Source of the DNA: a virus
DNA length: 60,220 nt
IMG/VR virus record: IMGVR_UViG_3300020498_000257
Location: 1 to 60,220 of that record
Strand: one strand, 5' to 3'
The translations under genes and the position numbers were made by a program. Below the pieces are notes generated by a model. That model was not told the origin of the DNA. It did no database searches and was given only the letters and a program-made list of their open reading frames with translations. This document shows, piece after piece, positions 1-60,220 of this stretch (position 1 is the stretch's first letter; every line of letters begins with the position of its first letter).

Positions 1-531
1 GATATTCAGAATGACCCTGATTGGTTCCGCAAATCTGTTGAGTTTGCTAAGACTCAGAAGGATTGGTATTCTTGGAATAATTCTAATTGGGGAACTAAAT
101 GGGATGTAGCCGTCCGTGACGGTGATGAATATCCAAATACAGAATTGCTTGAATATAAATCAGAAGGTGATGACAACTGGGTTGTCTATAAGTATGAAAC
201 TGCTTGGTCACCTGCTGTAACTATCTTAACTAAACTAAGTAATCTTGTTCCTAACTGCCTGCTCACATTAGAGTATGAAGAAGAAACAGGTTGGGGTGGG
301 GAATATGAGATTGTCCGTGGTGATGTTAAAGAGATTCTAGAATATGAGAATCGTTGCTATGCTTGCCAATCTTTTGATACATTGTCATATTGCGAAGATG
401 ACTGCGGTGAATTCTGCTCAGAATGTAAGCAAGGTTCTTGGCAGGATGAAGTGGCTATGGCAGAATGTCAGACCCATAGTGTATTATTACCTTTGAAAAC
501 CTACACACAGGAGGAAGCATTAAATGGCTGA
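1..531 (+). CDS. Api92/DUF1281-like protein, 5' end missing
   Basis: The frame is open from the first base of the window, so the start lies outside. The residues around NWGTKWDV and the later FETAWSP-like stretch (YETAWSP) followed by LEYEEETGWGGEYE match what I know of the ferredoxin-like Api92/DUF1281 family found in phages and plasmids, whose biochemical role is unknown. The C-terminal third adds a cysteine-rich zinc-ribbon-like part (CYAC, then CEDDCGEFCSEC). It overlaps the next gene by 8 bases, so the two are probably translationally coupled. Confidence 0.7.
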   Translation, partial: DIQNDPDWFRKSVEFAKTQKDWYSWNNSNWGTKWDVAVRDGDEYPNTELLEYKSEGDDNWVVYKYETAWSPAVTILTKLSNLVPNCLLTLEYEEETGWGGEYEIVRGDVKEILEYENRCYACQSFDTLSYCEDDCGEFCSECKQGSWQDEVAMAECQTHSVLLPLKTYTQEEALNG

Positions 532-739
532 ACTATTTATAGATACAATAGCAGAGCACATTACAGGCGCTATGCAACAAGAAATTGGTGAAGAGTTATT
601 TGACCAATGGTCCTATAACAATTTAGAGGAGGGTGAGGCATATGCTGAATTTAGATTTATGGAATATGCTTCACCTGAATTAAAGCAGCAATACAACGAA
701 TACTATGGATACATAGAGGGAGATGAATTCTTACTATGA
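524..739 (+). CDS. Small acidic hypothetical protein
   Basis: A 71-residue acidic protein rich in Glu, Tyr and Phe; no family recognised. The start ATG overlaps the end of the upstream gene and follows an AGGAGG-like site in that gene's coding sequence (acacaggaggaagc). The stop overlaps the ATG of the next gene, so it sits within a compact rightward operon of tiny genes. Confidence 0.65.
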   Translation: MAELFIDTIAEHITGAMQQEIGEELFDQWSYNNLEEGEAYAEFRFMEYASPELKQQYNEYYGYIEGDEFLL

Positions 740-909
740 ATAGATATGGATTTGTAATTAAATTAGAAGGTGCAGTAATGGCCAATAATGAAAAAGAAGC
801 ACACGAGAAAATTAATCTACACCTAAACGATTTGGGTGAAGTTGATAGTGCAAGATATGATTTAAATTGGCCTGATGTATCTTGGGATATGGAGTATGAG
901 TTACTATGA
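736..909 (+). CDS. Hypothetical 57-residue protein
   Basis: The ATG overlaps the upstream stop (ATGA arrangement). The product starts MNRYGFVIKLEG and ends WPDVSWDMEYELL, with a pattern reminiscent of small beta-alpha proteins, but I recognise no family. Support comes from uninterrupted reading and tight packing with both neighbours; the end overlaps the next start. Confidence 0.5.
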   Translation: MNRYGFVIKLEGAVMANNEKEAHEKINLHLNDLGEVDSARYDLNWPDVSWDMEYELL

Positions 910-1028
910 GCCATAGACACAATTGGGAATGGACTCCATTTTGGCACAGATATACGTGCAAATGTGGAGCAGCACAAGATATGTCAAAAGAACTACAAGA
1001 TAATGAATTGGGGGTAGTAATATTTTAG
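906..1028 (+). CDS. Tiny Cys/His protein
   Basis: A 40-residue product beginning MSHRHNWEWTPFWHRYTC with a CKC pair and several His residues, which could bind a metal. It overlaps the upstream stop by 4 bases. The next gene lacks a clear start of its own near this stop, and a -1 shift near the stop would enter its frame, so the boundary is uncertain. Confidence 0.45.
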   Translation: MSHRHNWEWTPFWHRYTCKCGAAQDMSKELQDNELGVVIF

Positions 1029-1054
1029 GATATACTGCAGAAGATTTAGATCGT

Positions 1055-1195
1055 ATGACTAATGCTGTTCACGATGCTAAGTTATTCTATCTTAGAACTC
1101 CGTCCGATTTAATGGACAAGGAACCTTTGAGAAAAGACCTGGAGGATGCGGTCAGCTTTCTACAGGGTCTATGGGCAGAAGGGTATTTTGACTAA
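1055..1195 (+). CDS. Small hypothetical protein, start uncertain
   Basis: From this ATG the product is 46 residues (MTNAVHDAKLFYLRTPSDLM...), helical and charged. The frame stays open upstream to about 1007 with coding-looking residues (NILGYTAEDLDR), but that extension has no ATG, GTG or TTG. The true start may therefore be an unusual codon or a frameshift out of the upstream gene. The stop overlaps the next ATG. Confidence 0.4.
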   Translation: MTNAVHDAKLFYLRTPSDLMDKEPLRKDLEDAVSFLQGLWAEGYFD

Positions 1196-1311
1196 TGGGG
1201 GCCAAATGTCAGCATTACTGGGAGTGTTCAGATGTCCCTGGAATTTATACTTGTCAGTGCTCTATGGTAAGATACTTCAATAGAGAAACGGGAGAATATC
1301 ATTATGAATAA
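1195..1311 (+). CDS. Tiny Cys-rich protein
   Basis: A 38-residue product starting MGAKCQHYWEC with two more cysteines (CQC), so a possible zinc-binding peptide. It begins in the stop codon of the preceding frame (TAATG) and ends overlapping the next ATG by 8 bases, the packing seen throughout this block. No family recognised. Confidence 0.4.
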   Translation: MGAKCQHYWECSDVPGIYTCQCSMVRYFNRETGEYHYE

Positions 1312-1498
1312 ATCATCAAGGTTTATGGAGTATCTAAAGATACATCTAATTAGTTTAGAACAAGACCTAGAACAAATTGATTATGTTAATGCTCATCATT
1401 TTTATAGGGTTAAACAAGCAGAGATTGAGAATACCAGGCATATTTTGTCAGTGGCTACTGATATAATGAACTCTACTAACGAAAGGGTATATGGATGA
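1304..1498 (+). CDS. Helical hypothetical protein
   Basis: A 64-residue mostly helical protein (SSRFMEYLKIHLISLEQDL...) with a plausible coiled coil. A GGGAG ribosome-binding sequence lies ten bases ahead of the ATG. The stop overlaps the next start (ATGA). No family recognised. Confidence 0.55.
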   Translation: MNKSSRFMEYLKIHLISLEQDLEQIDYVNAHHFYRVKQAEIENTRHILSVATDIMNSTNERVYG

Positions 1499-1656
1499 AA
1501 CTATCATCAGAAGTAAAGGAAGACCTTCAGGACCAAGCCGACCAAATCATTTACTTTGAAGCAGCGATGTCCAATGAAGACAAAGCCTCCAAAGCAGTCT
1601 ATGACCGCCTTGTAGAGATTTACAAGGTTGCATTCAAGGAAGGTGCCAAGAAGTGA
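1495..1656 (+). CDS. Small charged helical protein
   Basis: A 53-residue helical, charged product (MKLSSEVKEDLQDQADQIIYF...) starting four bases before the upstream stop and ending four bases into the next gene. From here to about 2230 the DNA is visibly more GC-rich than the rest of the window. Function unknown. Confidence 0.55.
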   Translation: MKLSSEVKEDLQDQADQIIYFEAAMSNEDKASKAVYDRLVEIYKVAFKEGAKK

Positions 1657-1922
1657 CACCTGAAGACATTGGACTACCACCACACCTACAACGTTTGGTT
1701 AATGCGGGTGTTAGTGGATTAGATATAATGCACGGAGAACTAAAGAATCTAATGTTGATTGCTGAACAAGACCTAGCAAGCGCATTAGAGCAGGAGGAGT
1801 TGTCTGAAGAGGCAATGGATTCTATGGTCCGCACAGAATGTGAAGGGCGCCTAGATATGCTAGTCGAACTGTATCAACTAACGTATCAACTATCATTTGC
1901 GATTGGAGCACGGACACTATGA
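1653..1922 (+). CDS. Hypothetical 89-residue acidic protein
   Basis: Starts at GTG overlapping the previous stop (GTGA). The product is helical and acidic (DLASALEQEELSEEAMDSM), with no cysteine cluster and no recognised domain. It overlaps the following ATG by 4 bases. Codon use is richer in G and C than in the leftward genes. Confidence 0.6.
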   Translation: MTPEDIGLPPHLQRLVNAGVSGLDIMHGELKNLMLIAEQDLASALEQEELSEEAMDSMVRTECEGRLDMLVELYQLTYQLSFAIGARTL

Positions 1923-2236
1923 AGCCTGATGACAAAGACAAACTAAATGAATGTTTATCTATCCTAGACAGCACAGACCTAGGCCTGTCCCTGGTTTGGC
2001 TATGGACCTGGTCAACTATTAATAACATCTTTGAGGATGAGACCTACAAGCAGAAGTGCACCATAGATGAGATGTGGGACCACCTCTGCGAGGCCGTAGA
2101 GAGCGGTGCAGGCTTCTCTCTGGAGTATGGTGCCGAACAGCACAACGACGACGTCCTTGAATGGATGTTGAACCGTGAATACATTGTGGACACAATGTTC
2201 GAAGACGATGAGGAGGAAGAAGATGAAGATGAGTGA
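1919..2236 (+). CDS. Hypothetical protein with acidic tail
   Basis: A 105-residue acidic protein ending in a run of Glu and Asp (FEDDEEEEDEDE). The acidic tail resembles DNA-mimic or SSB-like tails, but nothing else supports a function. The DNA of the tail (GAGGAGGAAGAAG) doubles as the ribosome-binding site of the next gene. Confidence 0.6.
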   Translation: MKPDDKDKLNECLSILDSTDLGLSLVWLWTWSTINNIFEDETYKQKCTIDEMWDHLCEAVESGAGFSLEYGAEQHNDDVLEWMLNREYIVDTMFEDDEEEEDEDE

Positions 2237-2369
2237 CACATACATCAATGATCAATTAAACAAAGCACAGCAGCTTTTGTGGGGTGGATCCGAAACAGAA
2301 AATATCGAGGCCCATAACATCATTGCTAAATTAATTAAAGATCGTATTGAACAAACAGATCTTTTGTGA
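2223..2369 (+). CDS. Small hypothetical protein
   Basis: A 48-residue product (MKMSDTYINDQLNKAQQLL...). I chose the ATG at 2223 because a strong purine-rich site (GGAGGAAGAAG) inside the upstream gene lies just before it; the ATG two codons later is also possible. It is the last gene of the leftmost operon. The first copy of the 47-bp repeat starts on its stop codon. Confidence 0.5.
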   Translation: MKMSDTYINDQLNKAQQLLWGGSETENIEAHNIIAKLIKDRIEQTDLL

Positions 2370-2414
2370 GGGCCGAATTTCTCGGTTACGACACGCAATA
2401 AAAAACTCCTGAAG
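2368..2414 (+). repeat. 47-bp dispersed repeat, copy A
   Basis: First of three equal-length, ungapped copies (others at 3200-3246 and 3257-3303). Shared blocks are GAGGGCC, then AATTT, TTACGACAC and CCTGAAG. It lies between a stop codon and a promoter, so it may be an operator or a transcription-control element. No other copy was seen in the window. Confidence 0.7.
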
Positions 2415-2418
2415 GCTA

Positions 2419-2447
2419 TTTACAATTTCGTGAATAGTTGATATACT
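2419..2447 (+). promoter_or_regulatory. Sigma70-type promoter for the Lsr2-like gene
   Basis: TTTACA at 2419-2424, a 17-base spacer and TATACT at 2442-2447. It points rightward to the gene at 2479, leaving a leader of about 25 bases that contains GAAAGGGG as ribosome-binding site. Confidence 0.75.
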
Positions 2448-2478
2448 TGATAAAACATCTCTTGAAAGGGGATCTAAA

Positions 2479-2628
2479 ATGGCAACAAAGCGTGAATATC
2501 TAAAGCAGCAAGGCATTGCAGTAGGCGTCCGTGGACGTTTCTCAGGCGCAGCCAAGGTAGCTCTAGCGGAAGCTACAGCAAAGGGCATTACATTTACAGC
2601 AGAGGCTCCAGCCAACAAAGCTAAGTAA
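2479..2628 (+). CDS. Miniature Lsr2-like DNA-binding protein
   Basis: A 49-residue basic protein. The segment YLKQQGIAVGVRGRFSGAAK resembles the C-terminal DNA-binding domain of actinobacterial Lsr2, whose core is an R-G-R loop that enters the AT-rich minor groove, preceded by a helix like WAREHGYEV and followed by an alanine-rich helix. The N-terminal oligomerisation domain of Lsr2 is absent, so it could act as a small xenogeneic-silencer antagonist or a minor-groove binder. It has its own strong promoter and is followed by a terminator. Confidence 0.6.
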   Translation: MATKREYLKQQGIAVGVRGRFSGAAKVALAEATAKGITFTAEAPANKAK

Positions 2629-2637
2629 TCCAGGGAC

Positions 2638-2682
2638 GGAGGTCAGGGCTTCGTTGGTCCTTGACCTCCTCTCTTATTTTTG
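2638..2682 (+). terminator. Rho-independent terminator after the Lsr2-like gene
   Basis: GGAGGTCAGGG at 2638-2648 pairs with CCTTGACCTCC at 2659-2669 (11 pairs, one G-T) around a ten-base loop, then a T-rich stretch. The right arm contains the -35 box of the next promoter. Confidence 0.8.
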
Positions 2683-2689
2683 GTATAAT
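2661..2689 (+). promoter_or_regulatory. Sigma70-type promoter for the 2713 gene
   Basis: TTGACC at 2661-2666, a 17-base spacer and a perfect TATAAT at 2684-2689. The -35 box is embedded in the terminator stem of the upstream gene. Confidence 0.8.
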
Positions 2690-2712
2690 CGACAGTTAGG
2701 CGAAAGGCGGAT

Positions 2713-3090
2713 ATGAAAAAGACACAAGAAATCAAAGTAGCAGAATCATTGGTTAATCTAATGGATGACCATTGGTTTAGTCCAACAATTTTTGGACATT
2801 ATCTAGCAGAACAACCGCTATATACACTTGACCGTATTATGGAAATGATTGTATCAGTTATATCAGAACAAGCAAAGATGTATGAGTTCTATTCAAATAG
2901 AGGGACATCAACCGAAGGTCTGCTTCTAGCAAATGAATTGAACGAATGTATCAAGGCTTACCAAGAGTCTAATCAATTAAACAATCTTAAACTTCCTTCC
3001 CGTTCTTTTAAAGTTCCAAAGCGGGAGGAACCAGTAAGACAAAATATATTTGGGTGGAAGGAAGAAGAAGATCCATTCAATCCATCATAG
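2713..3090 (+). CDS. Hypothetical 125-residue phage protein
   Basis: A mixed-charge, mainly helical protein (MKKTQEIKVAESLVNLMDDHW...) with a hydrophilic Lys/Glu-rich C-terminus; no domain recognised. AAAGGCGG ten bases upstream of the ATG serves as ribosome-binding site, and a near-consensus promoter precedes it. It is the last rightward gene; beyond it the transcript meets a hairpin with a T-run and then a long non-coding zone. Confidence 0.65.
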   Translation: MKKTQEIKVAESLVNLMDDHWFSPTIFGHYLAEQPLYTLDRIMEMIVSVISEQAKMYEFYSNRGTSTEGLLLANELNECIKAYQESNQLNNLKLPSRSFKVPKREEPVRQNIFGWKEEEDPFNPS

Positions 3091-3149
3091 GCATACATAC
3101 AATGAATAGAAGAATGCCTGGTTAGATAGATAAACATATCTAGCCCAAA

Positions 3150-3187
3150 TTATCCACAGGGTTATCCACATCCTGTGGATTTTTTGT
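3150..3187 (+). other. DnaA-box pair and terminator-like hairpin
   Basis: Two perfect DnaA-box 9-mers (TTATCCACA) lie at 3150-3158 and 3162-3170 on the same strand, and a degenerate inverted one follows at 3174-3182. The same DNA folds as a hairpin (ATCCACAGG with CCTGTGGAT) followed by TTTTTT, so it can also terminate the 2713 transcript. Very AT-rich DNA follows, as at many origins. Both readings are possible. Confidence 0.55.
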
Positions 3188-3199
3188 ATGTGTGGGCAT

Positions 3200-3246
3200 G
3201 AGGGCCAAATTTTCTATTTACGACACATGATCTCAAACCCCTGAAG
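3200..3246 (+). repeat. 47-bp dispersed repeat, copy B
   Basis: Aligns without gaps to copy A at 2368-2414 (shared GAGGGCC, AATTT, TTACGACAC and CCTGAAG). It directly follows the DnaA-box hairpin and is ten bases from copy C. Confidence 0.7.
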
Positions 3247-3256
3247 CTTCTAACAT

Positions 3257-3303
3257 GTGGGCAAATTTTTCTATTTACGAAGGCTTGACAAAAATCCCTG
3301 AAA
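3257..3303 (+). repeat. 47-bp dispersed repeat, copy C
   Basis: The first 24 bases nearly match copy B (GGGC, AAATTTT, CTATTTACGA); the second half keeps CCCTGAA. TTGACA at 3285-3290 within it, with TACAGA 17 bases later, could be a rightward promoter. Confidence 0.65.
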
Positions 3304-3786
3304 ATGCTACAGAATATGTCTAATTAGATATATAATCATTATAGAATGTCGACAAATCTGTAGAGAATATGGCAAAATAGATCAAAATTCCTCATAAAAT
3401 CCCTTGACAAAATGAGATCAATATGCTGCTATATAGGGGTATATATGTCCAATTTGTCCTGTTGACATTACGATTAAGTATATGATATGCTCGATTACAT
3501 AGATATGTTTAACTAGATATATGTATAGTAAATAGAAACTAATCTATAGTATAAATTCTCCACAATACTCCACTTTGCTCCACTATATAAGCCTTCTAAG
3601 GGCTATATGAGAGCATATAATGGGCGGGGGGATATAGATGATAGAGGGTAATTTAATCTAATTCGTACATTGGCAGCAAGGCTGTACATCTGGTACAAAG
3701 CTGATAGGTTTGCCCTGTATATGGACATTGCTCCAGAAAGGTCTCATGTATCTTATGTCTGGATATATAGCAGATAATTCTATTGA
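3304..3786. other. Long AT-rich non-coding convergence zone
   Basis: No credible gene on either strand. The rightward genes end before it and the leftward genes end after it. It contains further promoter-like sequences on the plus strand (TTGACA about 3404, and TTGACA at about 3464 with TATGCT 18 bases later) although no plus-strand gene follows. A non-coding RNA, an origin or a transcription-collision buffer are all possible; I see no tRNA. Confidence 0.5.
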
Positions 3787-4026
3787 TCATAGATGAATAG
3801 GGTTAACTGGCTCTTTGGACCAATGTATATAAGATCTAATATAGACTATGCCATAGGCTATTGCTGCAAATATGAATCCGTATTGCTTGGTAGTAATAGC
3901 GTATATGATCCATAGGAACTCATTGAATAGTAATAGTAGCCAAGCCCATACTGTCTTCCGCCCCACGAAATATATGCCTGTTACACCGATTGCTGCCAAT
4001 ATATACGACCAATACACTACATCCAC
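3787..4026 (-). CDS. Small three-helix membrane protein
   Basis: 79 residues with about three hydrophobic segments (YILAAIGVTGIYFVG, WAWLLLLFNEFLWIIYAI, FIFAAIAYGIVYI). The aromatic-rich layout resembles half of a PnuC-type or SWEET-type carrier and also small holin-like proteins; I cannot choose between them. It is the most distal gene of the whole leftward array and overlaps the upstream gene by 10 bases. Confidence 0.6.
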   Translation of the reverse strand: MDVVYWSYILAAIGVTGIYFVGRKTVWAWLLLLFNEFLWIIYAITTKQYGFIFAAIAYGIVYIRSYIHWSKEPVNPIHL

Positions 4027-4262
4027 CTTGCTCTATAGAATCTAGTGTCTTCTACTATATTCTTTACCAATAAACCTTCATCCTGTGATACTCTAGTTAC
4101 AGGTGCAGTATTTACAAAAACGCCAGTTTTCCTAGCTTTTATCTTAGGGTTCTTACTTACTCTTAAAGGGATCTTTTCAGGCCATAGGCCTGCAGCCTTC
4201 ATTTCTCTTTCCCATTTAGCAAGTTCCTTCTTATTTGGGAACTCATTCTTTTTCTTTGTCAT
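4017..4262 (-). CDS. Basic hypothetical protein
   Basis: 81 residues, strongly basic at the N-terminus (MTKKKNEFPNKKELAKWERE). No recognised domain. The start is supported by a -10 box exactly six bases before the ATG, which predicts a leaderless mRNA, and by overlap with the downstream membrane-protein gene. Confidence 0.6.
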   Translation of the reverse strand: MTKKKNEFPNKKELAKWEREMKAAGLWPEKIPLRVSKNPKIKARKTGVFVNTAPVTRVSQDEGLLVKNIVEDTRFYRARWM

Positions 4263-4268
4263 ATAGAT

Positions 4269-4274
4269 ATTATA
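4269..4274 (-). promoter_or_regulatory. Leaderless promoter (-10) of the 4262 gene
   Basis: TATAAT on the minus strand, separated by six bases from the ATG, so transcription should start at or next to the start codon. Confidence 0.6.
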
Positions 4275-4303
4275 CTATATGTATATAATTCTAGTCAACT
4301 ACT

Positions 4304-4885
4304 TTATCTATTAGGTCCGAATATTGGAGTTATAGTAGGATGCATATCATCATCATCTGACCACTTCCCCGTCGAATATCCTATCTCTTTTTCTTCTGGC
4401 TCGTCAACGTAGTTGACTAAATGGTCTCTACCGCCGCCGATTTCACTATTACTGAAATCAAGTTGTAGTTCATTGTGATCTAATGTATAGTATTTGATAT
4501 ATCTAACTTCATCTATAATTTTATGGCATAGGGCTGTATCTATCATATTATCAGAATAACTATTTGTAATTGGTTTTGCTGAGAAATATACTATGTAGTT
4601 TGTATCTGGGTATTTAGTTTTAATTAAGGCCCCATTTGCTATAGCTTTCTTTACGTTATCTGTCCTCTGGGCTCCAGGGCGCTTTTTATCGTCCTTATGG
4701 CCACCCTTGGACTCTACATGGCAGGTTAGCATATCTGGTCCAGACGCAACAAAATCAACCTCACAGCCCGTTCCAGGCATGTATACGTTCTTCTTAATAG
4801 AAGTAAAGCCACGCTCTTTTAAGTCTTCAAGAACAAGGTCTTCAAACTCATCTCCAGATTTCTTTGACTCAGATTGAAAGTTCAT
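4304..4885 (-). CDS. Putative PD-(D/E)XK nuclease
   Basis: 193 residues. The order of conserved positions fits the PD-(D/E)XK fold: an N-terminal Glu helix (GDEFEDLVLEDLKERGF), then CEVDF, then a strand with HVESKGG, giving D-x(n)-E-x-K. Such proteins in phages include restriction-like and recombination nucleases; substrate and role are unknown. Near the C-terminus it encodes NSEIGGGR, specified by a 26-base stretch nearly identical to one in the 5415 gene. It overlaps the upstream gene by 4 bases. Confidence 0.6.
   Translation of the reverse strand: MNFQSESKKSGDEFEDLVLEDLKERGFTSIKKNVYMPGTGCEVDFVASGPDMLTCHVESKGGHKDDKKRPGAQRTDNVKKAIANGALIKTKYPDTNYIVYFSAKPITNSYSDNMIDTALCHKIIDEVRYIKYYTLDHNELQLDFSNSEIGGGRDHLVNYVDEPEEKEIGYSTGKWSDDDDMHPTITPIFGPNR
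4425..4450 (-). repeat. 26-bp repeat inside coding sequence, copy 1
   Basis: 24 of 26 bases equal 5443-5468. Both copies lie near the 3' ends of two otherwise different genes and encode N-S-E-x-x-G-G-R. Confidence 0.6.
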
Positions 4886-5037
4886 TTCTTAGGAACTATC
4901 CTTTTAATTTCATAAAAACATTCTGGGCATTCGCCAACATGTAGCCAGTTACCTGAATCTAGTACTACTATGGCAGTTAATTTGCCTTCTACACTCTTAT
5001 TACAAGATACACAAAAAGCATTAAGCTTTATTGTCAT
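4882..5037 (-). CDS. Zinc-ribbon protein, 51 residues
   Basis: Two CxxC knuckles (CVSC near residue 9, CPEC near residue 37) predict a single zinc ribbon. Small zinc ribbons of this type are common in phage operons; the partner is unknown. The stop overlaps the start of the nuclease-like gene and the start lies inside the end of the upstream gene. Confidence 0.6.
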   Translation of the reverse strand: MTIKLNAFCVSCNKSVEGKLTAIVVLDSGNWLHVGECPECFYEIKRIVPKK

Positions 5038-5308
5038 CTGCTTCTCTTAGCCATTGGTCTTCCCATAGACCCATCAAAGATTTGTTGCCGATATCATCAA
5101 AATAGTATCGTTTCTTTTCTGGGCTATATGTCCATCCATACCAAGTATCACCCTCTGACCATGTTAGATTAGTTGGTACTTCATTGTCTTCATATTCTTT
5201 AAGTAGTCTAAGCAGATCATCATTTTCTCTGACTACCGACTGAATTGCCTCTCTAAGGCGCTTAGGACGCATAAGGTATCTTTCCACTAAATCAATTAAC
5301 ATTTTCAT
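5021..5308 (-). CDS. Hypothetical helical protein
   Basis: From this ATG the product starts MKMLIDLVERYLMRPKRLRE. I prefer it over the ATG at 5338 because AAAGGAT lies just before it and the longer form would overlap the upstream gene more. The C-terminal part is tryptophan-rich (TWYGWTY). Function unknown. Confidence 0.55.
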   Translation of the reverse strand: MKMLIDLVERYLMRPKRLREAIQSVVRENDDLLRLLKEYEDNEVPTNLTWSEGDTWYGWTYSPEKKRYYFDDIGNKSLMGLWEDQWLREADDNKA

Positions 5309-5402
5309 CTGGATCCTTTTCCCATGTAAGTTTTCCATCTTTATATACGGGCCAATAGCCCAACGGACGCCAGTCCATCTTCATGATTTTAGGCTCTTTC
5401 AT
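5292..5402 (-). CDS. Tiny hypothetical protein, 36 residues
   Basis: Product MKEPKIMKMDWRPLGYWPVY... with no known domain. A leaderless-type -10 box sits six bases before the ATG, and the 3' end overlaps the next gene by 17 bases. Confidence 0.5.
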   Translation of the reverse strand: MKEPKIMKMDWRPLGYWPVYKDGKLTWEKDPDENVN

Positions 5403-5408
5403 ATAATT

Positions 5409-5414
5409 AGTATA
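5409..5414 (-). promoter_or_regulatory. Leaderless promoter (-10) of the 5402 gene
   Basis: TATACT on the minus strand, six bases before the ATG. It directly abuts the stop codon of the 5415 gene. Confidence 0.55.
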
Positions 5415-5588
5415 CTATATAGGACGGGTACCGTCAATACCCTCTCTACCGCCGACGTTTTCACTATTTGCGATCTCATTCTCATGATATTGTATATGGT
5501 AATCCCTTAGTTGATAGGTTACTGCACAATAACAAATAGGACAACTAGTTATCCATTGGGACTTATCTTCCCAGGCTTTAGGCGTCAT
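5415..5588 (-). CDS. Small putative C2H2-type zinc protein
   Basis: 57 residues with CPICYC near residue 16 and two His (HIQYH) some 12 residues later, a zinc-finger-like spacing. The C-terminus carries NSENVGGRE from the 26-base repeat shared with the nuclease-like gene. The ATG overlaps the stop of the upstream oxygenase-like gene. Function unknown. Confidence 0.55.
   Translation of the reverse strand: MTPKAWEDKSQWITSCPICYCAVTYQLRDYHIQYHENEIANSENVGGREGIDGTRPI
5443..5468 (-). repeat. 26-bp repeat inside coding sequence, copy 2
   Basis: Two mismatches to 4425-4450. The two host genes are otherwise unlike each other. Confidence 0.6.
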
Positions 5589-6217
5589 TAAAAACTTGCT
5601 GAAATTGTATACCTATCCCAAGAAGCAATCACATGCTCTGTAATCTTAGTAGAAGCTGGCATTACGATCACTGTATAAGGCTCTGGCTTAATCCATGCAT
5701 CTATTTGATTAATATTTTCTGGATACTTAGGGTGTACTAACGGGTTGATTGATGTATCGTCTTTTGTTGAGAAGGATATCTGTCCGCCAACGTAGTCATC
5801 GTTTAGATAAAACACAGCAACATATCCACTGCCAAGAGAATGAGTTCTTAGGTTGTGTCCCTTTTTATTTCTTTTAACAACTGTTGCACTAATAGGATCA
5901 TTTTCTTTTTTAATTGAGTGAGACTCTTTATATTCCTTGATACATTCATTAATTATTTTATCAAATTTAGATAAATTACCAGCTGTAAAAGCTCTTTTGT
6001 CTGATATCTCGTTGTCTGGTGTCCAAACATCTCCCTGGACATGCTCTTTGCCTACAGAATCTGTCCATAGATCAGAGGTATTCTCCACTGGCCCTTGAAG
6101 ACCATTTATAGACCATAAGCCAGCCGTTATAAGGGCTTCTCTCTGCTCTCTAAATGTTTCTGATATATCGTTGTAGTATGTAATATCATCAGTAATTTTA
6201 TTTATGTTCATGTTCAT
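5588..6217 (-). CDS. Degenerate 2OG-Fe(II) oxygenase-like protein
   Basis: 209 residues. The C-terminal half follows the prolyl-4-hydroxylase pattern: a strand with NLRTHSLGSGY, then AVFYLNDDYVGGQISF, then a distal histidine and arginine (TEHVIASWDRYTIS). The usual first iron motif HxD reads H-S-L here, so one metal ligand appears lost and the protein may not be catalytic. It is one of six 2OG-oxygenase-like genes in this window. The N-terminal half is not recognisable. Confidence 0.6.
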   Translation of the reverse strand: MNMNINKITDDITYYNDISETFREQREALITAGLWSINGLQGPVENTSDLWTDSVGKEHVQGDVWTPDNEISDKRAFTAGNLSKFDKIINECIKEYKESHSIKKENDPISATVVKRNKKGHNLRTHSLGSGYVAVFYLNDDYVGGQISFSTKDDTSINPLVHPKYPENINQIDAWIKPEPYTVIVMPASTKITEHVIASWDRYTISASF

Positions 6218-6231
6218 GCTCTTCTCTCATA

Positions 6232-6366
6232 TTATGAAGCACCTGGGAATTCAAAGTGATCTTTGCATACTTCTACAACCTTAAACACTTCATTTACCTT
6301 TTCAGGCTTTAATGACATATATTCTGCATTGTTGTTACAATAAAAACAGGGGGTCATTATTAACAT
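6232..6366 (-). CDS. Tiny CxxC protein, 44 residues
   Basis: Contains PCFYCNNNA and, 24 residues later, CKDH, a possible C-C-C-H zinc site. The ATG at 6366 is preferred because AAGG precedes it by nine bases; a second ATG lies three codons on. It sits between the oxygenase-like and sulfotransferase-like genes. Confidence 0.5.
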   Translation of the reverse strand: MLIMTPCFYCNNNAEYMSLKPEKVNEVFKVVEVCKDHFEFPGAS

Positions 6367-6377
6367 AATGACTTACC

Positions 6378-6968
6378 TTAAAGGTTGATATTGTTTAGTG
6401 ACTCAACTGATGCGTCAAATTCAATTTCTTCTACTACAGATAAGAATGTGCGTAGCTTTGCTGAAATCTGAGGATCACCAATTTCAATCTTAATATAATT
6501 TGGTTTACCTGCAAAGAAAGCAGTTACCTTCTGGTCGTGTGCAGTATAGATAGCTCTTAACTCTTCGTCTGTAAGGTCTTGACCTAAAACTTTGTTTGTA
6601 GTGATATAGGTTTTGCACAATACCTCTTCAAACTGGTAAGGTGTGCTGTGTGAAGCCTTTGTCTGAAGTCCTTTAAATAGCTCAAGCCATGAATCTATGT
6701 CTCTATAGATGTAGATAAACTTTGTTTCATTATCAATTTCATATTCTTTTTCAAAGTTTAAGTTAGCTGGGAATCCAACATGTGCTTGGAAGTCAGACTC
6801 ACTGATTGTTCTGCAATAAGCATTTACTCCGTCTAATGTCTCTGGAAATGAGCCTACCTCTAGTACATTGTATGGGTAAAAAACTTTTGTTGTAAATCCG
6901 CTTTCAACTAAAAAGTTTCTTAATGGCTTATCTCCACTAAGATTAAATCCTAAAGTTCTTATTCTCAT
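6378..6968 (-). CDS. Sulfotransferase-like protein
   Basis: 196 residues. The layout suggests the P-loop sulfotransferase fold: an N-terminal strand-loop-helix (RTLGFNLSGDKPLRNFLVES), then a central strand with Arg-Asp and Trp (KFIYIYRDIDSWLELF), equivalent to the PAPS 3'-phosphate-binding RDPxxW region of the family. The N-terminal loop lacks the canonical lysine arrangement, so activity is uncertain. The stop overlaps the ATG of the upstream gene by one base. Confidence 0.5.
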   Translation of the reverse strand: MRIRTLGFNLSGDKPLRNFLVESGFTTKVFYPYNVLEVGSFPETLDGVNAYCRTISESDFQAHVGFPANLNFEKEYEIDNETKFIYIYRDIDSWLELFKGLQTKASHSTPYQFEEVLCKTYITTNKVLGQDLTDEELRAIYTAHDQKVTAFFAGKPNYIKIEIGDPQISAKLRTFLSVVEEIEFDASVESLNNINL

Positions 6969-7705
6969 TATGCTACCAATGCTTTCTCTATTGCATCTGT
7001 AATCTTTTTACGTGCAACTGAAGCTCTAACTGAACCAGTTTCTGTTAAGCCTCTTTCCATATTTTCTTGGTTCTGGTCTAACAGGTCACCGTTTCTGAAA
7101 TATGCAACAAGCTTTCCATTTCTATCTACTAAGTACTTCTCAAAATTACCAGACATGAATGAGCCGTTATCTTTTGTATCCTTATTCTTTGAACCTTGAA
7201 ATCCTAGCCACTTGTAAATAGCGTGTGGTGTTACGACTCCATGCTTTCCTGGAAGACCTGGAATGATATCACCTGGGCCAGGGTTAGACTCGACTAACTC
7301 TGAAAACTTATATGTTACATTATACTTTTCTGTTCCAAACTTACGTGCTCCCTTTGCATCTTCGCAACCATATACGTGCTCTCCGTATGTTAGTCCTGCT
7401 CCGCAATAGTCATTTGTTGGAACTGCTAAAACTTCAAATCCTTCGTTCTTATACTCTTGGTACAAATCTTCAATAACTCCGTATTGTGGTGCATTACCGC
7501 ATTCTCCTGTTACGTTAATGACAAGTGTTACCTTACCTTCAAATTCCTTTAGGAAATTATCTTCTCCGTCAGCCGACTTTAAGCTAATATCGTAGAAGCT
7601 TTTTACATCATCAATTGGTGTATCTTGGCAAATACACATAACCTCTGGTGCGTATGAAGCGCATTCTGATGTGTGTACTGCCGCTGGGTTGTCGATTGTA
7701 TTCAT
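6968..7705 (-). CDS. Glutathione-peroxidase-like (thioredoxin-fold) protein
   Basis: 245 residues. The thioredoxin-fold peroxidase pattern is clear: NVTGECGNAPQY carries the peroxidatic cysteine, followed by LYQEYKNEGFEVLAVPTNDY and, near the end, NFEKYLVDRNGKLVAYF. It would reduce peroxides with a thiol donor in the cytoplasm. An N-terminal segment of about 35 residues with three cysteines is extra. The start is fixed by a leaderless-type -10 box. It adds to the redox genes of this phage. Confidence 0.75.
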   Translation of the reverse strand: MNTIDNPAAVHTSECASYAPEVMCICQDTPIDDVKSFYDISLKSADGEDNFLKEFEGKVTLVINVTGECGNAPQYGVIEDLYQEYKNEGFEVLAVPTNDYCGAGLTYGEHVYGCEDAKGARKFGTEKYNVTYKFSELVESNPGPGDIIPGLPGKHGVVTPHAIYKWLGFQGSKNKDTKDNGSFMSGNFEKYLVDRNGKLVAYFRNGDLLDQNQENMERGLTETGSVRASVARKKITDAIEKALVA

Positions 7706-7711
7706 AGGTTA

Positions 7712-7717
7712 ATTATA
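7712..7717 (-). promoter_or_regulatory. Leaderless extended -10 promoter of the GPx-like gene
   Basis: TGC-TATAAT on the minus strand, six bases before the ATG; no convincing -35 box upstream. Confidence 0.65.
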
Positions 7718-7724
7718 GCATGCC

Positions 7725-7988
7725 CTAATTATTACGGGGCACTACCCTATCCTTTAGCCTTCTCCACCTGCCATACTTCGTAGGGACATTTGACCCAATA
7801 TACTCTTGCCCTGTCTCTAAATCTATAAGAAGCCATTTTCCTGGAGCTTTTGTATGTATAGTTAAATCTACAGCTTTAGAAAACTCTTCCACCTCAGCAC
7901 CTTGGTACATGCGTGGAAGAAAGGGATATTCATTATTTAAAAGTTTTCTCAATTTTAACCCATGTCCCATGCGTATACTTGCTAACAT
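7725..7988 (-). CDS. Paralogue 1 of a TKAPGKW repeat-family protein
   Basis: The central segment TKAPGKWLLIDLETGQEYIG is a near copy of one in the gene immediately upstream, so the two arose by tandem duplication. The start is unclear: this ATG overlaps the upstream gene by 56 bases, while the ATG at 7910 (MYQGAEVEEF) gives no overlap and aligns better to the paralogue. The segment is predicted to form beta strands; no function known. Confidence 0.55.
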   Translation of the reverse strand: MLASIRMGHGLKLRKLLNNEYPFLPRMYQGAEVEEFSKAVDLTIHTKAPGKWLLIDLETGQEYIGSNVPTKYGRWRRLKDRVVPRNN

Positions 7989-8178
7989 TTTTAATTACGC
8001 CCATTTGAATCATAGTCAAAACATCAGCTTTAGCTGAAACAGAATCAGCAATATACTGCTCTCCAGTTTCCATATCTGTAAGCTTCCATTTTCCAGGAGC
8101 TTTGGTGTAAACTGTTATTGATACTGGATCAGAATATTCTTTTACCTGCGTACCATCTAGCAAGGTTCTATTTGTCAT
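7933..8178 (-). CDS. Paralogue 2 of a TKAPGKW repeat-family protein
   Basis: 81 residues with TKAPGKWKLTDMETGEQYIA, matching the downstream neighbour over about 45 residues. The ATG overlaps the stop of the PLP-enzyme gene by 4 bases. I recognise no functional family; the small beta-rich unit might be a binding module. Confidence 0.6.
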   Translation of the reverse strand: MTNRTLLDGTQVKEYSDPVSITVYTKAPGKWKLTDMETGEQYIADSVSAKADVLTMIQMGVIKNVSKYTHGTWVKIEKTFK

Positions 8179-9218
8179 AATGAATCTATTATATCATTCC
8201 AGATGTCTTGAACATCTTCACAGCCAACTGATAATCTTATTAGGCTTTCAGATACTAAATGGCTTTCAAGGGGCCACCTTCTTCTTCTTTCCCATAATGA
8301 TTCTACGCTCCCAAGGCTAGTGGCATTAGCAATTAGCTTTGATCTATTACAAATTTCTTCAGTCTCTTCTGGAGAAGCATTTACTTCAAATGAGATCATG
8401 GCCCCAAACCCAGGGTAATAAACTTTTGAAATTTTGCTGTGATTACTTATTAATTTAAATAATTCTTTTGCATTTGACTCCGCCTTTTTAAATCTTAGCG
8501 GAAAGGTTCTAATGCCCCTTAAAGCTAACCAAGCTTCAAATGGCTGAGGTATTGTTCCATTTATTTTTCTTGAAAACTCCACAGCATCATACAAGGAATT
8601 GTTGTTAAAAGAAATAGATCCCATAAGCACATCGCTGTGTCCAGCAAGGTATTTAGTTATTGAATTCATTGACATATCTGCACCAAGGTCTAATGGCTTT
8701 TGATTCATTGGGGTTGCAAATGTATTGTCTACTCCTACTATTATGCCTGTTTTGTTACAAGATCTAATTAATCTATTAAGGTCTGCAACCTCAAGCCTAG
8801 GATTTGTTGGTGACTCAAGCCACAACATATATGCACCTTCTAGGTTTGCTAAAACCTCTCCTGTGTTTGTTATATCTACAAATCTTGCAATAATCTTTCC
8901 TTCATTATGCATTTTTTCCATTGTTGCATTAACTCCAGCGTAGCCTTGATTTGAAGCAACAACAATAGACCCTACAGGTATATTTGAAAACAATGAGCTT
9001 ATTGCTGACATGCCAGATGAAAAGGCTAATGTTTTTCCGCCTTCTAAAAGAGAAATTGTTTCTTCTAAAGATTTGCAAGAATCATTTCCGTATCTTGCGT
9101 AACCCCATTGCCCACCTGCAGTGTATGTAGAGTTTAAAGAAATTGGTGTGTTGAGTGGGCTATCTGGATATCTATCAGGTCTTCCTCCAGATATTGCATT
9201 CGTTTCAAAAGAATACAT
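8175..9218 (-). CDS. Cystathionine gamma-synthase-like PLP enzyme
   Basis: 347 residues, fold type I, Cys/Met-metabolism family. Visible features are FSSGMSAI for cofactor phosphate binding (about 66-73), the pyridine-nitrogen Asp in VDNTFATP (D164) and the Schiff-base lysine in NSITKYLAGHSDV (K189). The family catalyses gamma-elimination or replacement on homoserine and cystathionine derivatives; the substrate here cannot be read. The stop and start overlap the neighbours by 1-4 bases, placing it in one operon with an oxygenase and the microprotein cluster. It is somewhat shorter than typical family members (about 380-400). Confidence 0.85.
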   Translation of the reverse strand: MYSFETNAISGGRPDRYPDSPLNTPISLNSTYTAGGQWGYARYGNDSCKSLEETISLLEGGKTLAFSSGMSAISSLFSNIPVGSIVVASNQGYAGVNATMEKMHNEGKIIARFVDITNTGEVLANLEGAYMLWLESPTNPRLEVADLNRLIRSCNKTGIIVGVDNTFATPMNQKPLDLGADMSMNSITKYLAGHSDVLMGSISFNNNSLYDAVEFSRKINGTIPQPFEAWLALRGIRTFPLRFKKAESNAKELFKLISNHSKISKVYYPGFGAMISFEVNASPEETEEICNRSKLIANATSLGSVESLWERRRRWPLESHLVSESLIRLSVGCEDVQDIWNDIIDSL

Positions 9219-9862
9219 TATATTCCTATCGAATGATCAAATATAAAAGCTGGAAGAACATATCTAATAGGCCCAGACGTTACGTGTCTAACTCCATGCT
9301 CGTACTCCTGAGTTCCTGGAAAAACAAGTAAGCTTCCTTTCGGAGGTTTTATTTCTATATTTTTATTTGTAAAGTAAATTTCTCCGCCATTGTAATTATC
9401 ATTTATATAAGCAACTGAAGCCCAGGCGTGTCTGGCATCTGCTTTATCGTCATAGTGTGCTTTTAATTCTGTTCCATCATACATTCTTTGTATTGTTCCA
9501 AAACTTCTAAAATCTAGTTTGTCTGAATTTGGGAAAAAGAATTTAGAAACTCTTTCAGGAAGATCTTGAACAAGAGACGTTTTACCACTAAGTGGTGTTA
9601 CTTTGTCATCCCAATTTTCTGTTCGCTCAATTCCTGCTGCGTCTATATCACGACTTCCTGTGAGCTCTTCTGCACGATCTTCTAGGTGTTTTGTATAATG
9701 CAGTTGCATTGCCCAGTCATCTTCTTTGGAGTTATCTATTATTGCCCACAGTTCTTCTAGATCTTTTTCCGTTAAAAAGTCTCTGACCATCATTATGTTT
9801 GGATCCAACATGTCAAATGTATAGCCTAAGCCTCTAACAAATTCCGTGTTTAATGGAATCAT
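9218..9862 (-). CDS. 2OG-Fe(II) oxygenase (prolyl-4-hydroxylase type)
   Basis: 214 residues with a full facial triad: HYDD (H and D two apart), then SVAYINDNYNGGEIYF, then YEHGVRHVTSGPIRYVLPAF carrying the distal His and the Arg that binds 2-oxoglutarate. Such enzymes hydroxylate proteins or small molecules. The substrate is unknown; its neighbours are a PLP enzyme and small Cys-rich peptides. Confidence 0.85.
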   Translation of the reverse strand: MIPLNTEFVRGLGYTFDMLDPNIMMVRDFLTEKDLEELWAIIDNSKEDDWAMQLHYTKHLEDRAEELTGSRDIDAAGIERTENWDDKVTPLSGKTSLVQDLPERVSKFFFPNSDKLDFRSFGTIQRMYDGTELKAHYDDKADARHAWASVAYINDNYNGGEIYFTNKNIEIKPPKGSLLVFPGTQEYEHGVRHVTSGPIRYVLPAFIFDHSIGI

Positions 9863-9876
9863 TTTTTCTCCAATGT

Positions 9877-9966
9877 TTATACGACTGTAGAATCTAGAAC
9901 TACGTCTACTGCATCATCAATGCTATAAGTATGTTCTTTTGAACAAGACCCGCATTGTTTGCACAT
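9877..9966 (-). CDS. Microprotein of the M-C-x-x-C-G type, 29 residues
   Basis: Begins MCKQCGSCSKEH, then an acidic tail. It is the third member in this cluster starting M-C-x-x-C-G (others at 10165 and 10625). The same N-terminal CxxCGC arrangement binds nickel in HypB, so metal binding is plausible. The start codon abuts the stop of the basic gene upstream. Confidence 0.6.
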   Translation of the reverse strand: MCKQCGSCSKEHTYSIDDAVDVVLDSTVV

Positions 9967-10172
9967 TATACTTTCTTTCTGCCAAATTTCTTTGGTGGCT
10001 TTGGTATTAAACTTGTTTCTCTTCTTATACCGTGCTTGTTTCTATCAATCTTTACTCCCTGCCTTGGGTGCTTCTTTGGAGTATTTGTGCTTGTAACAGC
10101 ACCAGCAGGTGCACCAGCGTTAGCTGGTGGCACCATGCCAGTACCATCTTCTTTTTTAAAACTATTACTCAT
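9966..10172 (-). CDS. Basic Pro/Lys-rich protein, 68 residues
   Basis: Disordered-looking: an acidic and Gly/Pro/Ala-rich N-terminal half, then a strongly basic C-terminus (PKPPKKFGRKKV). No cysteines. It overlaps the preceding and following microprotein genes. It could bind nucleic acid, or serve as a leader-core substrate of a nearby enzyme; neither is shown. Confidence 0.5.
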   Translation of the reverse strand: MSNSFKKEDGTGMVPPANAGAPAGAVTSTNTPKKHPRQGVKIDRNKHGIRRETSLIPKPPKKFGRKKV

Positions 10173-10272
10173 TAGTTAAGCCTGACTCACCATCTCTAGA
10201 TACATCTGTAATTGTGACTGGGGTAGCGCCTTGGGTGCTACCTAATGTTTCGCATCCGCATTCATAGCACAT
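10165..10272 (-). CDS. Microprotein of the MCxxCGC type, 35 residues
   Basis: Begins MCYECGCETLGSTQG, with Thr/Ser-rich and acidic residues after. The N-terminus repeats the design of MCWLCGC at 10625. The ATG overlaps the stop of the upstream peptide gene by one base. Likely a metal-binding peptide or the substrate of a modifying enzyme. Confidence 0.65.
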   Translation of the reverse strand: MCYECGCETLGSTQGATPVTITDVSRDGESGLTNE

Positions 10273-10427
10273 TAGTTACAGTTCTCGCAATCTTTAACTG
10301 CACAATCAGCGTCGCCTCTTGTGTCTCTTGTGCACTTATCAGATGCAGCCGCTGTTGGCTTAATAGCCTGTGCAATTGCTGCTTCCTGTGTTGGTGCTAC
10401 AATTTCTTCTTTAGCAAATAGATCCAT
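10272..10427 (-). CDS. Small protein with Cys-rich C-terminus, 51 residues
   Basis: The first 30 residues are Ala-rich and leader-like (MDLFAKEEIVAPTQEAAIAQ). The last 21 carry four Cys (KC, DC, DCENCN). A leader followed by a cysteine-rich core is what one expects of a radical-SAM-modified peptide precursor, and such an enzyme is encoded three genes upstream; this is inference. Confidence 0.6.
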   Translation of the reverse strand: MDLFAKEEIVAPTQEAAIAQAIKPTAAASDKCTRDTRGDADCAVKDCENCN

Positions 10428-10430
10428 TTT

Positions 10431-10577
10431 TTACTTTGGGCCCTGTGCTGATGGTTGGTTAGATACATCTGATGCAGGAAATGCTGCTGATGGGTCGGCA
10501 GCGTACTGCTCTCCGATTGTGTGCTGTACTGCTGGCTTTACTTCGTTAAATCCTGTTAAATTTAATCCGTCTGACAT
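10431..10577 (-). CDS. Hypothetical 48-residue peptide
   Basis: Starts MSDGLNLTGFNEVKPA; no cysteine, rich in Ala, Ser, Pro and Gln. An AGGAGT-like sequence precedes the ATG. It is first of a run of peptide genes spaced by only a few bases. Function unknown. Confidence 0.5.
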   Translation of the reverse strand: MSDGLNLTGFNEVKPAVQHTIGEQYAADPSAAFPASDVSNQPSAQGPK

Positions 10578-10624
10578 TTTATTACTCCTATAGGTTATTT
10601 ATTTAAGCGGGACTAGTATTCCGC

Positions 10625-10729
10625 TCATCCCTCTATTATAGCATTTAGTTGATTAGGATCAGATTCCTCTGAAGGCTCTCTGTCGTTGCCTAAGCCTATG
10701 TGATCAGCGCACCCACATAACCAGCACAT
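10625..10729 (-). CDS. Microprotein of the MCxxCGC type coupled to radical SAM gene
   Basis: 34 residues, MCWLCGCADHIGLGND followed by an acidic tail. The ATG shares its A with the stop TGA of the radical-SAM gene, so the two are translated together. The CxxCGC-x(n)-H pattern resembles the HypB nickel site. It is a candidate substrate, metal carrier or regulator of the radical-SAM protein. Confidence 0.65.
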   Translation of the reverse strand: MCWLCGCADHIGLGNDREPSEESDPNQLNAIIEG

Positions 10730-11730
10730 CAATCGCCCCAGATGGCCGCAGAACAGCTGGTGCACATCTTAGAATAGGAGTCTTGAACCATGTCAGACCT
10801 ATCTTTACTGTGCCATATTTCTTTTATGGTTGATTTAAATGCATTGCCATATACTGTTTCAAAATCATAATCAGCACAACAAATAAATAAATCTCCATTT
10901 GCATTTATATGTACCCATTCATTTGTCCTGCTTCTAACTCCAAGGCCACCGTTACATCCGACTACACGGCTACCCTTGGGCTTTAAATACTTTTCAATTG
11001 CAAAACGCTGGGTCATTATCTTAAATGTTTCTAGGTGGGCAGCCCTGTCGTATAGGTGATGAGCACTGCTAATGCTGAGTCCTGGAAATATTAACTTAAA
11101 TCTATCATACTCTTTCTTCAAGTCTCCAGATTCTAGGCTTAGGTCCATCTTTGGCGCATTCTCTAATAGATCTAGCCATCCACCATTTTCAGTTAAAGAC
11201 ATTTCGTTAATTCCATTTATCATTAAATGAATAAAGATTGGGTTTTCTAATTTATTATTTTCTTCTATAAAATGTTTTATGTTGTCTATTACTTTAGGGA
11301 ATAGCTTTATGTTCATTCCCACATATTTAGACCAGGTCTCTGGGTCAGATGAAGGTACGTTTAAAAGTATTCCTTGAATAGAGTTTCTGTGCTTTATTAA
11401 AAGATCTGTTTTTGATTTGGTTAAGTTCACGCCGTTAGTTAGTATGTTTGTCTGAAAATTATATTTAGCATATAGATCCATCATTGCATCAAACTCTTTA
11501 TATAGTAAGACTTCATTATAATTAGCTGAAAACACAATTGATAGTTTGGGATCTACAAAATCTCCCTTGCCTTCTGTTAACTGAATAAATATATTTTCTA
11601 TCTCTGATAAAGGCATATCTCTTATTGCTGACTTTGGATTGCCAGCGTATGCTACTGGACAAAACCAGCAAGAAGAATTGCATATGCCATTTACATCAAG
11701 TTGAACTGCCTTGATAAGATAATCATTCAT
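10729..11730 (-). CDS. Radical SAM enzyme with SPASM-type C-terminus
   Basis: 333 residues. The N-terminus binds the SAM-cleaving 4Fe-4S cluster through CNSSCWFC (CxxxCxxC). The central region has ILTNGVNL, a typical barrel strand. The C-terminus has VGCNGG, then VHINANGDLFICCADYDF, then MCTSCSAAIWG, the cysteine pattern of SPASM auxiliary-cluster domains seen in peptide-modifying enzymes. The GN-x-F-K-STIKEIW segment is also characteristic. Target unknown; coupling to tiny Cys peptides suggests a peptide or protein substrate. Confidence 0.88.
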   Translation of the reverse strand: MNDYLIKAVQLDVNGICNSSCWFCPVAYAGNPKSAIRDMPLSEIENIFIQLTEGKGDFVDPKLSIVFSANYNEVLLYKEFDAMMDLYAKYNFQTNILTNGVNLTKSKTDLLIKHRNSIQGILLNVPSSDPETWSKYVGMNIKLFPKVIDNIKHFIEENNKLENPIFIHLMINGINEMSLTENGGWLDLLENAPKMDLSLESGDLKKEYDRFKLIFPGLSISSAHHLYDRAAHLETFKIMTQRFAIEKYLKPKGSRVVGCNGGLGVRSRTNEWVHINANGDLFICCADYDFETVYGNAFKSTIKEIWHSKDRSDMVQDSYSKMCTSCSAAIWGD

Positions 11731-11733
11731 TTA

Positions 11734-11856
11734 TTATGACCTATATAACTTGTGATAACAATCTACGCACATATCTATGATCCCAGATTCAGGCAATGAT
11801 CCTATATGTTTTGCTGGTTTACCACAATCTTTTATTTCACAAACACCGCTAAACAT
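11734..11856 (-). CDS. Small zinc-ribbon-like protein, 40 residues
   Basis: Starts MFSGVCEIKDCGKPAKHIG and ends with MCVDCYHKLYR, giving a C-x4-C and CxxC pair for one zinc. It lies between the radical-SAM gene and a DUF2061 gene, whose stop its ATG overlaps by one base. It is a small zinc protein without the MC start of the peptides downstream. Confidence 0.6.
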   Translation of the reverse strand: MFSGVCEIKDCGKPAKHIGSLPESGIIDMCVDCYHKLYRS

Positions 11857-12074
11857 TATTTAATCTTGCCACCAAATTTTGACCATGCTCTTTCGTGTAA
11901 GAAAAATCCAATCATTTCGCATGCTGTGTATATGATTGCAAATGTGCCAGCGTACTCCCAATGGGCTTCGCCAGTAATAGCCTTTTCAAAGAAATAGACT
12001 AATGTGCCAACAAATCCGATATGAACTGCAGGCCAAGTAATTGATTTATATAAACTTCTTTTGTTAGTTTCCAT
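11856..12074 (-). CDS. DUF2061 membrane protein, copy 1
   Basis: 72 residues with two hydrophobic helices. The pattern R-S-x-x-K-S-I-T-W at the start and FFLHERAW near the end is typical of DUF2061 small membrane proteins. A second, more canonical paralogue is at 21495. Role in phages unknown. The start is supported by a leaderless-type -10. Confidence 0.7.
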   Translation of the reverse strand: METNKRSLYKSITWPAVHIGFVGTLVYFFEKAITGEAHWEYAGTFAIIYTACEMIGFFLHERAWSKFGGKIK

Positions 12075-12080
12075 ATTACC

Positions 12081-12086
12081 ATTCTA
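12081..12086 (-). promoter_or_regulatory. Leaderless promoter (-10) of the DUF2061 gene
   Basis: TAGAAT on the minus strand exactly six bases before the ATG; this promoter would drive the radical-SAM/microprotein operon. Confidence 0.6.
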
Positions 12087-12101
12087 TCATTTATATATTA
12101 A

Positions 12102-12129
12102 GGGGGCAAGACCCTAAGATCCTGCCCCC
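12102..12129 (-). terminator. Hairpin terminator after the secreted protein gene
   Basis: GGGGGCA pairs perfectly with TGCCCCC around a 14-base interior. On the minus strand it is followed by a T/A-rich run rather than a pure T tract, so termination strength is uncertain. It separates the 12145 gene from the downstream operon. Confidence 0.6.
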
Positions 12130-12144
12130 ATTAATCGAAGTTAT

Positions 12145-13179
12145 TTACTTCTTTAGTGCAACCTTTAACTTAGGGAACTTCTTGTTCCACTTAGTTGCAA
12201 GTGCATTGTATTCCGCCTTGTATTTTGCTGCTGCTGTTGCTGCTGCTAGATCAGACGCTACCTTAGCGGTAACTGTTGCAGAATCTGATGCTGCCTTATC
12301 GGCTGCACGTCCTGCCTTTTCTGCTGCTAGTGCTGCATTGGCTGTTGCAAGTGCTTGGTTTGCTGCTGCAAGTTCTGCATTCTTTGCTGCAAGTTCTGCT
12401 GCAATATCACGTACTACAATTGTAGCGCTTACAGAACCGACTGGTGCTGCTAGGCCTGTTACGGCTGTTGCTACTGTTGCATAAGCAACTACTGTGATTG
12501 AACCAGTTGCAGGGACTGTTACTGTCTGCTCTTTTGTTCCAAGTGTTGCTGTTGCTGTGTCTGTTGTTAGCGCTGTTGCCAGTGCTGTTCCAGAGCTTGA
12601 AACCAAAGTATTAATTGTGGCCCCACCCTTTAGATTACCAAACACGTCGTATCCTGATACCTTAAGTACCTGTGATGTACCTGCTGCTGCTGAGGCAGGA
12701 GCGGTTAGTGTAATTGAGTTCAAAGCACCTGCGGTACCTTGTACATAATAAACTGTTGTAGTTCCAGCACGAGTAATCGATACTGATCCTACTGCTGTAC
12801 TTTTAGTATATACATAAAAGTCTGCTGATGTTCCAGTTCCTGTTGCTATTGATAGCGTTGAGGATCCAGATGATGCTGTTACTGCTGCACCAGTTGCTGC
12901 TAGAGCAGGAACAAGTGTTGCATTTACTGCAACTGCTGTTACTACTGTTCCAGTGTCTACGCCTGTTACGGCAATCTTTAATGCATCTGCTGCATCTACA
13001 CTGTTATCTGCTGGTACTGGTAGTGATACAGGAGTTGTTACTACTGTTCCACCTGTTGCTGCACTTCCCGCCACTGTTAGGGTGACAGTTCCAGCATTGG
13101 CTTGCGCTGCAGGTGATACAAGCATTGTGCTAGTCAGGGCTGCAGCGATGATTAGCGATACTTTCTTGAATGAGTTCAT
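12145..13179 (-). CDS. Large secreted Ala/Thr-rich surface-type protein
   Basis: 344 residues with a clear signal peptide (KKVSLIIAAALTSTMLVSP, cleavage likely after AQANA). Then come Thr/Val/Ala-rich beta segments, including an Ig-like unit (VLKVSGYDVFGNLKGGATI), then an Ala-rich coiled coil and a basic C-terminus. It looks like an actinobacterial exported protein rather than a virion protein. A GGAG ribosome-binding site precedes the ATG and a Crp/GlxR-type operator overlaps its promoter. Possible roles: host-surface alteration or superinfection blocking. Confidence 0.75.
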   Translation of the reverse strand: MNSFKKVSLIIAAALTSTMLVSPAAQANAGTVTLTVAGSAATGGTVVTTPVSLPVPADNSVDAADALKIAVTGVDTGTVVTAVAVNATLVPALAATGAAVTASSGSSTLSIATGTGTSADFYVYTKSTAVGSVSITRAGTTTVYYVQGTAGALNSITLTAPASAAAGTSQVLKVSGYDVFGNLKGGATINTLVSSSGTALATALTTDTATATLGTKEQTVTVPATGSITVVAYATVATAVTGLAAPVGSVSATIVVRDIAAELAAKNAELAAANQALATANAALAAEKAGRAADKAASDSATVTAKVASDLAAATAAAKYKAEYNALATKWNKKFPKLKVALKK

Positions 13180-13230
13180 TCTATTTATTTCTCCTTATTT
13201 TAATCTGTCTCTTTTACGAGCTCAGAAGTT

Positions 13231-13246
13231 TGTGACATGTCTCACA
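13231..13246 (-). promoter_or_regulatory. Crp/GlxR-type operator
   Basis: TGTGACATGTCTCACA is a perfect TGTGA-N6-TCACA palindrome, the site bound by cAMP-receptor-family regulators including actinobacterial GlxR/Crp. It overlaps the -10 box of the secreted-protein promoter, a position suited to repression. Confidence 0.65.
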
Positions 13247-13272
13247 CTATGTAAGACGTTTTTCTATATCAA
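13244..13272 (-). promoter_or_regulatory. Promoter of the secreted protein gene
   Basis: On the minus strand, TTGATA (13267-13272), a 17-base spacer, then TAGTGT (13244-13249). The leader to the ATG at 13179 is about 60 bases and contains AGGAG. Confidence 0.55.
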
Positions 13273-13278
13273 ATGTCG

Positions 13279-13479
13279 CTAGTGTAATTCATGTATTTTT
13301 ACGTGGAACGAACACGGGTCTCCGCCTTCATCCCATTCTTCCATTTCTTCATCGGACATTGGTGGACCATCATGAGTATCGCAAAATACATCTGATATCC
13401 ATCCCCGATCATAGCCATTCTTAAGCCATATTTCAAACTCTAAATGATTAGCATCTTCTGAATCAAATTCTAGATCCAT
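13279..13479 (-). CDS. Small acidic phage protein
   Basis: 66 residues with WISDVFCDTHDGPPMSDEE and a C-terminal CSFHVKIHE. I recall similar short proteins with this CDTHDGPPM motif in actinobacteriophages; function unknown. The Cys/His pattern may bind a metal. It overlaps the thioredoxin gene by 10 bases. Confidence 0.7.
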   Translation of the reverse strand: MDLEFDSEDANHLEFEIWLKNGYDRGWISDVFCDTHDGPPMSDEEMEEWDEGGDPCSFHVKIHELH

Positions 13480-13772
13480 TCAGACAGCTCCTCTAGCAAT
13501 ACATGCTTAGGCTTAGCACCAAGTATCTTTTTAACTGGCTGACCTTCCTTAAATAGTACCATATAGGGGATTGTGGTTACTGAGTATTCTGCTGTTTTGA
13601 CAGGATTCTCATCAACATTTAACTTTCCAACCCAGAGCCCGCACTCATTTGATATCTCATCTAGGATCGGAGACACTTTTCTGCACGGTCCGCACCAAGG
13701 TGCCCAAAAATCAATAAGAACTAACTTATGATTTTTTAGTACAGAATCAAAAGATTCATCTGTTACTATCAT
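13470..13772 (-). CDS. Thioredoxin
   Basis: 100 residues, full-length thioredoxin fold with the active site WCGPC at residues 26-30 and the cis-proline region TTIPYMVLF. It reduces disulfides in the cytoplasm. Phage thioredoxins can serve ribonucleotide reductase, a polymerase, or peroxidases; here the phage also carries AhpC and GPx-like proteins but no reductase is visible. It overlaps the upstream gene by 4 bases. Confidence 0.93.
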   Translation of the reverse strand: MIVTDESFDSVLKNHKLVLIDFWAPWCGPCRKVSPILDEISNECGLWVGKLNVDENPVKTAEYSVTTIPYMVLFKEGQPVKKILGAKPKHVLLEELSEWI

Positions 13773-13975
13773 TTGTCCCTAAGCTCCTCCGCTGCTGCAT
13801 TAAACTTATTCATAAATTCTTGAATTACGAATAGTGTTGTCTCGTGTGCATTCTTTGACATTGCGCTAAATGCGTGTTGATTCTTTTCTTCATCAGGCAT
13901 TGCTGAAACCCATTTGTTATATAGGTCTTCAGCAACCTCCCCAATAATTTCATCCATTACTGTTAGTTCAGCCAT
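13769..13975 (-). CDS. Hypothetical helical protein
   Basis: About 68 residues from MAELTVMDEIIGEV. I chose this ATG because the longer start would sit deep in the upstream protease gene; this one overlaps its stop by 8 bases. Helical, with AFSAMSKNAHETTLFVIQEF. Family not recognised with confidence. Confidence 0.6.
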   Translation of the reverse strand: MAELTVMDEIIGEVAEDLYNKWVSAMPDEEKNQHAFSAMSKNAHETTLFVIQEFMNKFNAAAEELRDK

Positions 13976-15146
13976 TAAGTTTTGCCAGCCATGTTGCTTT
14001 AGTTGCAGCAAGCTTATCTTGTGCAGCCTTTAATTCAATTTGATACTGTGCCTCTGCTGCAGCAATTGCTGCATTTACTTGTGCTTGAATTGTAGCCTTT
14101 GCTGCTAATGCAGCGTCTGCTGCAGCCTTATCTGCAATTGCTTTATCTGCTGCAGCCTTTTTTGCTGCTAACTCTGCTGCTGTTGGCCCTGATGGTACAA
14201 CAGGTGCTGAAACTGCACTTGAGTTATATGATAATGCTTTTCCAAGGTTAGCAAGCTTTGTAAATGATCCTTGTCGCCCAATTGTTTTTGATGCAGTTTG
14301 TTTGAATGAATCAAGAATCTGCTCATATGTTGACGAAGGTTTTGCCGTTTTATAAGCAATCCAATTTGCTGCCATTACCTGTGTTGCAGATGATGAGCCT
14401 GAAATATTCTTTAAAACATTTCCTGGGCCAGCAGTAGTAAAAAATCCTGTAGCAAAGAAATCAAGCTTCAAATCATCATTATTACTTGAAGAAGAAATTT
14501 CATTTTGCTGGTCAACATATCCTACTGAAATTGAGGCATCTAGACATGCAGGCCAATCGATTCTCTTATAGTCTCTTCCATTACCTGAAGGGAAGAATAC
14601 TGGAATTTGCAATGACATTAAATCCTTGACCGCCTGCTCTGTTACTGGGGTTTTAGGACAGTAATCTGTTCCTGCTGGTCCAATATTATGATGTCCTTGT
14701 GACATACTTACCGCCTGAATATTATACTTAGATGCATTAGACTTTACCCAATTCAATGCGTTGTATACTGTTGCCTCACCTGCTGGCTGACGAATGCCTG
14801 CTTTATCCCCAATAATACGGACAAAAACAATATTTGCATTAGGGTTTGTTCGCACAAATACAGACGCCATCTGTGTTCCATGATCAAAGCCATTCATAGT
14901 AATTGTACTTGCAGACATTGCTGCCGCTCCTACACCTTCCATAAATGATTGGCCATTTGGACATAGACCGTATTGCAGGATACAAACTTCTTGAACTATC
15001 TTACCCTGTAATGCAGGCAAAGATGAATCAATCGCTGTGTCCAAGATGGCTATTGTTGGTGCTGGTGTTGCAGCACTTGCAGTGTGTACCGCTAAAGGTA
15101 CAATGAGTGATAGTGATAGTAATACAGTTATTAGTTTTTTATTCAT
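13968..15146 (-). CDS. Secreted subtilisin-like (S8) protease
   Basis: 392 residues. A signal peptide (1-25, ending ASA) precedes a subtilase domain with D36 in AILDTAID, H89 in FDHGTQMASV and the nucleophile S252 in ISGSSSATQVMA; N189 in PSGNG fits the oxyanion hole. The C-terminal 90 residues are an Ala/Lys coiled coil like that of the 12145 protein. A secreted serine protease is unusual cargo for a phage; it might process surface proteins or degrade receptors. A leaderless-type -10 precedes the ATG. Confidence 0.88.
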   Translation of the reverse strand: MNKKLITVLLSLSLIVPLAVHTASAATPAPTIAILDTAIDSSLPALQGKIVQEVCILQYGLCPNGQSFMEGVGAAAMSASTITMNGFDHGTQMASVFVRTNPNANIVFVRIIGDKAGIRQPAGEATVYNALNWVKSNASKYNIQAVSMSQGHHNIGPAGTDYCPKTPVTEQAVKDLMSLQIPVFFPSGNGRDYKRIDWPACLDASISVGYVDQQNEISSSSNNDDLKLDFFATGFFTTAGPGNVLKNISGSSSATQVMAANWIAYKTAKPSSTYEQILDSFKQTASKTIGRQGSFTKLANLGKALSYNSSAVSAPVVPSGPTAAELAAKKAAADKAIADKAAADAALAAKATIQAQVNAAIAAAEAQYQIELKAAQDKLAATKATWLAKLNG

Positions 15147-15152
15147 AAGACT

Positions 15153-15158
15153 ATTCTA
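15153..15158 (-). promoter_or_regulatory. Leaderless promoter (-10) of the protease gene
   Basis: TAGAAT on the minus strand, six bases before the ATG. Confidence 0.6.
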
Positions 15159-15176
15159 CTAAATAATAGCAGGATG

Positions 15177-15374
15177 TCAAGGGGTTTCTTTAAGGCTTGG
15201 GTACCATTTCCCAGAATCAAGGCTGGATTGAAGCGCATTGAGCGTACCTCTGTCTTCTATAACCATCTCTTGTGATTCCATTAAGTTGTTTACAGAAAGT
15301 ATAAGTAATTCAAGAGTCATTTCCATTTGAGTTACCTTAAGCTCAAGATCTTTAAGTCTTTTAGATTTTCTCAT
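15177..15374 (-). CDS. Coiled-coil hypothetical protein
   Basis: 65 residues with heptad-like spacing (LKDLELKVTQMEMTLELLIL) predicting a coiled coil, then a hydrophilic tail. No family recognised. It overlaps the upstream membrane-anchored zinc-ribbon gene by 4 bases and is likely co-expressed with it. Confidence 0.6.
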   Translation of the reverse strand: MRKSKRLKDLELKVTQMEMTLELLILSVNNLMESQEMVIEDRGTLNALQSSLDSGKWYPSLKETP

Positions 15375-15727
15375 TCCATTTTCTCTCTATCTAGTAGGGT
15401 TGGTGCTGTAGCCATTGTGCCACAGTTGGCACATTCCATATCAAGGAAATAGGTTGCTACTTCAAAATCATCAAAGATTACTTTAACATTCCAGATGTTG
15501 CATCCACACGGACATAGGTGAGTTGGTGTACCTCTTAAGTCCATAGCGTGATCGTAGTTCTCTGGCTTTAGGTCATTAATATCTAAGGGTCTCATTGACC
15601 TTGCAATTTGTTCTTGAACTTCTTCAAGCTTATCTATGTAGTATATTCCAACACTGTATCTCGACCTGATAGCCTTAAATGCAGCAATTATAGCAAACGC
15701 AATTAGTATTGATATCACAGTCTTCAT
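15371..15727 (-). CDS. Membrane-anchored zinc-ribbon protein
   Basis: 118 residues. An N-terminal membrane anchor (VISILIAFAIIAAF) is followed by a charged linker and a C-terminal zinc ribbon with HLCPCGCNIWNVKVIF and ECANCGTMATAPT. I recall this combination from actinobacteriophages, function unknown. A leaderless-type promoter precedes the ATG. Confidence 0.7.
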   Translation of the reverse strand: MKTVISILIAFAIIAAFKAIRSRYSVGIYYIDKLEEVQEQIARSMRPLDINDLKPENYDHAMDLRGTPTHLCPCGCNIWNVKVIFDDFEVATYFLDMECANCGTMATAPTLLDREKME

Positions 15728-15733
15728 ATATCA

Positions 15734-15739
15734 ATTATA
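15734..15739 (-). promoter_or_regulatory. Leaderless promoter (-10) of the 15727 gene
   Basis: TATAAT on the minus strand, six bases before the ATG. Confidence 0.65.
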
Positions 15740-15741
15740 CA

Positions 15742-16299
15742 CTAAACTTGAATATATGTATAGGGTGCTGCTACGCTCATATTAAACTCAGTTGCTGCTT
15801 CTAATGCAGCCTTTAGTCTAAGTCTAGGGTTTCTTTGCTTCTTTGTTGCATGCAATGCGCCTAGAGCTATCTGGCCACCACTTCCTTCCGCCATGTAGTT
15901 AACTATGTTTTCTCCAACATGAAAGTCTTCATCTACAGTAAAGAGTCTTCCGCATATTCCAACAATAAATATTCCACCTGTGTCTTCTTCTGATGAAGAT
16001 CCAACGCTTCCGTATCCGTGATCTTTGAACGCAGCCTTAACAGAATCAATAAACTTAGTTCTCATAAACTTATCTAAGCCAGAGTTTGTTTTAGTTGGTG
16101 TGTATTTTGGAGGAGTCCACATGTATTGAAGGATCTGCCCCATACGAAATGAGTCTGTAAATGCAATTCCGTATTGACCATTTTTAAAAACTTTTGGTTC
16201 TTTTCTTGACAGGATCCACCCAGTTTTCTCATCTGATGCGGCATGATCGGAGCCCATATAAACGACACCGTTTTGGGCAATGGCTACTATACAGGTCAT
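15742..16299 (-). CDS. Proteasome-beta/HslV-like Ntn hydrolase
   Basis: 185 residues. The N-terminus MTCIVAIAQNGVVYMGSDHA matches the start of self-compartmentalising Ntn proteases, where the Thr after Met becomes the catalytic N-terminal nucleophile; D and K/S positions downstream (GSDHAAS) also fit, as does GSGGQIALGAL in the C-terminal half. Actinobacteria carry proteasomes, so it could join, inhibit or replace a host proteasome, or act alone. The leaderless -10 puts the transcript start at the ATG, so little or no propeptide is possible. Confidence 0.75.
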   Translation of the reverse strand: MTCIVAIAQNGVVYMGSDHAASDEKTGWILSRKEPKVFKNGQYGIAFTDSFRMGQILQYMWTPPKYTPTKTNSGLDKFMRTKFIDSVKAAFKDHGYGSVGSSSEEDTGGIFIVGICGRLFTVDEDFHVGENIVNYMAEGSGGQIALGALHATKKQRNPRLRLKAALEAATEFNMSVAAPYTYIQV

Positions 16300-16305
16300 A
16301 CTAAC

Positions 16306-16311
16306 AGTATA
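16306..16311 (-). promoter_or_regulatory. Leaderless promoter (-10) of the Ntn hydrolase gene
   Basis: TATACT on the minus strand, six bases before the ATG. Confidence 0.6.
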
Positions 16312-16331
16312 CTATTTATAAATTCGAAATG

Positions 16332-16649
16332 CTAGAGGTCATCGAGGCCGTCTTCGTGCATCTCAATATGGGTTAATCTAAGCATAGTTCCCTCTAGCTC
16401 AGATTTTACCTTAATTAATTCTTGAATAGCCTCAAAATACTTATCTTTCCATTCAGACAAATCCTTCTCTAATTTATATAATTTAATCTGAAGGTCTTTA
16501 ATTTCTAGCAAAAGCTGGTCGTGAGCCTTATCTGCAGCCTGAGCAGCCCTCTCCTTTTTTGATCGCCTAGAATTTATCTGTGCGGTAAGCAGGCCGCTTA
16601 TAGATGCAGCAAACAGAGTTATTAATATCTGAGTTAGAGAAATATTCAT
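16332..16649 (-). CDS. Membrane-anchored coiled-coil protein
   Basis: From MNISLTQILITLFAASISGL, one N-terminal membrane helix followed by a long charged coiled coil (LLLEIKDLQIKLYKLEKDLS). The upstream in-frame ATG at 16670 is less likely because a TATAAT lies within that extension. The topology resembles spanin-like or structural membrane proteins, but it is not close to the endolysin gene. Confidence 0.6.
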   Translation of the reverse strand: MNISLTQILITLFAASISGLLTAQINSRRSKKERAAQAADKAHDQLLLEIKDLQIKLYKLEKDLSEWKDKYFEAIQELIKVKSELEGTMLRLTHIEMHEDGLDDL

Positions 16650-16678
16650 TATATGAATATTATACCGCATTATCTATG

Positions 16679-16915
16679 TTAAATTAATAACTCAGAAGCT
16701 GTTATATCTACTCCAATATACTTCTTTTTTGCAATAAATTCTTTTACATGATCTGCGCCATATTGTCTTCCAGCTAATATCACTATCCATCTAGGCTCAA
16801 ATTTATTCTCTGTACATGTTTTGCATAACAATAAATTTATAGCTAGCAGTGTAGATTTCTTTGCTGTAAGTTCATTCTTGCTCTTATTGCATGAGTAGCA
16901 TAAAACCTTATCCAT
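16679..16915 (-). CDS. Zinc-ribbon phage protein
   Basis: From MDKVLCYSCNKSKNELTAKK, with a second knuckle LLCKTCTENKF, then a conserved-looking WIVILAGRQYGADHV. This arrangement recurs in actinobacteriophages as I remember, without known function. The start overlaps the end of the upstream gene by 8 bases; the longer in-frame start at 16948 would overlap more. Confidence 0.7.
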   Translation of the reverse strand: MDKVLCYSCNKSKNELTAKKSTLLAINLLLCKTCTENKFEPRWIVILAGRQYGADHVKEFIAKKKYIGVDITASELLI

Positions 16916-17228
16916 TGTTCTTACCCCCTGGCTTTCCTTCAAGTTCAACTCTTACTCCGTATGACTGTAGAATGTTCTTTACCATTTCTATATACTCTAT
17001 TACTCTGACTCTCATTGAGCCGTCGTATTGTGCAAAATTATTTTCATATAATCTAATAGCCAAGAACTCTGGGTACTTAACTATATCCATTTCAAGATTG
17101 GGTGCAGGAGACTTTAACTCTCTAACCTTTTTAGCCATCTCTTTAGTATAGAATACTGGCTTGTTTGGCTCACCAGTCCATTCATTTACTCCGTACTTAA
17201 AATGATCCTTGTTCTTATCAATAAACAT
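16908..17228 (-). CDS. Hypothetical 106-residue protein
   Basis: A mixed alpha/beta protein with EFLAIRLYENNFAQYDGSM and MVKNILQSYGVRVELEG. It resembles phage proteins of unknown function encoded beside small zinc-ribbon genes. It overlaps the WhiB gene's stop by 11 bases, so WhiB and this gene are co-translated. Confidence 0.65.
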   Translation of the reverse strand: MFIDKNKDHFKYGVNEWTGEPNKPVFYTKEMAKKVRELKSPAPNLEMDIVKYPEFLAIRLYENNFAQYDGSMRVRVIEYIEMVKNILQSYGVRVELEGKPGGKNNG

Positions 17229-17529
17229 GCTTTTCCTTTATTCTTTTCCAGACGTCCTTTGTCTTGTGTGCATTTCTTGATTTGTCAGTAGATCCTGAAT
17301 TCAAGAATATGCCTCCCCAGACTCCATAGTCTGAATTTTCTACTCCGCTATCATGACATATTTTGATAACTGGACAAGATAGACAAGCTTCATCAATACT
17401 TTTTGCAATGTTGATATCGGATTCATATTTATCAAAAAATAAATTAGTGTCCATACCTTTACATAAAGCTAGGTCCCACCACTTTGGATCTTCTTTTTCT
17501 ATACCTAAATTATTTAAAATACTTGACAT
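17218..17529 (-). CDS. WhiB-family iron-sulfur regulator
   Basis: About 103 residues from MSSILNNLGIEKEDPKWWDL. It has the four WhiB cysteines (ALCKGMD, then CLSCPVIKIC), the Trp before the first Cys and the turn YGVWGGIF, followed by a basic C-terminus for DNA contact. WhiB proteins occur only in Actinobacteria and their phages and bind the primary sigma factor. I prefer this ATG (GGAAG upstream) to the one at 17595, which overlaps the upstream gene by 86 bases. Confidence 0.9.
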   Translation of the reverse strand: MSSILNNLGIEKEDPKWWDLALCKGMDTNLFFDKYESDINIAKSIDEACLSCPVIKICHDSGVENSDYGVWGGIFLNSGSTDKSRNAHKTKDVWKRIKEKHVY

Positions 17530-17743
17530 ATTTTTTTGGCAGCTTCCAAGTTCCTTCACGGTTGACAGAAAATTTTTCTGACTTACCCCAAGCATTTTGT
17601 CTGTACATTCCGTTAGTGGATGTATAGCCGCCGTTATCTTTTTGCCATATCACAAGGTCATAATTGTTCCAAAATGATTCTTGTGATTTTGTTTGAGATC
17701 TTTTAATAAAAATCTCAACACCTTTCTCCGTTAGATGTAACAA
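17510..17743 (-). CDS. Hypothetical Trp/Tyr-rich protein
   Basis: 77 residues, with SFWNNYDLVIWQKDNGGYTS, then WKLPKKYVKYF at the C-terminus. Such aromatic-rich small proteins recur in actinobacteriophages; function unknown. It is the first gene after the tRNA pair and is probably transcribed with them. Confidence 0.6.
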   Translation of the reverse strand: MLHLTEKGVEIFIKRSQTKSQESFWNNYDLVIWQKDNGGYTSTNGMYRQNAWGKSEKFSVNREGTWKLPKKYVKYFK

Positions 17744-17762
17744 ATTTCTTTACCTTTTCTAG

Positions 17763-17844
17763 TACCCGAAGTCGGACTTGAACCGACATGCTGTGAAGCA
17801 ACAAATTTTAAGTCTGTCGTGTATACCGATTCCACCATTCGGGC
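17763..17844 (-). tRNA. tRNA-Leu (UAA)
   Basis: Minus-strand cloverleaf: acceptor GCCCGAA with TTCGGGT (first pair G-U), anticodon loop CTTAAAA giving UAA, a long variable arm as in class II tRNAs, and T-arm GTCGG-TTCAAGT-CCGAC. Discriminator A; CCA is not encoded. It would read UUA codons, common in this AT-rich genome. Confidence 0.92.
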
Positions 17845-17849
17845 ATATG

Positions 17850-17922
17850 CTGGTCCACCAGGTCTCGATCCTGGGACATCCAAATTAACAGTTTGGCGCT
17901 CTACCAACTGAGCTATGGACCA
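17850..17922 (-). tRNA. tRNA-Asn (GUU)
   Basis: 73 bases on the minus strand: acceptor TGGTCCA with TGGACCA, anticodon loop CTGTTAA giving GUU, T-arm CCAGG-ATCGAGA-CCTGG, discriminator G. It is first in the tRNA operon, directly downstream of a strong promoter. Confidence 0.92.
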
Positions 17923-17934
17923 ATATGCACAAAA

Positions 17935-17970
17935 CCACTGTACTATATAAGTATACACTTTGTACAGTGG
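17935..17970. promoter_or_regulatory. Palindromic operator over the tRNA promoter
   Basis: Perfect 9-base inverted repeat: CCACTGTAC at 17935-17943 and GTACAGTGG at 17962-17970. The arms flank the -10 box, so a bound dimer would block transcription; alternatively the 5' leader RNA could form this hairpin. Confidence 0.6.
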
Positions 17971-17979
17971 TCCTGTCAA
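17950..17979 (-). promoter_or_regulatory. Sigma70-type promoter of the tRNA operon
   Basis: On the minus strand, perfect TTGACA (17974-17979), an 18-base spacer and TATACT (17950-17955). The -35 box overlaps the stop codon of the 17976 gene. Confidence 0.8.
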
Positions 17980-18125
17980 TGATTGATGGGTGATATTTTT
18001 ACGACATTAATTTTTTTAATTTCGTCATCTACATTAAATATATCATGAATATATTCGCTTGCATCTTCAGTATTAAAGGCTTCTACTTCTACCTCTATAT
18101 CTAATTTAATGCGATATTTATTCAT
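17976..18125 (-). CDS. Small hypothetical protein, 49 residues
   Basis: Product MNKYRIKLDIEVEVEAFNTE... looks like a short beta-alpha-beta domain with alternating Glu/Val; similar to phage proteins that resemble the DUF-type 'EVEAFNxEDA' fold, function unknown. A leaderless-type -10 supports the start. Confidence 0.55.
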   Translation of the reverse strand: MNKYRIKLDIEVEVEAFNTEDASEYIHDIFNVDDEIKKINVVKISPINH

Positions 18126-18131
18126 AGTATA

Positions 18132-18137
18132 ATTATA
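18132..18137 (-). promoter_or_regulatory. Leaderless extended -10 promoter of the 18125 gene
   Basis: TGC-TATAAT on the minus strand, six bases before the ATG. Confidence 0.65.
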
Positions 18138-18140
18138 GCA

Positions 18141-18431
18141 TTATTTAGCAGCTTTTTTATCTACTGCTGAAAATGCTGCATTTATTTCGGCTACAGTTAA
18201 TTTACCATCATCCAGAAAGCCTCGTGCAAGCCTTTCAACTACGGTGGCGACGCCAAGAGTACCTGCTAATATAACTGCTTTGTAGGTTTCAATTCCTACT
18301 ACTGCACCTGCTCCAATTACAGATAATCCTGATGCTGCAAATACTGCAATTATTCTCATAAAAATATTATTTATGCTTGCAATTGCTCCTGATCCTACCT
18401 GTGTTGGCTCTTCAATATGCGCTTTTGCCAT
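18141..18431 (-). CDS. Holin-like membrane protein
   Basis: 96 residues with two hydrophobic helices (IIAVFAASGLSVIGAGAVVG and AVILAGTLGVATVVE) and a charged tail containing DDGKLTVAEINAAFSAVD. Size and topology fit phage holins. The tail motif recurs in the 18609 secreted protein (EDGKLTNAEKQ). It follows a second holin-like gene by one base. Confidence 0.65.
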   Translation of the reverse strand: MAKAHIEEPTQVGSGAIASINNIFMRIIAVFAASGLSVIGAGAVVGIETYKAVILAGTLGVATVVERLARGFLDDGKLTVAEINAAFSAVDKKAAK

Positions 18432-18432
18432 T

Positions 18433-18615
18433 TTATTCCTCGTTTCTATTTCTGATCGGACTTGTAATTATCCAAAGAGCAGTTGTTGCCATGATTCCAT
18501 AACCTACAATTGTCTTTGCACTTCCGTCCAGAACTACCCAAGCAATAAACATACCAAGAAGGGTCCATGCTTGGTCTACCATATCTTTTAGGATATTCTT
18601 TATTATTCTTACCAT
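18433..18615 (-). CDS. Second holin-like membrane protein
   Basis: 60 residues with an amphipathic start (MVRIIKNILKDMVDQAWTLL) and two membrane helices separated by DGSAKTI. Holin or antiholin are the natural guesses because it is paired with the 18141 gene, though the endolysin lies 5 kb away. Its ATG overlaps the 3' end of the secreted-protein gene by 7 bases. Confidence 0.6.
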   Translation of the reverse strand: MVRIIKNILKDMVDQAWTLLGMFIAWVVLDGSAKTIVGYGIMATTALWIITSPIRNRNEE

Positions 18616-21239
18616 TTTCTTCCTCCTCGTGAACCTGGTGAATTAGCTCCTGATGAGCCTCCCCCAGAACTTCCTCCGCCTCCTGTGCCACCTCCTGTGG
18701 CTCCTCCTGTGGCAACTGCTGCTGCATTAATTGCGGCACCTGCTGCTACAACTGTTGCTACAACCATATCTGTTGCTTCTTCTCTTTCTTCATCTGACAT
18801 ATCTGCGCCTATATTGCTTAGTGCCTGAAGAGCAGCTCCAGGGTCTGAAAATGCTGTTGATAATAACTCTGCAGGATTTTCAAGCAATACTAAAGATGCT
18901 GCTACCTCTGCAGTAATAACAACTTCGTTACCATTTTCATCTTGACGAACTTCAACAGGGGTATCTGCAGGCAAATCTTTATACTCAATTCCAGCCTCTT
19001 GTATTTGTTCTTTGGTTAAAGATTCTCCAGGAGCAATAGACTCTACAAGAGCCTCTGCTACTAATTGTTTTTCTGCATTGGTTAATTTTCCATCTTCGGA
19101 TAAAGCATCTGCAAGATTTTGAACTTCTTCTGCAGTTACTTCACCATCACTTGCTAACTCATTTAAAATATCTTCTGCTTCCTCTGCATCTATTTTGCCA
19201 TCAGACAATGCGTCATCAACAGATTCTTCTACTGCTTCTTCTGATCCCGTCACAGGCTCTGTATCAGTTGGTTCTGTTTCCACAGGCTCTGTATCAATTG
19301 GTTCTGTTTCCACAGGCTCTGTATCAGTTGGTTCTGTTTCCACAGGCTCTGTATCAATTGGTTCTGTTTCCACAGGCTCTGTGTCAATTGGTTCTGTTTC
19401 CACAGGCTCTGTATCAATTGGTTCTGTTTCCACAGGCTCTGTGTCAATTGGTTCTGTTTCCACAGGCTCTGTGTCAATTGGTTCTGTTTCCACAGGCTCT
19501 GTATCAATTGGTGTGGTAGTTACTGGTGTTGTATCTACAGGTGGCACGACTACTGGTGTTGTATCTACAGGTGGTACGACTACGGGTGTTGTATCTACAG
19601 GTGGTACGACTACGGGTGGTTCAACTGGTGCAGGTGGAGCAGGGGCTGGCAAGGGCGCTGGTGCAGGAACTGCATCAATTACTGTTTGAGCTGCTGCCAC
19701 TATTGTAGGTGCTGTAGTTACTTTTTCTACTGCTACAGAAACTGTTGCAATTGCCGCTACTTTATTAGTTAAGTCTGTGCTTGCATTATTTAATGATGTA
19801 ATTGTATTTTCAGAAACAGTTGCAATTGGTGCAATAACTGTATTTGTATTTGCTGTATTTGTTGCAACAATAGCAGTAACTGCTGAGTTTAATGTAGCAA
19901 TTTGTGCATTTGCTGTATCAATTGCTGCCAAGACTGTTGCATTGTCTGGATCAGGGGTGGGAGTAAATGCAGCGCCTTGACTAATTGTTCCAGTAAATCC
20001 CGTAGTAGTGCTTGTATTACTAATATTTGTTACGGGACCATTTGTAGTCTCCCTTACATTAAACCTAGCACCATTTGGTATTGGTCCAGTCACGCTTACA
20101 TCTGCTTGCCATGCGCCATCTGAAGGGTTAACATCCGCATTAAATCTAACTTGAGTCATTTGTGTTTCTGCTGTTTGCAAAGGATAAACTCTAAGATCCC
20201 AAGCAACGCTAAGGGTGTTTGTAGTTGTTGAGTATGTAATTCCAGATCCATTACTCCAGGTAGTCCAGTCATATCCTGCTATAGAAATAGAAGGCGCATT
20301 CGGAGTAGAATAATAGTTTCCACCTTCATTTACACCAAAGGTAATTGTGGCATTAGACCCAACGTAAACATTATTGTATGTGACTCCGCCCATCTGTAAA
20401 TTAAATGGAAGGTTCATTCGAACACCAGCGTCATCTACATTAGATAAAACGTTTGTGGTAGTGCCAATGGTTGCCGCTAGAGCATTGACTGCATCTTGAG
20501 CGTTATTAATTGCTACATTTGCTTGAGTTAATTGTGTTTGAGCCTCTGTCCGTGCAGGTGTTACTGCTGCCACCGCAGTATTTGCTGCAGCTACTGTTAC
20601 AGTAGCCGTATCTACTGCTGTCTGTGCTGATTGAACTAAAACTGTGGCTGTCTCTGATTGGGCAACTTCTGTTGCAATTGCTGTGGCTACTTGTGCAACG
20701 GTGGTTGGGGCCTCTGTCATTAATGGAGTTGCTGTTGCTATCACAGTGGCTATTGCAGAATCTACAGTAGTAACGGCTTGCGTTACTACTGCTTGTGCCG
20801 CTACAACCTCTGGTGTTTGAGTTGTAGCGCTTACTGGGATTGCTGCTACGGCTTCTGTAACGGATGCTACCGTTGAAGTAATTGTTTGAACAACTGCTGT
20901 TGCTGTTTCTACGGCTGAGGATACATTTGATACTTCTGCTACCGCAGCCGTCGCTGCTGCTACCGCTGTATTTGCTGCTGCTACAGCAGTGTTAGACGCT
21001 GTTACTGATTCAACCGCAGTGGCTATAGTCACTGTTGCTGTATCCGATGCAGCTGCGGCTTGTGCAACTTCTGTGGTTGCGGTTGCAATGGCTGTGTTTA
21101 CTGCCTGTTGTGCAGGGCTTACCACAACTTGTTCTGCAGGAGCAGGAGGCTCATTAGCATTAGCAAAGTTAGGACTAAAAAGGAAAAGCCAGCCGATTAT
21201 AAAAAGGCTGGTTAAAAAATACTGTAACTTTCTAGTCAA
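18609..21239 (-). CDS. Giant secreted repeat protein (876 residues)
   Basis: A signal peptide (KLQYFLTSLFIIGWLFLFSP, cleavage near ANA) is followed by about 250 residues of Ala/Thr/Val helical repeats. Next comes a nidogen-like beta domain (DDAGVRMNLPFNLQMGGVTY, NNVYVGSNATITFG), then VVPPVDTT repeats, eight DTEPVETEPI decapeptides, three EF-hand-like units (DGKIDAEE, DGEVTAEE, DGKLTNAE) and a Gly/Ser tail. It starts at TTG with AGGAGAT upstream. No cell-wall sorting signal is visible. The architecture is that of a bacterial surface or matrix protein; it may coat the host or be a virion-associated adhesin. Confidence 0.8.
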   Translation of the reverse strand: MTRKLQYFLTSLFIIGWLFLFSPNFANANEPPAPAEQVVVSPAQQAVNTAIATATTEVAQAAAASDTATVTIATAVESVTASNTAVAAANTAVAAATAAVAEVSNVSSAVETATAVVQTITSTVASVTEAVAAIPVSATTQTPEVVAAQAVVTQAVTTVDSAIATVIATATPLMTEAPTTVAQVATAIATEVAQSETATVLVQSAQTAVDTATVTVAAANTAVAAVTPARTEAQTQLTQANVAINNAQDAVNALAATIGTTTNVLSNVDDAGVRMNLPFNLQMGGVTYNNVYVGSNATITFGVNEGGNYYSTPNAPSISIAGYDWTTWSNGSGITYSTTTNTLSVAWDLRVYPLQTAETQMTQVRFNADVNPSDGAWQADVSVTGPIPNGARFNVRETTNGPVTNISNTSTTTGFTGTISQGAAFTPTPDPDNATVLAAIDTANAQIATLNSAVTAIVATNTANTNTVIAPIATVSENTITSLNNASTDLTNKVAAIATVSVAVEKVTTAPTIVAAAQTVIDAVPAPAPLPAPAPPAPVEPPVVVPPVDTTPVVVPPVDTTPVVVPPVDTTPVTTTPIDTEPVETEPIDTEPVETEPIDTEPVETEPIDTEPVETEPIDTEPVETEPIDTEPVETEPTDTEPVETEPIDTEPVETEPTDTEPVTGSEEAVEESVDDALSDGKIDAEEAEDILNELASDGEVTAEEVQNLADALSEDGKLTNAEKQLVAEALVESIAPGESLTKEQIQEAGIEYKDLPADTPVEVRQDENGNEVVITAEVAASLVLLENPAELLSTAFSDPGAALQALSNIGADMSDEEREEATDMVVATVVAAGAAINAAAVATGGATGGGTGGGGSSGGGSSGANSPGSRGGRKW
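19251..19512 (-). repeat. Eight 30-bp tandem repeats (DTEPVETEPI)
   Basis: Units of 30 bases run from 19261 to 19500 with partial units at both ends, differing mainly at GTA/GTG and CAA/CAG positions. They encode an acidic Pro/Thr linker; copy number is likely to vary. Confidence 0.9.
19531..19620 (-). repeat. Three 30-bp tandem repeats (VVPPVDTTP)
   Basis: Three consecutive 30-base units encode a Val/Pro-rich linker directly before the DTEPVETEPI array in the secreted protein. Confidence 0.85.
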
Positions 21240-21250
21240 CTAGGTATCTC

Positions 21251-21288
21251 CTAAGTAATGCAATATTTTTGCTTACTTAGTAATTATA
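21251..21288 (-). promoter_or_regulatory. Promoter -10 and leader hairpin of the giant secreted protein
   Basis: On the minus strand TGC-TATAAT (21283-21288) is followed by a hairpin: CTAAGTAA (21273-21280) pairs with TTACTTAG (21251-21258), with an inner GCAA/TTGC. The stem ends against the AGGAGAT ribosome-binding site, so it could modulate translation. Confidence 0.55.
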
Positions 21289-21306
21289 GCAGAATGTTAG
21301 TTTAAA

Positions 21307-21495
21307 CTACTTAGGATTATCTGTTTTGTAAAATCCGTTACCTTTAAACTGTATTCCAAACGGAGTAAAAAATCTTGTCATTGATGACTCACATTCAACG
21401 CATGTATATCCTGGGTCATCATCTTTAATTGATCTATGTACTGACATTGTGGCATGTGCATCATCATATGAACACTTGTATTCGTATACTGGCAT
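21307..21495 (-). CDS. FmdB-like zinc-ribbon protein
   Basis: 62 residues starting MPVYEYKCSYDDAHA with a second knuckle CVEC and ending FKGNGFYKTD, the signature of the FmdB/putative-regulatory zinc-ribbon family. The first knuckle has only one Cys (C-S-Y-D), so metal binding may use other ligands. Role unknown. It overlaps the DUF2061 gene by one base. Confidence 0.75.
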   Translation of the reverse strand: MPVYEYKCSYDDAHATMSVHRSIKDDDPGYTCVECESSMTRFFTPFGIQFKGNGFYKTDNPK

Positions 21496-21707
21496 TACCT
21501 TCTACCCCACTTAACTTTATTCCACCCACGTTCATGAAAATAATAAAGGATAGTTTTTGTAAATACTTCAAAGCTTGCAATTGCTCCAGCTGTAACTGGT
21601 TCTTTAGTTATAGCCCAAGATATAACAAAGGTATCTGCTGTTCCAATTATACGCCATGTAATAGCCTTTAATGCTGATCTTTGTTTTGATACATTCATGC
21701 TGGCCAC
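21495..21707 (-). CDS. DUF2061 membrane protein, copy 2
   Basis: 70 residues with the full DUF2061 pattern: RSALKAITWRIIGTADTFVI, then FEVFTKTILYYFHERGW. Two membrane helices. It begins with GTG at 21707, or with the ATG three codons later, which overlaps the stop of the 31-residue upstream frame. Paralogue of 11856. Confidence 0.75.
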   Translation of the reverse strand: MASMNVSKQRSALKAITWRIIGTADTFVISWAITKEPVTAGAIASFEVFTKTILYYFHERGWNKVKWGRR

Positions 21708-21790
21708 TCCATATTTTTAGGCCCTTTACTAATTGCATTCCAAATTTTAGATACCCATTTCTTTACGTTTTTGCGTAGCCGATATAGCAT
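21695..21790 (-). CDS. Candidate 31-residue basic peptide
   Basis: A short frame starting within the end of the kinase-nucleotidyltransferase gene: MLYRLRKNVKKWVSKIWNAI then SKGPKNMEWPA. Its stop overlaps the DUF2061 start. It is amphipathic and basic. There is no independent evidence of expression beyond tight coupling and filling the gap. Confidence 0.4.
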   Translation of the reverse strand: MLYRLRKNVKKWVSKIWNAISKGPKNMEWPA

Positions 21791-22508
21791 GAATGTCTGC
21801 CCCCAAATCTACTTGTTCAATCTTGTACCCTACATCTCTTCCGTATACAATATTAGTAATGTTAGGTAGTCTTAATACTAGTGCACCATCCATAAATCCA
21901 TCCTTGGCAATATATTCCTTTACCTGATCAAACTTAAGTGGATCTTTTTCGCTTGTATTATATGTATTACGAACTCCAAGAAGGACTTGCTCTGTTCTTT
22001 TCCCAGCCTCTTTGTAAAGGGCGTGGTGGCCTTCGTGCCATGGTTGATAGCGACCAAGCATCAAGGTGGTAGGAGCAGACCAATCGTGTAGCTTAAATTC
22101 TTCAATTATCACAGAAGCCTTTTCATTTGGATCTAGCCTGTGATTTACAAACATCCAGTCAATCTTAGTTGGCTTTTGAAACATTTTATTAGTATCTTCA
22201 AATCTTCCCTCTTCAATTGTATCCATAAAGATAAAGATATCTGGCTTGCCAAATGCTTGTCTTGTTCCTTCTGTAGGGCAAACAAAGTCCACTATAACTG
22301 GCGCAACGCCTTGGTCAGCAATTAACCTTGCCATTGCTCCCATTCTGCGGGCCTGCTCAAGTCTGTCATCTGGAGTAAATCCAAGATCTGAATTTACTGT
22401 TGATCTAACCTCATCAGCATTAAGATGTATCGCATTGATGCGCTCTTTGAGTGCTTTTGCAAGCTCTGTTTTGCCTGAGCCTGGTAGCCCAATAATCTGA
22501 ATAATCAT
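21747..22508 (-). CDS. P-loop kinase / nucleotidyltransferase fusion (NadR- or CysC-like)
   Basis: 253 residues, two domains. The first (1-140) has the Walker A GLPGSGKT (7-14) and LNADEVR, like adenylylsulfate kinase. The second has GRYQPWHEGH (152-161) with the HxGH nucleotidyltransferase motif and an ISATQKRKEM segment equivalent to ISxTxxR. Together they resemble enzymes that phosphorylate and then nucleotidylate a small molecule, such as NadR in NAD salvage; the order of domains is reversed relative to NadR, so the substrate is open. An AGGAGT site precedes the ATG. Confidence 0.8.
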   Translation of the reverse strand: MIIQIIGLPGSGKTELAKALKERINAIHLNADEVRSTVNSDLGFTPDDRLEQARRMGAMARLIADQGVAPVIVDFVCPTEGTRQAFGKPDIFIFMDTIEEGRFEDTNKMFQKPTKIDWMFVNHRLDPNEKASVIIEEFKLHDWSAPTTLMLGRYQPWHEGHHALYKEAGKRTEQVLLGVRNTYNTSEKDPLKFDQVKEYIAKDGFMDGALVLRLPNITNIVYGRDVGYKIEQVDLGADIHAISATQKRKEMGI

Positions 22509-22516
22509 AATACTCC

Positions 22517-22600
22517 TTAGTTAGTGAGCCTTTTAAACACATGCTCAGGTGCAGACTGTACGCTTCCTACATATCCCGATGTCCACCGACGTACAGAATG
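22517..22600 (-). other. 27-codon in-frame extension after Hsp20 stop
   Basis: Directly after the Hsp20 TAA the same frame stays open for 27 codons with coding-looking content (RRWTSGYVGSVQSAPEHVFK) before TAA. There is no ATG, GTG or TTG in it. It is either a read-through extension, a remnant of a small gene that lost its start, or chance. Confidence 0.35.
22556..22596 (-). promoter_or_regulatory. Structured leader upstream of the kinase fusion gene
   Basis: Perfect 7-base arms CTGTACG (22556-22562) and CGTACAG (22590-22596), with a possible inner ACAT/ATGT helix around CGGGAT. No T-run follows, so it is not an ordinary terminator; an RNA regulator of the kinase fusion gene is possible. Confidence 0.45.
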
Positions 22601-23017
22601 TTATTTAATTTTTAGGACTTTTGGTTGCTTTTCCTTTGGGATGTTTCTTACTACATTAATGTGTAGCATTCCATCCTTCAGCTCGACATTGGATACTTCC
22701 ATGTATTCACTAAGCTCAAAGATTCTTGTAAACTTACGTGCAGCTATTCCTTTATGAACAACCTCTGCGTCAATTACCTCTTTGATTTCACCTGTAATCC
22801 AAAGACTTCCGTCCTCAATAGATACAGTAAGATCATCTCTTGTGAATCCCGCAACTGCCAAAGACAGTTGATAGTTATCCTCATCTAACTTTAGTAAATC
22901 ATACGGCGGAAAAGCTGTATTGTTTACCTTACTTAGACTGTTAAATCGTTCCAACTCTCGGTTGAAACCAATAAAAAATGGATCCTTGAAAAGATCCATT
23001 GCGAATTGTGTTACCAT
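22601..23017 (-). CDS. Small heat-shock protein (Hsp20 family)
   Basis: 138 residues. The N-terminal arm MDLFKDPFFIGFNRELERF precedes an alpha-crystallin domain (YQLSLAVAGFTRDDLTVSIE ... LELKDGMLHINVVR) and ends with the IxI-type motif KVLKIK. It holds unfolded proteins as an oligomer. The start may be the ATG at 23017 or the later MDLF. It has a classical promoter and a leader hairpin. Confidence 0.9.
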   Translation of the reverse strand: MVTQFAMDLFKDPFFIGFNRELERFNSLSKVNNTAFPPYDLLKLDEDNYQLSLAVAGFTRDDLTVSIEDGSLWITGEIKEVIDAEVVHKGIAARKFTRIFELSEYMEVSNVELKDGMLHINVVRNIPKEKQPKVLKIK

Positions 23018-23042
23018 TTTATGCTCCTTTTAAGCGAGTTAA

Positions 23043-23071
23043 ATTAGTACCCCCATTTGGCAGGTACTAAT
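23043..23071 (-). promoter_or_regulatory. Hairpin in the Hsp20 5' leader
   Basis: ATTAGTAC and GTACTAAT form a perfect 8-base stem with a 13-base loop just after the -10 box and ahead of AAAAGGAGC. It may be an operator or an RNA element; it does not include the ribosome-binding site. Confidence 0.55.
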
Positions 23072-23073
23072 CT

Positions 23074-23103
23074 ATTATATCATTTAGGCAACTAAGATTG
23101 CAA
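23074..23103 (-). promoter_or_regulatory. Sigma70-type promoter of Hsp20
   Basis: Minus strand: TTGCAA (23098-23103), 18-base spacer, perfect TATAAT (23074-23079). Confidence 0.7.
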
Positions 23104-23104
23104 G

Positions 23105-23512
23105 TTATTTTTTAGACTTTGATCTTGCCTTTGCAAGTGCTTCAAAATCCTTTACTTTGGTATCACCGAGGTAGGACCAGGCATATCCGTCTGAAATCAT
23201 TTGCTCGTTAATAGAAATTGACTGATCATCTATAAATAGCCAGCCAAGTATTCTTCCATACTTTTCTGAAGAGTTCATTTTTTCCGTCTTTATTTTAACA
23301 GACTTTGCATCTTTTAATTTAGACTTTAAGTACTCTTTAGATTCAAGTCCTAGCTTTTTTTCAGCCAAGTCTTTTGTTCTTGATTCTGGAGTATCTATCC
23401 CAGCAAGTCTAACTCTTGATGCAAACAGTATATCAAAGCCTAGATCGATGAGGACATCAATCGTGTCCCCATCGACTACACCTTCTACTTTTTTTACGTA
23501 GTACTCGTACAC
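23105..23512 (-). CDS. Thermonuclease (SNase) family protein
   Basis: 135 residues. The staphylococcal-nuclease core is clear: VVDGDTIDV with calcium-binding Asp, RVRLAGIDTPES with the catalytic Arg, and EKYGRILGWLF carrying Glu and the second Arg. It hydrolyses DNA or RNA. No signal peptide is visible, so it acts in the cytoplasm or after lysis. It overlaps the endolysin stop by one base, suggesting coordinated late expression. Confidence 0.9.
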   Translation of the reverse strand: MYEYYVKKVEGVVDGDTIDVLIDLGFDILFASRVRLAGIDTPESRTKDLAEKKLGLESKEYLKSKLKDAKSVKIKTEKMNSSEKYGRILGWLFIDDQSISINEQMISDGYAWSYLGDTKVKDFEALAKARSKSKK

Positions 23513-24126
23513 TACTTAGCCTTTTTAGCTGGCGCTTTCTTTGCAGGAGCAGCCTTCTTGATGGGAGCATCGGCTGGTGCTGTTGCTGCCAACTTGTTAA
23601 GAAGTGGTACATTTTCTTCTCCAGCATATACTGGTCTTCCCCAGCCAACTACTGCATTGATAAGCTTCTTCTTGTTGTTCTTTACATAACCACGGGTTTT
23701 TTCTACGCACATTCCGCCGTTGCGCTGATCTCCCTTTGCAGTTCCTGAAGTATTTCCTTCAATAACTTGAATTGTTCCATCTCCATTATTTTTAATGCAG
23801 AGACCAACATGAGAAATACGATTTACGCCATCGTCTGGGAAATCAAAATAGATCCAGTCTCCTGGCTGAGGGTCGTCATTACGTGCATCTGACCAACGTC
23901 CTTCTTTTTTAAACTGATCTGATGCTGCTACTGTTGATGCAGACTTAGGGAATTTTGCAACTCCCGCTGTGTGAGCACACCAAGAAACAAAAGATTGACA
24001 CCATGGTTGAAAGTTTACCTTCATCCATGCTCCGTACTTTGTTTCATTATCTTTTGGACCTTCAATAGTTCCAATTTCTTTTTTTGCAACCTCAATGATT
24101 GCTTCTAAGCTTCCTTTTGCTGCCAT
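23512..24126 (-). CDS. Endolysin with CHAP domain
   Basis: 204 residues. The CHAP amidase/endopeptidase domain shows the nucleophile in PWCQSFVSWC, then GDWIYFDF, then the catalytic His in RISHVGL and the acidic residue in VIEGNT. The C-terminus is a Lys/Ala/Pro tail (KKAAPAKKAPAKKAK) that would bind anionic wall polymers. It would cleave peptidoglycan peptides at lysis; holin-like genes are at 18141-18615. Confidence 0.88.
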   Translation of the reverse strand: MAAKGSLEAIIEVAKKEIGTIEGPKDNETKYGAWMKVNFQPWCQSFVSWCAHTAGVAKFPKSASTVAASDQFKKEGRWSDARNDDPQPGDWIYFDFPDDGVNRISHVGLCIKNNGDGTIQVIEGNTSGTAKGDQRNGGMCVEKTRGYVKNNKKKLINAVVGWGRPVYAGEENVPLLNKLAATAPADAPIKKAAPAKKAPAKKAK

Positions 24127-24137
24127 TTTATTCTCCT

Positions 24138-25196
24138 TTATATTCTGCTTCCAGATTCTCTCAGCGACTGTGGAGATACTTTAATAAATCTACAGTCCTC
24201 TCTGAAAGATTTTAGCGTAGGTGACCCACAATAGGACATTCCGCTTTTAACATTATTAATTATTTGTGCAATAGTCAACTCCACAGGGCCTTTATTTTCT
24301 AGATAAGCTGAGACTCCTTCTATATGCAAAGCATTTAGTGGTGGCCTTTCCCCTGTATCTTTATCCAACTGTATTCCTTCTGATGCAAGTCCTCTAAATA
24401 AAAATTTTCCATTTGTCATTCCGTCACACTCTTCATGACCTGCAAAAGCGGTTCCCATCATTACTGCACTTGCTCCACCCGCAAGAGCCTTTACAATGTC
24501 TCCGTTATTTTTAATTCCACCATCAGAAACTATTCCATTTACTTCGTCTGTCTTTACGTTTTGATAAATGTCCATAATCGATCCAAGAACTGGGGTGCCA
24601 AACCCAGTTACAATTCTTGTCGTACATGCTGCGCCTCCTCCTATACCAACTCTTACAGAGTCAGCTCCTGCATCCATCAAGTCTTTGTAAGCATCGTATG
24701 AAGAAACGTTGCCGCTCATTATATGTATGTAGTTTGGAAGAAGGGCTCTTAATCTTTTTACTGCATTTACTGCCATGTCTGTGTGTCCGTATGCAGTGTC
24801 TATTAATATAATCTTACACCCAGTAGCGAGGACCTGTTCAATAAGATCTTTATCTTCTGCCTCTGAGTTATTTACAGAAAATCCTAATCTATCGGTCCAT
24901 TTACACTCTGAAACAATTTGTTTATACTGTGCAATTCTATCTTCTTTTGTTTGAAATCTTTGTACAAAAGCAAGCCCACCATTATCTAAAACCTTTTTAA
25001 TCATCTTGGTGCTACTAATAAACTCCATTGGAGCTAAAACAAATGCATTGTCAAGGTGTACCCAGGCTGCTGGGTTATTGGGATTACCTATTGTAGATGT
25101 AAACTGTATATCAGACCTACTGACAACACCAGATCTTTTTGGTACAAGAAGTATATCGTCAAAACATAAAGGGCTAGTGGTTGTGTCTAATTGCAT
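24138..25196 (-). CDS. IMP dehydrogenase / GMP reductase family protein
   Basis: 352 residues, a single TIM barrel without CBS domains. The flavin-free catalytic loop is GIGGGAACTTRIVTG with Cys191, preceded by DAGADSVRVG and followed by VSDGGIKNNGDIVKAL and GGASAVMMGTAF. The length fits GMP reductase or a CBS-less IMPDH. It would adjust purine nucleotide pools during infection. The family's usual Pro-Gly-Ser of the loop reads G-G-A here. The kinase fusion gene lies nearby. Confidence 0.85.
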   Translation of the reverse strand: MQLDTTTSPLCFDDILLVPKRSGVVSRSDIQFTSTIGNPNNPAAWVHLDNAFVLAPMEFISSTKMIKKVLDNGGLAFVQRFQTKEDRIAQYKQIVSECKWTDRLGFSVNNSEAEDKDLIEQVLATGCKIILIDTAYGHTDMAVNAVKRLRALLPNYIHIMSGNVSSYDAYKDLMDAGADSVRVGIGGGAACTTRIVTGFGTPVLGSIMDIYQNVKTDEVNGIVSDGGIKNNGDIVKALAGGASAVMMGTAFAGHEECDGMTNGKFLFRGLASEGIQLDKDTGERPPLNALHIEGVSAYLENKGPVELTIAQIINNVKSGMSYCGSPTLKSFREDCRFIKVSPQSLRESGSRI

Positions 25197-25198
25197 AT

Positions 25199-25669
25199 TT
25201 AATCCTTAAGTGACTTCCACGGATTCGGTGGGAGCTTTAAGCTTGACTCTAGCATCCAATTCCACTCTTGATGCTTCTTTAACAATTCTGATAAATGTGG
25301 AACAAGTGCCCACTCTTTGCTTGCTATTGCTTGATCTGTAACAACTCGAATCTCTTCAATCATTGTTTTATTAATTGGCACAAGATGCGTTGCCATTTCA
25401 ACACCACAATAGGTGTCTGGCTTAACATTGCCTAGGGTTTGTGATGCAGATATATCTTCAATAGTATATAAGGCTTCTCCACCTAATCTACGTAGCCATA
25501 GGGAGGTTTCCATGAGCAGTCTATCTGACTCTAAGTATATCTCTTTGTATACGATCTGTGACTGTCTCATTAAAACAGACTCTGTATTTAAATAAAAACC
25601 CTTTACAAGGTTTGAATATATAAATGAGTTTGACTGTAATTCCTGTAGTGAGTTAATTAATTGTTTCAT
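25199..25669 (-). CDS. Dps-like ferritin-fold protein, possibly degenerate
   Basis: 156 residues, all helical. LQSNSFIYSNLVKGFYLNTE, followed by ESDRLLMETSLWLRRLGGEA and TIEDISASQTL, lines up with the Dps core (helix, then ...IAERIRALGG, then ...TLKE). Several ferroxidase ligands of Dps are replaced at the equivalent positions, so it might form a cage without iron oxidation. Confidence is moderate. A leaderless promoter precedes it. Confidence 0.55.
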   Translation of the reverse strand: MKQLINSLQELQSNSFIYSNLVKGFYLNTESVLMRQSQIVYKEIYLESDRLLMETSLWLRRLGGEALYTIEDISASQTLGNVKPDTYCGVEMATHLVPINKTMIEEIRVVTDQAIASKEWALVPHLSELLKKHQEWNWMLESSLKLPPNPWKSLKD

Positions 25670-25675
25670 AATCTT

Positions 25676-25681
25676 AGTATA
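25676..25681 (-). promoter_or_regulatory. Leaderless extended -10 promoter of the Dps-like gene
   Basis: TGG-TATACT on the minus strand, six bases before the ATG. Confidence 0.65.
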
Positions 25682-25705
25682 CCATTTTCTTAGCCACGAA
25701 GTCTA

Positions 25706-26569
25706 CTACCAACCGCTTTTAGACATTATTGGGAGGCCCCAAGGTGTTGCTTTGCCAAATTGCCCTTGAAGAGTTCTTTGATTTTCTACAAATCCTCCGC
25801 TTACTGCATGAGCTAGCTTATATAAATCTGGAACTGCAAGGTCTCCTTCTTGCCATTTGTGAACCATTCTAATTTCTTCGTTTGTCCATACCTCATTGCA
25901 AACCCATTTAATTAAACGATTAAAATTATTTCTTTCTTCAGCACTTGGATTTCGCCCATCAAATGTTTCTAAGGATATAAACTCTGGAGTTGGTGACGCA
26001 AGATGAACTCTTAATGTTTTTTCTCCTGTTATTGGGTGCGTATCTACTGTCTTAAAGGACTGCTTAATCTCTTTAAGAGTCTGCTTATCTTCTTTATCGT
26101 AGGTTGCCTCAACAACTGTTAAATAGGTTATGCATTTATCTAAAAATTCTTGATCATCTTTGTTTAAATTAGCATACATATCTGTCATATCCATAAAATA
26201 TGTATGTCCTGAATCTTCTGGGCAGTTAAACTTTTCCATTCTCCAGGTGGCGCCGTGGAAAGAATCGTTCTCATTCTCTACGTGCTCTGTGTGCCAGCCT
26301 AACATAAGCTGGTCTTTTGTAGCGTACCTTCCGTTTACCATATGTTTGTGGTGGTCCTCTACATAATCAGATGGGCTACGGTTTGAAGAATTTGGATACC
26401 AACCTAGGGTATCTCCAAAAAATTCCATTAGGTCTGTCTGTTGCTCTTTATTTAAATTAGCATTTCTAAATACAATGATCTTGTCTTTTAGAAAAAGATC
26501 TTTGTACTTTTCTGGATTAGACTTAATTTCTTCAATAGACGTAAACTCTGTTGTGTTAACGAGTATCAT
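25706..26569 (-). CDS. TauD/TfdA-type 2OG-Fe(II) dioxygenase
   Basis: About 287 residues from MILVNTTEFTSIEEIKSNPE. Features: DKIIVFRNANL near the start, the first iron pair in LGWHTEHVEN, and the distal His in DLYKLAHAVSGG, followed by the Arg in NQRTLQG. TauD relatives hydroxylate small molecules such as taurine or amino-acid derivatives. The ATG at 26641 would overlap the upstream gene by 56 bases, so I prefer the later one. The neighbour is another, unrelated 2OG oxygenase. Confidence 0.8.
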   Translation of the reverse strand: MILVNTTEFTSIEEIKSNPEKYKDLFLKDKIIVFRNANLNKEQQTDLMEFFGDTLGWYPNSSNRSPSDYVEDHHKHMVNGRYATKDQLMLGWHTEHVENENDSFHGATWRMEKFNCPEDSGHTYFMDMTDMYANLNKDDQEFLDKCITYLTVVEATYDKEDKQTLKEIKQSFKTVDTHPITGEKTLRVHLASPTPEFISLETFDGRNPSAEERNNFNRLIKWVCNEVWTNEEIRMVHKWQEGDLAVPDLYKLAHAVSGGFVENQRTLQGQFGKATPWGLPIMSKSGW

Positions 26570-26585
26570 TGGGTTCCCGATTTCT

Positions 26586-27281
26586 TTAGTTGATTGGTTG
26601 GTATGCCGTAGCAGTTGTTGAGGGCATGACTTTGCCTTCAAACCATTCTTCTTTTTGTTTATCTTGATTTGTTTTTATTGAATTTTTAATTTCTTGAAAA
26701 TCTTTATCGTATGACGAATTCTCATAATCATACGAGCCAAGCATGGTATATCTTTGCCCAGACAGGACCTCTGTGACAGCATGTACATTTTTTATGCCAA
26801 CATCAAAAACAATAAAAGACCCAGTCTCTGGTTTAAATGCCAGCCCGTGGTCTCTAAATGTAAGTAGTCCACCTTCAAAATCATCATTAAGATAAATCAT
26901 TGTTACAAACTTATTTTCTTGCCATGCGTTAGGAGTTCCATCAAGCTCTGCGTTATCTGCATGATCTCCTGCAAAAGCACCTGGATCCCACCTGTGTGCA
27001 CTCAAGCTAATTTGTCTTAGCTTTGACTTAAATACTTTTTCTGCAAGATCTTGAGACTTTAATTGAATTTGTCTAAGCAATGGCCCAGCTTCTGGAGTGT
27101 TTGGTTTTTTGCCTGAAATTACATAAGAGTTGTAAAAGCATGAAAGCGACCAGTCATCTAGGCTATTCCAGTATTTTATTATGTTGCTACAGTCCTGTTT
27201 AGTTAATACATTTTTGTATTCAACTATGTCAGGCCTATGCACAACCTCTGTCATATTTTCTGGATAACTAAATGATTCCAT
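26586..27281 (-). CDS. 2OG-Fe(II) oxygenase (prolyl-4-hydroxylase type)
   Basis: 231 residues with the complete motif: GDHADNAELDG (HxD), FVTMIYLNDDFEGGLLTF, then VHAVTEVLSGQRYTML (His and 2OG-binding Arg). Same subfamily pattern as 9218 and 30635. It starts from a leaderless promoter and is followed after 16 bases by the TauD-type gene, so two different oxygenases are co-expressed. Confidence 0.85.
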   Translation of the reverse strand: MESFSYPENMTEVVHRPDIVEYKNVLTKQDCSNIIKYWNSLDDWSLSCFYNSYVISGKKPNTPEAGPLLRQIQLKSQDLAEKVFKSKLRQISLSAHRWDPGAFAGDHADNAELDGTPNAWQENKFVTMIYLNDDFEGGLLTFRDHGLAFKPETGSFIVFDVGIKNVHAVTEVLSGQRYTMLGSYDYENSSYDKDFQEIKNSIKTNQDKQKEEWFEGKVMPSTTATAYQPIN

Positions 27282-27287
27282 ATATTC

Positions 27288-27293
27288 ATTATA
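27288..27293 (-). promoter_or_regulatory. Leaderless extended -10 promoter of the 27281 gene
   Basis: TGG-TATAAT on the minus strand, six bases before the ATG. Confidence 0.68.
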
Positions 27294-27345
27294 CCATTTC
27301 TTATTTTTTTATAGTGGGCAGTTTTAGTCTTACCCAGGACTATCT

Positions 27346-27858
27346 TTAAGCAGAAAGTATTTTTGCTAAAGCATTTACTGTTGCTGCAATTCTTCCGATA
27401 TCACGCAATTGCTCTACAGAATAACCTTCTTCTTTTAGTGTCTCGTAATGTGCCTTAACACAAAAATGACATTTGCCGATAATAGATGCCGCCAAAGAGT
27501 AGGCTTCAAACTTGGCCTTGGTTGTGCCTCCGTGAGATGCAATTGCATTCATTCTTAGCTGAGCTGGCAAACCCTTAAGGTTTTGATCATCTGCCATTTC
27601 AATAAATGGATACCACACATTGTTCTGCGCCATTATTGCTCCCGCAGTCAAAGCAGCATTTTTTTCAACTTCATCTGTTGCGCTAGCAACAATAAAAGTT
27701 AGAAGCTTAGCGTTGCCTGTTGAAAATGCTGCTGCGATTGCAAGGTAAGTGGCATGCTCTGAATCAATAGTTGATCTATTAATAACAGCATCAAGATTTA
27801 ACTTGATGTCCTTAGCATATTCTGGCAAGGAATCCTTCAGCTGTTCAACCCATGACAT
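27346..27858 (-). CDS. ahpD: AhpD-type alkylhydroperoxidase
   Basis: 170 residues from MSWVEQLKDSLPEYAKDIKL. The carboxymuconolactone-decarboxylase fold carries the CxxC redox pair and proton relay in GKCHFCVKAHYETLKEEG. In actinobacteria AhpD recharges AhpC; here it follows the AhpC gene with a one-base overlap (TAATG). The longer frame start at 27891 runs into AhpC and is rejected. Confidence 0.88.
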   Translation of the reverse strand: MSWVEQLKDSLPEYAKDIKLNLDAVINRSTIDSEHATYLAIAAAFSTGNAKLLTFIVASATDEVEKNAALTAGAIMAQNNVWYPFIEMADDQNLKGLPAQLRMNAIASHGGTTKAKFEAYSLAASIIGKCHFCVKAHYETLKEEGYSVEQLRDIGRIAATVNALAKILSA

Positions 27859-28394
27859 TATAGAGTTTCTCCACCAAGGGATCTGTTGCATGCACAGAGC
27901 TCTCCTGTTTGAAGTGCATCTAGTACACGTAAAGTTTCATCTGGGTTTCTTCCAACATCTAGATTATTGACAGTGATGTGCTGAATAATATTATCTGGAT
28001 CAATAATAAATGTTGCACGATATGTAACTCCAGAAGGATGGTGGACTCCTAAATCGCTTGCTAGCTGGTGTGCTGTATCAGCAAATGACCAGGAGTTTGT
28101 CTTTTTTAAATCGTCATGTGCATTTCGCCATGCGACCTTACAGAATTCGTTATCAACTGATCCAGTCATTAAAACTGCATCACGATCATTAAAGTCATTT
28201 ACTAATGCGTCATACGCAACAATTTCTGTTGGACACACAAATGTAAAATCCTTTGGATAAAATACAATAATTTTCCATTTGCCTGGAAAAGAATCTTGAT
28301 TAATTACTTCAAATGAAGAATCGTCATACGACAATGCTCCAGGCTTGACTCCAGTAACGGCAAAATTACCGAGCTTATCCCCTATAGTTTTCAT
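27858..28394 (-). CDS. ahpC: AhpC-type 2-Cys peroxiredoxin
   Basis: 178 residues. The peroxidatic cysteine lies in DFTFVCPTEI (C54) and the resolving cysteines in GELCACNR near the C-terminus. It reduces hydroperoxides and peroxynitrite. A leader with AGGAG precedes the ATG, and the tRNA pair lies directly upstream in the same direction with no separate promoter visible, so the tRNAs and ahpCD may form one transcript. Unusual for a phage. Confidence 0.92.
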   Translation of the reverse strand: MKTIGDKLGNFAVTGVKPGALSYDDSSFEVINQDSFPGKWKIIVFYPKDFTFVCPTEIVAYDALVNDFNDRDAVLMTGSVDNEFCKVAWRNAHDDLKKTNSWSFADTAHQLASDLGVHHPSGVTYRATFIIDPDNIIQHITVNNLDVGRNPDETLRVLDALQTGELCACNRSLGGETL

Positions 28395-28427
28395 TTTTTC
28401 TCCTTGTATAAGCGGTTGTACATTTTG

Positions 28428-28499
28428 TACCCCTGGCTGGAATCGAACCAGCGACCAACAGATTAGAAGTCTGTTGCTCTTCCTCTGAGCTACAGAGGT
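28428..28499 (-). tRNA. tRNA-Arg (UCU)
   Basis: 72 bases on the minus strand: acceptor ACCTCTG with CAGGGGT (one T-G pair), anticodon loop CTTCTAA giving UCU, T-arm GCTGG-TTCGATT-CCAGC, discriminator A. It reads AGA, frequent in AT-rich phage genes. Confidence 0.92.
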
Positions 28500-28503
28500 C
28501 TAG

Positions 28504-28577
28504 TGCGACAGGTAGGACTCGAACCTACGATTACCGAATTATGAGTTCGGGGCTTTAACCGACTAAGCTACTGGCGC
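28504..28577 (-). tRNA. tRNA with CAU anticodon (Met or lysidine-Ile)
   Basis: 74 bases on the minus strand: anticodon loop CTCATAA giving CAU, T-arm GTAGG-TTCGAGT-CCTAC, discriminator A. The acceptor GCGCCAG/CTGTCGC has one C-U mismatch. CAU can be elongator Met or, when C34 becomes lysidine, Ile for AUA codons; sequence alone does not decide. Confidence 0.85.
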
Positions 28578-28587
28578 TGACATTATC

Positions 28588-28616
28588 AGTATATATTTTT
28601 TATACAGATTTGTCAA
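28588..28616 (-). promoter_or_regulatory. Sigma70-type promoter of the second tRNA operon
   Basis: Minus strand: perfect TTGACA (28611-28616), 17-base spacer, TATACT (28588-28593). It lies inside the 3' end of the 28600 gene. Confidence 0.8.
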
Positions 28617-28836
28617 TAGAATTTTCTACTATTTGCTGAACATATTCTGAAAAATGTTTTCTTATAGATCCCATTGGTCTTGATCCGTAAGAGTCCCATA
28701 TTCTTTTATATTCAAGTATATTTGCAAATGTAGTTGGGCAGACAACAGTATTATTGTATTCCCTCATAACCGTAGGCAAAGGGACGTGTTTACTGCAACA
28801 CTTACACTCTTTAGCCCTTTCTTGATATTCGCTCAT
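28600..28836 (-). CDS. Small Cys-rich protein
   Basis: 78 residues with ECKCCSKHVPLPT and a later VCPTTF, suggesting a zinc knuckle; the remainder is helical and hydrophilic. It follows the terminase gene with a 4-base overlap and contains the tRNA promoter at its 3' end. No family recognised. Confidence 0.6.
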   Translation of the reverse strand: MSEYQERAKECKCCSKHVPLPTVMREYNNTVVCPTTFANILEYKRIWDSYGSRPMGSIRKHFSEYVQQIVENSIDKSV

Positions 28837-30635
28837 ATTATTTGCATCCTATCCATTGCTTCTTTTAAGTCTTCAGGCATTCTGGGTGCTCTGATCATAT
28901 TATAAGATGTTGTATCTGGGTCATCTTTAGCCCCAAAATCATTGTCGTAATTCATTGATTCATAAGTATGTACATTTATTTCTTGATTATTATCAAACCT
29001 AGTTCTGCTAATTGAATTAAATATTGCACCACAAGTAGCATCGGCTAAGTCTTTTGAACCTTTTCTAGGGTGATCAACCTTATCTCTCATAATTCTAAGC
29101 TGACATAATTCATCTATAAGCAATGGTATGTGTGGACCTATTAATCTTTCTTCCGCAACGACCATTGCCATGTCGTCATAATGTTTTTTAGCGACAGATA
29201 GAATCTCTGTATTGATGCCATATTGTTTTAGTTGTTGCATCATATCATGAGAGTTCCATCTGTCAAAGGTACATACTGCTATATTAAATCCTCTTGTTTT
29301 AAGAGAAAGGATATAATCTTTTACTTCAGTAAAATCAACAGATTTGTCTGGCTTTGGTGTCCAATACCTGACTGCGTCAACCTCCACAATAGGTGCTGGC
29401 TGAGAGTAGGCATCTGTTATTTTAACGTTAACCCATTTATTAACATGTGCCATGGTTACTGCACAGTGGTCATGCTTTTGCGCTAAGTCTACGTGTATAT
29501 AATATTTTTTATCTGGGTCTGGCAGGAACCACTCTTCAAGTCTTCCAAAATTGTCTACAGCAATTGCACCTATATTAAATGCTTTTTCTACTTTTTCTCT
29601 TGACTTAAAAAATGCGTCAACCGCATCTGGAGGCATGCAAGCAAATCTTGAAAGAGCGTCTGTTGGGTTTGTATAGAATGCTGTTTTAAAGTCATCAATT
29701 TTTCTAACTGGATTAACTTCCCAAGTCGGGCGCTTAAGTGCATAAACTTTAGGTATCTTGTAAGATATTATATGGTCTTCTTCCCATTGAATCTCAAACT
29801 CATTACCTTCAGTTCCGTCTGGCAACTCCTCATACATCTTAAATTTATGCTCTCTGATTATCGTTTCTTTTTCTCCAATTACGGCATCGTATCTTTGCTG
29901 TATATAATCATTCTTAAATCTTGGGAATGAAAGAAGAATTACTTTTCCAAAGTCTGGGAAACGAGAGTCTACTGATGCCCTGTACATATCATACACCGCA
30001 CTACCCGTTTTTGCCTGATCGTGTCCTGTTGTATTTTCAATTGCAAAGCCAGAGATTTCATCAAGGATAACAACAATTACGTTGTAGCCTTCCCAAGCTT
30101 CACGCTCTGAGTGACCAGAGTGGACGGTGATTGCTTTATTAAACTGTATTTCTGAGGCTTTGGCATAGTACTTACCGACAAACCATGGGGACTTATCTAT
30201 GCGGCTTCTAAAGCCTTTAAAAAATACATTGCTTGCCTGCTGAGAGTTTATAGCAATATTAATAATATCGATAGAGTCCCCTGGAGGTTTACCGTAATAT
30301 GTAGCGGGATCCTTTAGGCATAATAGTAAATATACTATATAGGCTACAGCAATTGTTGAACAGTAATCTTTTCCAGAACCTTTGCCGAGTTGGGCTACTA
30401 CTTCGTTAGCCGTTTGCTTAAACCTGGTATGGCCTTCTTCTTCTCCGAACAATTTTTTTAATGTAGACTCTTTATATATCTGTGAACTTTTTTCAATTAA
30501 AGTATATTGATATTCTGAGAGTTCTGGAAGACCTAAGTAGTTTGGATCATTGACAAATGTACGTAAGTCTACAGGCTTTTCTTCAAACTCTTCGCCGTCA
30601 AGGATATCAATTAAATCAGAAAAGTCAAATGACAT
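28833..30635 (-). CDS. terL: Terminase large subunit
   Basis: 600 residues. The ATPase half has AQLGKGSGKDYCS as Walker A (about 82-93) and VIVVILDEISGFA as Walker B with the catalytic Glu. The nuclease half has the metal-binding YYIHVDLAQKHDHCAV and a later acidic DLADATCGAI. It packages DNA into procapsids. The putative small subunit is 600 bases upstream, separated by an oxygenase gene. Length is normal for the family. Confidence 0.92.
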   Translation of the reverse strand: MSFDFSDLIDILDGEEFEEKPVDLRTFVNDPNYLGLPELSEYQYTLIEKSSQIYKESTLKKLFGEEEGHTRFKQTANEVVAQLGKGSGKDYCSTIAVAYIVYLLLCLKDPATYYGKPPGDSIDIINIAINSQQASNVFFKGFRSRIDKSPWFVGKYYAKASEIQFNKAITVHSGHSEREAWEGYNVIVVILDEISGFAIENTTGHDQAKTGSAVYDMYRASVDSRFPDFGKVILLSFPRFKNDYIQQRYDAVIGEKETIIREHKFKMYEELPDGTEGNEFEIQWEEDHIISYKIPKVYALKRPTWEVNPVRKIDDFKTAFYTNPTDALSRFACMPPDAVDAFFKSREKVEKAFNIGAIAVDNFGRLEEWFLPDPDKKYYIHVDLAQKHDHCAVTMAHVNKWVNVKITDAYSQPAPIVEVDAVRYWTPKPDKSVDFTEVKDYILSLKTRGFNIAVCTFDRWNSHDMMQQLKQYGINTEILSVAKKHYDDMAMVVAEERLIGPHIPLLIDELCQLRIMRDKVDHPRKGSKDLADATCGAIFNSISRTRFDNNQEINVHTYESMNYDNDFGAKDDPDTTSYNMIRAPRMPEDLKEAMDRMQII

Positions 30636-31240
30636 TAAATCCCTTTCGGTACTTTTATATAGTTAAATAAATTATTTGAATGTGAATATCTAACATCACT
30701 CTTTAATTCATCTACTCCATGAAGACAATGTTCTTCTGAGCTATGTATTACTAAATCACCTCTTTTAGGTTGATATTCTATGCCTTGATTTGGATAAAAC
30801 AATCTTCCTCCATCGAAATCATTAAAGTACATTACGAGACCCCATATATTATTTTTTTCTAATGTGTACTCTTGTCCCTCAGTGTAAAGTTTGCTTGCTG
30901 CTATTAAGTCTAAGAAGTCATGATTATCTGAATGTAATCCCCAGGTTGCACCTTTTCTCATCCGCACAATGCTAATGTTTTCTGCTAGATATATTCCTTC
31001 TTCTAGTTTGTCAGACAGCCTCTTTTTTATTGGAACTAGCTGGTCTATGGATCTATTAGATGTCTTGTGACCTTCTCCAGTAGTATTGAATCTTCCAACC
31101 CATTCTTCTTCTGTAAGGGACTTGGCAATATCTACAATAGAATTGCATTCTTCTTCTGTAACAAAATTATGATACACATATATATCTTCGCCTATTTTTT
31201 CAAATCCATCTTTATTAAACATTACTTGTAACCTCTGCAT
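30635..31240 (-). CDS. 2OG-Fe(II) oxygenase inserted in the terminase operon
   Basis: 201 residues: the triad is in GLHSDNHDF (HxD) and HCLHGVDELKSDVRYSH (distal His and Arg); the core strand is LVMYFNDFDGGRLFYP. It overlaps the start of terL by one base and the end of the small-subunit-like gene by 26 bases, so it is translated with the packaging genes. This position suggests a virion or DNA-packaging related target, or plain insertion. Confidence 0.85.
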   Translation of the reverse strand: MQRLQVMFNKDGFEKIGEDIYVYHNFVTEEECNSIVDIAKSLTEEEWVGRFNTTGEGHKTSNRSIDQLVPIKKRLSDKLEEGIYLAENISIVRMRKGATWGLHSDNHDFLDLIAASKLYTEGQEYTLEKNNIWGLVMYFNDFDGGRLFYPNQGIEYQPKRGDLVIHSSEEHCLHGVDELKSDVRYSHSNNLFNYIKVPKGI

Positions 31241-31757
31241 CTATATACACAGGCTCTACTATTCCAGTTATCTGAGACAATCTCTTTGCAACATCCATCT
31301 TGCATTTAGGACACCCTGCGGTAACTTCTTTAAGTATACCCACAAGTATCTCTTGCTTTCTTTCAGTCTCTGCAAGTTGTGATGCAATCTCTGTATTCTC
31401 TAATACTCCCACTGATTGAAGCATTGCTATTCTTTTTGTTTCAATATCTGCTATAAGCTTTAAGGCTCCCGCCTTAACATTTAGTTGGCCTTGGGTATCT
31501 GCGTCCTCTACGGTTTTCCAGGCCTCTTTGATGAGCATTGCGTAGTGTTGGTCCGCTCCAGATATCGCCTCTCTTGCACGGTCACGAATATTGCTATCGT
31601 TATGCACAACAGACTTCCACTCGTCTAGGTACTCTAGAACTTCTTTCCTTGAGTACCCAGTGATAGTTGCTATCTGGGTTGCTGAATTGCCCTTCAAAAG
31701 CTCTTCTACGACCTTATTCATGCGGTCAAAATGTACTGCTGGCTCTAATTCGCTCAT
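31215..31757 (-). CDS. Putative terminase small subunit
   Basis: 180 residues. The N-terminal third has a helix-turn-helix (NSATQIATITGYSRKEVLEY) followed by long helices for oligomerisation (DQHYAMLIKEAWKTVEDADT) and a CPKC pair near the end. Location just upstream of terL and the HTH fit a small terminase; DNA recognition is inferred. Leaderless promoter. Confidence 0.65.
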   Translation of the reverse strand: MSELEPAVHFDRMNKVVEELLKGNSATQIATITGYSRKEVLEYLDEWKSVVHNDSNIRDRAREAISGADQHYAMLIKEAWKTVEDADTQGQLNVKAGALKLIADIETKRIAMLQSVGVLENTEIASQLAETERKQEILVGILKEVTAGCPKCKMDVAKRLSQITGIVEPVYIDAEVTSNV

Positions 31758-31763
31758 ATATAA

Positions 31764-31769
31764 ATTATA
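31764..31769 (-). promoter_or_regulatory. Leaderless extended -10 promoter of the terminase operon
   Basis: TGG-TATAAT on the minus strand, six bases before the ATG of the small-subunit-like gene. Confidence 0.68.
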
Positions 31770-31784
31770 CCACGTTTTAGTTGA

Positions 31785-32111
31785 CTAGGACTTGTTGGCA
31801 ATTTTAAGAAGGATAAGGTATCCAATTAGATCATCAATATCATTATCTCCAGGAAAGGCCTGATCATTCTGAATTCTATTTAGCTTGTCATCAATACGGA
31901 CTCTAATTTGCTCCTTTGAATCCGCCTTTGAAAATATACGAATTGGATCTAGCGCCGAGTTTCCATACGACACATTCTTTTTAATTAGCATCTCTGCCAT
32001 CTCTAAACACTCAACAATAATTTTTTGTCCTGATGGTGCATCTGTTGCAATTAATTGAAGGTCGGTTATCCATGCCTGGTACCCGCCCGATTTATTTGGG
32101 TAGTCGCTCAT
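31785..32111 (-). CDS. DUF1599/Nmad-like protein
   Basis: About 108 residues from MSDYPNKSGGYQAWITDLQL. The segment AEMLIKKNVSYGNSALDPIR with a later DDLIGYLILL resembles the DUF1599 (nucleotide-modification-associated) family, common in phages with modified bases. Function remains uncertain. The ATG overlaps the stop of the HTH gene; the longer frame to 32174 would cover that gene. Confidence 0.65.
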   Translation of the reverse strand: MSDYPNKSGGYQAWITDLQLIATDAPSGQKIIVECLEMAEMLIKKNVSYGNSALDPIRIFSKADSKEQIRVRIDDKLNRIQNDQAFPGDNDIDDLIGYLILLKIANKS

Positions 32112-32254
32112 TTTTTTCTTAGTAGTCCAAACTGTTGTAAATATCTCTGTATAGTCATAGCAGAGACCCCGCACTCTTTACCTATTTCTGTAACTGTTTT
32201 CTTTTGTACTACATACCTTCTATACAGCCAATCTTTACTCTGATAAAGTTTCAT
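32108..32254 (-). CDS. Small helix-turn-helix protein, 48 residues
   Basis: MKLYQSKDWLYRRYVVQKKT, then TVTEIGKECGVSAMTIQRYL, a resolvase-like HTH (TEIGKECGVSAMTIQRYL fills both helices). It consists of little more than the DNA-binding domain, so it probably acts as a small regulator or needs a partner. Both ends overlap neighbours by 4 bases. Confidence 0.7.
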   Translation of the reverse strand: MKLYQSKDWLYRRYVVQKKTVTEIGKECGVSAMTIQRYLQQFGLLRKK

Positions 32255-32817
32255 CGCTTAGTAAGCACCTGGTTACTATAATGTGCAATACCAAAGCTAT
32301 CTGCAACATCAAAATCCACAATTTCTAAACCATATTTCTTGTTAAAGTAGTCAGCAGTTCTCTGCTTCCTCATATTCCTTAATTGATTTTTATACCAGGA
32401 TTCTGCGTAGCCTGGGTTCAATAATCTTATTGCAGACTTCTCATCTTTTGTCGGATTCTTGTTGCCAATGTACGCCTGCCACGAGGATGGGCTAATAGTA
32501 ATAACCTTAGCACCAGTAGACATAAGCTCAGCAATAACAACTCCATAGACATAAGACAATTTTATCACAGCATCGGGTGATCTGACAAGTATCGCACCCT
32601 CTACAGCAATATAATCACTCTTCAATTCATCTAACATCATTGCCATTTTGTTTTTTGCATCGTAAATTTTTTCATATATATCTTCACCAACTAGATTAAT
32701 CTTGCCCCATTTTAAAGGAACATCGTCCTCCATTAAACAAAAAGCTATAGAGTTTGTAGAGGCATCTATGCCCAAAACCCTATTTGCTTTTGTCTTTACT
32801 AGGCTAGCTAATTTCAT
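32251..32817 (-). CDS. RuvC-like Holliday-junction resolvase
   Basis: 188 residues. Acidic residues of the RuvC/RNase-H nuclease fold appear in order: VLGIDASTNS, YIAVEGAILV, and FDVADSFGIAHY near the end. The family cuts four-way junctions during recombination or before packaging. It sits in the recombination cluster with RecA and a Cas4-like nuclease. Confidence 0.8.
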   Translation of the reverse strand: MKLASLVKTKANRVLGIDASTNSIAFCLMEDDVPLKWGKINLVGEDIYEKIYDAKNKMAMMLDELKSDYIAVEGAILVRSPDAVIKLSYVYGVVIAELMSTGAKVITISPSSWQAYIGNKNPTKDEKSAIRLLNPGYAESWYKNQLRNMRKQRTADYFNKKYGLEIVDFDVADSFGIAHYSNQVLTKR

Positions 32818-33082
32818 TTATAATCTCTGCAACTAAATCTTTTGTCTTCTTGTAGTTAATTTTTTGACAAGAAGAGCAAATATTTTCTGCATTATACCTA
32901 CTTAAATCAGACTTACATTTTTTGCAATGTCTAACTGCACCATTTTTAATTGCCTTCTTTTCATAGTATTTTTCCATGATCCTTTTATTTGTTGCAATTC
33001 TACAGCACTCGTCAGAACAATACTTTTGGTTATGAGTTTTTGCGTTGAACTCTTTTTTACATTCTAGGTTTATGCATATCAT
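32804..33082 (-). CDS. Double zinc-finger phage protein
   Basis: 92 residues with cysteine pairs at C-x4-C (CINLEC), YCSDECC, HCKKCKSDL and ICSSCQK. This suggests two zinc sites linked by a basic helix. I recall similar NQKYCSDEC proteins in actinobacteriophages with unknown role; nucleic-acid binding is likely. It overlaps both neighbours. Confidence 0.7.
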   Translation of the reverse strand: MICINLECKKEFNAKTHNQKYCSDECCRIATNKRIMEKYYEKKAIKNGAVRHCKKCKSDLSRYNAENICSSCQKINYKKTKDLVAEIINEIS

Positions 33083-33870
33083 ATAACTGGAACCTCAAAC
33101 AGCTCAATCTGAACTGTACCAATCGGGGTATCTTTACTGTAGCATTCCTTTTTGATAGGACAATATGTACAAGGCATTTTAGACTTAGTTGCCCCAGCAG
33201 GTCTCATGGGGATATCGCCGTCTTTAAAGTTGTCGTATACTTCTTGCATCCAGAGGAATGCATCTTCAATGATCTTCTTATTCTTCTCATTCATTGAAAT
33301 TGGTATGATTAATATTTCTTGTGTATTTTTATTCTCATACAAAAAGAATCCCTCTTTAGCATTTTTTAGCTTCATATAGGTAAGTAGCTGAAGCATATGG
33401 TTTGCTGATGACTTCATCTCTGATTGACGAGTATCCCATACCTCTTGCTTTGCCGTCTTAATTTCTCCAATTACCGTTTCGCCATCATATTCCATAATTA
33501 GGTCTATAAATCCTCTAATCGGTGGATACTCATTAACTATCTCTTCTTCTTCCGCCCGCCATTCAGGCATAGTCGATATAAGTTTTTGAAGTCTTTCGTG
33601 AGCCTGTGTTCCTTGCGCCATGTTAGCAATTGCTACAGCATCATTATCGTCAATAAATACTGCTCCAGAAAATGCCATATACCAGTATCTAGGACACTTT
33701 CCGTGACCATAACCTAAAGAACTTGGACTAAATGTTTTCTTAGTCATTGATCCATCTGCACGTTTGGTATCCCTATAAGACTTGTCAAGTAGATCTGCAA
33801 ATTTTTCTGGGTCAAAGAACTTTCCAGTATGTTTTTTAAACTTAAGGTTCTTTACAATATCTCTAGCCAT
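33079..33870 (-). CDS. Cas4/RecB-like Fe-S exonuclease
   Basis: 263 residues from MARDIVKNLKFKKHTGKFFD. A single upstream Cys (GKCPRYWYM) plus the C-terminal CTYCPIKKEC supply the four ligands of a 4Fe-4S cluster, flanking the nuclease core RGFIDLIMEYD ... VIGEIKTAK. This is the Cas4/PD-(D/E)XK arrangement. It would process DNA ends in recombination. The start overlaps the adenosyltransferase stop by 8 bases. Confidence 0.85.
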   Translation of the reverse strand: MARDIVKNLKFKKHTGKFFDPEKFADLLDKSYRDTKRADGSMTKKTFSPSSLGYGHGKCPRYWYMAFSGAVFIDDNDAVAIANMAQGTQAHERLQKLISTMPEWRAEEEEIVNEYPPIRGFIDLIMEYDGETVIGEIKTAKQEVWDTRQSEMKSSANHMLQLLTYMKLKNAKEGFFLYENKNTQEILIIPISMNEKNKKIIEDAFLWMQEVYDNFKDGDIPMRPAGATKSKMPCTYCPIKKECYSKDTPIGTVQIELFEVPVI

Positions 33871-34360
33871 TATTTGGTACCCACAACTTTTCTTTTCCTT
33901 TATTATGATATCTAGCCATAACAAACAATAAGTCTGATAGACGATTTAAATACTTAGCAATGTTTGGGTTTACGTTTTCGATCTTCCAAACCTCACGCTC
34001 TGCCCTTCTTACAACGGTCCTTGCATTGTGCAGTGGGCCTGTTGGTAAAACAAAAGATCTAAGAGGCTCTAGATATTCATTGTAGTCATCAATTACATTT
34101 TCTAAATATGTCACTCTGTTTTCAGATATTGTTATTGTTGGGGCACCTGCAAGCTCTGCACCAAGATCAAACAAGTCGCTCTGAACTCTTTCAATAATAT
34201 CATTATACTCATCGGTTGCCATTCCAATAGCAGAGTTGGCCTCATCTACAGCACCTATCGCTTCCATTATAGGGCTAGTCTTAGACACCCTTTCGTTATT
34301 AGCGTTAGAGGTTTGCCCATCATCGCCAGTTTTAGTATAAATTTTACTTAGTGTTACCAT
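33863..34360 (-). CDS. PduO-type cob(I)alamin adenosyltransferase
   Basis: 165 residues from MVTLSKIYTKTGDDGQTSNA. The ATP-binding N-terminus KIYTKTGDDGQT and the conserved helices ARTVVRRAEREVW and YLNRLSDLLFVMARYHN are diagnostic. It transfers the adenosyl group from ATP to cob(I)alamin, making coenzyme B12. No adenosylcobalamin-dependent enzyme (e.g. class II ribonucleotide reductase) is visible in this window. Overlapped upstream by a membrane peptide gene and a DUF4430-like gene. Confidence 0.88.
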   Translation of the reverse strand: MVTLSKIYTKTGDDGQTSNANNERVSKTSPIMEAIGAVDEANSAIGMATDEYNDIIERVQSDLFDLGAELAGAPTITISENRVTYLENVIDDYNEYLEPLRSFVLPTGPLHNARTVVRRAEREVWKIENVNPNIAKYLNRLSDLLFVMARYHNKGKEKLWVPNNG

Positions 34361-34503
34361 CAATGACCCCTTAAAGAACGCCAAACATCTACTGCAATTT
34401 CATTAACTACAGATAAAGCAAAAACTGTTATAAAAAGCTGAGCAATAATTAATACTGGAAAAGATTTATTCTTAACCTTTTCTTCTAATAATTCTACGGC
34501 CAT
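34360..34503 (-). CDS. Single-helix membrane peptide
   Basis: 47 residues: MAVELLEEKVKNKSFPVLII then AQLFITVFALSVVNEIAV, one membrane helix. The stop overlaps the adenosyltransferase start and the 5' end overlaps the DUF4430-like gene by 10 bases. It might couple the two products at the membrane; this is inference. Confidence 0.55.
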   Translation of the reverse strand: MAVELLEEKVKNKSFPVLIIAQLFITVFALSVVNEIAVDVWRSLRGH

Positions 34504-34943
34504 CTTACTTCTCCTTTAGTAGAAAATACTAGGCCAAGGTGGTCTCCTGGTTCGACAAAAGTTTCATTAATTCCCTTTTGTGCCCAGCCCCATTCATTTC
34601 TTGGAAATGGCAAGGCCTGATTCTTTTTTACTAACACGGCCCAATATGCATTTTCTGGTGGCATGTCTTGGCATTTTTCAACACTGTTGTTGGGAAAATT
34701 ATTTACTCTGCAGACAACAGCATTTCCATACTTTACTGTTCCCTCTATATTATACCCATTTGTCTTTAATAGATCTAAAGAATTAACTTTACCACTGGCA
34801 CCGACGCATTTCTTTTCTACTGTAGAATTATTTCCGTAGTCTACGTATAGGTTAATGCACTCTGGTTGATTAGAATTTAAAACAAACAATCCTATTGCTG
34901 AACCAATAAAAATAAACACCAGCATAATTCTTTTTTGAATCAT
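34494..34943 (-). CDS. DUF4430-like exported, putative cobalamin-binding protein
   Basis: 149 residues. An N-terminal membrane anchor or signal (IMLVFIFIGSAIGLFVL) leads into a domain with LDLLKTNGYNIEGTVKYG, VVCRVNNFP and MPPENAYWAVLV. This is the DUF4430 layout, which I associate with the beta domain of cobalamin-binding proteins and with bacterial surface proteins. Two cysteine pairs may form disulfides outside. Its adjacency to an adenosyltransferase strengthens the B12 link. Confidence 0.6.
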   Translation of the reverse strand: MIQKRIMLVFIFIGSAIGLFVLNSNQPECINLYVDYGNNSTVEKKCVGASGKVNSLDLLKTNGYNIEGTVKYGNAVVCRVNNFPNNSVEKCQDMPPENAYWAVLVKKNQALPFPRNEWGWAQKGINETFVEPGDHLGLVFSTKGEVRWP

Positions 34944-35278
34944 TAGTTATACCTAACCACATACTTAAGTGCATCTACAAGTTTGTCTATAGACTCCTTT
35001 ACTGAATAATATACGTTCTTCTTATTGTTATTTACTGTGCCAGCTTTATCTTTTGCAATAGTAGAATATACAGAAGCCATGACTCCAAATTTTGTCGACA
35101 TTGCTTGAAGTTCCATAATTAAAACTGGAGCTTTTGCAGATGGAACTTCTGGATTCATTAGGATTTTTACAACAATTGCAAGAGCTTTATCAAGATGCTC
35201 GTCCTTCATATACTCATGAAGGTCATTGAACTCCGTAATATCACTAATAAGCTGTAGGGTATTCTTATCCTCTGTCAT
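34943..35278 (-). CDS. Conserved-type phage helical protein
   Basis: 111 residues, helical: LISDITEFNDLHEYMKDEHL, KAPVLIMELQAMSTKFGVMA, IAKDKAGTVNNNKKNVYYS. Such a protein recurs near replication genes in actinobacteriophages in my recollection; no function known. It overlaps the DUF4430-like gene by one base. Confidence 0.65.
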   Translation of the reverse strand: MTEDKNTLQLISDITEFNDLHEYMKDEHLDKALAIVVKILMNPEVPSAKAPVLIMELQAMSTKFGVMASVYSTIAKDKAGTVNNNKKNVYYSVKESIDKLVDALKYVVRYN

Positions 35279-35369
35279 TTTTAATCCTCTTGTCCCAGTA
35301 ATCTATGAATAGCCCTAGTGGGTATCCAGTAATAAAACCTATCATTAAACCTAATAAAAACATAGTCAT
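35265..35369 (-). CDS. Tiny membrane protein, 34 residues
   Basis: MTMFLLGLMIGFITGYPLGL followed by FIDYWDKRIKN: a single membrane helix with a charged C-terminus. The ATG overlaps the upstream stop (TAATG) and the end overlaps the next gene by 14 bases. Confidence 0.5.
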   Translation of the reverse strand: MTMFLLGLMIGFITGYPLGLFIDYWDKRIKNDRG

Positions 35370-36160
35370 TAGAAGAATAGCCTCCAGATTCCATCGCACT
35401 TTACACCGAATCCTTGTAAAGTAATTCTTCTATCGGTACTAAACGGCGCTGTTGAAAACCCAACTGAGTGCCACTGCTCTCCGCTTTGAATTAACATGTT
35501 GCCTGGGATATGATCAATCACCTCTGGTATTTTATTTAAAATGCTTTCATTAAAAACTTTTTCATTGTATGGGTTTTCATTATAATCATATTCTTTATAA
35601 AGCTTTGAAGACTCAGAGCTTGAATAAAATCCGAAGTCTTCTTGATCCCATAACAAAAATGATGCACCATTCTTTGGCATCTCTAGGGCAAGTGTAAACG
35701 CAATTGTCTCTTCTTCTACATCGCTATATCTAGACCATATATACTCAAGACATCTCTCTTGTCCGTCTGTATGCAAAGACACCCTGCCACGCCGTGGCTC
35801 TTCTGGCTCTTCTACAATATCATTTGGTCTTGCTTCCCCATAAATAAAAAATCCTGGGATGGGACCATCTACAACTAGCTCGGCTGGACCGTACTCTTTT
35901 TCTATATAATGCAAAACCTTATTATATAGGGTTGAAAAATTCTTTTGCAGTAGACTATTGCTTTCTTTAATTAAATTAATTCGTTCTTCAGTTACATCTC
36001 CGTATGGCTCTATATCAAGATATGTTGCAGTCCCTAACGTATAGTGGTGTGTAGGTCCAACAACTCTTTTCCTCCAGTGCTCACTTAGCAAGTCTATCTT
36101 ATTTACATATACTTCACACTCTTCTTTAGACAAAATATTAATAACTGTATGCTTAGCCAT
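35369..36160 (-). CDS. 2OG-Fe(II) oxygenase-like protein, 263 residues
   Basis: The first iron pair is in RVSLHTDGQERC (HxD) and the distal His and Arg in GEQWHSVGFS ... DRRITLQGFG. It is larger than the other prolyl-hydroxylase-type copies and has an unrelated N-terminal half and a Tyr/Glu-rich insert. Substrate unknown. It overlaps the upstream gene by 8 bases. Confidence 0.7.
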   Translation of the reverse strand: MAKHTVINILSKEECEVYVNKIDLLSEHWRKRVVGPTHHYTLGTATYLDIEPYGDVTEERINLIKESNSLLQKNFSTLYNKVLHYIEKEYGPAELVVDGPIPGFFIYGEARPNDIVEEPEEPRRGRVSLHTDGQERCLEYIWSRYSDVEEETIAFTLALEMPKNGASFLLWDQEDFGFYSSSESSKLYKEYDYNENPYNEKVFNESILNKIPEVIDHIPGNMLIQSGEQWHSVGFSTAPFSTDRRITLQGFGVKCDGIWRLFF

Positions 36161-36461
36161 TATAATTTTCCTCCCAAAACTGTATAAGTTCTTCTAAAAT
36201 CGACCATTCAATAATCCCTAACCTAACCTTTGAATCTTTTCCTATAATAATTTTTAGTGCTGGATGCATATCTCTATTTACTTTAAAGGTATCTGTACAA
36301 ATCTTTGCCCAGCTATCTTTGTTTAGAGTAAATGATGATCCTGCTTCTTTGTAATCTACAAGGAACTGCTTCCATTGTGCATCACCCTTTTGATAATCTC
36401 CACGCCCAGAATTCTTCTGTGCTTTTGCGCCGTCTCTTTTAACTTCTGATCTTTCTGACAT
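36153..36461 (-). CDS. Putative PD-(D/E)XK nuclease-fold protein
   Basis: 102 residues. GAKAQKNSGRGDYQKGDAQW followed by FLVDYKEAGSSFTL resembles phage resolvase-like proteins of the PD-(D/E)XK type: Gly-rich basic start, an Asp (GD), then a strand with D-Y-K in place of E-x-K. It could aid junction resolution; the call is tentative. Confidence 0.5.
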   Translation of the reverse strand: MSERSEVKRDGAKAQKNSGRGDYQKGDAQWKQFLVDYKEAGSSFTLNKDSWAKICTDTFKVNRDMHPALKIIIGKDSKVRLGIIEWSILEELIQFWEENYNG

Positions 36462-36658
36462 TACCCAACACTATACCTTGTCTCATGTCCATCTTTACAT
36501 ACCCAACTCATCTCCATTGTTTGGTTATTAAAGTTATAAGAGTCAACATATAAATCGCACTTTGAGCAGGGTCTAATTTGCTGTATAACCTCAACCCTGT
36601 CATCAAGAGAAACAGACTCAATGGTGGTCTTGTTTAAAAATTCATTAAGATTTGGCAT
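36461..36658 (-). CDS. Zinc-binding hypothetical protein
   Basis: 65 residues from MPNLNEFLNKTTIESVSLDD. CSKCDLYVDSYNF and WVCKDGHETRYSV give three Cys and one His. I chose this ATG because the longer one extends into RecA; this still overlaps RecA by 14 bases. Function unknown. Confidence 0.6.
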   Translation of the reverse strand: MPNLNEFLNKTTIESVSLDDRVEVIQQIRPCSKCDLYVDSYNFNNQTMEMSWVCKDGHETRYSVG

Positions 36659-37649
36659 TGATATCCTCAATAAGCTTTTCAACTACATCTGGGTTATCTC
36701 TTAAATAAGTCACAGCTTTAGCACGACCCTGAAGTCTTTCTCCATTTACCGTGTACCAAGCTCCACCCTTTTCAACTGCACCGACCATCTCTGCAACATC
36801 AAGCGTCTCTCCGACCAGATCAACCCCTAGGGACTCTCCTTGGTAATAGAAGTCGTATTGCCCTGAAAGGTTAGGGGGGCCGAGCTTGTTGTAATCAATA
36901 ATCCAATTGACTGGTCTGCCAACTCTTTGTTCAATGATCTTGTCACCAACTTTAATGCCCGCCTTAATCGCATTTGCTTCAGCTTCTGAGGACCATAACT
37001 TAATGACCGTTGAAGAAAAGAACTTGACTGCCATTCCCCCTGTTGGGATATGGGAAGCATGCATAGATCCAAATTGATTTCTTTGCTGTGAGATGAGTAC
37101 CAATAGTGTATTCTTGTTTGCATAGTTTAACATCTTGACTGCGTGAGTCATATCCTTTGCTTCAGCGCCGATTTGCTTGGTGTCTTGCAAATCCTTCATT
37201 TCATTTCCATCTTTTTCAAAATAAATTGCTGGTAATAGTGCAGATATTGAGTCAACAACTATAATGTCTACTCCAGCATCCATAAGTTTTGTAGCAACAT
37301 CAACCATGTCGTTAACAGTCTTTGCTGGAGAATAAATAAGGGAAGATGAATCTACTCCTAGCATCTCTGCCCATGCCTGGTCATATGAAGCTTCAGCATC
37401 AATCCAGGCGCAAGTCTTTCCTTCTTTTTGTGCAAGAGCAATCATCTGTAAGCAAAACGAAGACTTTCCTGCAGACTTATTTCCCCAAACAAGAACTTGT
37501 CGACCATAGCCAAGCCCGCCTTTAAGCGCCATATTAAGGCCAATGCTGGGCGTCTTTTGCTTTTCAACCTTTACATCTTGTGCGGCTTTTACTCTTGCCC
37601 TTGTTTTTGGATCTAGTCCTGCTAGAATATCATCTATTGCTATAGTCAT
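36645..37649 (-). CDS. recA: RecA-like recombinase
   Basis: 334 residues. Walker A is GNKSAGKSS (56-64), Walker B is VDIIVVDSISALL, and LISQQRNQFGSM lies near the L2 loop region. The product forms filaments on single-stranded DNA for strand exchange. It lacks the extended C-terminal domain of cellular RecA in an obvious form. The gene has a leader with GAGAG, not a leaderless start. It belongs to the replication/recombination cluster. Confidence 0.92.
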   Translation of the reverse strand: MTIAIDDILAGLDPKTRARVKAAQDVKVEKQKTPSIGLNMALKGGLGYGRQVLVWGNKSAGKSSFCLQMIALAQKEGKTCAWIDAEASYDQAWAEMLGVDSSSLIYSPAKTVNDMVDVATKLMDAGVDIIVVDSISALLPAIYFEKDGNEMKDLQDTKQIGAEAKDMTHAVKMLNYANKNTLLVLISQQRNQFGSMHASHIPTGGMAVKFFSSTVIKLWSSEAEANAIKAGIKVGDKIIEQRVGRPVNWIIDYNKLGPPNLSGQYDFYYQGESLGVDLVGETLDVAEMVGAVEKGGAWYTVNGERLQGRAKAVTYLRDNPDVVEKLIEDINAKS

Positions 37650-37679
37650 TTTTTCTCTCTCTTTTGTACAATTATATCA

Positions 37680-38069
37680 TTAAAATAAATTGCCGTGAAG
37701 TGCTGGACGAGCCTTATTTATTTCCATTTTCTTAAATAGAATTTCATCTAAACTATGAGATACAAATCCAGCATTTCGCATAGACGCATACAGGTCAAGG
37801 GTTCTAATTAGAATATCAACCATTTCTTCAACAATTTCTTCGGATCCCTTATTCTTTCTAATTGCTTCAAGGACTTCTGTTACTTCTGAATGAACTAATG
37901 CAAGCTTGTTTCCAAATACATCAAAATTCTTTGGGTTGTTCCAAAATCCTTTTTCTATCGCAGTCTCGTGCAGAATCGCAGAAAGGACATCAAGTCCATA
38001 GTCTGTTACTAGTTCTACGTCTTTACTCGAAACTTTCAATGAGCTGGTCGTTATTGAATCCTGATTCAT
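37680..38069 (-). CDS. MazG-like NTP pyrophosphohydrolase
   Basis: 129 residues, helical. KLALVHSEVTEVLEAIRKNK followed by EEIVEEMVDILIRTLDLYAS shows the ExxE and ExxD metal-binding helices of the MazG/all-alpha pyrophosphohydrolases. Such enzymes remove non-canonical nucleotides or lower (p)ppGpp. It overlaps the next gene upstream by 47 bases. Confidence 0.75.
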   Translation of the reverse strand: MNQDSITTSSLKVSSKDVELVTDYGLDVLSAILHETAIEKGFWNNPKNFDVFGNKLALVHSEVTEVLEAIRKNKGSEEIVEEMVDILIRTLDLYASMRNAGFVSHSLDEILFKKMEINKARPALHGNLF

Positions 38070-38274
38070 TTAATTCCTTTAGTGTAAATGTAAATGTTTG
38101 ATCATCTGAGTTGTAATCAACTTGTAATTCTTGATCTTCTGTTCCAGCGTTTATAAACAAATCGGTTGGGACTACAATTTTCCCTAGCGTTTGTATTGCT
38201 GCAATTAAAATCTTTGGTACGCTTAATGTTCCAAATACTTCTTCGGCAGTAGATACCTTAATCTCTTCTGTCAT
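38023..38274 (-). CDS. Hypothetical acidic protein
   Basis: 83 residues: VSTAEEVFGTLSVPKILIAA then a beta-rich acidic part (LQVDYNSDDQTFTFTLKELN). It is translated with the polymerase gene upstream (4-base overlap). I recall such a protein in related phages but not its function. Confidence 0.65.
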   Translation of the reverse strand: MTEEIKVSTAEEVFGTLSVPKILIAAIQTLGKIVVPTDLFINAGTEDQELQVDYNSDDQTFTFTLKELNESGFNNDQLIESFE

Positions 38275-41200
38275 TTTATCTCCTTGATACTTAATGTTCC
38301 ATCATCCAGTTTAGATAATGTTACCTTGCACTTCATTCCCTCACGCATTTTAGCTAGTGTCATTTTATACATTGCTGGGAATGCAATAGCTCTTGTGAGC
38401 TCCTTATCTCTATTTGATAAGATTAGGTGGCTCATCTGCTTTCCAGCTTTGGTCGTATAGGGAGTAAAGTTTACTACAATATACTCATCTTCTTCTAAAT
38501 CGTATTCTTTCCTATATAGGTAGTCAACAAATAGGTCGTTAGACTTTGGATCTATGTCGGTAACTTTAACATACCTTGCAATTCGATTGTCCCCCACCAA
38601 AATAAAATACATCTGGTTTGTTTCAATTTGAGTTTGTTCGGTATGAAATAGACCAACAGTTCCGCTTTCATCTACAAGTTCTACTCTGGCCCAGCCATTT
38701 CCTCGCTTGATAGACTTTACCATTCCAAACATTACAAACGATCCCAGGTCGTCAAACTCATTAATAGGTCTTGCCTGCGCTTTAATTCTTGGAGGAATAC
38801 CCTCAAGATTAAATGTTGGAATTCCTAAATACTCGTAGTAGTTGTCTTTTTCATTTCCTTGCCTTTTGTTATCAGGGAACGCAGCACCGCCGATGGAGTT
38901 AAGAGCAGTAACAGCACGGCTATTAATGCCAGAACCTTTCTTCGATGCTTTCTCAATAAAGTCAGCATAATCACTGTAAGGTCTTCTTTCTATTATCTTG
39001 TTTGCAATATTGTCTGAAATAAATTTTATCTCAGATAGGCCAAATCTAATTGAATCTTTTTGTAAAGAAAAATTAAGTCCCGATTCGTTAACGTGTGGAA
39101 GTAATACCTTGAGACCTAGTCTTTTTGCCTCAATTAAATATTCTGTTCTGGCGTCTTTATCATTTTCGTTTTTAAGAATTGAAAACATGAACTCAAGAGG
39201 ATAATAGGACTTAAGCCAAGCAGTATAATAACTAAGCATAGAGTAAGCAACAGCATGGGAACGGTTGAAAGAATAACCAGCATGCGCTTCAAAGTCGTGC
39301 CAAAGCGCCTCTGCTTTTTTCTTAGTAATGTGTTCTGAAGCCCCAGTAACAAACTTATCCTTGAACTGGTCAAACTCTTTTGCATCTTTCTTCTTTCCAA
39401 TAATCTTGCGGACCTTATCAGCCTCTGCCCAAGTCATACCTCCCAAGTGTACGCATGCCTGCATAACTTGCTCTTGATATATAATAACACCATATGTGTT
39501 CTCGGTGAACGGCTTCATAATAGTGTGGCTAAAGTCAACTGCCTCATTGCCATTTTTTCTATTAATATAGGCAGCGCCTACAGTATTCATAGCTCCTGGC
39601 CTTACAAGTGCATTTGAAGCGGCAAGATCTTCAAACTTATCGACACCCATTTTAATCAATAGGTTTGTGTATGGAGTTGCTTCTGCTTGGAAAACTCCCT
39701 TTGTATACCCTTCGCTTAGCATCTGATAAACCTTTGGATCATCAAGTGAAAGTTTTGAAAGGTCAATCTCTTTTCCTGTTCTCTCCTTGATTGATTTCAG
39801 TGTGTCAGATATTACAGACAATGTCTTAAGACCAAGTGCATCTAACTTAATTAGGCCGATATCAGCAACTGTATCCATATCGTATGCAACAACAGGAATT
39901 CTCCCAGAAACTTTGTCTTGTGAGTCCTCACGAGACTCTACTGGTGCAAACTTTCTTAGATCATCTTTTGCTACAACTACACCTGCAGCATGCACTCCAA
40001 CTGAACGAATACGCCCACGTAGTCTGTCTGCCAGCCACACAACTTCTGGGTATCGCATTCTAAATTCTTTTGTATTTGGAGAATCAATAAAGTCTTCAAA
40101 TGTATCTACAGTTTTTAATGCACGATTTACTTCTTGAAGTGGCACCATAAACACACGAGCAGCATCTCTTACAACGCCCTTATCTTTAAAATAAGTGTAT
40201 GTGGAAATAGAGGCGACGTGCTTAAACTTTTTCTTTAAATAATCCTTAACCTCTTTACGACGACGATCTTCAAAGTCAGTATCAATATCTGGAAAGTCAT
40301 TACGTTCTTCATTAATAAATCTGAAAAACAAAAGGTTATATTCAATTGGATCTACATCTGTAATTCCAAGTGCGTAACACACAAGTGAGCCTGCTGCCGA
40401 ACCACGGCCTGGGCCAACACGGATGTCATTTTCTTTTGCCCAATTAATCATATCTCCGACAACTAGGAAATAAGATGCAAAATTCTTTTTAGCAATAATA
40501 GATAACTCTTCGTTAAGCCTGTCCATATAAATAGGGTCTGAAGCCTTCTGAAGGCTCTCTAAGCCCTTTTCAGCAAGCTCCCTTAGTCTTTCATCGGCAT
40601 CTGTCTTTGGGACTGGCAGAAGGTCTAGGCTCTGATAGAAGTCATATTCTCCTACCTTGTCTGCAATTTCCATTGTATTCTCGTAGATGTCTGTTCGATT
40701 AATTCCAGCCTTATTAAAGTCTGCCTCTATCTCAGAACGGCTTTGAATAAATAAATTCATATCTTGGAATGATATTCTACGGTCAGGATAAAGATAGTTA
40801 AATCTATCTAACATATCCTTCATATTTCTAGACATATCAAAGTCAGCATCTTTATCAAACTTAGGAGATGTTGATAGGATAAGTAATGCTTCTTCTAATA
40901 TTCTATCTTCTTCTTTAGCAAAGTGAGCATCTCCAGTTGCCACCGCCTTTATCTTGAGTTCGTCAGCCAGCTCCAAAAGCTTTGAATTGATTTCTGGCGG
41001 ATTATGAGATTGGACCTCAATATAAAAGTCTTCACCAAAAGTTTTCTTAAAATCTTGGAGTATAAGTTTTGCTTCCGAGAATTCCTGGCGTTCAATAGCC
41101 TTACTAATAAGTCCGTTAAGGCAGCCAGACAATACGATAATACCTTCTGCATATTCTTTTAAAACCTCTCTGTCAATTCTAGGCTTGTGATAAAAGCCTT

Positions 41201-41540
41201 CGTTCCATGCTAGCTCTTGTAGAATATTTATATTCTCCAACCCCTTTTTATTTTTCGCTAGCAAAATAATATGGTTATAGGCTTGAATAGACTTGTCTGT
41301 TTTAGAGGATCTATCAAACCTATCTGTTGGAGAAATGTACGCCTCAACACCAAGAATTGGCTTAATGCCAGTTTCCTTTGCGGCAATTTGCATATCTCTG
41401 TGTGAAGAGAGAGTGCCATGGTCTGTAATTGCAATCGCAGTTTGCCCAGCATCTAGTGCTGCTTGGCATAATTCTTTAGGTGAATTTAGTCCATCCATTA
41501 ATGAATAATAGGAGTGAACATGTAGGTGTGCAAAGCTCAT
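38271..41540 (-). CDS. dnaE: DNA polymerase III alpha subunit (DnaE type)
   Basis: 1089 residues from MSFAHLHVHSYYSLMDGLNS. The N-terminal PHP domain shows HLHVHS; the palm has GRGSAAGSLVCYALGI and NDFPDIDTDFED with the catalytic Asp; the fingers have TGVFQAEA and SFNRSHAVAYSML; OB-fold-like strands lie at the C-terminus. It replicates the phage genome. Using a C-family polymerase is seen in some actinobacteriophages. Start chosen at the TAATG overlap with the upstream gene. Confidence 0.95.
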   Translation of the reverse strand: MSFAHLHVHSYYSLMDGLNSPKELCQAALDAGQTAIAITDHGTLSSHRDMQIAAKETGIKPILGVEAYISPTDRFDRSSKTDKSIQAYNHIILLAKNKKGLENINILQELAWNEGFYHKPRIDREVLKEYAEGIIVLSGCLNGLISKAIERQEFSEAKLILQDFKKTFGEDFYIEVQSHNPPEINSKLLELADELKIKAVATGDAHFAKEEDRILEEALLILSTSPKFDKDADFDMSRNMKDMLDRFNYLYPDRRISFQDMNLFIQSRSEIEADFNKAGINRTDIYENTMEIADKVGEYDFYQSLDLLPVPKTDADERLRELAEKGLESLQKASDPIYMDRLNEELSIIAKKNFASYFLVVGDMINWAKENDIRVGPGRGSAAGSLVCYALGITDVDPIEYNLLFFRFINEERNDFPDIDTDFEDRRRKEVKDYLKKKFKHVASISTYTYFKDKGVVRDAARVFMVPLQEVNRALKTVDTFEDFIDSPNTKEFRMRYPEVVWLADRLRGRIRSVGVHAAGVVVAKDDLRKFAPVESREDSQDKVSGRIPVVAYDMDTVADIGLIKLDALGLKTLSVISDTLKSIKERTGKEIDLSKLSLDDPKVYQMLSEGYTKGVFQAEATPYTNLLIKMGVDKFEDLAASNALVRPGAMNTVGAAYINRKNGNEAVDFSHTIMKPFTENTYGVIIYQEQVMQACVHLGGMTWAEADKVRKIIGKKKDAKEFDQFKDKFVTGASEHITKKKAEALWHDFEAHAGYSFNRSHAVAYSMLSYYTAWLKSYYPLEFMFSILKNENDKDARTEYLIEAKRLGLKVLLPHVNESGLNFSLQKDSIRFGLSEIKFISDNIANKIIERRPYSDYADFIEKASKKGSGINSRAVTALNSIGGAAFPDNKRQGNEKDNYYEYLGIPTFNLEGIPPRIKAQARPINEFDDLGSFVMFGMVKSIKRGNGWARVELVDESGTVGLFHTEQTQIETNQMYFILVGDNRIARYVKVTDIDPKSNDLFVDYLYRKEYDLEEDEYIVVNFTPYTTKAGKQMSHLILSNRDKELTRAIAFPAMYKMTLAKMREGMKCKVTLSKLDDGTLSIKEIK

Positions 41541-41746
41541 TAGTATCCGCCACAGCATTCATTTCTAGTGTGATATAACCTAATTTTAGTTAATATCTTT
41601 TTTGTTGGTGCATATAAATCTTCTTTACAGCATCCACATTTCATATGCCATTCTCTAGCAAAGAAATCGTATACTGCACCTACATAATTTTTATACTTAT
41701 TTGAAACAAATGTCTCAAATGGATCTGGTATCTCGTATGTGTTCAT
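41540..41746 (-). CDS. Small Cys-rich protein
   Basis: 68 residues with MKCGCCKEDLYAPTKK and NECCGGY at the C-terminus, suggesting one zinc site. N-terminal FETFVSNKYKNYVGAVYDFF is helical. Transcribed ahead of the polymerase from a leaderless-type promoter. Confidence 0.65.
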   Translation of the reverse strand: MNTYEIPDPFETFVSNKYKNYVGAVYDFFAREWHMKCGCCKEDLYAPTKKILTKIRLYHTRNECCGGY

Positions 41747-41752
41747 ATTGAC

Positions 41753-41758
41753 AGTCTA
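41753..41758 (-). promoter_or_regulatory. Leaderless promoter (-10) ahead of the polymerase operon
   Basis: TAGACT on the minus strand, six bases before the ATG of the 41540 gene. Confidence 0.5.
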
Positions 41759-41804
41759 CTAAATAGAATAGGGGCAGTCAATAGACTGCCCCTAACTAAT
41801 TAAT

Positions 41805-42476
41805 TTACCAGTCTACGCTGCTGCTTGATGCAGAAGCTTCTTCTGTGTGTCCGCCTTCACCAGCAAAAAATGCTTCTTGCTCTGTGTAAGGTAGGTCACG
41901 AACTGCAGTTGTTTCCAAATCGTACAGTTCGAGTGATGATGAATCAAATGGTGTTTCATCTTTTGCGAGTGGGATGATTGTATAACTTGTGTCCGTCTTT
42001 GTTCCTGAACGTTTGATACGCCACATTAGATTTGTGATTGAACCCATTTCTCCTGCGTATTCAATTAGTGTAGGTGTAATTGTCTTTCCGCTTGAACCTT
42101 GAGAAAGAATTGCCACGTATGGATCTTCTTTGCCGTCATCAATAAGAACGTTTGTATAAAGTCGTGAACGACCTTTCCACCCAGCCTTATAGTCCTTACG
42201 ATGCTGTTCACATCCGTAACACTTACCTTGATCCTCCATAGAACATAAAGCCTTACGGCGATAGTCTTTTGGATTTGTGTGCTCTACGGCAATAAAGCCT
42301 AAGCCATTCTTTTCGTTGTATGTTGGAGAATCTGGATCAAGCTCTTGAAGGAAACGAACCTTCACGCTTTCTGCATCTTCTAACTTGGCCCAACGAGCCT
42401 TCACTCCATCTCCGCTTGAGTGTTGCGGTGCATCCATAACCTTATTTAGGCCTTTTAGTCCTTTAACGATACCCAT
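41805..42476 (-). CDS. Single-stranded DNA-binding protein with zinc site
   Basis: 223 residues. The layout resembles T4 gp32-type phage SSBs: KVRFLQELDPDSPTYNEKNG, a zinc knuckle with ALCSMED...KCYGCEQHR, OB-like strands (LYTNVLIDDGKEDPYVAILS) and an acidic Ser-rich tail ending SSSVDW for partner binding. A canonical ribosome-binding site (AAGGAG) precedes it. It coats ssDNA at the fork together with primase and helicase. Confidence 0.8.
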   Translation of the reverse strand: MGIVKGLKGLNKVMDAPQHSSGDGVKARWAKLEDAESVKVRFLQELDPDSPTYNEKNGLGFIAVEHTNPKDYRRKALCSMEDQGKCYGCEQHRKDYKAGWKGRSRLYTNVLIDDGKEDPYVAILSQGSSGKTITPTLIEYAGEMGSITNLMWRIKRSGTKTDTSYTIIPLAKDETPFDSSSLELYDLETTAVRDLPYTEQEAFFAGEGGHTEEASASSSSVDW

Positions 42477-42533
42477 TGTATCTCCTTAGTTTATAGTTGA
42501 TGGTATAAATCCATCTGTGTTATTAGTATAGCA

Positions 42534-43526
42534 TTACCAACTGACATATTCAATATGAGAAACAGAATTTTTTATACATTGCTGTATTTCCTGATCCGTC
42601 ATATCTCCTACATCTTTTGCGTCATGAGGGTATATCTTACCATAGTCATAGGAAGCCCACAAGATGTCTTTTGTATTTAATCTATTTGCAATACTTAGAC
42701 CAAGCTCACGCCCAGCCTCATCAGCATCAGTCATTATTACAATTGTGCTGAAATATTTATTTAGTAGCCTTTGCTGCTCTGAGGACAGAGATCCTCCAAG
42801 AGTGGCTACAACATTAGGAAAGCCAGCCTGATGCACACGGATTGCATCAAAGCTGGACTCTACTACTATGACATTACTGCCAATTTTTTTAGCACGATGT
42901 ATATTAAACATCGTTTTGCTTTTAGGCAAATTTGTACTATTCTTAAAAGATTTTCCTTCGATAGATCTGCCAACAATTCCAATTGCAATTCCGTCTGGGC
43001 TGTGAACTGGTACAGTAACCATCCCCATATTCTTTGAGTATCCTAGATTAAAATCAATAATTGATTGTGACTCTATGCCCCTAGACTTAAAATAATCTTT
43101 GCCTTCTTCCGCTGAAGAAATCTCAGAGTATAGTTTATCAAGAGTCTCTTGTGGGAACTCTTCAAAGTCTGGTTTCTCTTCCATTAGCCCAGATAGCAAT
43201 TCGTCAAAGTTTTCTAGAGCTTCGTTTTGCTTAGACCCGATAAATCTAAGGGCCTCAAAATCATTCTTGTGCAAGATTCTTTTAACTAACTCAACAAGGT
43301 TTCCAGACTCTCCGCATGCTGGGTTGTAGCAGAGCCACGCTCCGTTCTCACAACTAATGCTAAAGCTTGCCGTATGTCTATTAGAATGAAACGGGCAATA
43401 CAATAATAGGTTATTGTTTGCCTCTGAAGTTTCGTGTAGCCCTAGAGCTTTTACAATTGCTTTTACTTGCGAGACAGCGTACTGCGTGGAATCAGCTTTC
43501 CTTGCGTAATTGCTTCTGAGTGCCAT
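42534..43526 (-). CDS. dnaG: DnaG-like primase
   Basis: 330 residues from MALRSNYARKADSTQYAVSQ. The CHC2-type zinc site is LYCPFHSNRH and CYNPACGESG; the TOPRIM core is VIVVESSFDAIRVHQAGFPN and IVIMTDADEAGRE. It makes RNA primers for lagging-strand synthesis. The ATG at 43577 is less likely because of the deeper overlap with the upstream gene; even this start overlaps it by 64 bases. Confidence 0.9.
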   Translation of the reverse strand: MALRSNYARKADSTQYAVSQVKAIVKALGLHETSEANNNLLLYCPFHSNRHTASFSISCENGAWLCYNPACGESGNLVELVKRILHKNDFEALRFIGSKQNEALENFDELLSGLMEEKPDFEEFPQETLDKLYSEISSAEEGKDYFKSRGIESQSIIDFNLGYSKNMGMVTVPVHSPDGIAIGIVGRSIEGKSFKNSTNLPKSKTMFNIHRAKKIGSNVIVVESSFDAIRVHQAGFPNVVATLGGSLSSEQQRLLNKYFSTIVIMTDADEAGRELGLSIANRLNTKDILWASYDYGKIYPHDAKDVGDMTDQEIQQCIKNSVSHIEYVSW

Positions 43527-43753
43527 GCCTTCCTCTTTCCCACATATGTTCCATAGAGTGTCATTAAGAACACCCATGTTGTACCGTCAAATTCTACCGA
43601 AAAGTTAGTATCTATGTCAAGTACCCTAAGATATCCCTTATCTCTCATCTGGTGCGTAAGCATACTTTCATATTGATGCTTAATACGAACCATATCAGAG
43701 TCGTCTAGAAATTCAACTCTAACTTGAAATCTTTTTATCGGTTTGTGATTCAT
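43463..43753 (-). CDS. Hypothetical protein between primase and helicase
   Basis: 96 residues from MNHKPIKRFQVRVEFLDDSD. Beta-rich core (VEFDGTTWVFLMTLYGTYVG) and a basic end. It overlaps both the helicase end and the primase start, so it is tightly linked to the replisome genes. No family recognised. Confidence 0.6.
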   Translation of the reverse strand: MNHKPIKRFQVRVEFLDDSDMVRIKHQYESMLTHQMRDKGYLRVLDIDTNFSVEFDGTTWVFLMTLYGTYVGKRKAWHSEAITQGKLIPRSTLSRK

Positions 43754-44981
43754 TATTTTGGAATGGATTCTCATAAATCTCTTTGACGATACCCCTGTTG
43801 ATATCCCAATCTAAGTATAAACCAAACTCGTGTCCATGTCGATTCTTGCGTGAAACAATCTCAATCATGTTAGTTCCTGGATATCGATGCACTGCCATAG
43901 CCATATCGGCATCATATTCAATTGCCTTTGACCAAGCTACTTGAGACATCATAGGAGGATTGTCTTGATCTGACACATCGTCTGCAGTAGCAGCAGTAAT
44001 ATCAATAATTGGAATATTGTTAGATACTGCCAGCATCTTAAATTCACGAGAGACATTTCGGTTACGCTCAACTTCAGAATTGCTTCGCTTGTTATCATTA
44101 AACAATTGATGGTAATCAAGAATAACTAAGTCTGGCTTATGCTGATCTATCTTGCCTTGAATAGTTGCTGGAGTAACTTCAGTATTTCCTTCGTTTGAAA
44201 TCAAAATAAAGCTGTTCTTGTTTTCGAACTTCTTCTGTGACCACGAACGGAAGTCATCTATATTAATATCACCCTTTGAAAAATCAGAAGCTTTAAATAA
44301 TCCAGAGCCTAGCATAGTATAAATACGGTCACGCATATTCTCTGGAGACATTTCAAGGGAAACAATCATTGGCTTAAATCCTTGTTCCCAGGCTTTACAG
44401 GCAAGGTATGAAGTAAACCATGTCTTACCACGCCCTGGCCAGCCGATAGCGACGATTAGGTGTCCTGGGGCCATGCCTGTTGGGTATGCCAAATCTATGG
44501 CCTCAAAGCCCGTCTTGATGCCTGGAGAACCACCCATTTCGGCAGACCTAACACGAAGCAACTCCATATGCCTAATTGCAGCATCCGCATCTGTAATATC
44601 TAAGTCTCTTACGTTATTAGTAAATCGGCTTAGCCCAGCAAGTTGGCTTTGCATTTGTTCTAATACTCTTGAAGCTGCATCTTCTTTTAATGCTGAGCCG
44701 CTTTTCAATAAAATGTTCTTTAGCTTTGCAGACAAAAATTCATTCTTAAGTGTGTCTAAATAATAACCAGTCTCTGCTTTTGTTTCTACTGGCTCAAAGT
44801 CTTTAAACTTTTCCTGAAGGATCCCAACTTCTGGGACAGCCTTAAACTTATAATAATATGACTTTAGGCCTTCCCAAATATCTTTATGGGAGGTGAATAG
44901 ATCGTCTACATTGTCTGCTAGTAGCGTACTGATATCTTTATTCTTACATACAGCAGATATTAATGTTGCTTCTGTATTCAT
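43719..44981 (-). CDS. dnaB: DnaB-like replicative helicase
   Basis: 420 residues. The N-terminal helical domain precedes a RecA-type ATPase: IVAIGWPGRGKTWFTSYL as Walker A (about 176-193), DLVILDYHQLFND as Walker B, and SKAIEYDADMAMAV and IVSRKNRHG as downstream conserved motifs. It unwinds DNA at the fork. A candidate loader is translated just ahead of it. Confidence 0.9.
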   Translation of the reverse strand: MNTEATLISAVCKNKDISTLLADNVDDLFTSHKDIWEGLKSYYYKFKAVPEVGILQEKFKDFEPVETKAETGYYLDTLKNEFLSAKLKNILLKSGSALKEDAASRVLEQMQSQLAGLSRFTNNVRDLDITDADAAIRHMELLRVRSAEMGGSPGIKTGFEAIDLAYPTGMAPGHLIVAIGWPGRGKTWFTSYLACKAWEQGFKPMIVSLEMSPENMRDRIYTMLGSGLFKASDFSKGDINIDDFRSWSQKKFENKNSFILISNEGNTEVTPATIQGKIDQHKPDLVILDYHQLFNDNKRSNSEVERNRNVSREFKMLAVSNNIPIIDITAATADDVSDQDNPPMMSQVAWSKAIEYDADMAMAVHRYPGTNMIEIVSRKNRHGHEFGLYLDWDINRGIVKEIYENPFQNNESQTDKKISS

Positions 44982-45301
44982 TCTATTCCGCCTTGCTCTA
45001 CCATCTTCTTCGTTTCTTCCAGTAACAAACGACGCTTTTCTTTATCCTTTTCAATCTCAGTCTTTACTAAATCCATCTTGTCAAAATTATAAAAGAAGAA
45101 TTGAAGTGGGTGCCCATTCTTAGTTAGCCCAAAATAATACTCTAGTAATTCTTTTGCACGAGTATATCCTACACTATCAATGACATCTTGCATAGCCCAC
45201 TTTTCACGGAACTTATTAATTGTCACAGCCTTATTGTATTTATCCTTATATAGATTCTGATACAGAGTCAAAAGGATATAAGGCTCTTTGCTATTTGCCA
45301 C
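44978..45301 (-). CDS. Possible helicase loader
   Basis: 107 residues, helical: KEPYILLTLYQNLYKDKYNK, WAMQDVIDSVGYTRAKELLE. No P-loop. Direct coupling to the helicase gene (4-base overlap) and small helical size suggest a loader or accessory factor, by position only. Confidence 0.5.
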   Translation of the reverse strand: MANSKEPYILLTLYQNLYKDKYNKAVTINKFREKWAMQDVIDSVGYTRAKELLEYYFGLTKNGHPLQFFFYNFDKMDLVKTEIEKDKEKRRLLLEETKKMVEQGGIE

Positions 45302-45494
45302 GCTTTAGCTCTTCTTCTACTTCTTGCGTCTTTTCAATAAGTTTGTTTTCAACAAAAGCATATACTCTTTCTGTTGCAGCATCAACCGTCTCACCTTGGC
45401 GGACATCGTCTTCAACGCCTATTCCAATTTTAATGCTCTCATAGTTTCCTAGATTTCTAGTAAATGATAGGTCAACCTTTACCTTCGTTGTCAC
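45291..45494 (-). CDS. Hypothetical 67-residue protein
   Basis: Starts at GTG. MTTKVKVDLSFTRNLGNYES then a long charged helix (VYAFVENKLIEKTQEVEEEL). I remember similar small proteins near replication genes of actinobacteriophages; unknown function. It overlaps both neighbours. Confidence 0.6.
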   Translation of the reverse strand: MTTKVKVDLSFTRNLGNYESIKIGIGVEDDVRQGETVDAATERVYAFVENKLIEKTQEVEEELKRGK

Positions 45495-45601
45495 TTGTGC
45501 TCCTTCTTAATATGGTTAGATAATGTTATGTGTGCAAAATCAGATCGTACTTCAAGTTCTTTATTGCATTCAGGGCATATTACTATTCGGCTACTTGCCA
45601 T
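45491..45601 (-). CDS. Minimal C2H2 zinc-finger protein, 36 residues
   Basis: MASSRIVICPECNKELEVRS then NHIKKEHK: a CxxC pair and H-x4-H form a single classic zinc finger, with little else. It may bind nucleic acid. Overlaps both neighbouring genes by a few bases. Confidence 0.6.
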   Translation of the reverse strand: MASSRIVICPECNKELEVRSDFAHITLSNHIKKEHK

Positions 45602-45728
45602 CTTTGTCACCAACAACTTTGGTAACAACAACTGGACCGTTTAAAGAATTCCAGTACTCGACTTCTGCTTCACGCTTACGCTTTTTTGCAGCGCCAGTCT
45701 CAAGTGTGTACCGTGCCATTTCAGCCAT
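45591..45728 (-). CDS. Small basic protein, 45 residues
   Basis: MAEMARYTLETGAAKKRKRE followed by YWNSLNGPVVVTKVVGDKDG. A basic patch KKRKR suggests nucleic-acid binding. The start overlaps the stop of the zinc-ribbon gene through TAATG. A second ATG three codons on is possible. Confidence 0.55.
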   Translation of the reverse strand: MAEMARYTLETGAAKKRKREAEVEYWNSLNGPVVVTKVVGDKDGK

Positions 45729-45868
45729 TACTCCGCCTTCCAGATTGGAGTGAACTCAAACTTATTAATACACTTAACACAAATAGCAAAAACATCTGGC
45801 TCCATAATAACTGGATACACCTTAGCCTTTTTACCTAAATCCCTACCGCATTCCTCACAATAATTCAT
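45728..45868 (-). CDS. Zinc-ribbon protein, 46 residues
   Basis: MNYCEECGRDLGKKAKVYPV with a second CVKC gives one zinc ribbon. It ends FTPIWKAE, nearly the same as the end of the gene upstream (FVPVWKAE). The shared DNA at each end (GGAAGGCGGAGTAATG) acts as ribosome-binding site, stop and start of the next gene. Confidence 0.65.
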   Translation of the reverse strand: MNYCEECGRDLGKKAKVYPVIMEPDVFAICVKCINKFEFTPIWKAE

Positions 45869-46353
45869 TACTCCGCCTTCCATACAGGTACAAATTTTCC
45901 CTCGTCTGTCTTAGTATACAATATAAAGTTGTTTTTGAGAAGCCCCAATAATTCTGCCTTTGAAGGAAGATCAGAAGAATGCCCTGAGTCTAATATATGC
46001 TGATGTATGTCAAGTATGTTCTTTTGATTAAACATATACTTAGACCAGTACTGGCTGTCTGGTTCTCCTATTGGATATATTTTAGTTGGAGTAATTACTT
46101 TACCCTCTAAAATATAATCCTGTATTGTAACTCTATGTTTATTCAGCATAGCAGATACTTGTACGATTGTATATGCCGTCTCCATATTCTTTTTAACTTG
46201 GGAGTATGGATACATAACTCTTTTTTTATCTGGGTAGCACCAAGCAACTATCTCATCCTTGGATCTAGATGAGCTTAGCACCTTGTGTATTTTATCGTTT
46301 AAGAAGAAATACCGTAAAACTTTTGGTTTGCTGTCTCTTTTTGATCTAGCCAT
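45868..46353 (-). CDS. MerR-like helix-turn-helix protein
   Basis: 161 residues: KHRVTIQDYILEGKVITPTK, within AYTIVQVSAMLNKHRVTIQD, looks like an excisionase/MerR-type winged HTH that reads DNA. The C-terminus is helical and ends FVPVWKAE. Related proteins are frequent in actinobacteriophages; likely a regulator. Confidence 0.65.
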   Translation of the reverse strand: MARSKRDSKPKVLRYFFLNDKIHKVLSSSRSKDEIVAWCYPDKKRVMYPYSQVKKNMETAYTIVQVSAMLNKHRVTIQDYILEGKVITPTKIYPIGEPDSQYWSKYMFNQKNILDIHQHILDSGHSSDLPSKAELLGLLKNNFILYTKTDEGKFVPVWKAE

Positions 46354-46484
46354 TTCCCGAAAGCACTCGTTTCTTTATTGCACATCCAGCGTTTGCCGCA
46401 CATGATACAGAATAATTCCATATGTAGTTTCTGAGAAAAAACTCTATCTACAAAAACTCTACCGCTGCATTTTCCACACCACAT
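46299..46484 (-). CDS. Zinc-ribbon phage protein, 61 residues
   Basis: From MWCGKCSGRVFVDRVFSQKL with a second pair in LFCIMCGKRWMC, a clear zinc ribbon. The start overlaps the stop of the metallophosphoesterase gene (TAATG) and the 3' end overlaps the HTH gene by 55 bases, more than is usual here. Confidence 0.65.
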   Translation of the reverse strand: MWCGKCSGRVFVDRVFSQKLHMELFCIMCGKRWMCNKETSAFGKWLDQKETANQKFYGISS

Positions 46485-47284
46485 TATAAAGTAAACAACT
46501 TTCCATCTACAACGCAAGAGTAGTCTGGTGCAATATGAATCATTTGAATATGAGGATAGTCGTTGACAATATGTGCTACCGCAAATCCCTTTTGCCAGTC
46601 GTGGTGCTGACTGTATTTCATTCCATCACTCTTTTCATCACACATATGGCCGATTTCATATCCACGAAGTGTTTCTCCTTCGCCGTTGTTTCTAAGTTCA
46701 TATGTTACCATATGGGAAGCAATTCTGTGTGAGTGTCCACGAATCAAAGAAACCTGTAGGTCTTCTACATCTTTTCTAACTGATCCTGTAGCTGCAATTG
46801 AAATACCGTGGTGTACGTGTATGTCTCCAAAGCGTCGCTTAGGTAGTTCATTATAATAAATATATTCATACCCCAAAGAGTCTAGGCTCCATAAAGATTC
46901 TGGTGTAACCTCACTGATATACTCTGGAAGCTTGGCATCTACATAATTAAAGACTCTAATGTCATGGTTGCCTAATGCAGAAAACAGTTGAGCATCTGGA
47001 AGCATCTCTCTTGTCTTTGCATAGAAATCTCTAGCGCCCTTTGCTTCATGACGCATCATTGGAACAATTAAATCTCCGCTTTCAGTCTTATGATAATTTA
47101 AGAACTCTGCAGATCTTCCTTCTGTATACTTGCTATAACACGCCTGATCATCTGTATCGCCTAGGTAATCAACAACGTCTGGCTTAAACCATTTCATTAC
47201 TTTAAACCATAGGGCAATCATCTTATCATCTTGATACGGGAACTGCTGATCGGATGAAAGCATCCATTTTAAATCGTTGCTCAT
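46484..47284 (-). CDS. Calcineurin-like metallophosphoesterase
   Basis: 266 residues. Motifs in order: MLSSDQQFPYQDD, VDYLGDTDDQACY, FSALGNHDIRVF, IHVHHGISI and LIRGHSHRIASHM, matching the dimetal phosphoesterase core. It may cleave nucleic acid or nucleotides. It is the first gene of the replication block, downstream of a promoter-terminator gate. Confidence 0.88.
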   Translation of the reverse strand: MSNDLKWMLSSDQQFPYQDDKMIALWFKVMKWFKPDVVDYLGDTDDQACYSKYTEGRSAEFLNYHKTESGDLIVPMMRHEAKGARDFYAKTREMLPDAQLFSALGNHDIRVFNYVDAKLPEYISEVTPESLWSLDSLGYEYIYYNELPKRRFGDIHVHHGISIAATGSVRKDVEDLQVSLIRGHSHRIASHMVTYELRNNGEGETLRGYEIGHMCDEKSDGMKYSQHHDWQKGFAVAHIVNDYPHIQMIHIAPDYSCVVDGKLFTL

Positions 47285-47301
47285 TGTCTACCTTAATACG
47301 T

Positions 47302-47326
47302 AAAAAAGTCACGGGTACGTGACTTT
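47302..47326 (-). terminator. Strong rho-independent terminator at the structural/replication boundary
   Basis: Minus strand: AAAGTCACG, loop TACC, CGTGACTTT followed by a T run, a perfect 9-base stem. It lies between the promoter at 47339-47366 and the metallophosphoesterase gene, so it both ends the tail-gene transcript and can attenuate the new one. Confidence 0.85.
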
Positions 47327-47327
47327 G

Positions 47328-47348
47328 ATGTTACATTTATTGTAACAT
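47328..47348. promoter_or_regulatory. Palindromic operator over the replication promoter
   Basis: ATGTTACA and TGTAACAT separated by five bases, a perfect 8-base inverted repeat that covers the -10 box. Confidence 0.6.
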
Positions 47349-47366
47349 ATTGGCCTAGCTTGTCAA
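47339..47366 (-). promoter_or_regulatory. Promoter of the replication block
   Basis: Minus strand: TTGACA (47361-47366), 16-base spacer, TACAAT (47339-47344). Confidence 0.65.
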
Positions 47367-47370
47367 GAGG

Positions 47371-47817
47371 CTATTTTGTAACTAATGTTCCTGCAGCAAA
47401 CAATGTATATTTAACTGTAGTGTTTGCAGTAGCAGTTCTAAATCTAATGACTGCACTTGTTGAGGTTACGCTTTCTATTTGTGGAAAAACTTGTGAGTTT
47501 GCCCAGGATGGAGAAGTTTGTCCAATTGTATTTATCTGAACCCACACATTAGGAGTTGAAGTAAATTCAACACCCTTTCCAAAAGATACCGTAGTTGTAG
47601 TACCAGCGCCTGCCGACTTTATTGCCTTACTTCCTGCAATAGCAACTATTGTAGAAGATACTGCGGCTGGTGGAGTCTTGGCACCAGCGTTTTCTATATT
47701 AATAACAGTAGGTGCTGTAGGTGCTGCAAGGAGATTTATATTTTGAATCATTGCAGCAATCAAATCAGAGGTTACTGGATCTCCTGCTGATATCTTGGTT
47801 GGTGTAAGTTGTACCAT
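47371..47817 (-). CDS. Minor structural protein
   Basis: 148 residues: a short N-terminal helix, then Thr/Ser/Ala-rich beta strands (VSFGKGVEFTSTPNVWVQIN). Such sequences are typical of fibre tips or fibre-associated baseplate proteins. It is the last gene of the tail cluster, right before the terminator, and follows a coiled-coil gene. Confidence 0.65.
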   Translation of the reverse strand: MVQLTPTKISAGDPVTSDLIAAMIQNINLLAAPTAPTVINIENAGAKTPPAAVSSTIVAIAGSKAIKSAGAGTTTTVSFGKGVEFTSTPNVWVQINTIGQTSPSWANSQVFPQIESVTSTSAVIRFRTATANTTVKYTLFAAGTLVTK

Positions 47818-47819
47818 TT

Positions 47820-47978
47820 TTACTCCTTTGGTTGCTCCTTTGGAGCTTCCATTTCTTGAATTCTTATTGTTAGCTGAGTAATCTCAGCACGAAGAACAGC
47901 AATATGAGTCTCATATTGTGAGACGATCTCACCAATTCTTTGTTGTAATGCCTGTACTACTAGTTCTACTTTATCCAT
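47820..47978 (-). CDS. Coiled-coil protein, 52 residues
   Basis: MDKVELVVQALQQRIGEIVS followed by heptads (LRAEITQLTIRIQEME) and a Lys/Pro end: a short trimeric-type coiled coil. Located between fibre genes, it may be a fibre chaperone or connector. Confidence 0.6.
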   Translation of the reverse strand: MDKVELVVQALQQRIGEIVSQYETHIAVLRAEITQLTIRIQEMEAPKEQPKE

Positions 47979-48011
47979 TTTATTCCTTTTCTATTTAGAT
48001 TAAGGATACCA

Positions 48012-50831
48012 TTAAGCACCTATAGCGTCAAGTCTTTGTTTTAAATTACTGATCTCCAGGCTTTGTTTTTGTATTAGGGAAAGCATTCCTGGAATTATAA
48101 TGTTGGTGTTCCATCTCTCTGGAAGCCCATCGTCATTATAATCTACCGCTGAAGGATATACTGATTCAACTTCTTCTGCTATAAATCCAGGCATCAGAAC
48201 TCCAGACCTTTGATCAGATTCTGAAAGATGCTCTGCGTTATACCTAAAAGCTCTAACTGGAATACTTAATAGATTTTCTGGATTCAATGCGTCTATGGTA
48301 TCTATATCAACAATATCAGTTTTGTACCTTCTACTTGAAGATGTGTTTACTCTTAAAAATCCGCTTGACTGTGTTATAAAGTTTGCGGTAGTTGCCGTAC
48401 CTAATGTATTAGCGTATATATTTCCGCCAGAAAGTAGTTTAGTTTTTACTGTGGTTCCGTTGTCATCATTATCGGAGCCGTTGTGACCAACCATTACGTT
48501 TCCGCTGATTCTTACGTCATTCCATCTGTAAGTTCTTGTTCCTAAATCAATGTTCGGGGCACCTGGCATGTATGGATAACAATGAGATGTCCATCCTCCA
48601 ATAGAGGTGTTCTTAAAACCAATTGAGCCAACCACTAGTCCAGCAGTAACTCCGCCAAGACTTCCTGCTGAATCAAAATAAGCAGCAGTGTCTGAAGAAG
48701 TATTGATTGCTACTCTTCCGCTAAATGTTCCTGATGCTCCAGAAATGTTACCCTTAAATTCTGCGTTTCCATTGGAGTTGATTGAAAACATTACTGCTCC
48801 AGCGCTGTTATACGAAGCAATGCCTTGGCTATTTAATATAACCATATTTGCACCTGCTGTAGCTGTAGTATCTGTATTTATCTTAAACCCTGTTGAAGTT
48901 ATTGTAATACCATTAGCTGTTATAGATGTAACTTGATTTTGAGCATTAGCAACAAGATATCCACCTGCAGTTAGCTTTGTGTCTAAAGCTGTTTTGGTTG
49001 CATATGAAGTATCAGTTCTTTGTGTCCATACAGATCCTGTCCAAGTTTTTATTATATTGCCCTGACCAGTATCGATCCATATGTCTCCTACCTTTGTTGC
49101 AGTAGGTGTAGTTGCTTGTGCAAATGTAGCATTCTTTGCTCCAACCGAAGTACTTAAAGATGTGCTTAGAGTTGTTAGATCTGATGTTTTTGCATAGCCC
49201 TCAATTTGTGGAGAGCCTGTAAATATTGCTCCAGCTGCTGTTAGAACTCCAGTTGTAGAAACTCTGAAAGGAGCATTTGATGATGATGTAGAGCCAACCC
49301 AAATTCGATAAGTTGGATCTGTTGCGCTGAGTCTAACCGCAGATCCTAATGTTCCAGTTTTATCTCCAACTGATATGTTACCGTTGCTGTCTAGTATAGT
49401 ATTATTTTTTGAAATAGTTCCTACAGTTTGTGCACTTCCATCAATTGTCCATCCTCCGATAAATCCCTTGCGGGCATCAATGGTTCCGTCTTTTGTAATT
49501 GCAACTGTTGCATCTGTGACTAGTCCGTTATATGCAAATAAGCCTTCGTTATTTAATCTTAAGCGAGCTCCTGATGTTGCGGATGCTCCTGCATAAAGGC
49601 TTCCGCTTGTAGTGCCTCCTGTTGGAATTGCAAGCTGAACGTTACCTGTAAATTTTCCACCAGTTGCTTCAATATTTCCAGTAAGATTTAAATCTGTTCC
49701 ATTCCAGTACATAAACTCTGTCGAATTACCAACCCTAAACTGTCCAGTAGTTAGCCAGAAGTTATTTCCAACATTGGTTGTTGATTTGTTTAATATTATG
49801 CCATGGTAGGTTCCCGCTGTTAATGTTGGGTTTGCCAAAGGCCCTGTATTTAAATTAATGCTTTGAGCAATTCCAGTTCCTATCTTAAATAGGTCTTGTG
49901 TGGCTCCTCCAATTGCTATAAAAGATTTAAGTCTTGCTAGTGCTCCTACAGCAGTGCCGTCTGCATCTGATGCTATAAATGTACTTGTTGCTGCTCCAGT
50001 CCAGTTAACGACGTCATATGGCGTAACGCCAGCGACTTGGTAGTAGTATGTCGTATTTGGAATTAATCCTGTTGCGGTAAAGGTATTTGTTGTTCTGCCA
50101 TCAACTGAAGCGTACTCCCATAGAGGCGTACCTGTTGAAGGGTTAGTTGTTGACCATCTTATTGCATATCCTGCTGTCTTAGTGTCTGTTGATACGGCCC
50201 AAGTTAAATTTGATACTACGCTAAATCCACTTAAATCTTTTGGATCAATTGATGCTGAAGCTGAAGTAGTTGTTGGATTTGCAACAGTAAAGGTAGTATC
50301 GGGATCTGGATTTAATGGTGTAACTGTTAGTATGGCAGATTCAGATCTATTTGTATCAAGCCACTTATCTCTAACTACAACCTTAATCCATCTTTGTGCG
50401 GTACTTCCCGTCTGTATTGTTACGTTTGTAGAAGTTCCTACGTAAACAATATATGGATTTGAAAAGTCAGCAGATAGGCTTTCGAAAATAACAACATCTT
50501 CTTGTACGCTTAGAGGATCCATATCAAATTTAACTGAGTAGGCTCTATATCCTTGAGTAACACTTAAATTAATAACTGGCTTAGTAAGGTTTGGTATATC
50601 AAATCCAAGCTCTATGACTGGAGAGCGCTGACCTTCAGTTAATTCTTTTGTTTCTGCATCTTCATATAAGTATGTAAACCAAAATCTGTACTTCTTGTCT
50701 TTAACAAGAGGAAGTCTAATTATTTTATCGTAAGATCCTGTAGGTGCAGTTTTGGCAGCTTCAGCAGATGCTGTTGGAGTAGTCTGTAAATCTGGCGGAG
50801 TATATCCTTTCCAAGAAGCTGTTGTTGGCAT
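48012..50831 (-). CDS. Tail fibre with fibronectin-III units and S74 auto-cleaving chaperone
   Basis: 939 residues. The N-terminal third has fibronectin type III-like units (TTTYYYQVAGVTPYDVVNW-type strands). The middle is a beta-rich repetitive region with glycine-rich ID/GG turns. The last 110 residues are an S74 intramolecular chaperone (SSSRRYKTDIVDIDTIDAL with the Ser-Lys dyad, then PGFIAEEVESVYP and a terminal coiled coil) that trimerises the fibre and is released by self-cleavage. Probably the host receptor-binding fibre. Confidence 0.88.
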   Translation of the reverse strand: MPTTASWKGYTPPDLQTTPTASAEAAKTAPTGSYDKIIRLPLVKDKKYRFWFTYLYEDAETKELTEGQRSPVIELGFDIPNLTKPVINLSVTQGYRAYSVKFDMDPLSVQEDVVIFESLSADFSNPYIVYVGTSTNVTIQTGSTAQRWIKVVVRDKWLDTNRSESAILTVTPLNPDPDTTFTVANPTTTSASASIDPKDLSGFSVVSNLTWAVSTDTKTAGYAIRWSTTNPSTGTPLWEYASVDGRTTNTFTATGLIPNTTYYYQVAGVTPYDVVNWTGAATSTFIASDADGTAVGALARLKSFIAIGGATQDLFKIGTGIAQSINLNTGPLANPTLTAGTYHGIILNKSTTNVGNNFWLTTGQFRVGNSTEFMYWNGTDLNLTGNIEATGGKFTGNVQLAIPTGGTTSGSLYAGASATSGARLRLNNEGLFAYNGLVTDATVAITKDGTIDARKGFIGGWTIDGSAQTVGTISKNNTILDSNGNISVGDKTGTLGSAVRLSATDPTYRIWVGSTSSSNAPFRVSTTGVLTAAGAIFTGSPQIEGYAKTSDLTTLSTSLSTSVGAKNATFAQATTPTATKVGDIWIDTGQGNIIKTWTGSVWTQRTDTSYATKTALDTKLTAGGYLVANAQNQVTSITANGITITSTGFKINTDTTATAGANMVILNSQGIASYNSAGAVMFSINSNGNAEFKGNISGASGTFSGRVAINTSSDTAAYFDSAGSLGGVTAGLVVGSIGFKNTSIGGWTSHCYPYMPGAPNIDLGTRTYRWNDVRISGNVMVGHNGSDNDDNGTTVKTKLLSGGNIYANTLGTATTANFITQSSGFLRVNTSSSRRYKTDIVDIDTIDALNPENLLSIPVRAFRYNAEHLSESDQRSGVLMPGFIAEEVESVYPSAVDYNDDGLPERWNTNIIIPGMLSLIQKQSLEISNLKQRLDAIGA

Positions 50832-50832
50832 T

Positions 50833-51795
50833 TTAGAAGTTTAACCCTAATCTGTATTCTATATCCATCTGTCTTCCGATTGATTTTCTTATTGGGTCTG
50901 TAAGAACAGATCTGCTAATAAGACCATAATCTGATCTAAATGAATCTTCATCATTAATTCTAAGCCCATCAAATAATACATTTGTTGAGCCTGAAGATTT
51001 TGCTTTTGCTCCAACCGATACTTTAATTATTGAAGATTTGTCTGGAGTTCCAGCGCCAAACCCACTTGAGTACAGGTTGTTTAAAGTTAATTGTTTAATC
51101 TTGCTTCCAATTGCTGGGTCTCCAGCATATCTGATTTCATAATAATTAGTAGAAGAGCTATAGAATCTAACAAATACATAGTCTAGATTTAAATCGCTTT
51201 GAACATATGCAAGTGTAAGACTGTCATTTGGACTATACCCATTTATGTCTATATCTATGCTGGATGAATACTGTTTACTATTTGAAGCTGCTGCTGTTAA
51301 TGATAAATGATTTGCTCCAATTCTTGGAGTTGGAGAAGTAACTGCTGTTGAATAGGATCCGTCATCATTTGTCCATTGCTGATAATCTGAAAATGTTGAT
51401 ATAGATTTGCTTGCATAGTCTGTTGACCCAAGTGTGACACTTGGGAATAAACCAATTTCAGAAACAATTCCAGAAACATCTACTGGTAGGGTTGTTTTGT
51501 AAACAACCCCATAGGTGCTTAATCCTGATGTTGTGCTTGTCTGTATATCAACACTTGAAATATTTACCTGCGATCTATAAAATTCAAAATCTAATCCTGT
51601 ATTGTTTTCTGATGCAACGGTTGAGCCTATTCCAACAGCTATGTCTTTATTGTTTGTTGTTGCTTGCCCCGCCAGGTACTGGGTTATATATCTCTTACCA
51701 AACTTGGTGAGAATGTTTTTAGATCTATAAATTTCTTTCCCGTCTTCATAAAAGCGGTACTCTCCTTGTAACAACAATTTATTGTCCATATCCAT
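50833..51795 (-). CDS. Minor tail protein
   Basis: 320 residues, Ser/Thr/Tyr-rich beta strands (YRFYEDGKEIYRSKNIL, FGKRYITQYLAGQATTNNKD). The start resembles a phage baseplate/tail-attachment family with the 'TKFGKRYIxxYLAG' type stretch. It starts inside the end of the upstream gene (17-base overlap). Likely a baseplate or fibre-connector protein. Confidence 0.65.
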   Translation of the reverse strand: MDMDNKLLLQGEYRFYEDGKEIYRSKNILTKFGKRYITQYLAGQATTNNKDIAVGIGSTVASENNTGLDFEFYRSQVNISSVDIQTSTTSGLSTYGVVYKTTLPVDVSGIVSEIGLFPSVTLGSTDYASKSISTFSDYQQWTNDDGSYSTAVTSPTPRIGANHLSLTAAASNSKQYSSSIDIDINGYSPNDSLTLAYVQSDLNLDYVFVRFYSSSTNYYEIRYAGDPAIGSKIKQLTLNNLYSSGFGAGTPDKSSIIKVSVGAKAKSSGSTNVLFDGLRINDEDSFRSDYGLISRSVLTDPIRKSIGRQMDIEYRLGLNF

Positions 51796-52141
51796 TTACT
51801 CCTACTACTTCTGCTCCGACATGATTTTTTACATTAAATTTAAATTCTACGTATTGATTTTTATTTCCATCTGTTACAAGCGTTTTACTTATTAAAGTTA
51901 TATCCTCTAGGTTTGGAGCACCAAGACCAGCAAGTGGGTCATCTTCAATTTCTTCCTCAACATCATCCAAGAAGTCTTCTATATCATCTTGGATTCCTTG
52001 AATCTCTGCTTGAGTTAAAGTAGACGGATCTACAATTAGATACAGGTCTGGGTTAAGGACCTCTATAAGCTTATCTCCTGGAAATAATAATAACTTCTTG
52101 GCTTTAGGTGATTTAGCTGCCTGTTGTTTTTGGTTGCTCAT
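51779..52141 (-). CDS. Acidic structural-cluster protein
   Basis: 120 residues with an acidic helical stretch (DDIEDFLDDVEEEIEDDPLA) and a beta C-terminus (TLVTDGNKNQYVEFKFNVKN). Unknown role in the tail; co-expressed from a leaderless-type promoter. Confidence 0.6.
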   Translation of the reverse strand: MSNQKQQAAKSPKAKKLLLFPGDKLIEVLNPDLYLIVDPSTLTQAEIQGIQDDIEDFLDDVEEEIEDDPLAGLGAPNLEDITLISKTLVTDGNKNQYVEFKFNVKNHVGAEVVGVNGYGQ

Positions 52142-52147
52142 ATTAAC

Positions 52148-52153
52148 ATTCTA
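52148..52153 (-). promoter_or_regulatory. Leaderless extended -10 promoter inside the tail operon
   Basis: TGG-TAGAAT on the minus strand, six bases before the ATG. Confidence 0.6.
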
Positions 52154-52158
52154 CCATT

Positions 52159-55100
52159 TCATCCAGTATAAATCGATCTGCACATTAAATTTGTAACAGG
52201 TGCGCTTTGGTCGTCATAGCTATTTTCTACTGTGAGAACAACATATTTCCCTACTGGGTATGGGGGGTTTACGTCTTCTGAGGAATAAAGCTGGTTTTTA
52301 GGATATGATATTTCAACTACATCGCCTATCTGTATTAAAGGATTAATAAATGTCTCTATGCTGACAACCCTTTGTTGCTTAGCCCATTGTTTTGTAATCC
52401 ATTCAGATAGCTTGGCTGCCTCTGTTTCTTTTTGTATCCATAGGGAATCAAATGCAATTTCTTCCGCCCTATCTGCATCGGTAAGCTTAGGGTCAATGTA
52501 TTCAAATGAGTCTGATGGGGTTATTTGATTACCCACAATAACAAATGATTTTTGCTGGCCATTGGCAAGGTCGGTAAACGTTCCAGTATTATTCATAACA
52601 AATACATCCATTGTAAATGGGTCAAGGGAAGATCCTACTAGGGTTACGTCATTGTTTTGAACTATTACTGGATATAGGGGATAGCCTGGAGAGTTTGTGT
52701 ATCTTCCAGTTATTCTTCTTAGCTCACGGGCGACTGGACCGAACTCCCTTAGCCATACATCTGTCTTTGGCTTATCACTCTTATTAAATATAAAATCGCT
52801 AAATGATTTTACCATGGACGAGTTGGTTGAAAGAAATCCTGCATAAGCATCAAATGAAGTAGTGGCTCCAAATTCTTCTTTTGTAAGGCTTGCTGTGTAA
52901 ACATAATCGAATGATGTTGTTCCCTGTAGTGAGGCTATTCCTATTTTATTTGTAAGGGTAAGTGGTGAAGAATCTGTAACTCCTATTATCTTTCCATTTA
53001 ATGAAATTTTAAATACTCTATTTTCTGTAGAGCCATTCATAATAGTCATTGCTTTAATTTCAACCTTATATAAATCTCCGCCATTTATGTTTGTTATAAT
53101 AGTTCCGTCTGCGTCTTTTTGGCTTGTTATCATGGCCACAGGCTTGCCAGCAACTATCTTATAGAAATTAACATCTCTGTATGTCTTATCTCCGTTGTTA
53201 TTCTGAGAAGTTCCAATAGACAGTAGGTAGCCGCTTTTATTATCTGCGCTTAATGAAAATGCAATTCCAGCAATTGTCATCTGGTTGCCCGTTTGCTTCT
53301 TTGTATCTTTATCTACCATTAATGGAAAATACATATTGGCGCCAATTACAAATGCTTTATCAGGGCTAGAGTTATACTGAGCTTCAGCTGTTGCAATTTT
53401 ATATATTTTATTTGGAATGTATTTGTCATCAGTTGGTTTTGCTGGATCAGGGCTTGGCACGTACTTAACGTCTTTAGCAAATATTGTAGCCATAGATCTA
53501 GAAACACCATTATATAAAAGTCTTTGCCCATCTGAGCCTTTTGGATCATATTGAGGAATGCTTGTGGTTAACATTGATCCTGGACTATCTGTAAACACTC
53601 CAGTCTCCGAGTTCCATTCTTTTTGTGTCCAGCCGTCATCGGAGTTTCCTAAAAGGTGTGTCATGTCTTTATCCATTGCTGCTTGTGTATAAGAAGCGGT
53701 TACTGGACCAAGTACACCGAATGCATTTCTTGTTTTAATTCTATAATTGTTAGTTGGTTTAAATGATGATGGAGTAGCAAGCCCCTGAAATTTAGCAACA
53801 TCGGAATCTGTTGCTATCCACTTATACTTTGTAGTTCCAGTGCCTATCTCTGTGTAGCTGTATTCTATGGCATCATATTCTATTATTTCTTTTTCTATAA
53901 CAAGATACCCGCTAAATGTATATTGAGCTGAACCTAGTCCAGAAATTACTACTGGTTCACAAGAGACTATTCCCTTGCTTGCAACCTCTCCTGAGTTGTT
54001 TGTATAAGACGGCTGTGTTGGCAGAATGTTATTTACTATAGCAGATGCTCCTAGTGTTATGACTGGGGCATCATATAAATTTTCTCCTGTTCCTCTGTAT
54101 GAACTTACAAGCTGAGGTGTGTAAACTATCTTAACGGCTTTAACTGATGGAACATTTTCAATTGAAATAGAAGAAATATTTGCAAGATTAGATCCTATAT
54201 TTCTGTCTCTTAGTTTAAAGCTAGTTTGCTTGTCTGCTTTAAATATATAGTCTCTTGGGTAAAATTGTAAAACATCAAATTCGTCAAACGTTGCTATCAT
54301 CTGTGTGTCTTTACAAAGATCTTGTATGTGTTGCCATACCGTCTTGCTATTATCTGTATACCAGTGATATGGTGTTATAACAGTTGTATCTGTAGTCGTA
54401 AGGTTAAAGTTATAATTAGTAAACCCAACTGAATCTAGCAGCCTTCTTATAATAGCAACCGATGTCATATCGTTGCAAACAATATCTGGTGGCTTAATGT
54501 ACTGTAGCTCTTTGGCTCCATCAAGACCTGTTAGGCTGATATCTCCAAACTCGCTTACTGAAAATGATTCTGTGTAAAACACGCCTAGACTAATCTTGTC
54601 TGATCCAATTTTTACAAATGGCTTGATTATTACGTCTTTGTATAAATTAAATTTGTTTTTATTAAATGCTACGCTTTTGTCATAAGATTCGTATGCTCTG
54701 TCGTATCCATTTATATCTAAGAATATAGAGTTGGATGTGACATCTCCTACTGGAATTATTCCAGATACGTCGTCTGATGAAGACTTGTTTATAGTCATTG
54801 AAACTAATCTGCTTGTGATATCTACTACATATCTAGGTGATAGCTCTATTACTCCCACAAACCCGCCTGCTGTATCTAATGAAGATATTTCTAGTTTAAG
54901 TCCGCTTAAATCAACTCCTGCAGAGGGAGTTGTAAATTCTGTTGTTGTCCATGCTGTTCCGTTCCAGTATAGGTTTACTACGCCCTTCATGTCATCTGTG
55001 ACTGTAATGTTCGATACCACGGGAACTTCAGTCCCAGTAAGTCCTATTAATTTAAGAGACCAATTAACTGGTTTTGAGTGTGACGTTTCAAATTTAACTA

Positions 55101-55575
55101 CTATCTTATTTGTAACTGCAGTTTTGCCTGCTGGGTATACTGCAGTCAATACGCAATTAGATAATGATGTTGATCCCGCTGCTGCTTGTGGAGTTACCCA
55201 GTATTTATAAACCATTTTAGAGCCAGAGAAATATAATCTAGCTGGAAAATTTGCTGCAGTATTATACTTACCTATAACTCCTGAAGCTTTATCTTTTGCT
55301 GTGCTTGGGTCATCTAGGATTAAATATTTAATTCCCGCAAATTTTGGTCTTCTTGGATCAAGAATTGATGATACTGGGAATAGCTTTTCAAATGGCTTGT
55401 ATGTGTATCCTGATGTTTGGTCTGTTTTTGTTACAGTGAGTACACCGTTTGGATCATCAATCTTTGCCCCATCAATCAATGCATTCATATTATATTCAAC
55501 CCAGCATCCATTTTGCATAGATATTGATTGAGATTGATTTAGAGTAGTTATTGTTTCAGGTGCTGCTGTTAACAT
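52159..55575 (-). CDS. Large tail protein (baseplate/hub type)
   Basis: 1138 residues from MLTAAPETITTLNQSQSISM. Beta-rich; the central region has DGAKELQYIKPPDIVCNDMT, then SVAIIRRLLDSVGF and WQHIQDLCKDTQMIATFDEF, a pattern I associate with Gp27/tail-hub-like proteins. It sits between the distal tail protein and the fibre genes, as such proteins do. The start overlaps the upstream stop by one base; the longer start at 55608 is within that gene. Confidence 0.7.
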   Translation of the reverse strand: MLTAAPETITTLNQSQSISMQNGCWVEYNMNALIDGAKIDDPNGVLTVTKTDQTSGYTYKPFEKLFPVSSILDPRRPKFAGIKYLILDDPSTAKDKASGVIGKYNTAANFPARLYFSGSKMVYKYWVTPQAAAGSTSLSNCVLTAVYPAGKTAVTNKIVVKFETSHSKPVNWSLKLIGLTGTEVPVVSNITVTDDMKGVVNLYWNGTAWTTTEFTTPSAGVDLSGLKLEISSLDTAGGFVGVIELSPRYVVDITSRLVSMTINKSSSDDVSGIIPVGDVTSNSIFLDINGYDRAYESYDKSVAFNKNKFNLYKDVIIKPFVKIGSDKISLGVFYTESFSVSEFGDISLTGLDGAKELQYIKPPDIVCNDMTSVAIIRRLLDSVGFTNYNFNLTTTDTTVITPYHWYTDNSKTVWQHIQDLCKDTQMIATFDEFDVLQFYPRDYIFKADKQTSFKLRDRNIGSNLANISSISIENVPSVKAVKIVYTPQLVSSYRGTGENLYDAPVITLGASAIVNNILPTQPSYTNNSGEVASKGIVSCEPVVISGLGSAQYTFSGYLVIEKEIIEYDAIEYSYTEIGTGTTKYKWIATDSDVAKFQGLATPSSFKPTNNYRIKTRNAFGVLGPVTASYTQAAMDKDMTHLLGNSDDGWTQKEWNSETGVFTDSPGSMLTTSIPQYDPKGSDGQRLLYNGVSRSMATIFAKDVKYVPSPDPAKPTDDKYIPNKIYKIATAEAQYNSSPDKAFVIGANMYFPLMVDKDTKKQTGNQMTIAGIAFSLSADNKSGYLLSIGTSQNNNGDKTYRDVNFYKIVAGKPVAMITSQKDADGTIITNINGGDLYKVEIKAMTIMNGSTENRVFKISLNGKIIGVTDSSPLTLTNKIGIASLQGTTSFDYVYTASLTKEEFGATTSFDAYAGFLSTNSSMVKSFSDFIFNKSDKPKTDVWLREFGPVARELRRITGRYTNSPGYPLYPVIVQNNDVTLVGSSLDPFTMDVFVMNNTGTFTDLANGQQKSFVIVGNQITPSDSFEYIDPKLTDADRAEEIAFDSLWIQKETEAAKLSEWITKQWAKQQRVVSIETFINPLIQIGDVVEISYPKNQLYSSEDVNPPYPVGKYVVLTVENSYDDQSAPVTNLMCRSIYTG

Positions 55576-56036
55576 TATACTTCTTCCAGGCCTATAGAAA
55601 CATCCCAAAATTCTTGTGGAGAATCAGCAGTCTTTTCTTTTACATTTCTCTTAACCACGGTAAATGAACATGATGTAAATGACATTAATAGTATCTCGTC
55701 TCTAGCCGCAACTCCATTGTATGATATCTTTACCTTAAATGTATTCTTTCCCTTGTCTCCATGATAAAACGCTCTAATAGAAGCCGCTCCATATCCGCCA
55801 TCAACAGTCATGGCGTCATTTGTTGGCAGCATGCTCCAACTAGTATTTATAGTTTTCTTATCAGCAATCCATACTTTTCTAAGTGTCCCGCCAGACATTC
55901 TTTGAGTCTTTTCAATCCTCTCAGTATCAATTGAAATTGGTGACCTATTATGTTCTGAAAGCTTAACCCAAGTTGGGGTATCTGTTAAAGAGGTATCAAG
56001 GTATAGAACTGATCCTACTGGCAAAGTCATTGTCAT
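55575..56036 (-). CDS. Small tail protein
   Basis: 153 residues: RMSGGTLRKVWIADKKTINT, WSMLPTNDAMTVDGGYGAAS, a single beta domain of the sort found in tail tube or distal tail proteins. It is encoded right after the tape measure (4-base overlap), where distal tail proteins typically lie. Confidence 0.65.
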   Translation of the reverse strand: MTMTLPVGSVLYLDTSLTDTPTWVKLSEHNRSPISIDTERIEKTQRMSGGTLRKVWIADKKTINTSWSMLPTNDAMTVDGGYGAASIRAFYHGDKGKNTFKVKISYNGVAARDEILLMSFTSCSFTVVKRNVKEKTADSPQEFWDVSIGLEEV

Positions 56037-59000
56037 GTTTTAATACTCACATTCATTGGGTTTCCTACCATTTTAGCATTTAGTTTACTATCTTGTCCAA
56101 TAGCTTGCTTTGTCATTGAAACAACTTGTCTAACAAATGCATCTGTATTCATTCCTTCAGATGGGTATATGTTTTGAGTAAGATTAATTACACCAGCTTT
56201 GTTGCTTTGCTGCATTGGCTCAAACATCTTTGCAGCTTGGTTTACATCGTATCTTGGGGAAGCAAATGGAATCTTAGACATGTTAGGAATAACCATTCCG
56301 CCAAACGCCATTTCTGGGCCACGATCTCCTACGATTGTAGGAATATTTGGATTAAGCTTTGTTGTTCCGTAACCAGCTTTTTCTACTCTCATGGTTCTAA
56401 GGTAGGCGTTATCTACCCCAGTAATCTTGTATTTTTGAGTTCCTTGTGTAAATACACTTCCTATTGAAGCATCAATACCTTGTGCGTGTAATGACATTGA
56501 GTCTACTGTCATTATTGTTTTGGCTTTAGGACCCTTGCCAAAAGTTTTAGATTGTACTCCTGGGTGTGACACAGATGCTTTAAATTCTGTATTTTTTGAT
56601 TCATTCTTAAAATCAACCTTCTTGTTGTTAATAAGAATGTCTCCACCCTTCATGTCGATTCCCTTTGAAGATAATGCTGCCGCAATTCCAGATGAGGTTT
56701 CGCCCATTAGCTTCTTTGCTTCTGCTCCGACATCTATTCCCTTAAGATCTCCCTTGTAAGCGCCAACTGCTTTGCCAGTTGTTAGAAGACTTGCTGCATC
56801 GCCCTTTCCAGCTTTTGTATCTTTAATATATTGATCAACTGTTTTGTTTAGCGCAAGTGCATTTAGTGTAAGAGTTAGCATTGCTTTATTATAGTCTTCA
56901 ATTTTTTGTCTCTTTGTTTCAATTGTAGTTGCAAGCTTTGTAAGCTGTTCTCCAGCTAGGTTGGCTTTGTCTCCCAGCTTTTCTTGTGCATCGTTAATTC
57001 CATCAATCTTAAGTTGAATTTTTGCATTAATTCTATCTCTAGAATCTTCAATTGATTTTTTCTGTGAGTTGTATTGCATTGTTGACTCAAGCTGCTTTAC
57101 ATCTAGACCTGCTTGTTGAGCGGTAGCTGTATCTCCTCTTGCTATTGCAGAGTCGTACTCAATTTTCTTTTTAGCAATTTCATTTGCTAGGTCGCCTTCT
57201 TGTTTTGCAGCATCAAGTGCTTTTAGTCTTGAGTCTGCAAGCTTATTGTTTGCATCAATTTGCTTTTGCAATCCCTTTAACTGATCTCTTGTGCTTATTT
57301 GCTGTGCAACAGATTGTCCCTTAGCCGCTTGAGCCAATGATTTATATCGACTTTCCAGTCTTCCTAGCTCGGCATACTGTGTTTTTAATGCTCCATTTTT
57401 ATTCTGTGATTCAATTGTTGCAGCAGCAACATCTGCAACTCTAGATAAAGCCGATACAGCCTCAGAGCCAAGCTCTGAAAGGTTGCCAGTGAATCCTTTA
57501 GATGCGAGATTCATTTTTTCAAACAAGCTTACAAGTGTGTCTGCTGGATTGAGTACCTTTTCAAGAGCAGGGTTTTGCTTAATCATTTCCGCTCTAGTTG
57601 CTGCAGTAAGCTTAATCTTTGAAGACTCTAGGGCATTAAGCCTCTTCATTAATTTTTCTTGAGCTTCGTATTGAGTTAGTATTGGCTTGCTTTTATCTTT
57701 TTTATTTTCCGCCTTGCTCTTATCAATTAAGTCTTGTATTCCTGTATCAATTGCTGTTAGTCCAGTGTTTACCTGGTTAGCTCCTTCTACTCCGCCTTCC
57801 GCTGCTGCCGTTCTATATCTTGCTACTGCATTTGCTGCAGCGTCTTGCTTTGTTTCAATTTTATTAAATCCTGCGTTTCCTAATGTAAACGCTCCAGCAT
57901 CTTTAGCTTTTTCAGACATTTTAAACATTGCCCAAATTTTCTTAGTTGCCTCTTCTGCAGACATTCCCGCAGCCATTAATTGAACCTTTAGGTCCATTGC
58001 AAGCTTCTTTGTATTTCCGTCACCCTTAGTCTGATTAATTAATTTAATTTGATCTGCATAGGAAGATTTAACTTCTGCTCTCAATTTTTTGTATTCTTCG
58101 ATTGTAAGCTTTATTGGGGTTCCAGCAAGTTGCATGCTCTCATAAAGAAGTTGATTCTTTTCTCTTAATGCTTTTATGTTTGCCGCTGTATCTGCAAGCT
58201 TTGAGCTATAGTCAGTAAATTTAAGGCCTGCTTTTTTAGCAGCTTCTTCTGTTAGGCCATATTGAAGTGCGCCAATTCTAAGATGCTCTCTATGATCTTG
58301 CCATCTTTTATTTGCAAGATATATTGCTGTTGCACCAAGTCCTACTGCAAGGTTTAATCTAGTTACAGCTTTGAGTGCAAAGCCTCCAAACTTGGCAAAC
58401 TTATTTGTGCTATTAGAAAGTGCTTCTAGTCTGGTTCCGTATGCAGTTAAATTCTTTGTCTCTTTAAGTCCATCTGCAAATGGAACTTTTGCTCCTGGGG
58501 TTGTTGCACCCATAGGAGCTGTCCATTTACTCTTTGATGTCATAGGAGTTTGTTTTCCTCCGCCACCCATTGAGCCCATGCCTAGCATACCACCTAACAT
58601 TCCACCAATAATATCTCCGCCAGGAATTCCGCTCATCTTTCCTAAAGTCATTCCGCCCTGATAACCAAGCATCTGCATAAGCATCATCTTAATGAATCCA
58701 CCTGTGTTATATCCTTGTGCCATTGTAGCTTTATTAGGAACAATTCCGCCTGAATTTCTAGGAACAAATAGCTCAGGTCCTTTTTCTCCAACTACATATG
58801 CTTGTCCAGCATTTACTGGTCCTCCCTTTTCTCTGCCCTCTAAACTAAATATTATTTTCTTTAAAGAATCTGTAAGTGGAGTATCTTTTTTAGAATCCCA
58901 GTTCAGATACTTTTGCCTTAAGATGTCTTTATCAATTGGAGATAATTGCTTTAATACATTTCTATCCCCGATTAAATCTGATGCTGCTGATCTTATAACG

Positions 59001-60220
59001 GAATCTAATACGTCTGGCTCAAGTCCGTTCTTTAATGTACCATCTGGCATTTTTACATATCCGTAAGGTTTTTCTTTTGCTAATGCTGCTGCAAACTTAT
59101 CGTAAAATAATTTTTGAGTGTGCTTTCTTAGCCCTGTATTTGCAAATAGTTTGTCAGCCATTTCAATAGATAATGAATTTACTCCCCAGGGAGCTGACTC
59201 ATACATGCTTGGCTTAGGTGCCCCTGTTGGTCCAAAGCCTGCACCAATTCTATGCATTGCCCTGCCCTTAAGCACATTGCCGATTAATCCACCAATTGCA
59301 AATCCGTTACTAGCTGTTTTAAAGCTAGCGTCTGATAAGCTTACTGAATGTCCAGACTGTCTGCGCTTTAATTCATCTGCTGCAATCATTTTAGCAATTG
59401 CTGCAGGAGTGAGTGATTTTGGCTCAGATATTTGTACTGCAGAATGTATGCCATGTAGATCTGCATAATTTGCATTTGGCTTTCTTGCATCAGAAAGTCT
59501 TTTAATCATTGCATGATATATAATTCTTTCTTCTGCAGTTAAATCAGGGAAAGTTGCAACAGTTTGCTTGAGCTTAGGCAAAGCATCGTTGATCTCTTTA
59601 AGCATGCGATCATTATACTGTTCTGCAGTCATTCCCTTTGGTATATCCAATGTAGATTCTGCAAAGAATCTTTTTGCAGAGCTTCCTTTTTTACCCAACA
59701 AATTAATTACAGCTTGATCTTTAAATGATGGCATTGTTGCAGAGTAATCTCTAACACCAGAGGCGGTTGCAAAAACTCCAGCTGTACCTACATCCGCTAG
59801 AACATTACCTGATAGATTTCCTCTTCCTAGGTCTTTGTCTCCACGTAATGCTGAAGCTGTTAGCTGTCTAAAATATTGGTCTTCGTCAAATTTACCATCT
59901 TGCTTTGCAAATGCTTCGTCATACTTTGATTCAAGTGCAAGAAGTTTACGCTTGCCTGTTGGATCTGAAGGGTCTCTCATAACTACAATTTTTTGGTTTG
60001 GAGCATTTAATCCATGTACTTCACGAGCAATTTGAGTAGCTCTCATTTCAGCCAATGCAGCCTTTTCATCTAAGACAGGCTTTACAAAAACCTTATCTCC
60101 GTTCTTTGAATAAACTCCTCCTATGCCTTGAACTGGGAAGCTTCTACCTGAAGTTGGCTCTAACAAATCTCCATATTGTGTAATAGGCTTTTTTGCAAAT
60201 CTAGAATTATTTACTGCAGC
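56033..60220 (-). CDS. Tape-measure protein, 5' end beyond the window, with kinase-like N-terminal part
   Basis: The frame is open through the right edge, so the start is outside. Long coiled coils (about the middle third), a Gly-rich hydrophobic block (GGMLGGMLGMGSMGGGG), a membrane-like helix (RLNLAVGLGATAIYLANK) and VGEKGPELFVP- and VGDRGPEMAF-type motifs identify a siphovirus tape measure. Close to the window edge, GGVYSKNGDKVFVKPVLDE, ALAEMRATQIAREVHGL, SGNVLADVGTAGVF resemble the Lys, Glu and Asn/Asp positions of a protein-kinase or HipA-type fold. This part is unusual for tape measures. Confidence 0.85.
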   Translation of the reverse strand, partial: AAVNNSRFAKKPITQYGDLLEPTSGRSFPVQGIGGVYSKNGDKVFVKPVLDEKAALAEMRATQIAREVHGLNAPNQKIVVMRDPSDPTGKRKLLALESKYDEAFAKQDGKFDEDQYFRQLTASALRGDKDLGRGNLSGNVLADVGTAGVFATASGVRDYSATMPSFKDQAVINLLGKKGSSAKRFFAESTLDIPKGMTAEQYNDRMLKEINDALPKLKQTVATFPDLTAEERIIYHAMIKRLSDARKPNANYADLHGIHSAVQISEPKSLTPAAIAKMIAADELKRRQSGHSVSLSDASFKTASNGFAIGGLIGNVLKGRAMHRIGAGFGPTGAPKPSMYESAPWGVNSLSIEMADKLFANTGLRKHTQKLFYDKFAAALAKEKPYGYVKMPDGTLKNGLEPDVLDSVIRSAASDLIGDRNVLKQLSPIDKDILRQKYLNWDSKKDTPLTDSLKKIIFSLEGREKGGPVNAGQAYVVGEKGPELFVPRNSGGIVPNKATMAQGYNTGGFIKMMLMQMLGYQGGMTLGKMSGIPGGDIIGGMLGGMLGMGSMGGGGKQTPMTSKSKWTAPMGATTPGAKVPFADGLKETKNLTAYGTRLEALSNSTNKFAKFGGFALKAVTRLNLAVGLGATAIYLANKRWQDHREHLRIGALQYGLTEEAAKKAGLKFTDYSSKLADTAANIKALREKNQLLYESMQLAGTPIKLTIEEYKKLRAEVKSSYADQIKLINQTKGDGNTKKLAMDLKVQLMAAGMSAEEATKKIWAMFKMSEKAKDAGAFTLGNAGFNKIETKQDAAANAVARYRTAAAEGGVEGANQVNTGLTAIDTGIQDLIDKSKAENKKDKSKPILTQYEAQEKLMKRLNALESSKIKLTAATRAEMIKQNPALEKVLNPADTLVSLFEKMNLASKGFTGNLSELGSEAVSALSRVADVAAATIESQNKNGALKTQYAELGRLESRYKSLAQAAKGQSVAQQISTRDQLKGLQKQIDANNKLADSRLKALDAAKQEGDLANEIAKKKIEYDSAIARGDTATAQQAGLDVKQLESTMQYNSQKKSIEDSRDRINAKIQLKIDGINDAQEKLGDKANLAGEQLTKLATTIETKRQKIEDYNKAMLTLTLNALALNKTVDQYIKDTKAGKGDAASLLTTGKAVGAYKGDLKGIDVGAEAKKLMGETSSGIAAALSSKGIDMKGGDILINNKKVDFKNESKNTEFKASVSHPGVQSKTFGKGPKAKTIMTVDSMSLHAQGIDASIGSVFTQGTQKYKITGVDNAYLRTMRVEKAGYGTTKLNPNIPTIVGDRGPEMAFGGMVIPNMSKIPFASPRYDVNQAAKMFEPMQQSNKAGVINLTQNIYPSEGMNTDAFVRQVVSMTKQAIGQDSKLNAKMVGNPMNVSIKT

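Follow-up and report, generated by a model that had tools for sequence, protein, structure and literature searches.

Radical chemistry on peptides has mostly been described in cells, in pathways to natural products and cofactors. The nearest working analogy to the locus described here is QhpD, a radical SAM (rSAM) enzyme that has one or more auxiliary clusters and modifies the small Cys/Trp/Asp-bearing polypeptide QhpC encoded beside it (PMC7876137). In both cases an rSAM enzyme accompanies a dedicated small polypeptide, and further tailoring enzymes are found in the operon. However, QhpC carries a leader of 28 residues and, after processing by a subtilisin-like protease, ends up as a subunit of quinohemoprotein amine dehydrogenase, whereas the viral peptide (P1) is leaderless with only 23-41 residues, and no sequence relation between the two was found.

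RiPP precursor-rSAM pairs (sactipeptides, epipeptides and triceptides) likewise couple a small peptide ORF to an rSAM gene, but P1 is conserved at its N-terminus and has a neutral tail, and no RRE, leader, protease or exporter was seen beside the pair. The enzyme resembles BtrN and SkfB (twitch-type), EpeE (an epimerase) and SuiB in fold and cluster-ligand layout, but only at 13-16% sequence identity; it lacks an N-terminal RRE and was virus-only in the scans made here. P1 also shares the identical Cys2/Cys5/Cys7 spacing right after Met1 with the nickel site of HypB, in which the N-terminal amine is the fourth ligand (PMC7055735). In contrast to HypB, P1 is a free micropeptide outside any GTPase and has a conserved W3 and ADHxGxGN segment.

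Organization of the locus

The window, the whole stretch of DNA analysed, spans the 60,220 bp of an uncultivated virus record, and all of the genes listed below lie on its minus strand. The phage is related to Stanwilliamsviridae that infect Streptomyces, with 64.6% for the terminase and 58% for the DNA polymerase, and carries a WhiB gene, so its host is likely actinobacterial. The operon contained the following genes.

10729-11730, minus strand: rSAM enzyme, 333 aa; PF04055 2.7e-8 and PF13186 2.3e-10 (Pfam); putative twitch-type C-terminus
10625-10729, minus strand: P1, 34-aa micropeptide MCWLCGCADHIGLGNDREPSEESDPNQLNAIIEG (begins MCWLCGCADHIGLGN), at the enzyme stop codon
10431-10577, minus strand: P2, 48 aa, P2-P6 cassette; homologues in the rSAM-less loci L073, L076, L106 and L122
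10272-10427, minus strand: P3, 51 aa, Cys-rich C-terminus, P2-P6 cassette; homologues in the rSAM-less loci L073, L076 and L129
10165-10272, minus strand: P4, 35 aa, MCYECGC..., enzyme-independent family; alongside P6 in many rSAM-less loci
9966-10172, minus strand: P5, 68 aa, basic, P2-P6 cassette; cassette also in the rSAM-less loci L073, L076, L106 and L122
9877-9966, minus strand: P6, 29 aa, MCKQCGSCSKEH... (MCKQCGSC), enzyme-independent family; relatives in 187 viral contigs
9218-9862, minus strand: 2OG-Fe(II) oxygenase; PF13640 7.9e-12; operon member, not specific to the module
8175-9218, minus strand: Cys/Met-metabolism PLP-dependent enzyme, 347 aa; PF01053 2.5e-80; optional third member of the module

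The rSAM gene and six tiny ORFs agreed in size, order and place with the initial annotation, which had also correctly described an operon running on into the 2OG oxygenase (PF13640) and the PLP enzyme (PF01053). The enzyme stop was indeed coupled to the P1 start, with the TGA overlapping the ATG by one base (TGATG at 10731-10727), and the three peptides said to open with M-C-x-x-C-G were P1, P4 and P6 and no others in the window. ATG-initiated MCxxCG(x)C ORFs occurred 3 times in the window versus 0 times in 300 mononucleotide shuffles, and the recurrence of the motif is therefore not due to chance. Selection on the homologues was also purifying at the protein level. The Pfam and NCBIfam scan of the cassette proteins gave no family match for the tiny ORFs.

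Glutathione-peroxidase-like (PF00255) and thioredoxin genes lie nearby (6968-7705 and 13470-13772) and give the region a thiol-redox theme. Upstream of the rSAM operon is a subtilase (PF00082; 13968-15146) with an apparent signal peptide, which looks secreted, whereas the QhpC protease acts in processing that polypeptide. The window also encodes an 876-aa protein (18609-21239) with an extensin-like proline-rich stretch (PF02095, below cut-off).

Family and fold of the enzyme

The enzyme belongs to the radical SAM superfamily by its CxxxCxxC motif (C17-x3-C21-x2-C24, invariant in 44 sequences from clades A and B, defined below), its PF04055 match above cut-off and its confident barrel model. 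It had been annotated as SPASM-type, and the assignment to rSAM proteins was sound (PF04055, PF13186). However, the full SPASM domain is defined by a seven-Cys motif, CX9-15GX4C-gap-CX2CX5CX3C-gap-C, with two auxiliary clusters (PMC6231123), and the enzyme has only C259, GX4C284, C285 and C323xxC326, cysteines conserved in clades A and B. This C...GX4C...CX2C layout, in a chain that ends ~7 residues past C326, fits the twitch subclass (BtrN, SkfB and MoaA), which has a truncated SPASM domain and one auxiliary cluster, and the enzyme is a probable member.

The structure was taken from an AlphaFold model made as an in-frame read-through rSAM-P1 chain, which was confident for the enzyme and left the P1 part unresolved (pLDDT <50). 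The best Foldseek match to the enzyme model was the twitch protein BtrN (E 3e-10, TMt 0.70), followed by DesII, SuiB and EpeE, and the fold neighbours also included SkfB and anSME. SuiB, EpeE, SkfB and anSME modify peptides, and the modelled fold would fall between small-molecule and peptide chemistry. The rSAM core begins near residue 7, with no N-terminal domain and hence no N-terminal RRE, and no RRE match was obtained among the ten cassette proteins scanned (Pfam, NCBIfam).

Co-occurrence of the enzyme and P1

Viral scans returned 20 loci with the enzyme as query, all with P1 (20/20), and 46 loci with P1 as query, all with the enzyme directly upstream within about 1.1 kb (46/46). Across 2.9 million viral contigs, a DNA pattern scan for MCWxCGC matched 47 times. 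The P1 loci adjoining the enzyme accounted for 46 of these, and the 47th arose by chance in GC-rich DNA and lacks ADH.

The broader enzyme scan gave 79 loci, which fell into two groups in the tree: clade A, at 57-100% identity to the enzyme of the window (monophyletic, SH-aLRT 100), and clade B, at 35-49%. P1 was present in 20 of the 21 clade A lineages (90% identity clusters) and never at clade B loci. The clade A exception was L188 (59% identity), with P1 absent from its 32.7-kb contig. At L190 (2344-2420), a clean in-frame 39-nt deletion takes out exactly MCWICGCADHVGL, the conserved P1 core with the start codon, and leaves the P1 tail readable and the enzyme frame open. The pair was kept in three gene orders (rSAM-P1, rSAM-PLP-P1 and rSAM-P1-PLP), with P2-P6 present or absent. 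P1 is thus a dedicated partner of the enzyme, and the link is real and specific to P1 alone, although rSAM-P1 co-occurrence by itself is no proof of catalysis.

All relatives were metagenomic contigs, part of them fragments, and the scans of the collections, seeded by exact matches to short motifs, may have passed over distant relatives. Isolate phages gave no match to the enzyme, P6 or the clade B enzymes, and merely weak, chance-like matches to P1 and P4. P1 was not found in bacterial genomes, and the enzyme had only two remote matches there (25-28%); the enzyme family looks virus-specific. The carriers of the pair are uncultivated water-dwelling viruses with actinobacteria-like hosts. Open-licence papers searched by title and abstract (rSAM with phage RiPP, freshwater actinophage, phage precursor peptides) contained no description of the pair, and this virus-only enzyme-peptide pair was undescribed in the databases and papers searched.

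Sequence conservation and selection in P1

P1 ranged from 23 to 41 residues with the consensus MCW-x-CGC-ADH-x-G-x-GN and a dispensable tail, which was nearly absent in the shortest member (L063, 23 residues). In 18 divergent P1 sequences M1, C2, W3, C5, G6, C7, A8, H10 and G12 were invariant and D9, G14 and N15 nearly so. The pN/pS ratio was 0.10 over codons 2-16 (strong purifying selection) and 0.81 in the tail (neutral drift), both figures being approximate because pS was near saturation. Together with the 23-residue L063, this selection pattern indicates that the functional part of P1 is its N-terminus, leaving no room for a leader.

A RiPP precursor has a leader or follower and a core, while in P1 the conserved part is N-terminal and the tail drifts. 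The suggestion of a RiPP-like system was not borne out, since P1 showed no leader/core split and the enzyme no N-terminal recognition domain, and the RiPP label is unestablished for the P1 system. Next to P1 there was no sign of an exporter or of a cytoplasmic protease for processing.

The HypB-type MCxxCGC N-terminus, with C2-x2-C5-G-C7 spacing, was found in all P1 homologues and in P4-type peptides, and P6 departs from it with Cys8 in place of Cys7. A metallopeptide nature of P1 is plausible from this motif.

The PLP enzyme and the 2OG oxygenase

The PLP enzyme belongs to the Fold-type I family PF01053 and has an invariant K189 in its (S/T)KY motif. Its close viral homologues all lay in P1-bearing contigs (27/27), and searches of entire records yielded none for 21 sampled P6-only records, 7 clade B records or the PLP-less clade A lineages. 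The link of this enzyme to the module was therefore upheld: it is an optional member and was never found without the rSAM enzyme and P1.

The 2OG oxygenase did not prove to be a specific member of the module, as similar matches occurred at 19/49 clade A, 17/32 clade B and 26/75 P6-only loci. At two loci (L056:4515-5231 and L060:1848-2564), a 2OG oxygenase has an N-terminal extension, MCNSCGC or MCTTCGC, with the motif of the free micropeptides.

A ferritin-like protein was rejected as a module member because it was far from the pair in several lineages and present in contigs without P1. The ferritin/Dps-like protein of the window (25202-25669), a type found across clade A phages, scored 66.7% to the copy beside rSAM in other lineages, and several classical ferritin ligands are apparently missing from it.

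Candidate roles of P1

In our best model, which we hold with about equal belief and doubt, P1 would be the polypeptide substrate of the enzyme, modified in its N-terminal CxxCGC core. P1 would lose Met1, its N-terminal Cys and CxxCGC would form a small metal- or thiol-rich head that may bind metal, and the enzyme would install a radical modification within residues 2-15. The PLP enzyme, where present, would act in the P1 pathway. Within this segment, W3 and ADH distinguish P1 from its relatives P4 and P6, which live without the enzyme and lack W3 and ADHxGxGN. The model draws on the strict co-occurrence, the adjacency and coupling of the genes, the selection on residues 2-16, the conserved cluster cysteines, the restriction of the PLP enzyme to P1-bearing contigs and the presence of peptide-modifying enzymes among the fold neighbours. 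Leader-independent rSAM epimerases are known (PMC8326336), so the missing leader leaves a substrate role possible.

Several results argue against the substrate model. Clade B enzymes and L188 persist without P1, so the family must do some work that does not depend on this peptide. L190 keeps an open enzyme frame without the P1 core, no RRE or leader/core split was found, no exporter or processing protease adjoins P1, and BtrN, the closest fold match, acts on a small molecule. P1 also had low confidence (pLDDT <50) in the read-through model. We favour P1 as substrate over P1 as a metal or Fe-S accessory, and the latter over P1 as an adaptor. The wider proposal, that the viral rSAM enzyme, in some phages together with the PLP enzyme, turns the leaderless CxxCGC micropeptide of 23-41 residues into a modified metallopeptide of a new kind, or into a cofactor carried on a peptide, for use during infection, is tentative, and we would sooner doubt than accept it.

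P1 might instead serve the enzyme as an accessory: a very small peptide that binds metal or Fe-S through its three Cys together with His or the N-terminal amine, and that supplies the enzyme with metal, sulfur or electrons. The sulfur would then come from the PLP enzyme. We consider this unlikely. In its favour, P1 and P4 match the spacing of the HypB Ni site with its fourth, N-terminal ligand (PMC7055735), sister families with the same motif occur without the enzyme, the motif grafted on the oxygenase N-terminus (L056, L060) suggests a metal role independent of modification, and the PLP enzyme belongs to the Cys/Met group. However, an accessory role does not explain why P1 alone has W3, A8, D9, H10, G12 and N15 fixed or nearly fixed, or how clade B enzymes, whose cluster cysteines are the same, do without a peptide of this kind.

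Clade B enzymes and other possible targets

The neighbours of clade B enzymes were a PF11397 GlcNAc-type glycosyltransferase (25/32 loci), the 2OG oxygenases counted above and, often, P/T-rich fibre-like proteins with Cys-containing C-terminal tips. This context suggests that in an older role the enzyme may have modified virion proteins or glycans. It is also the chief reason to think that P1 may have been recruited as a partner and was not the original substrate. The enzyme could accordingly act on another target (a virion protein or glycan), with P1 as an adaptor or regulator that clade A took on. The BtrN-like fold and the retention of the enzyme without P1 at L188 and L190 are in keeping with this reading, but we judge it improbable, as the glycosyltransferase is nearly absent from clade A (2/49) and P1 stays while the neighbours change.

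At L193-L226, the clade B enzyme, PF11397, 2OG oxygenase and fibre-like genes together form a possible virion-modification cluster. A DUF6171-like CxxCGC small protein (CPELIKLTKQCKKCGCFM...CPIGKW) was found at 12/32 clade B loci, within ~1.2 kb upstream of most enzymes of 41-49% identity (L193-L206). These proteins were dropped as P1 equivalents because they also occur in isolate Synechococcus and Stenotrophomonas phages, as found with a composite query whose N-terminal half was approximate and whose C-terminal part alone was verbatim L195. No rSAM annotation was seen near the isolate-phage proteins in the two regions opened.

The P2-P6 cassette

The initial annotation had coupled the enzyme to the whole run of tiny peptides. 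This held for P1 (46/46 loci, 20/21 lineages) and failed for P4 and P6: among the best 80 of the 187 contigs with P6 relatives, 75 had no rSAM in the DNA fetched around them (at most 6 kb to either side), and in rSAM-less loci P6 was accompanied by P4-type peptides and P2/P3/P5. The occurrence of peptides in phages lacking the enzyme, proposed as grounds for refuting the link, was thus seen for P4 and P6, whereas P1 did not show it. The pN/pS ratio was 0.25-0.34 for P6 and 0.32 for P4 over codons 2-16.

As P1 is always found with the enzyme and P6, P4, P2, P3 and P5 commonly without it, the operon is an enzyme-P1 module joined to an independent peptide cassette. P2-P6 is a separate cassette unrelated to the enzyme, and two of its members share the MCxxCG(x)C start by happenstance. 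The proposal that the enzyme processes all of the MCxxCG peptides as a RiPP-like family, attractive since P1, P4 and P6 share an N-terminal motif and one operon, is very improbable given those 75 enzyme-free loci and the enzyme-P1 pairs without P2-P6 in L052, L059, L061, L062 and L066. That P1 is a hitchhiker with a function unlinked to the enzyme is scarcely credible: phage genes often move in blocks and the known pairs are all in uncultivated contigs, but the pairing is kept in 20 lineages and in three or more gene orders, even when other neighbours are exchanged.

The virus-only enzyme and its near-invariant micropeptide partner would be a compact, easily expressed test case and raise the question of how phages use radical chemistry. 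A second question is whether annotation overlooks a class of metal-binding proteins in the MCxxCG(x)C micropeptides, which these phages carry widely. At least four distinct micropeptide families open with MCxxCG(x)C, and the P2-P6-type cassette of small, low-complexity peptides recurs without rSAM in L073, L076, L106, L122, L129, L138 and others (P6 at 6001).
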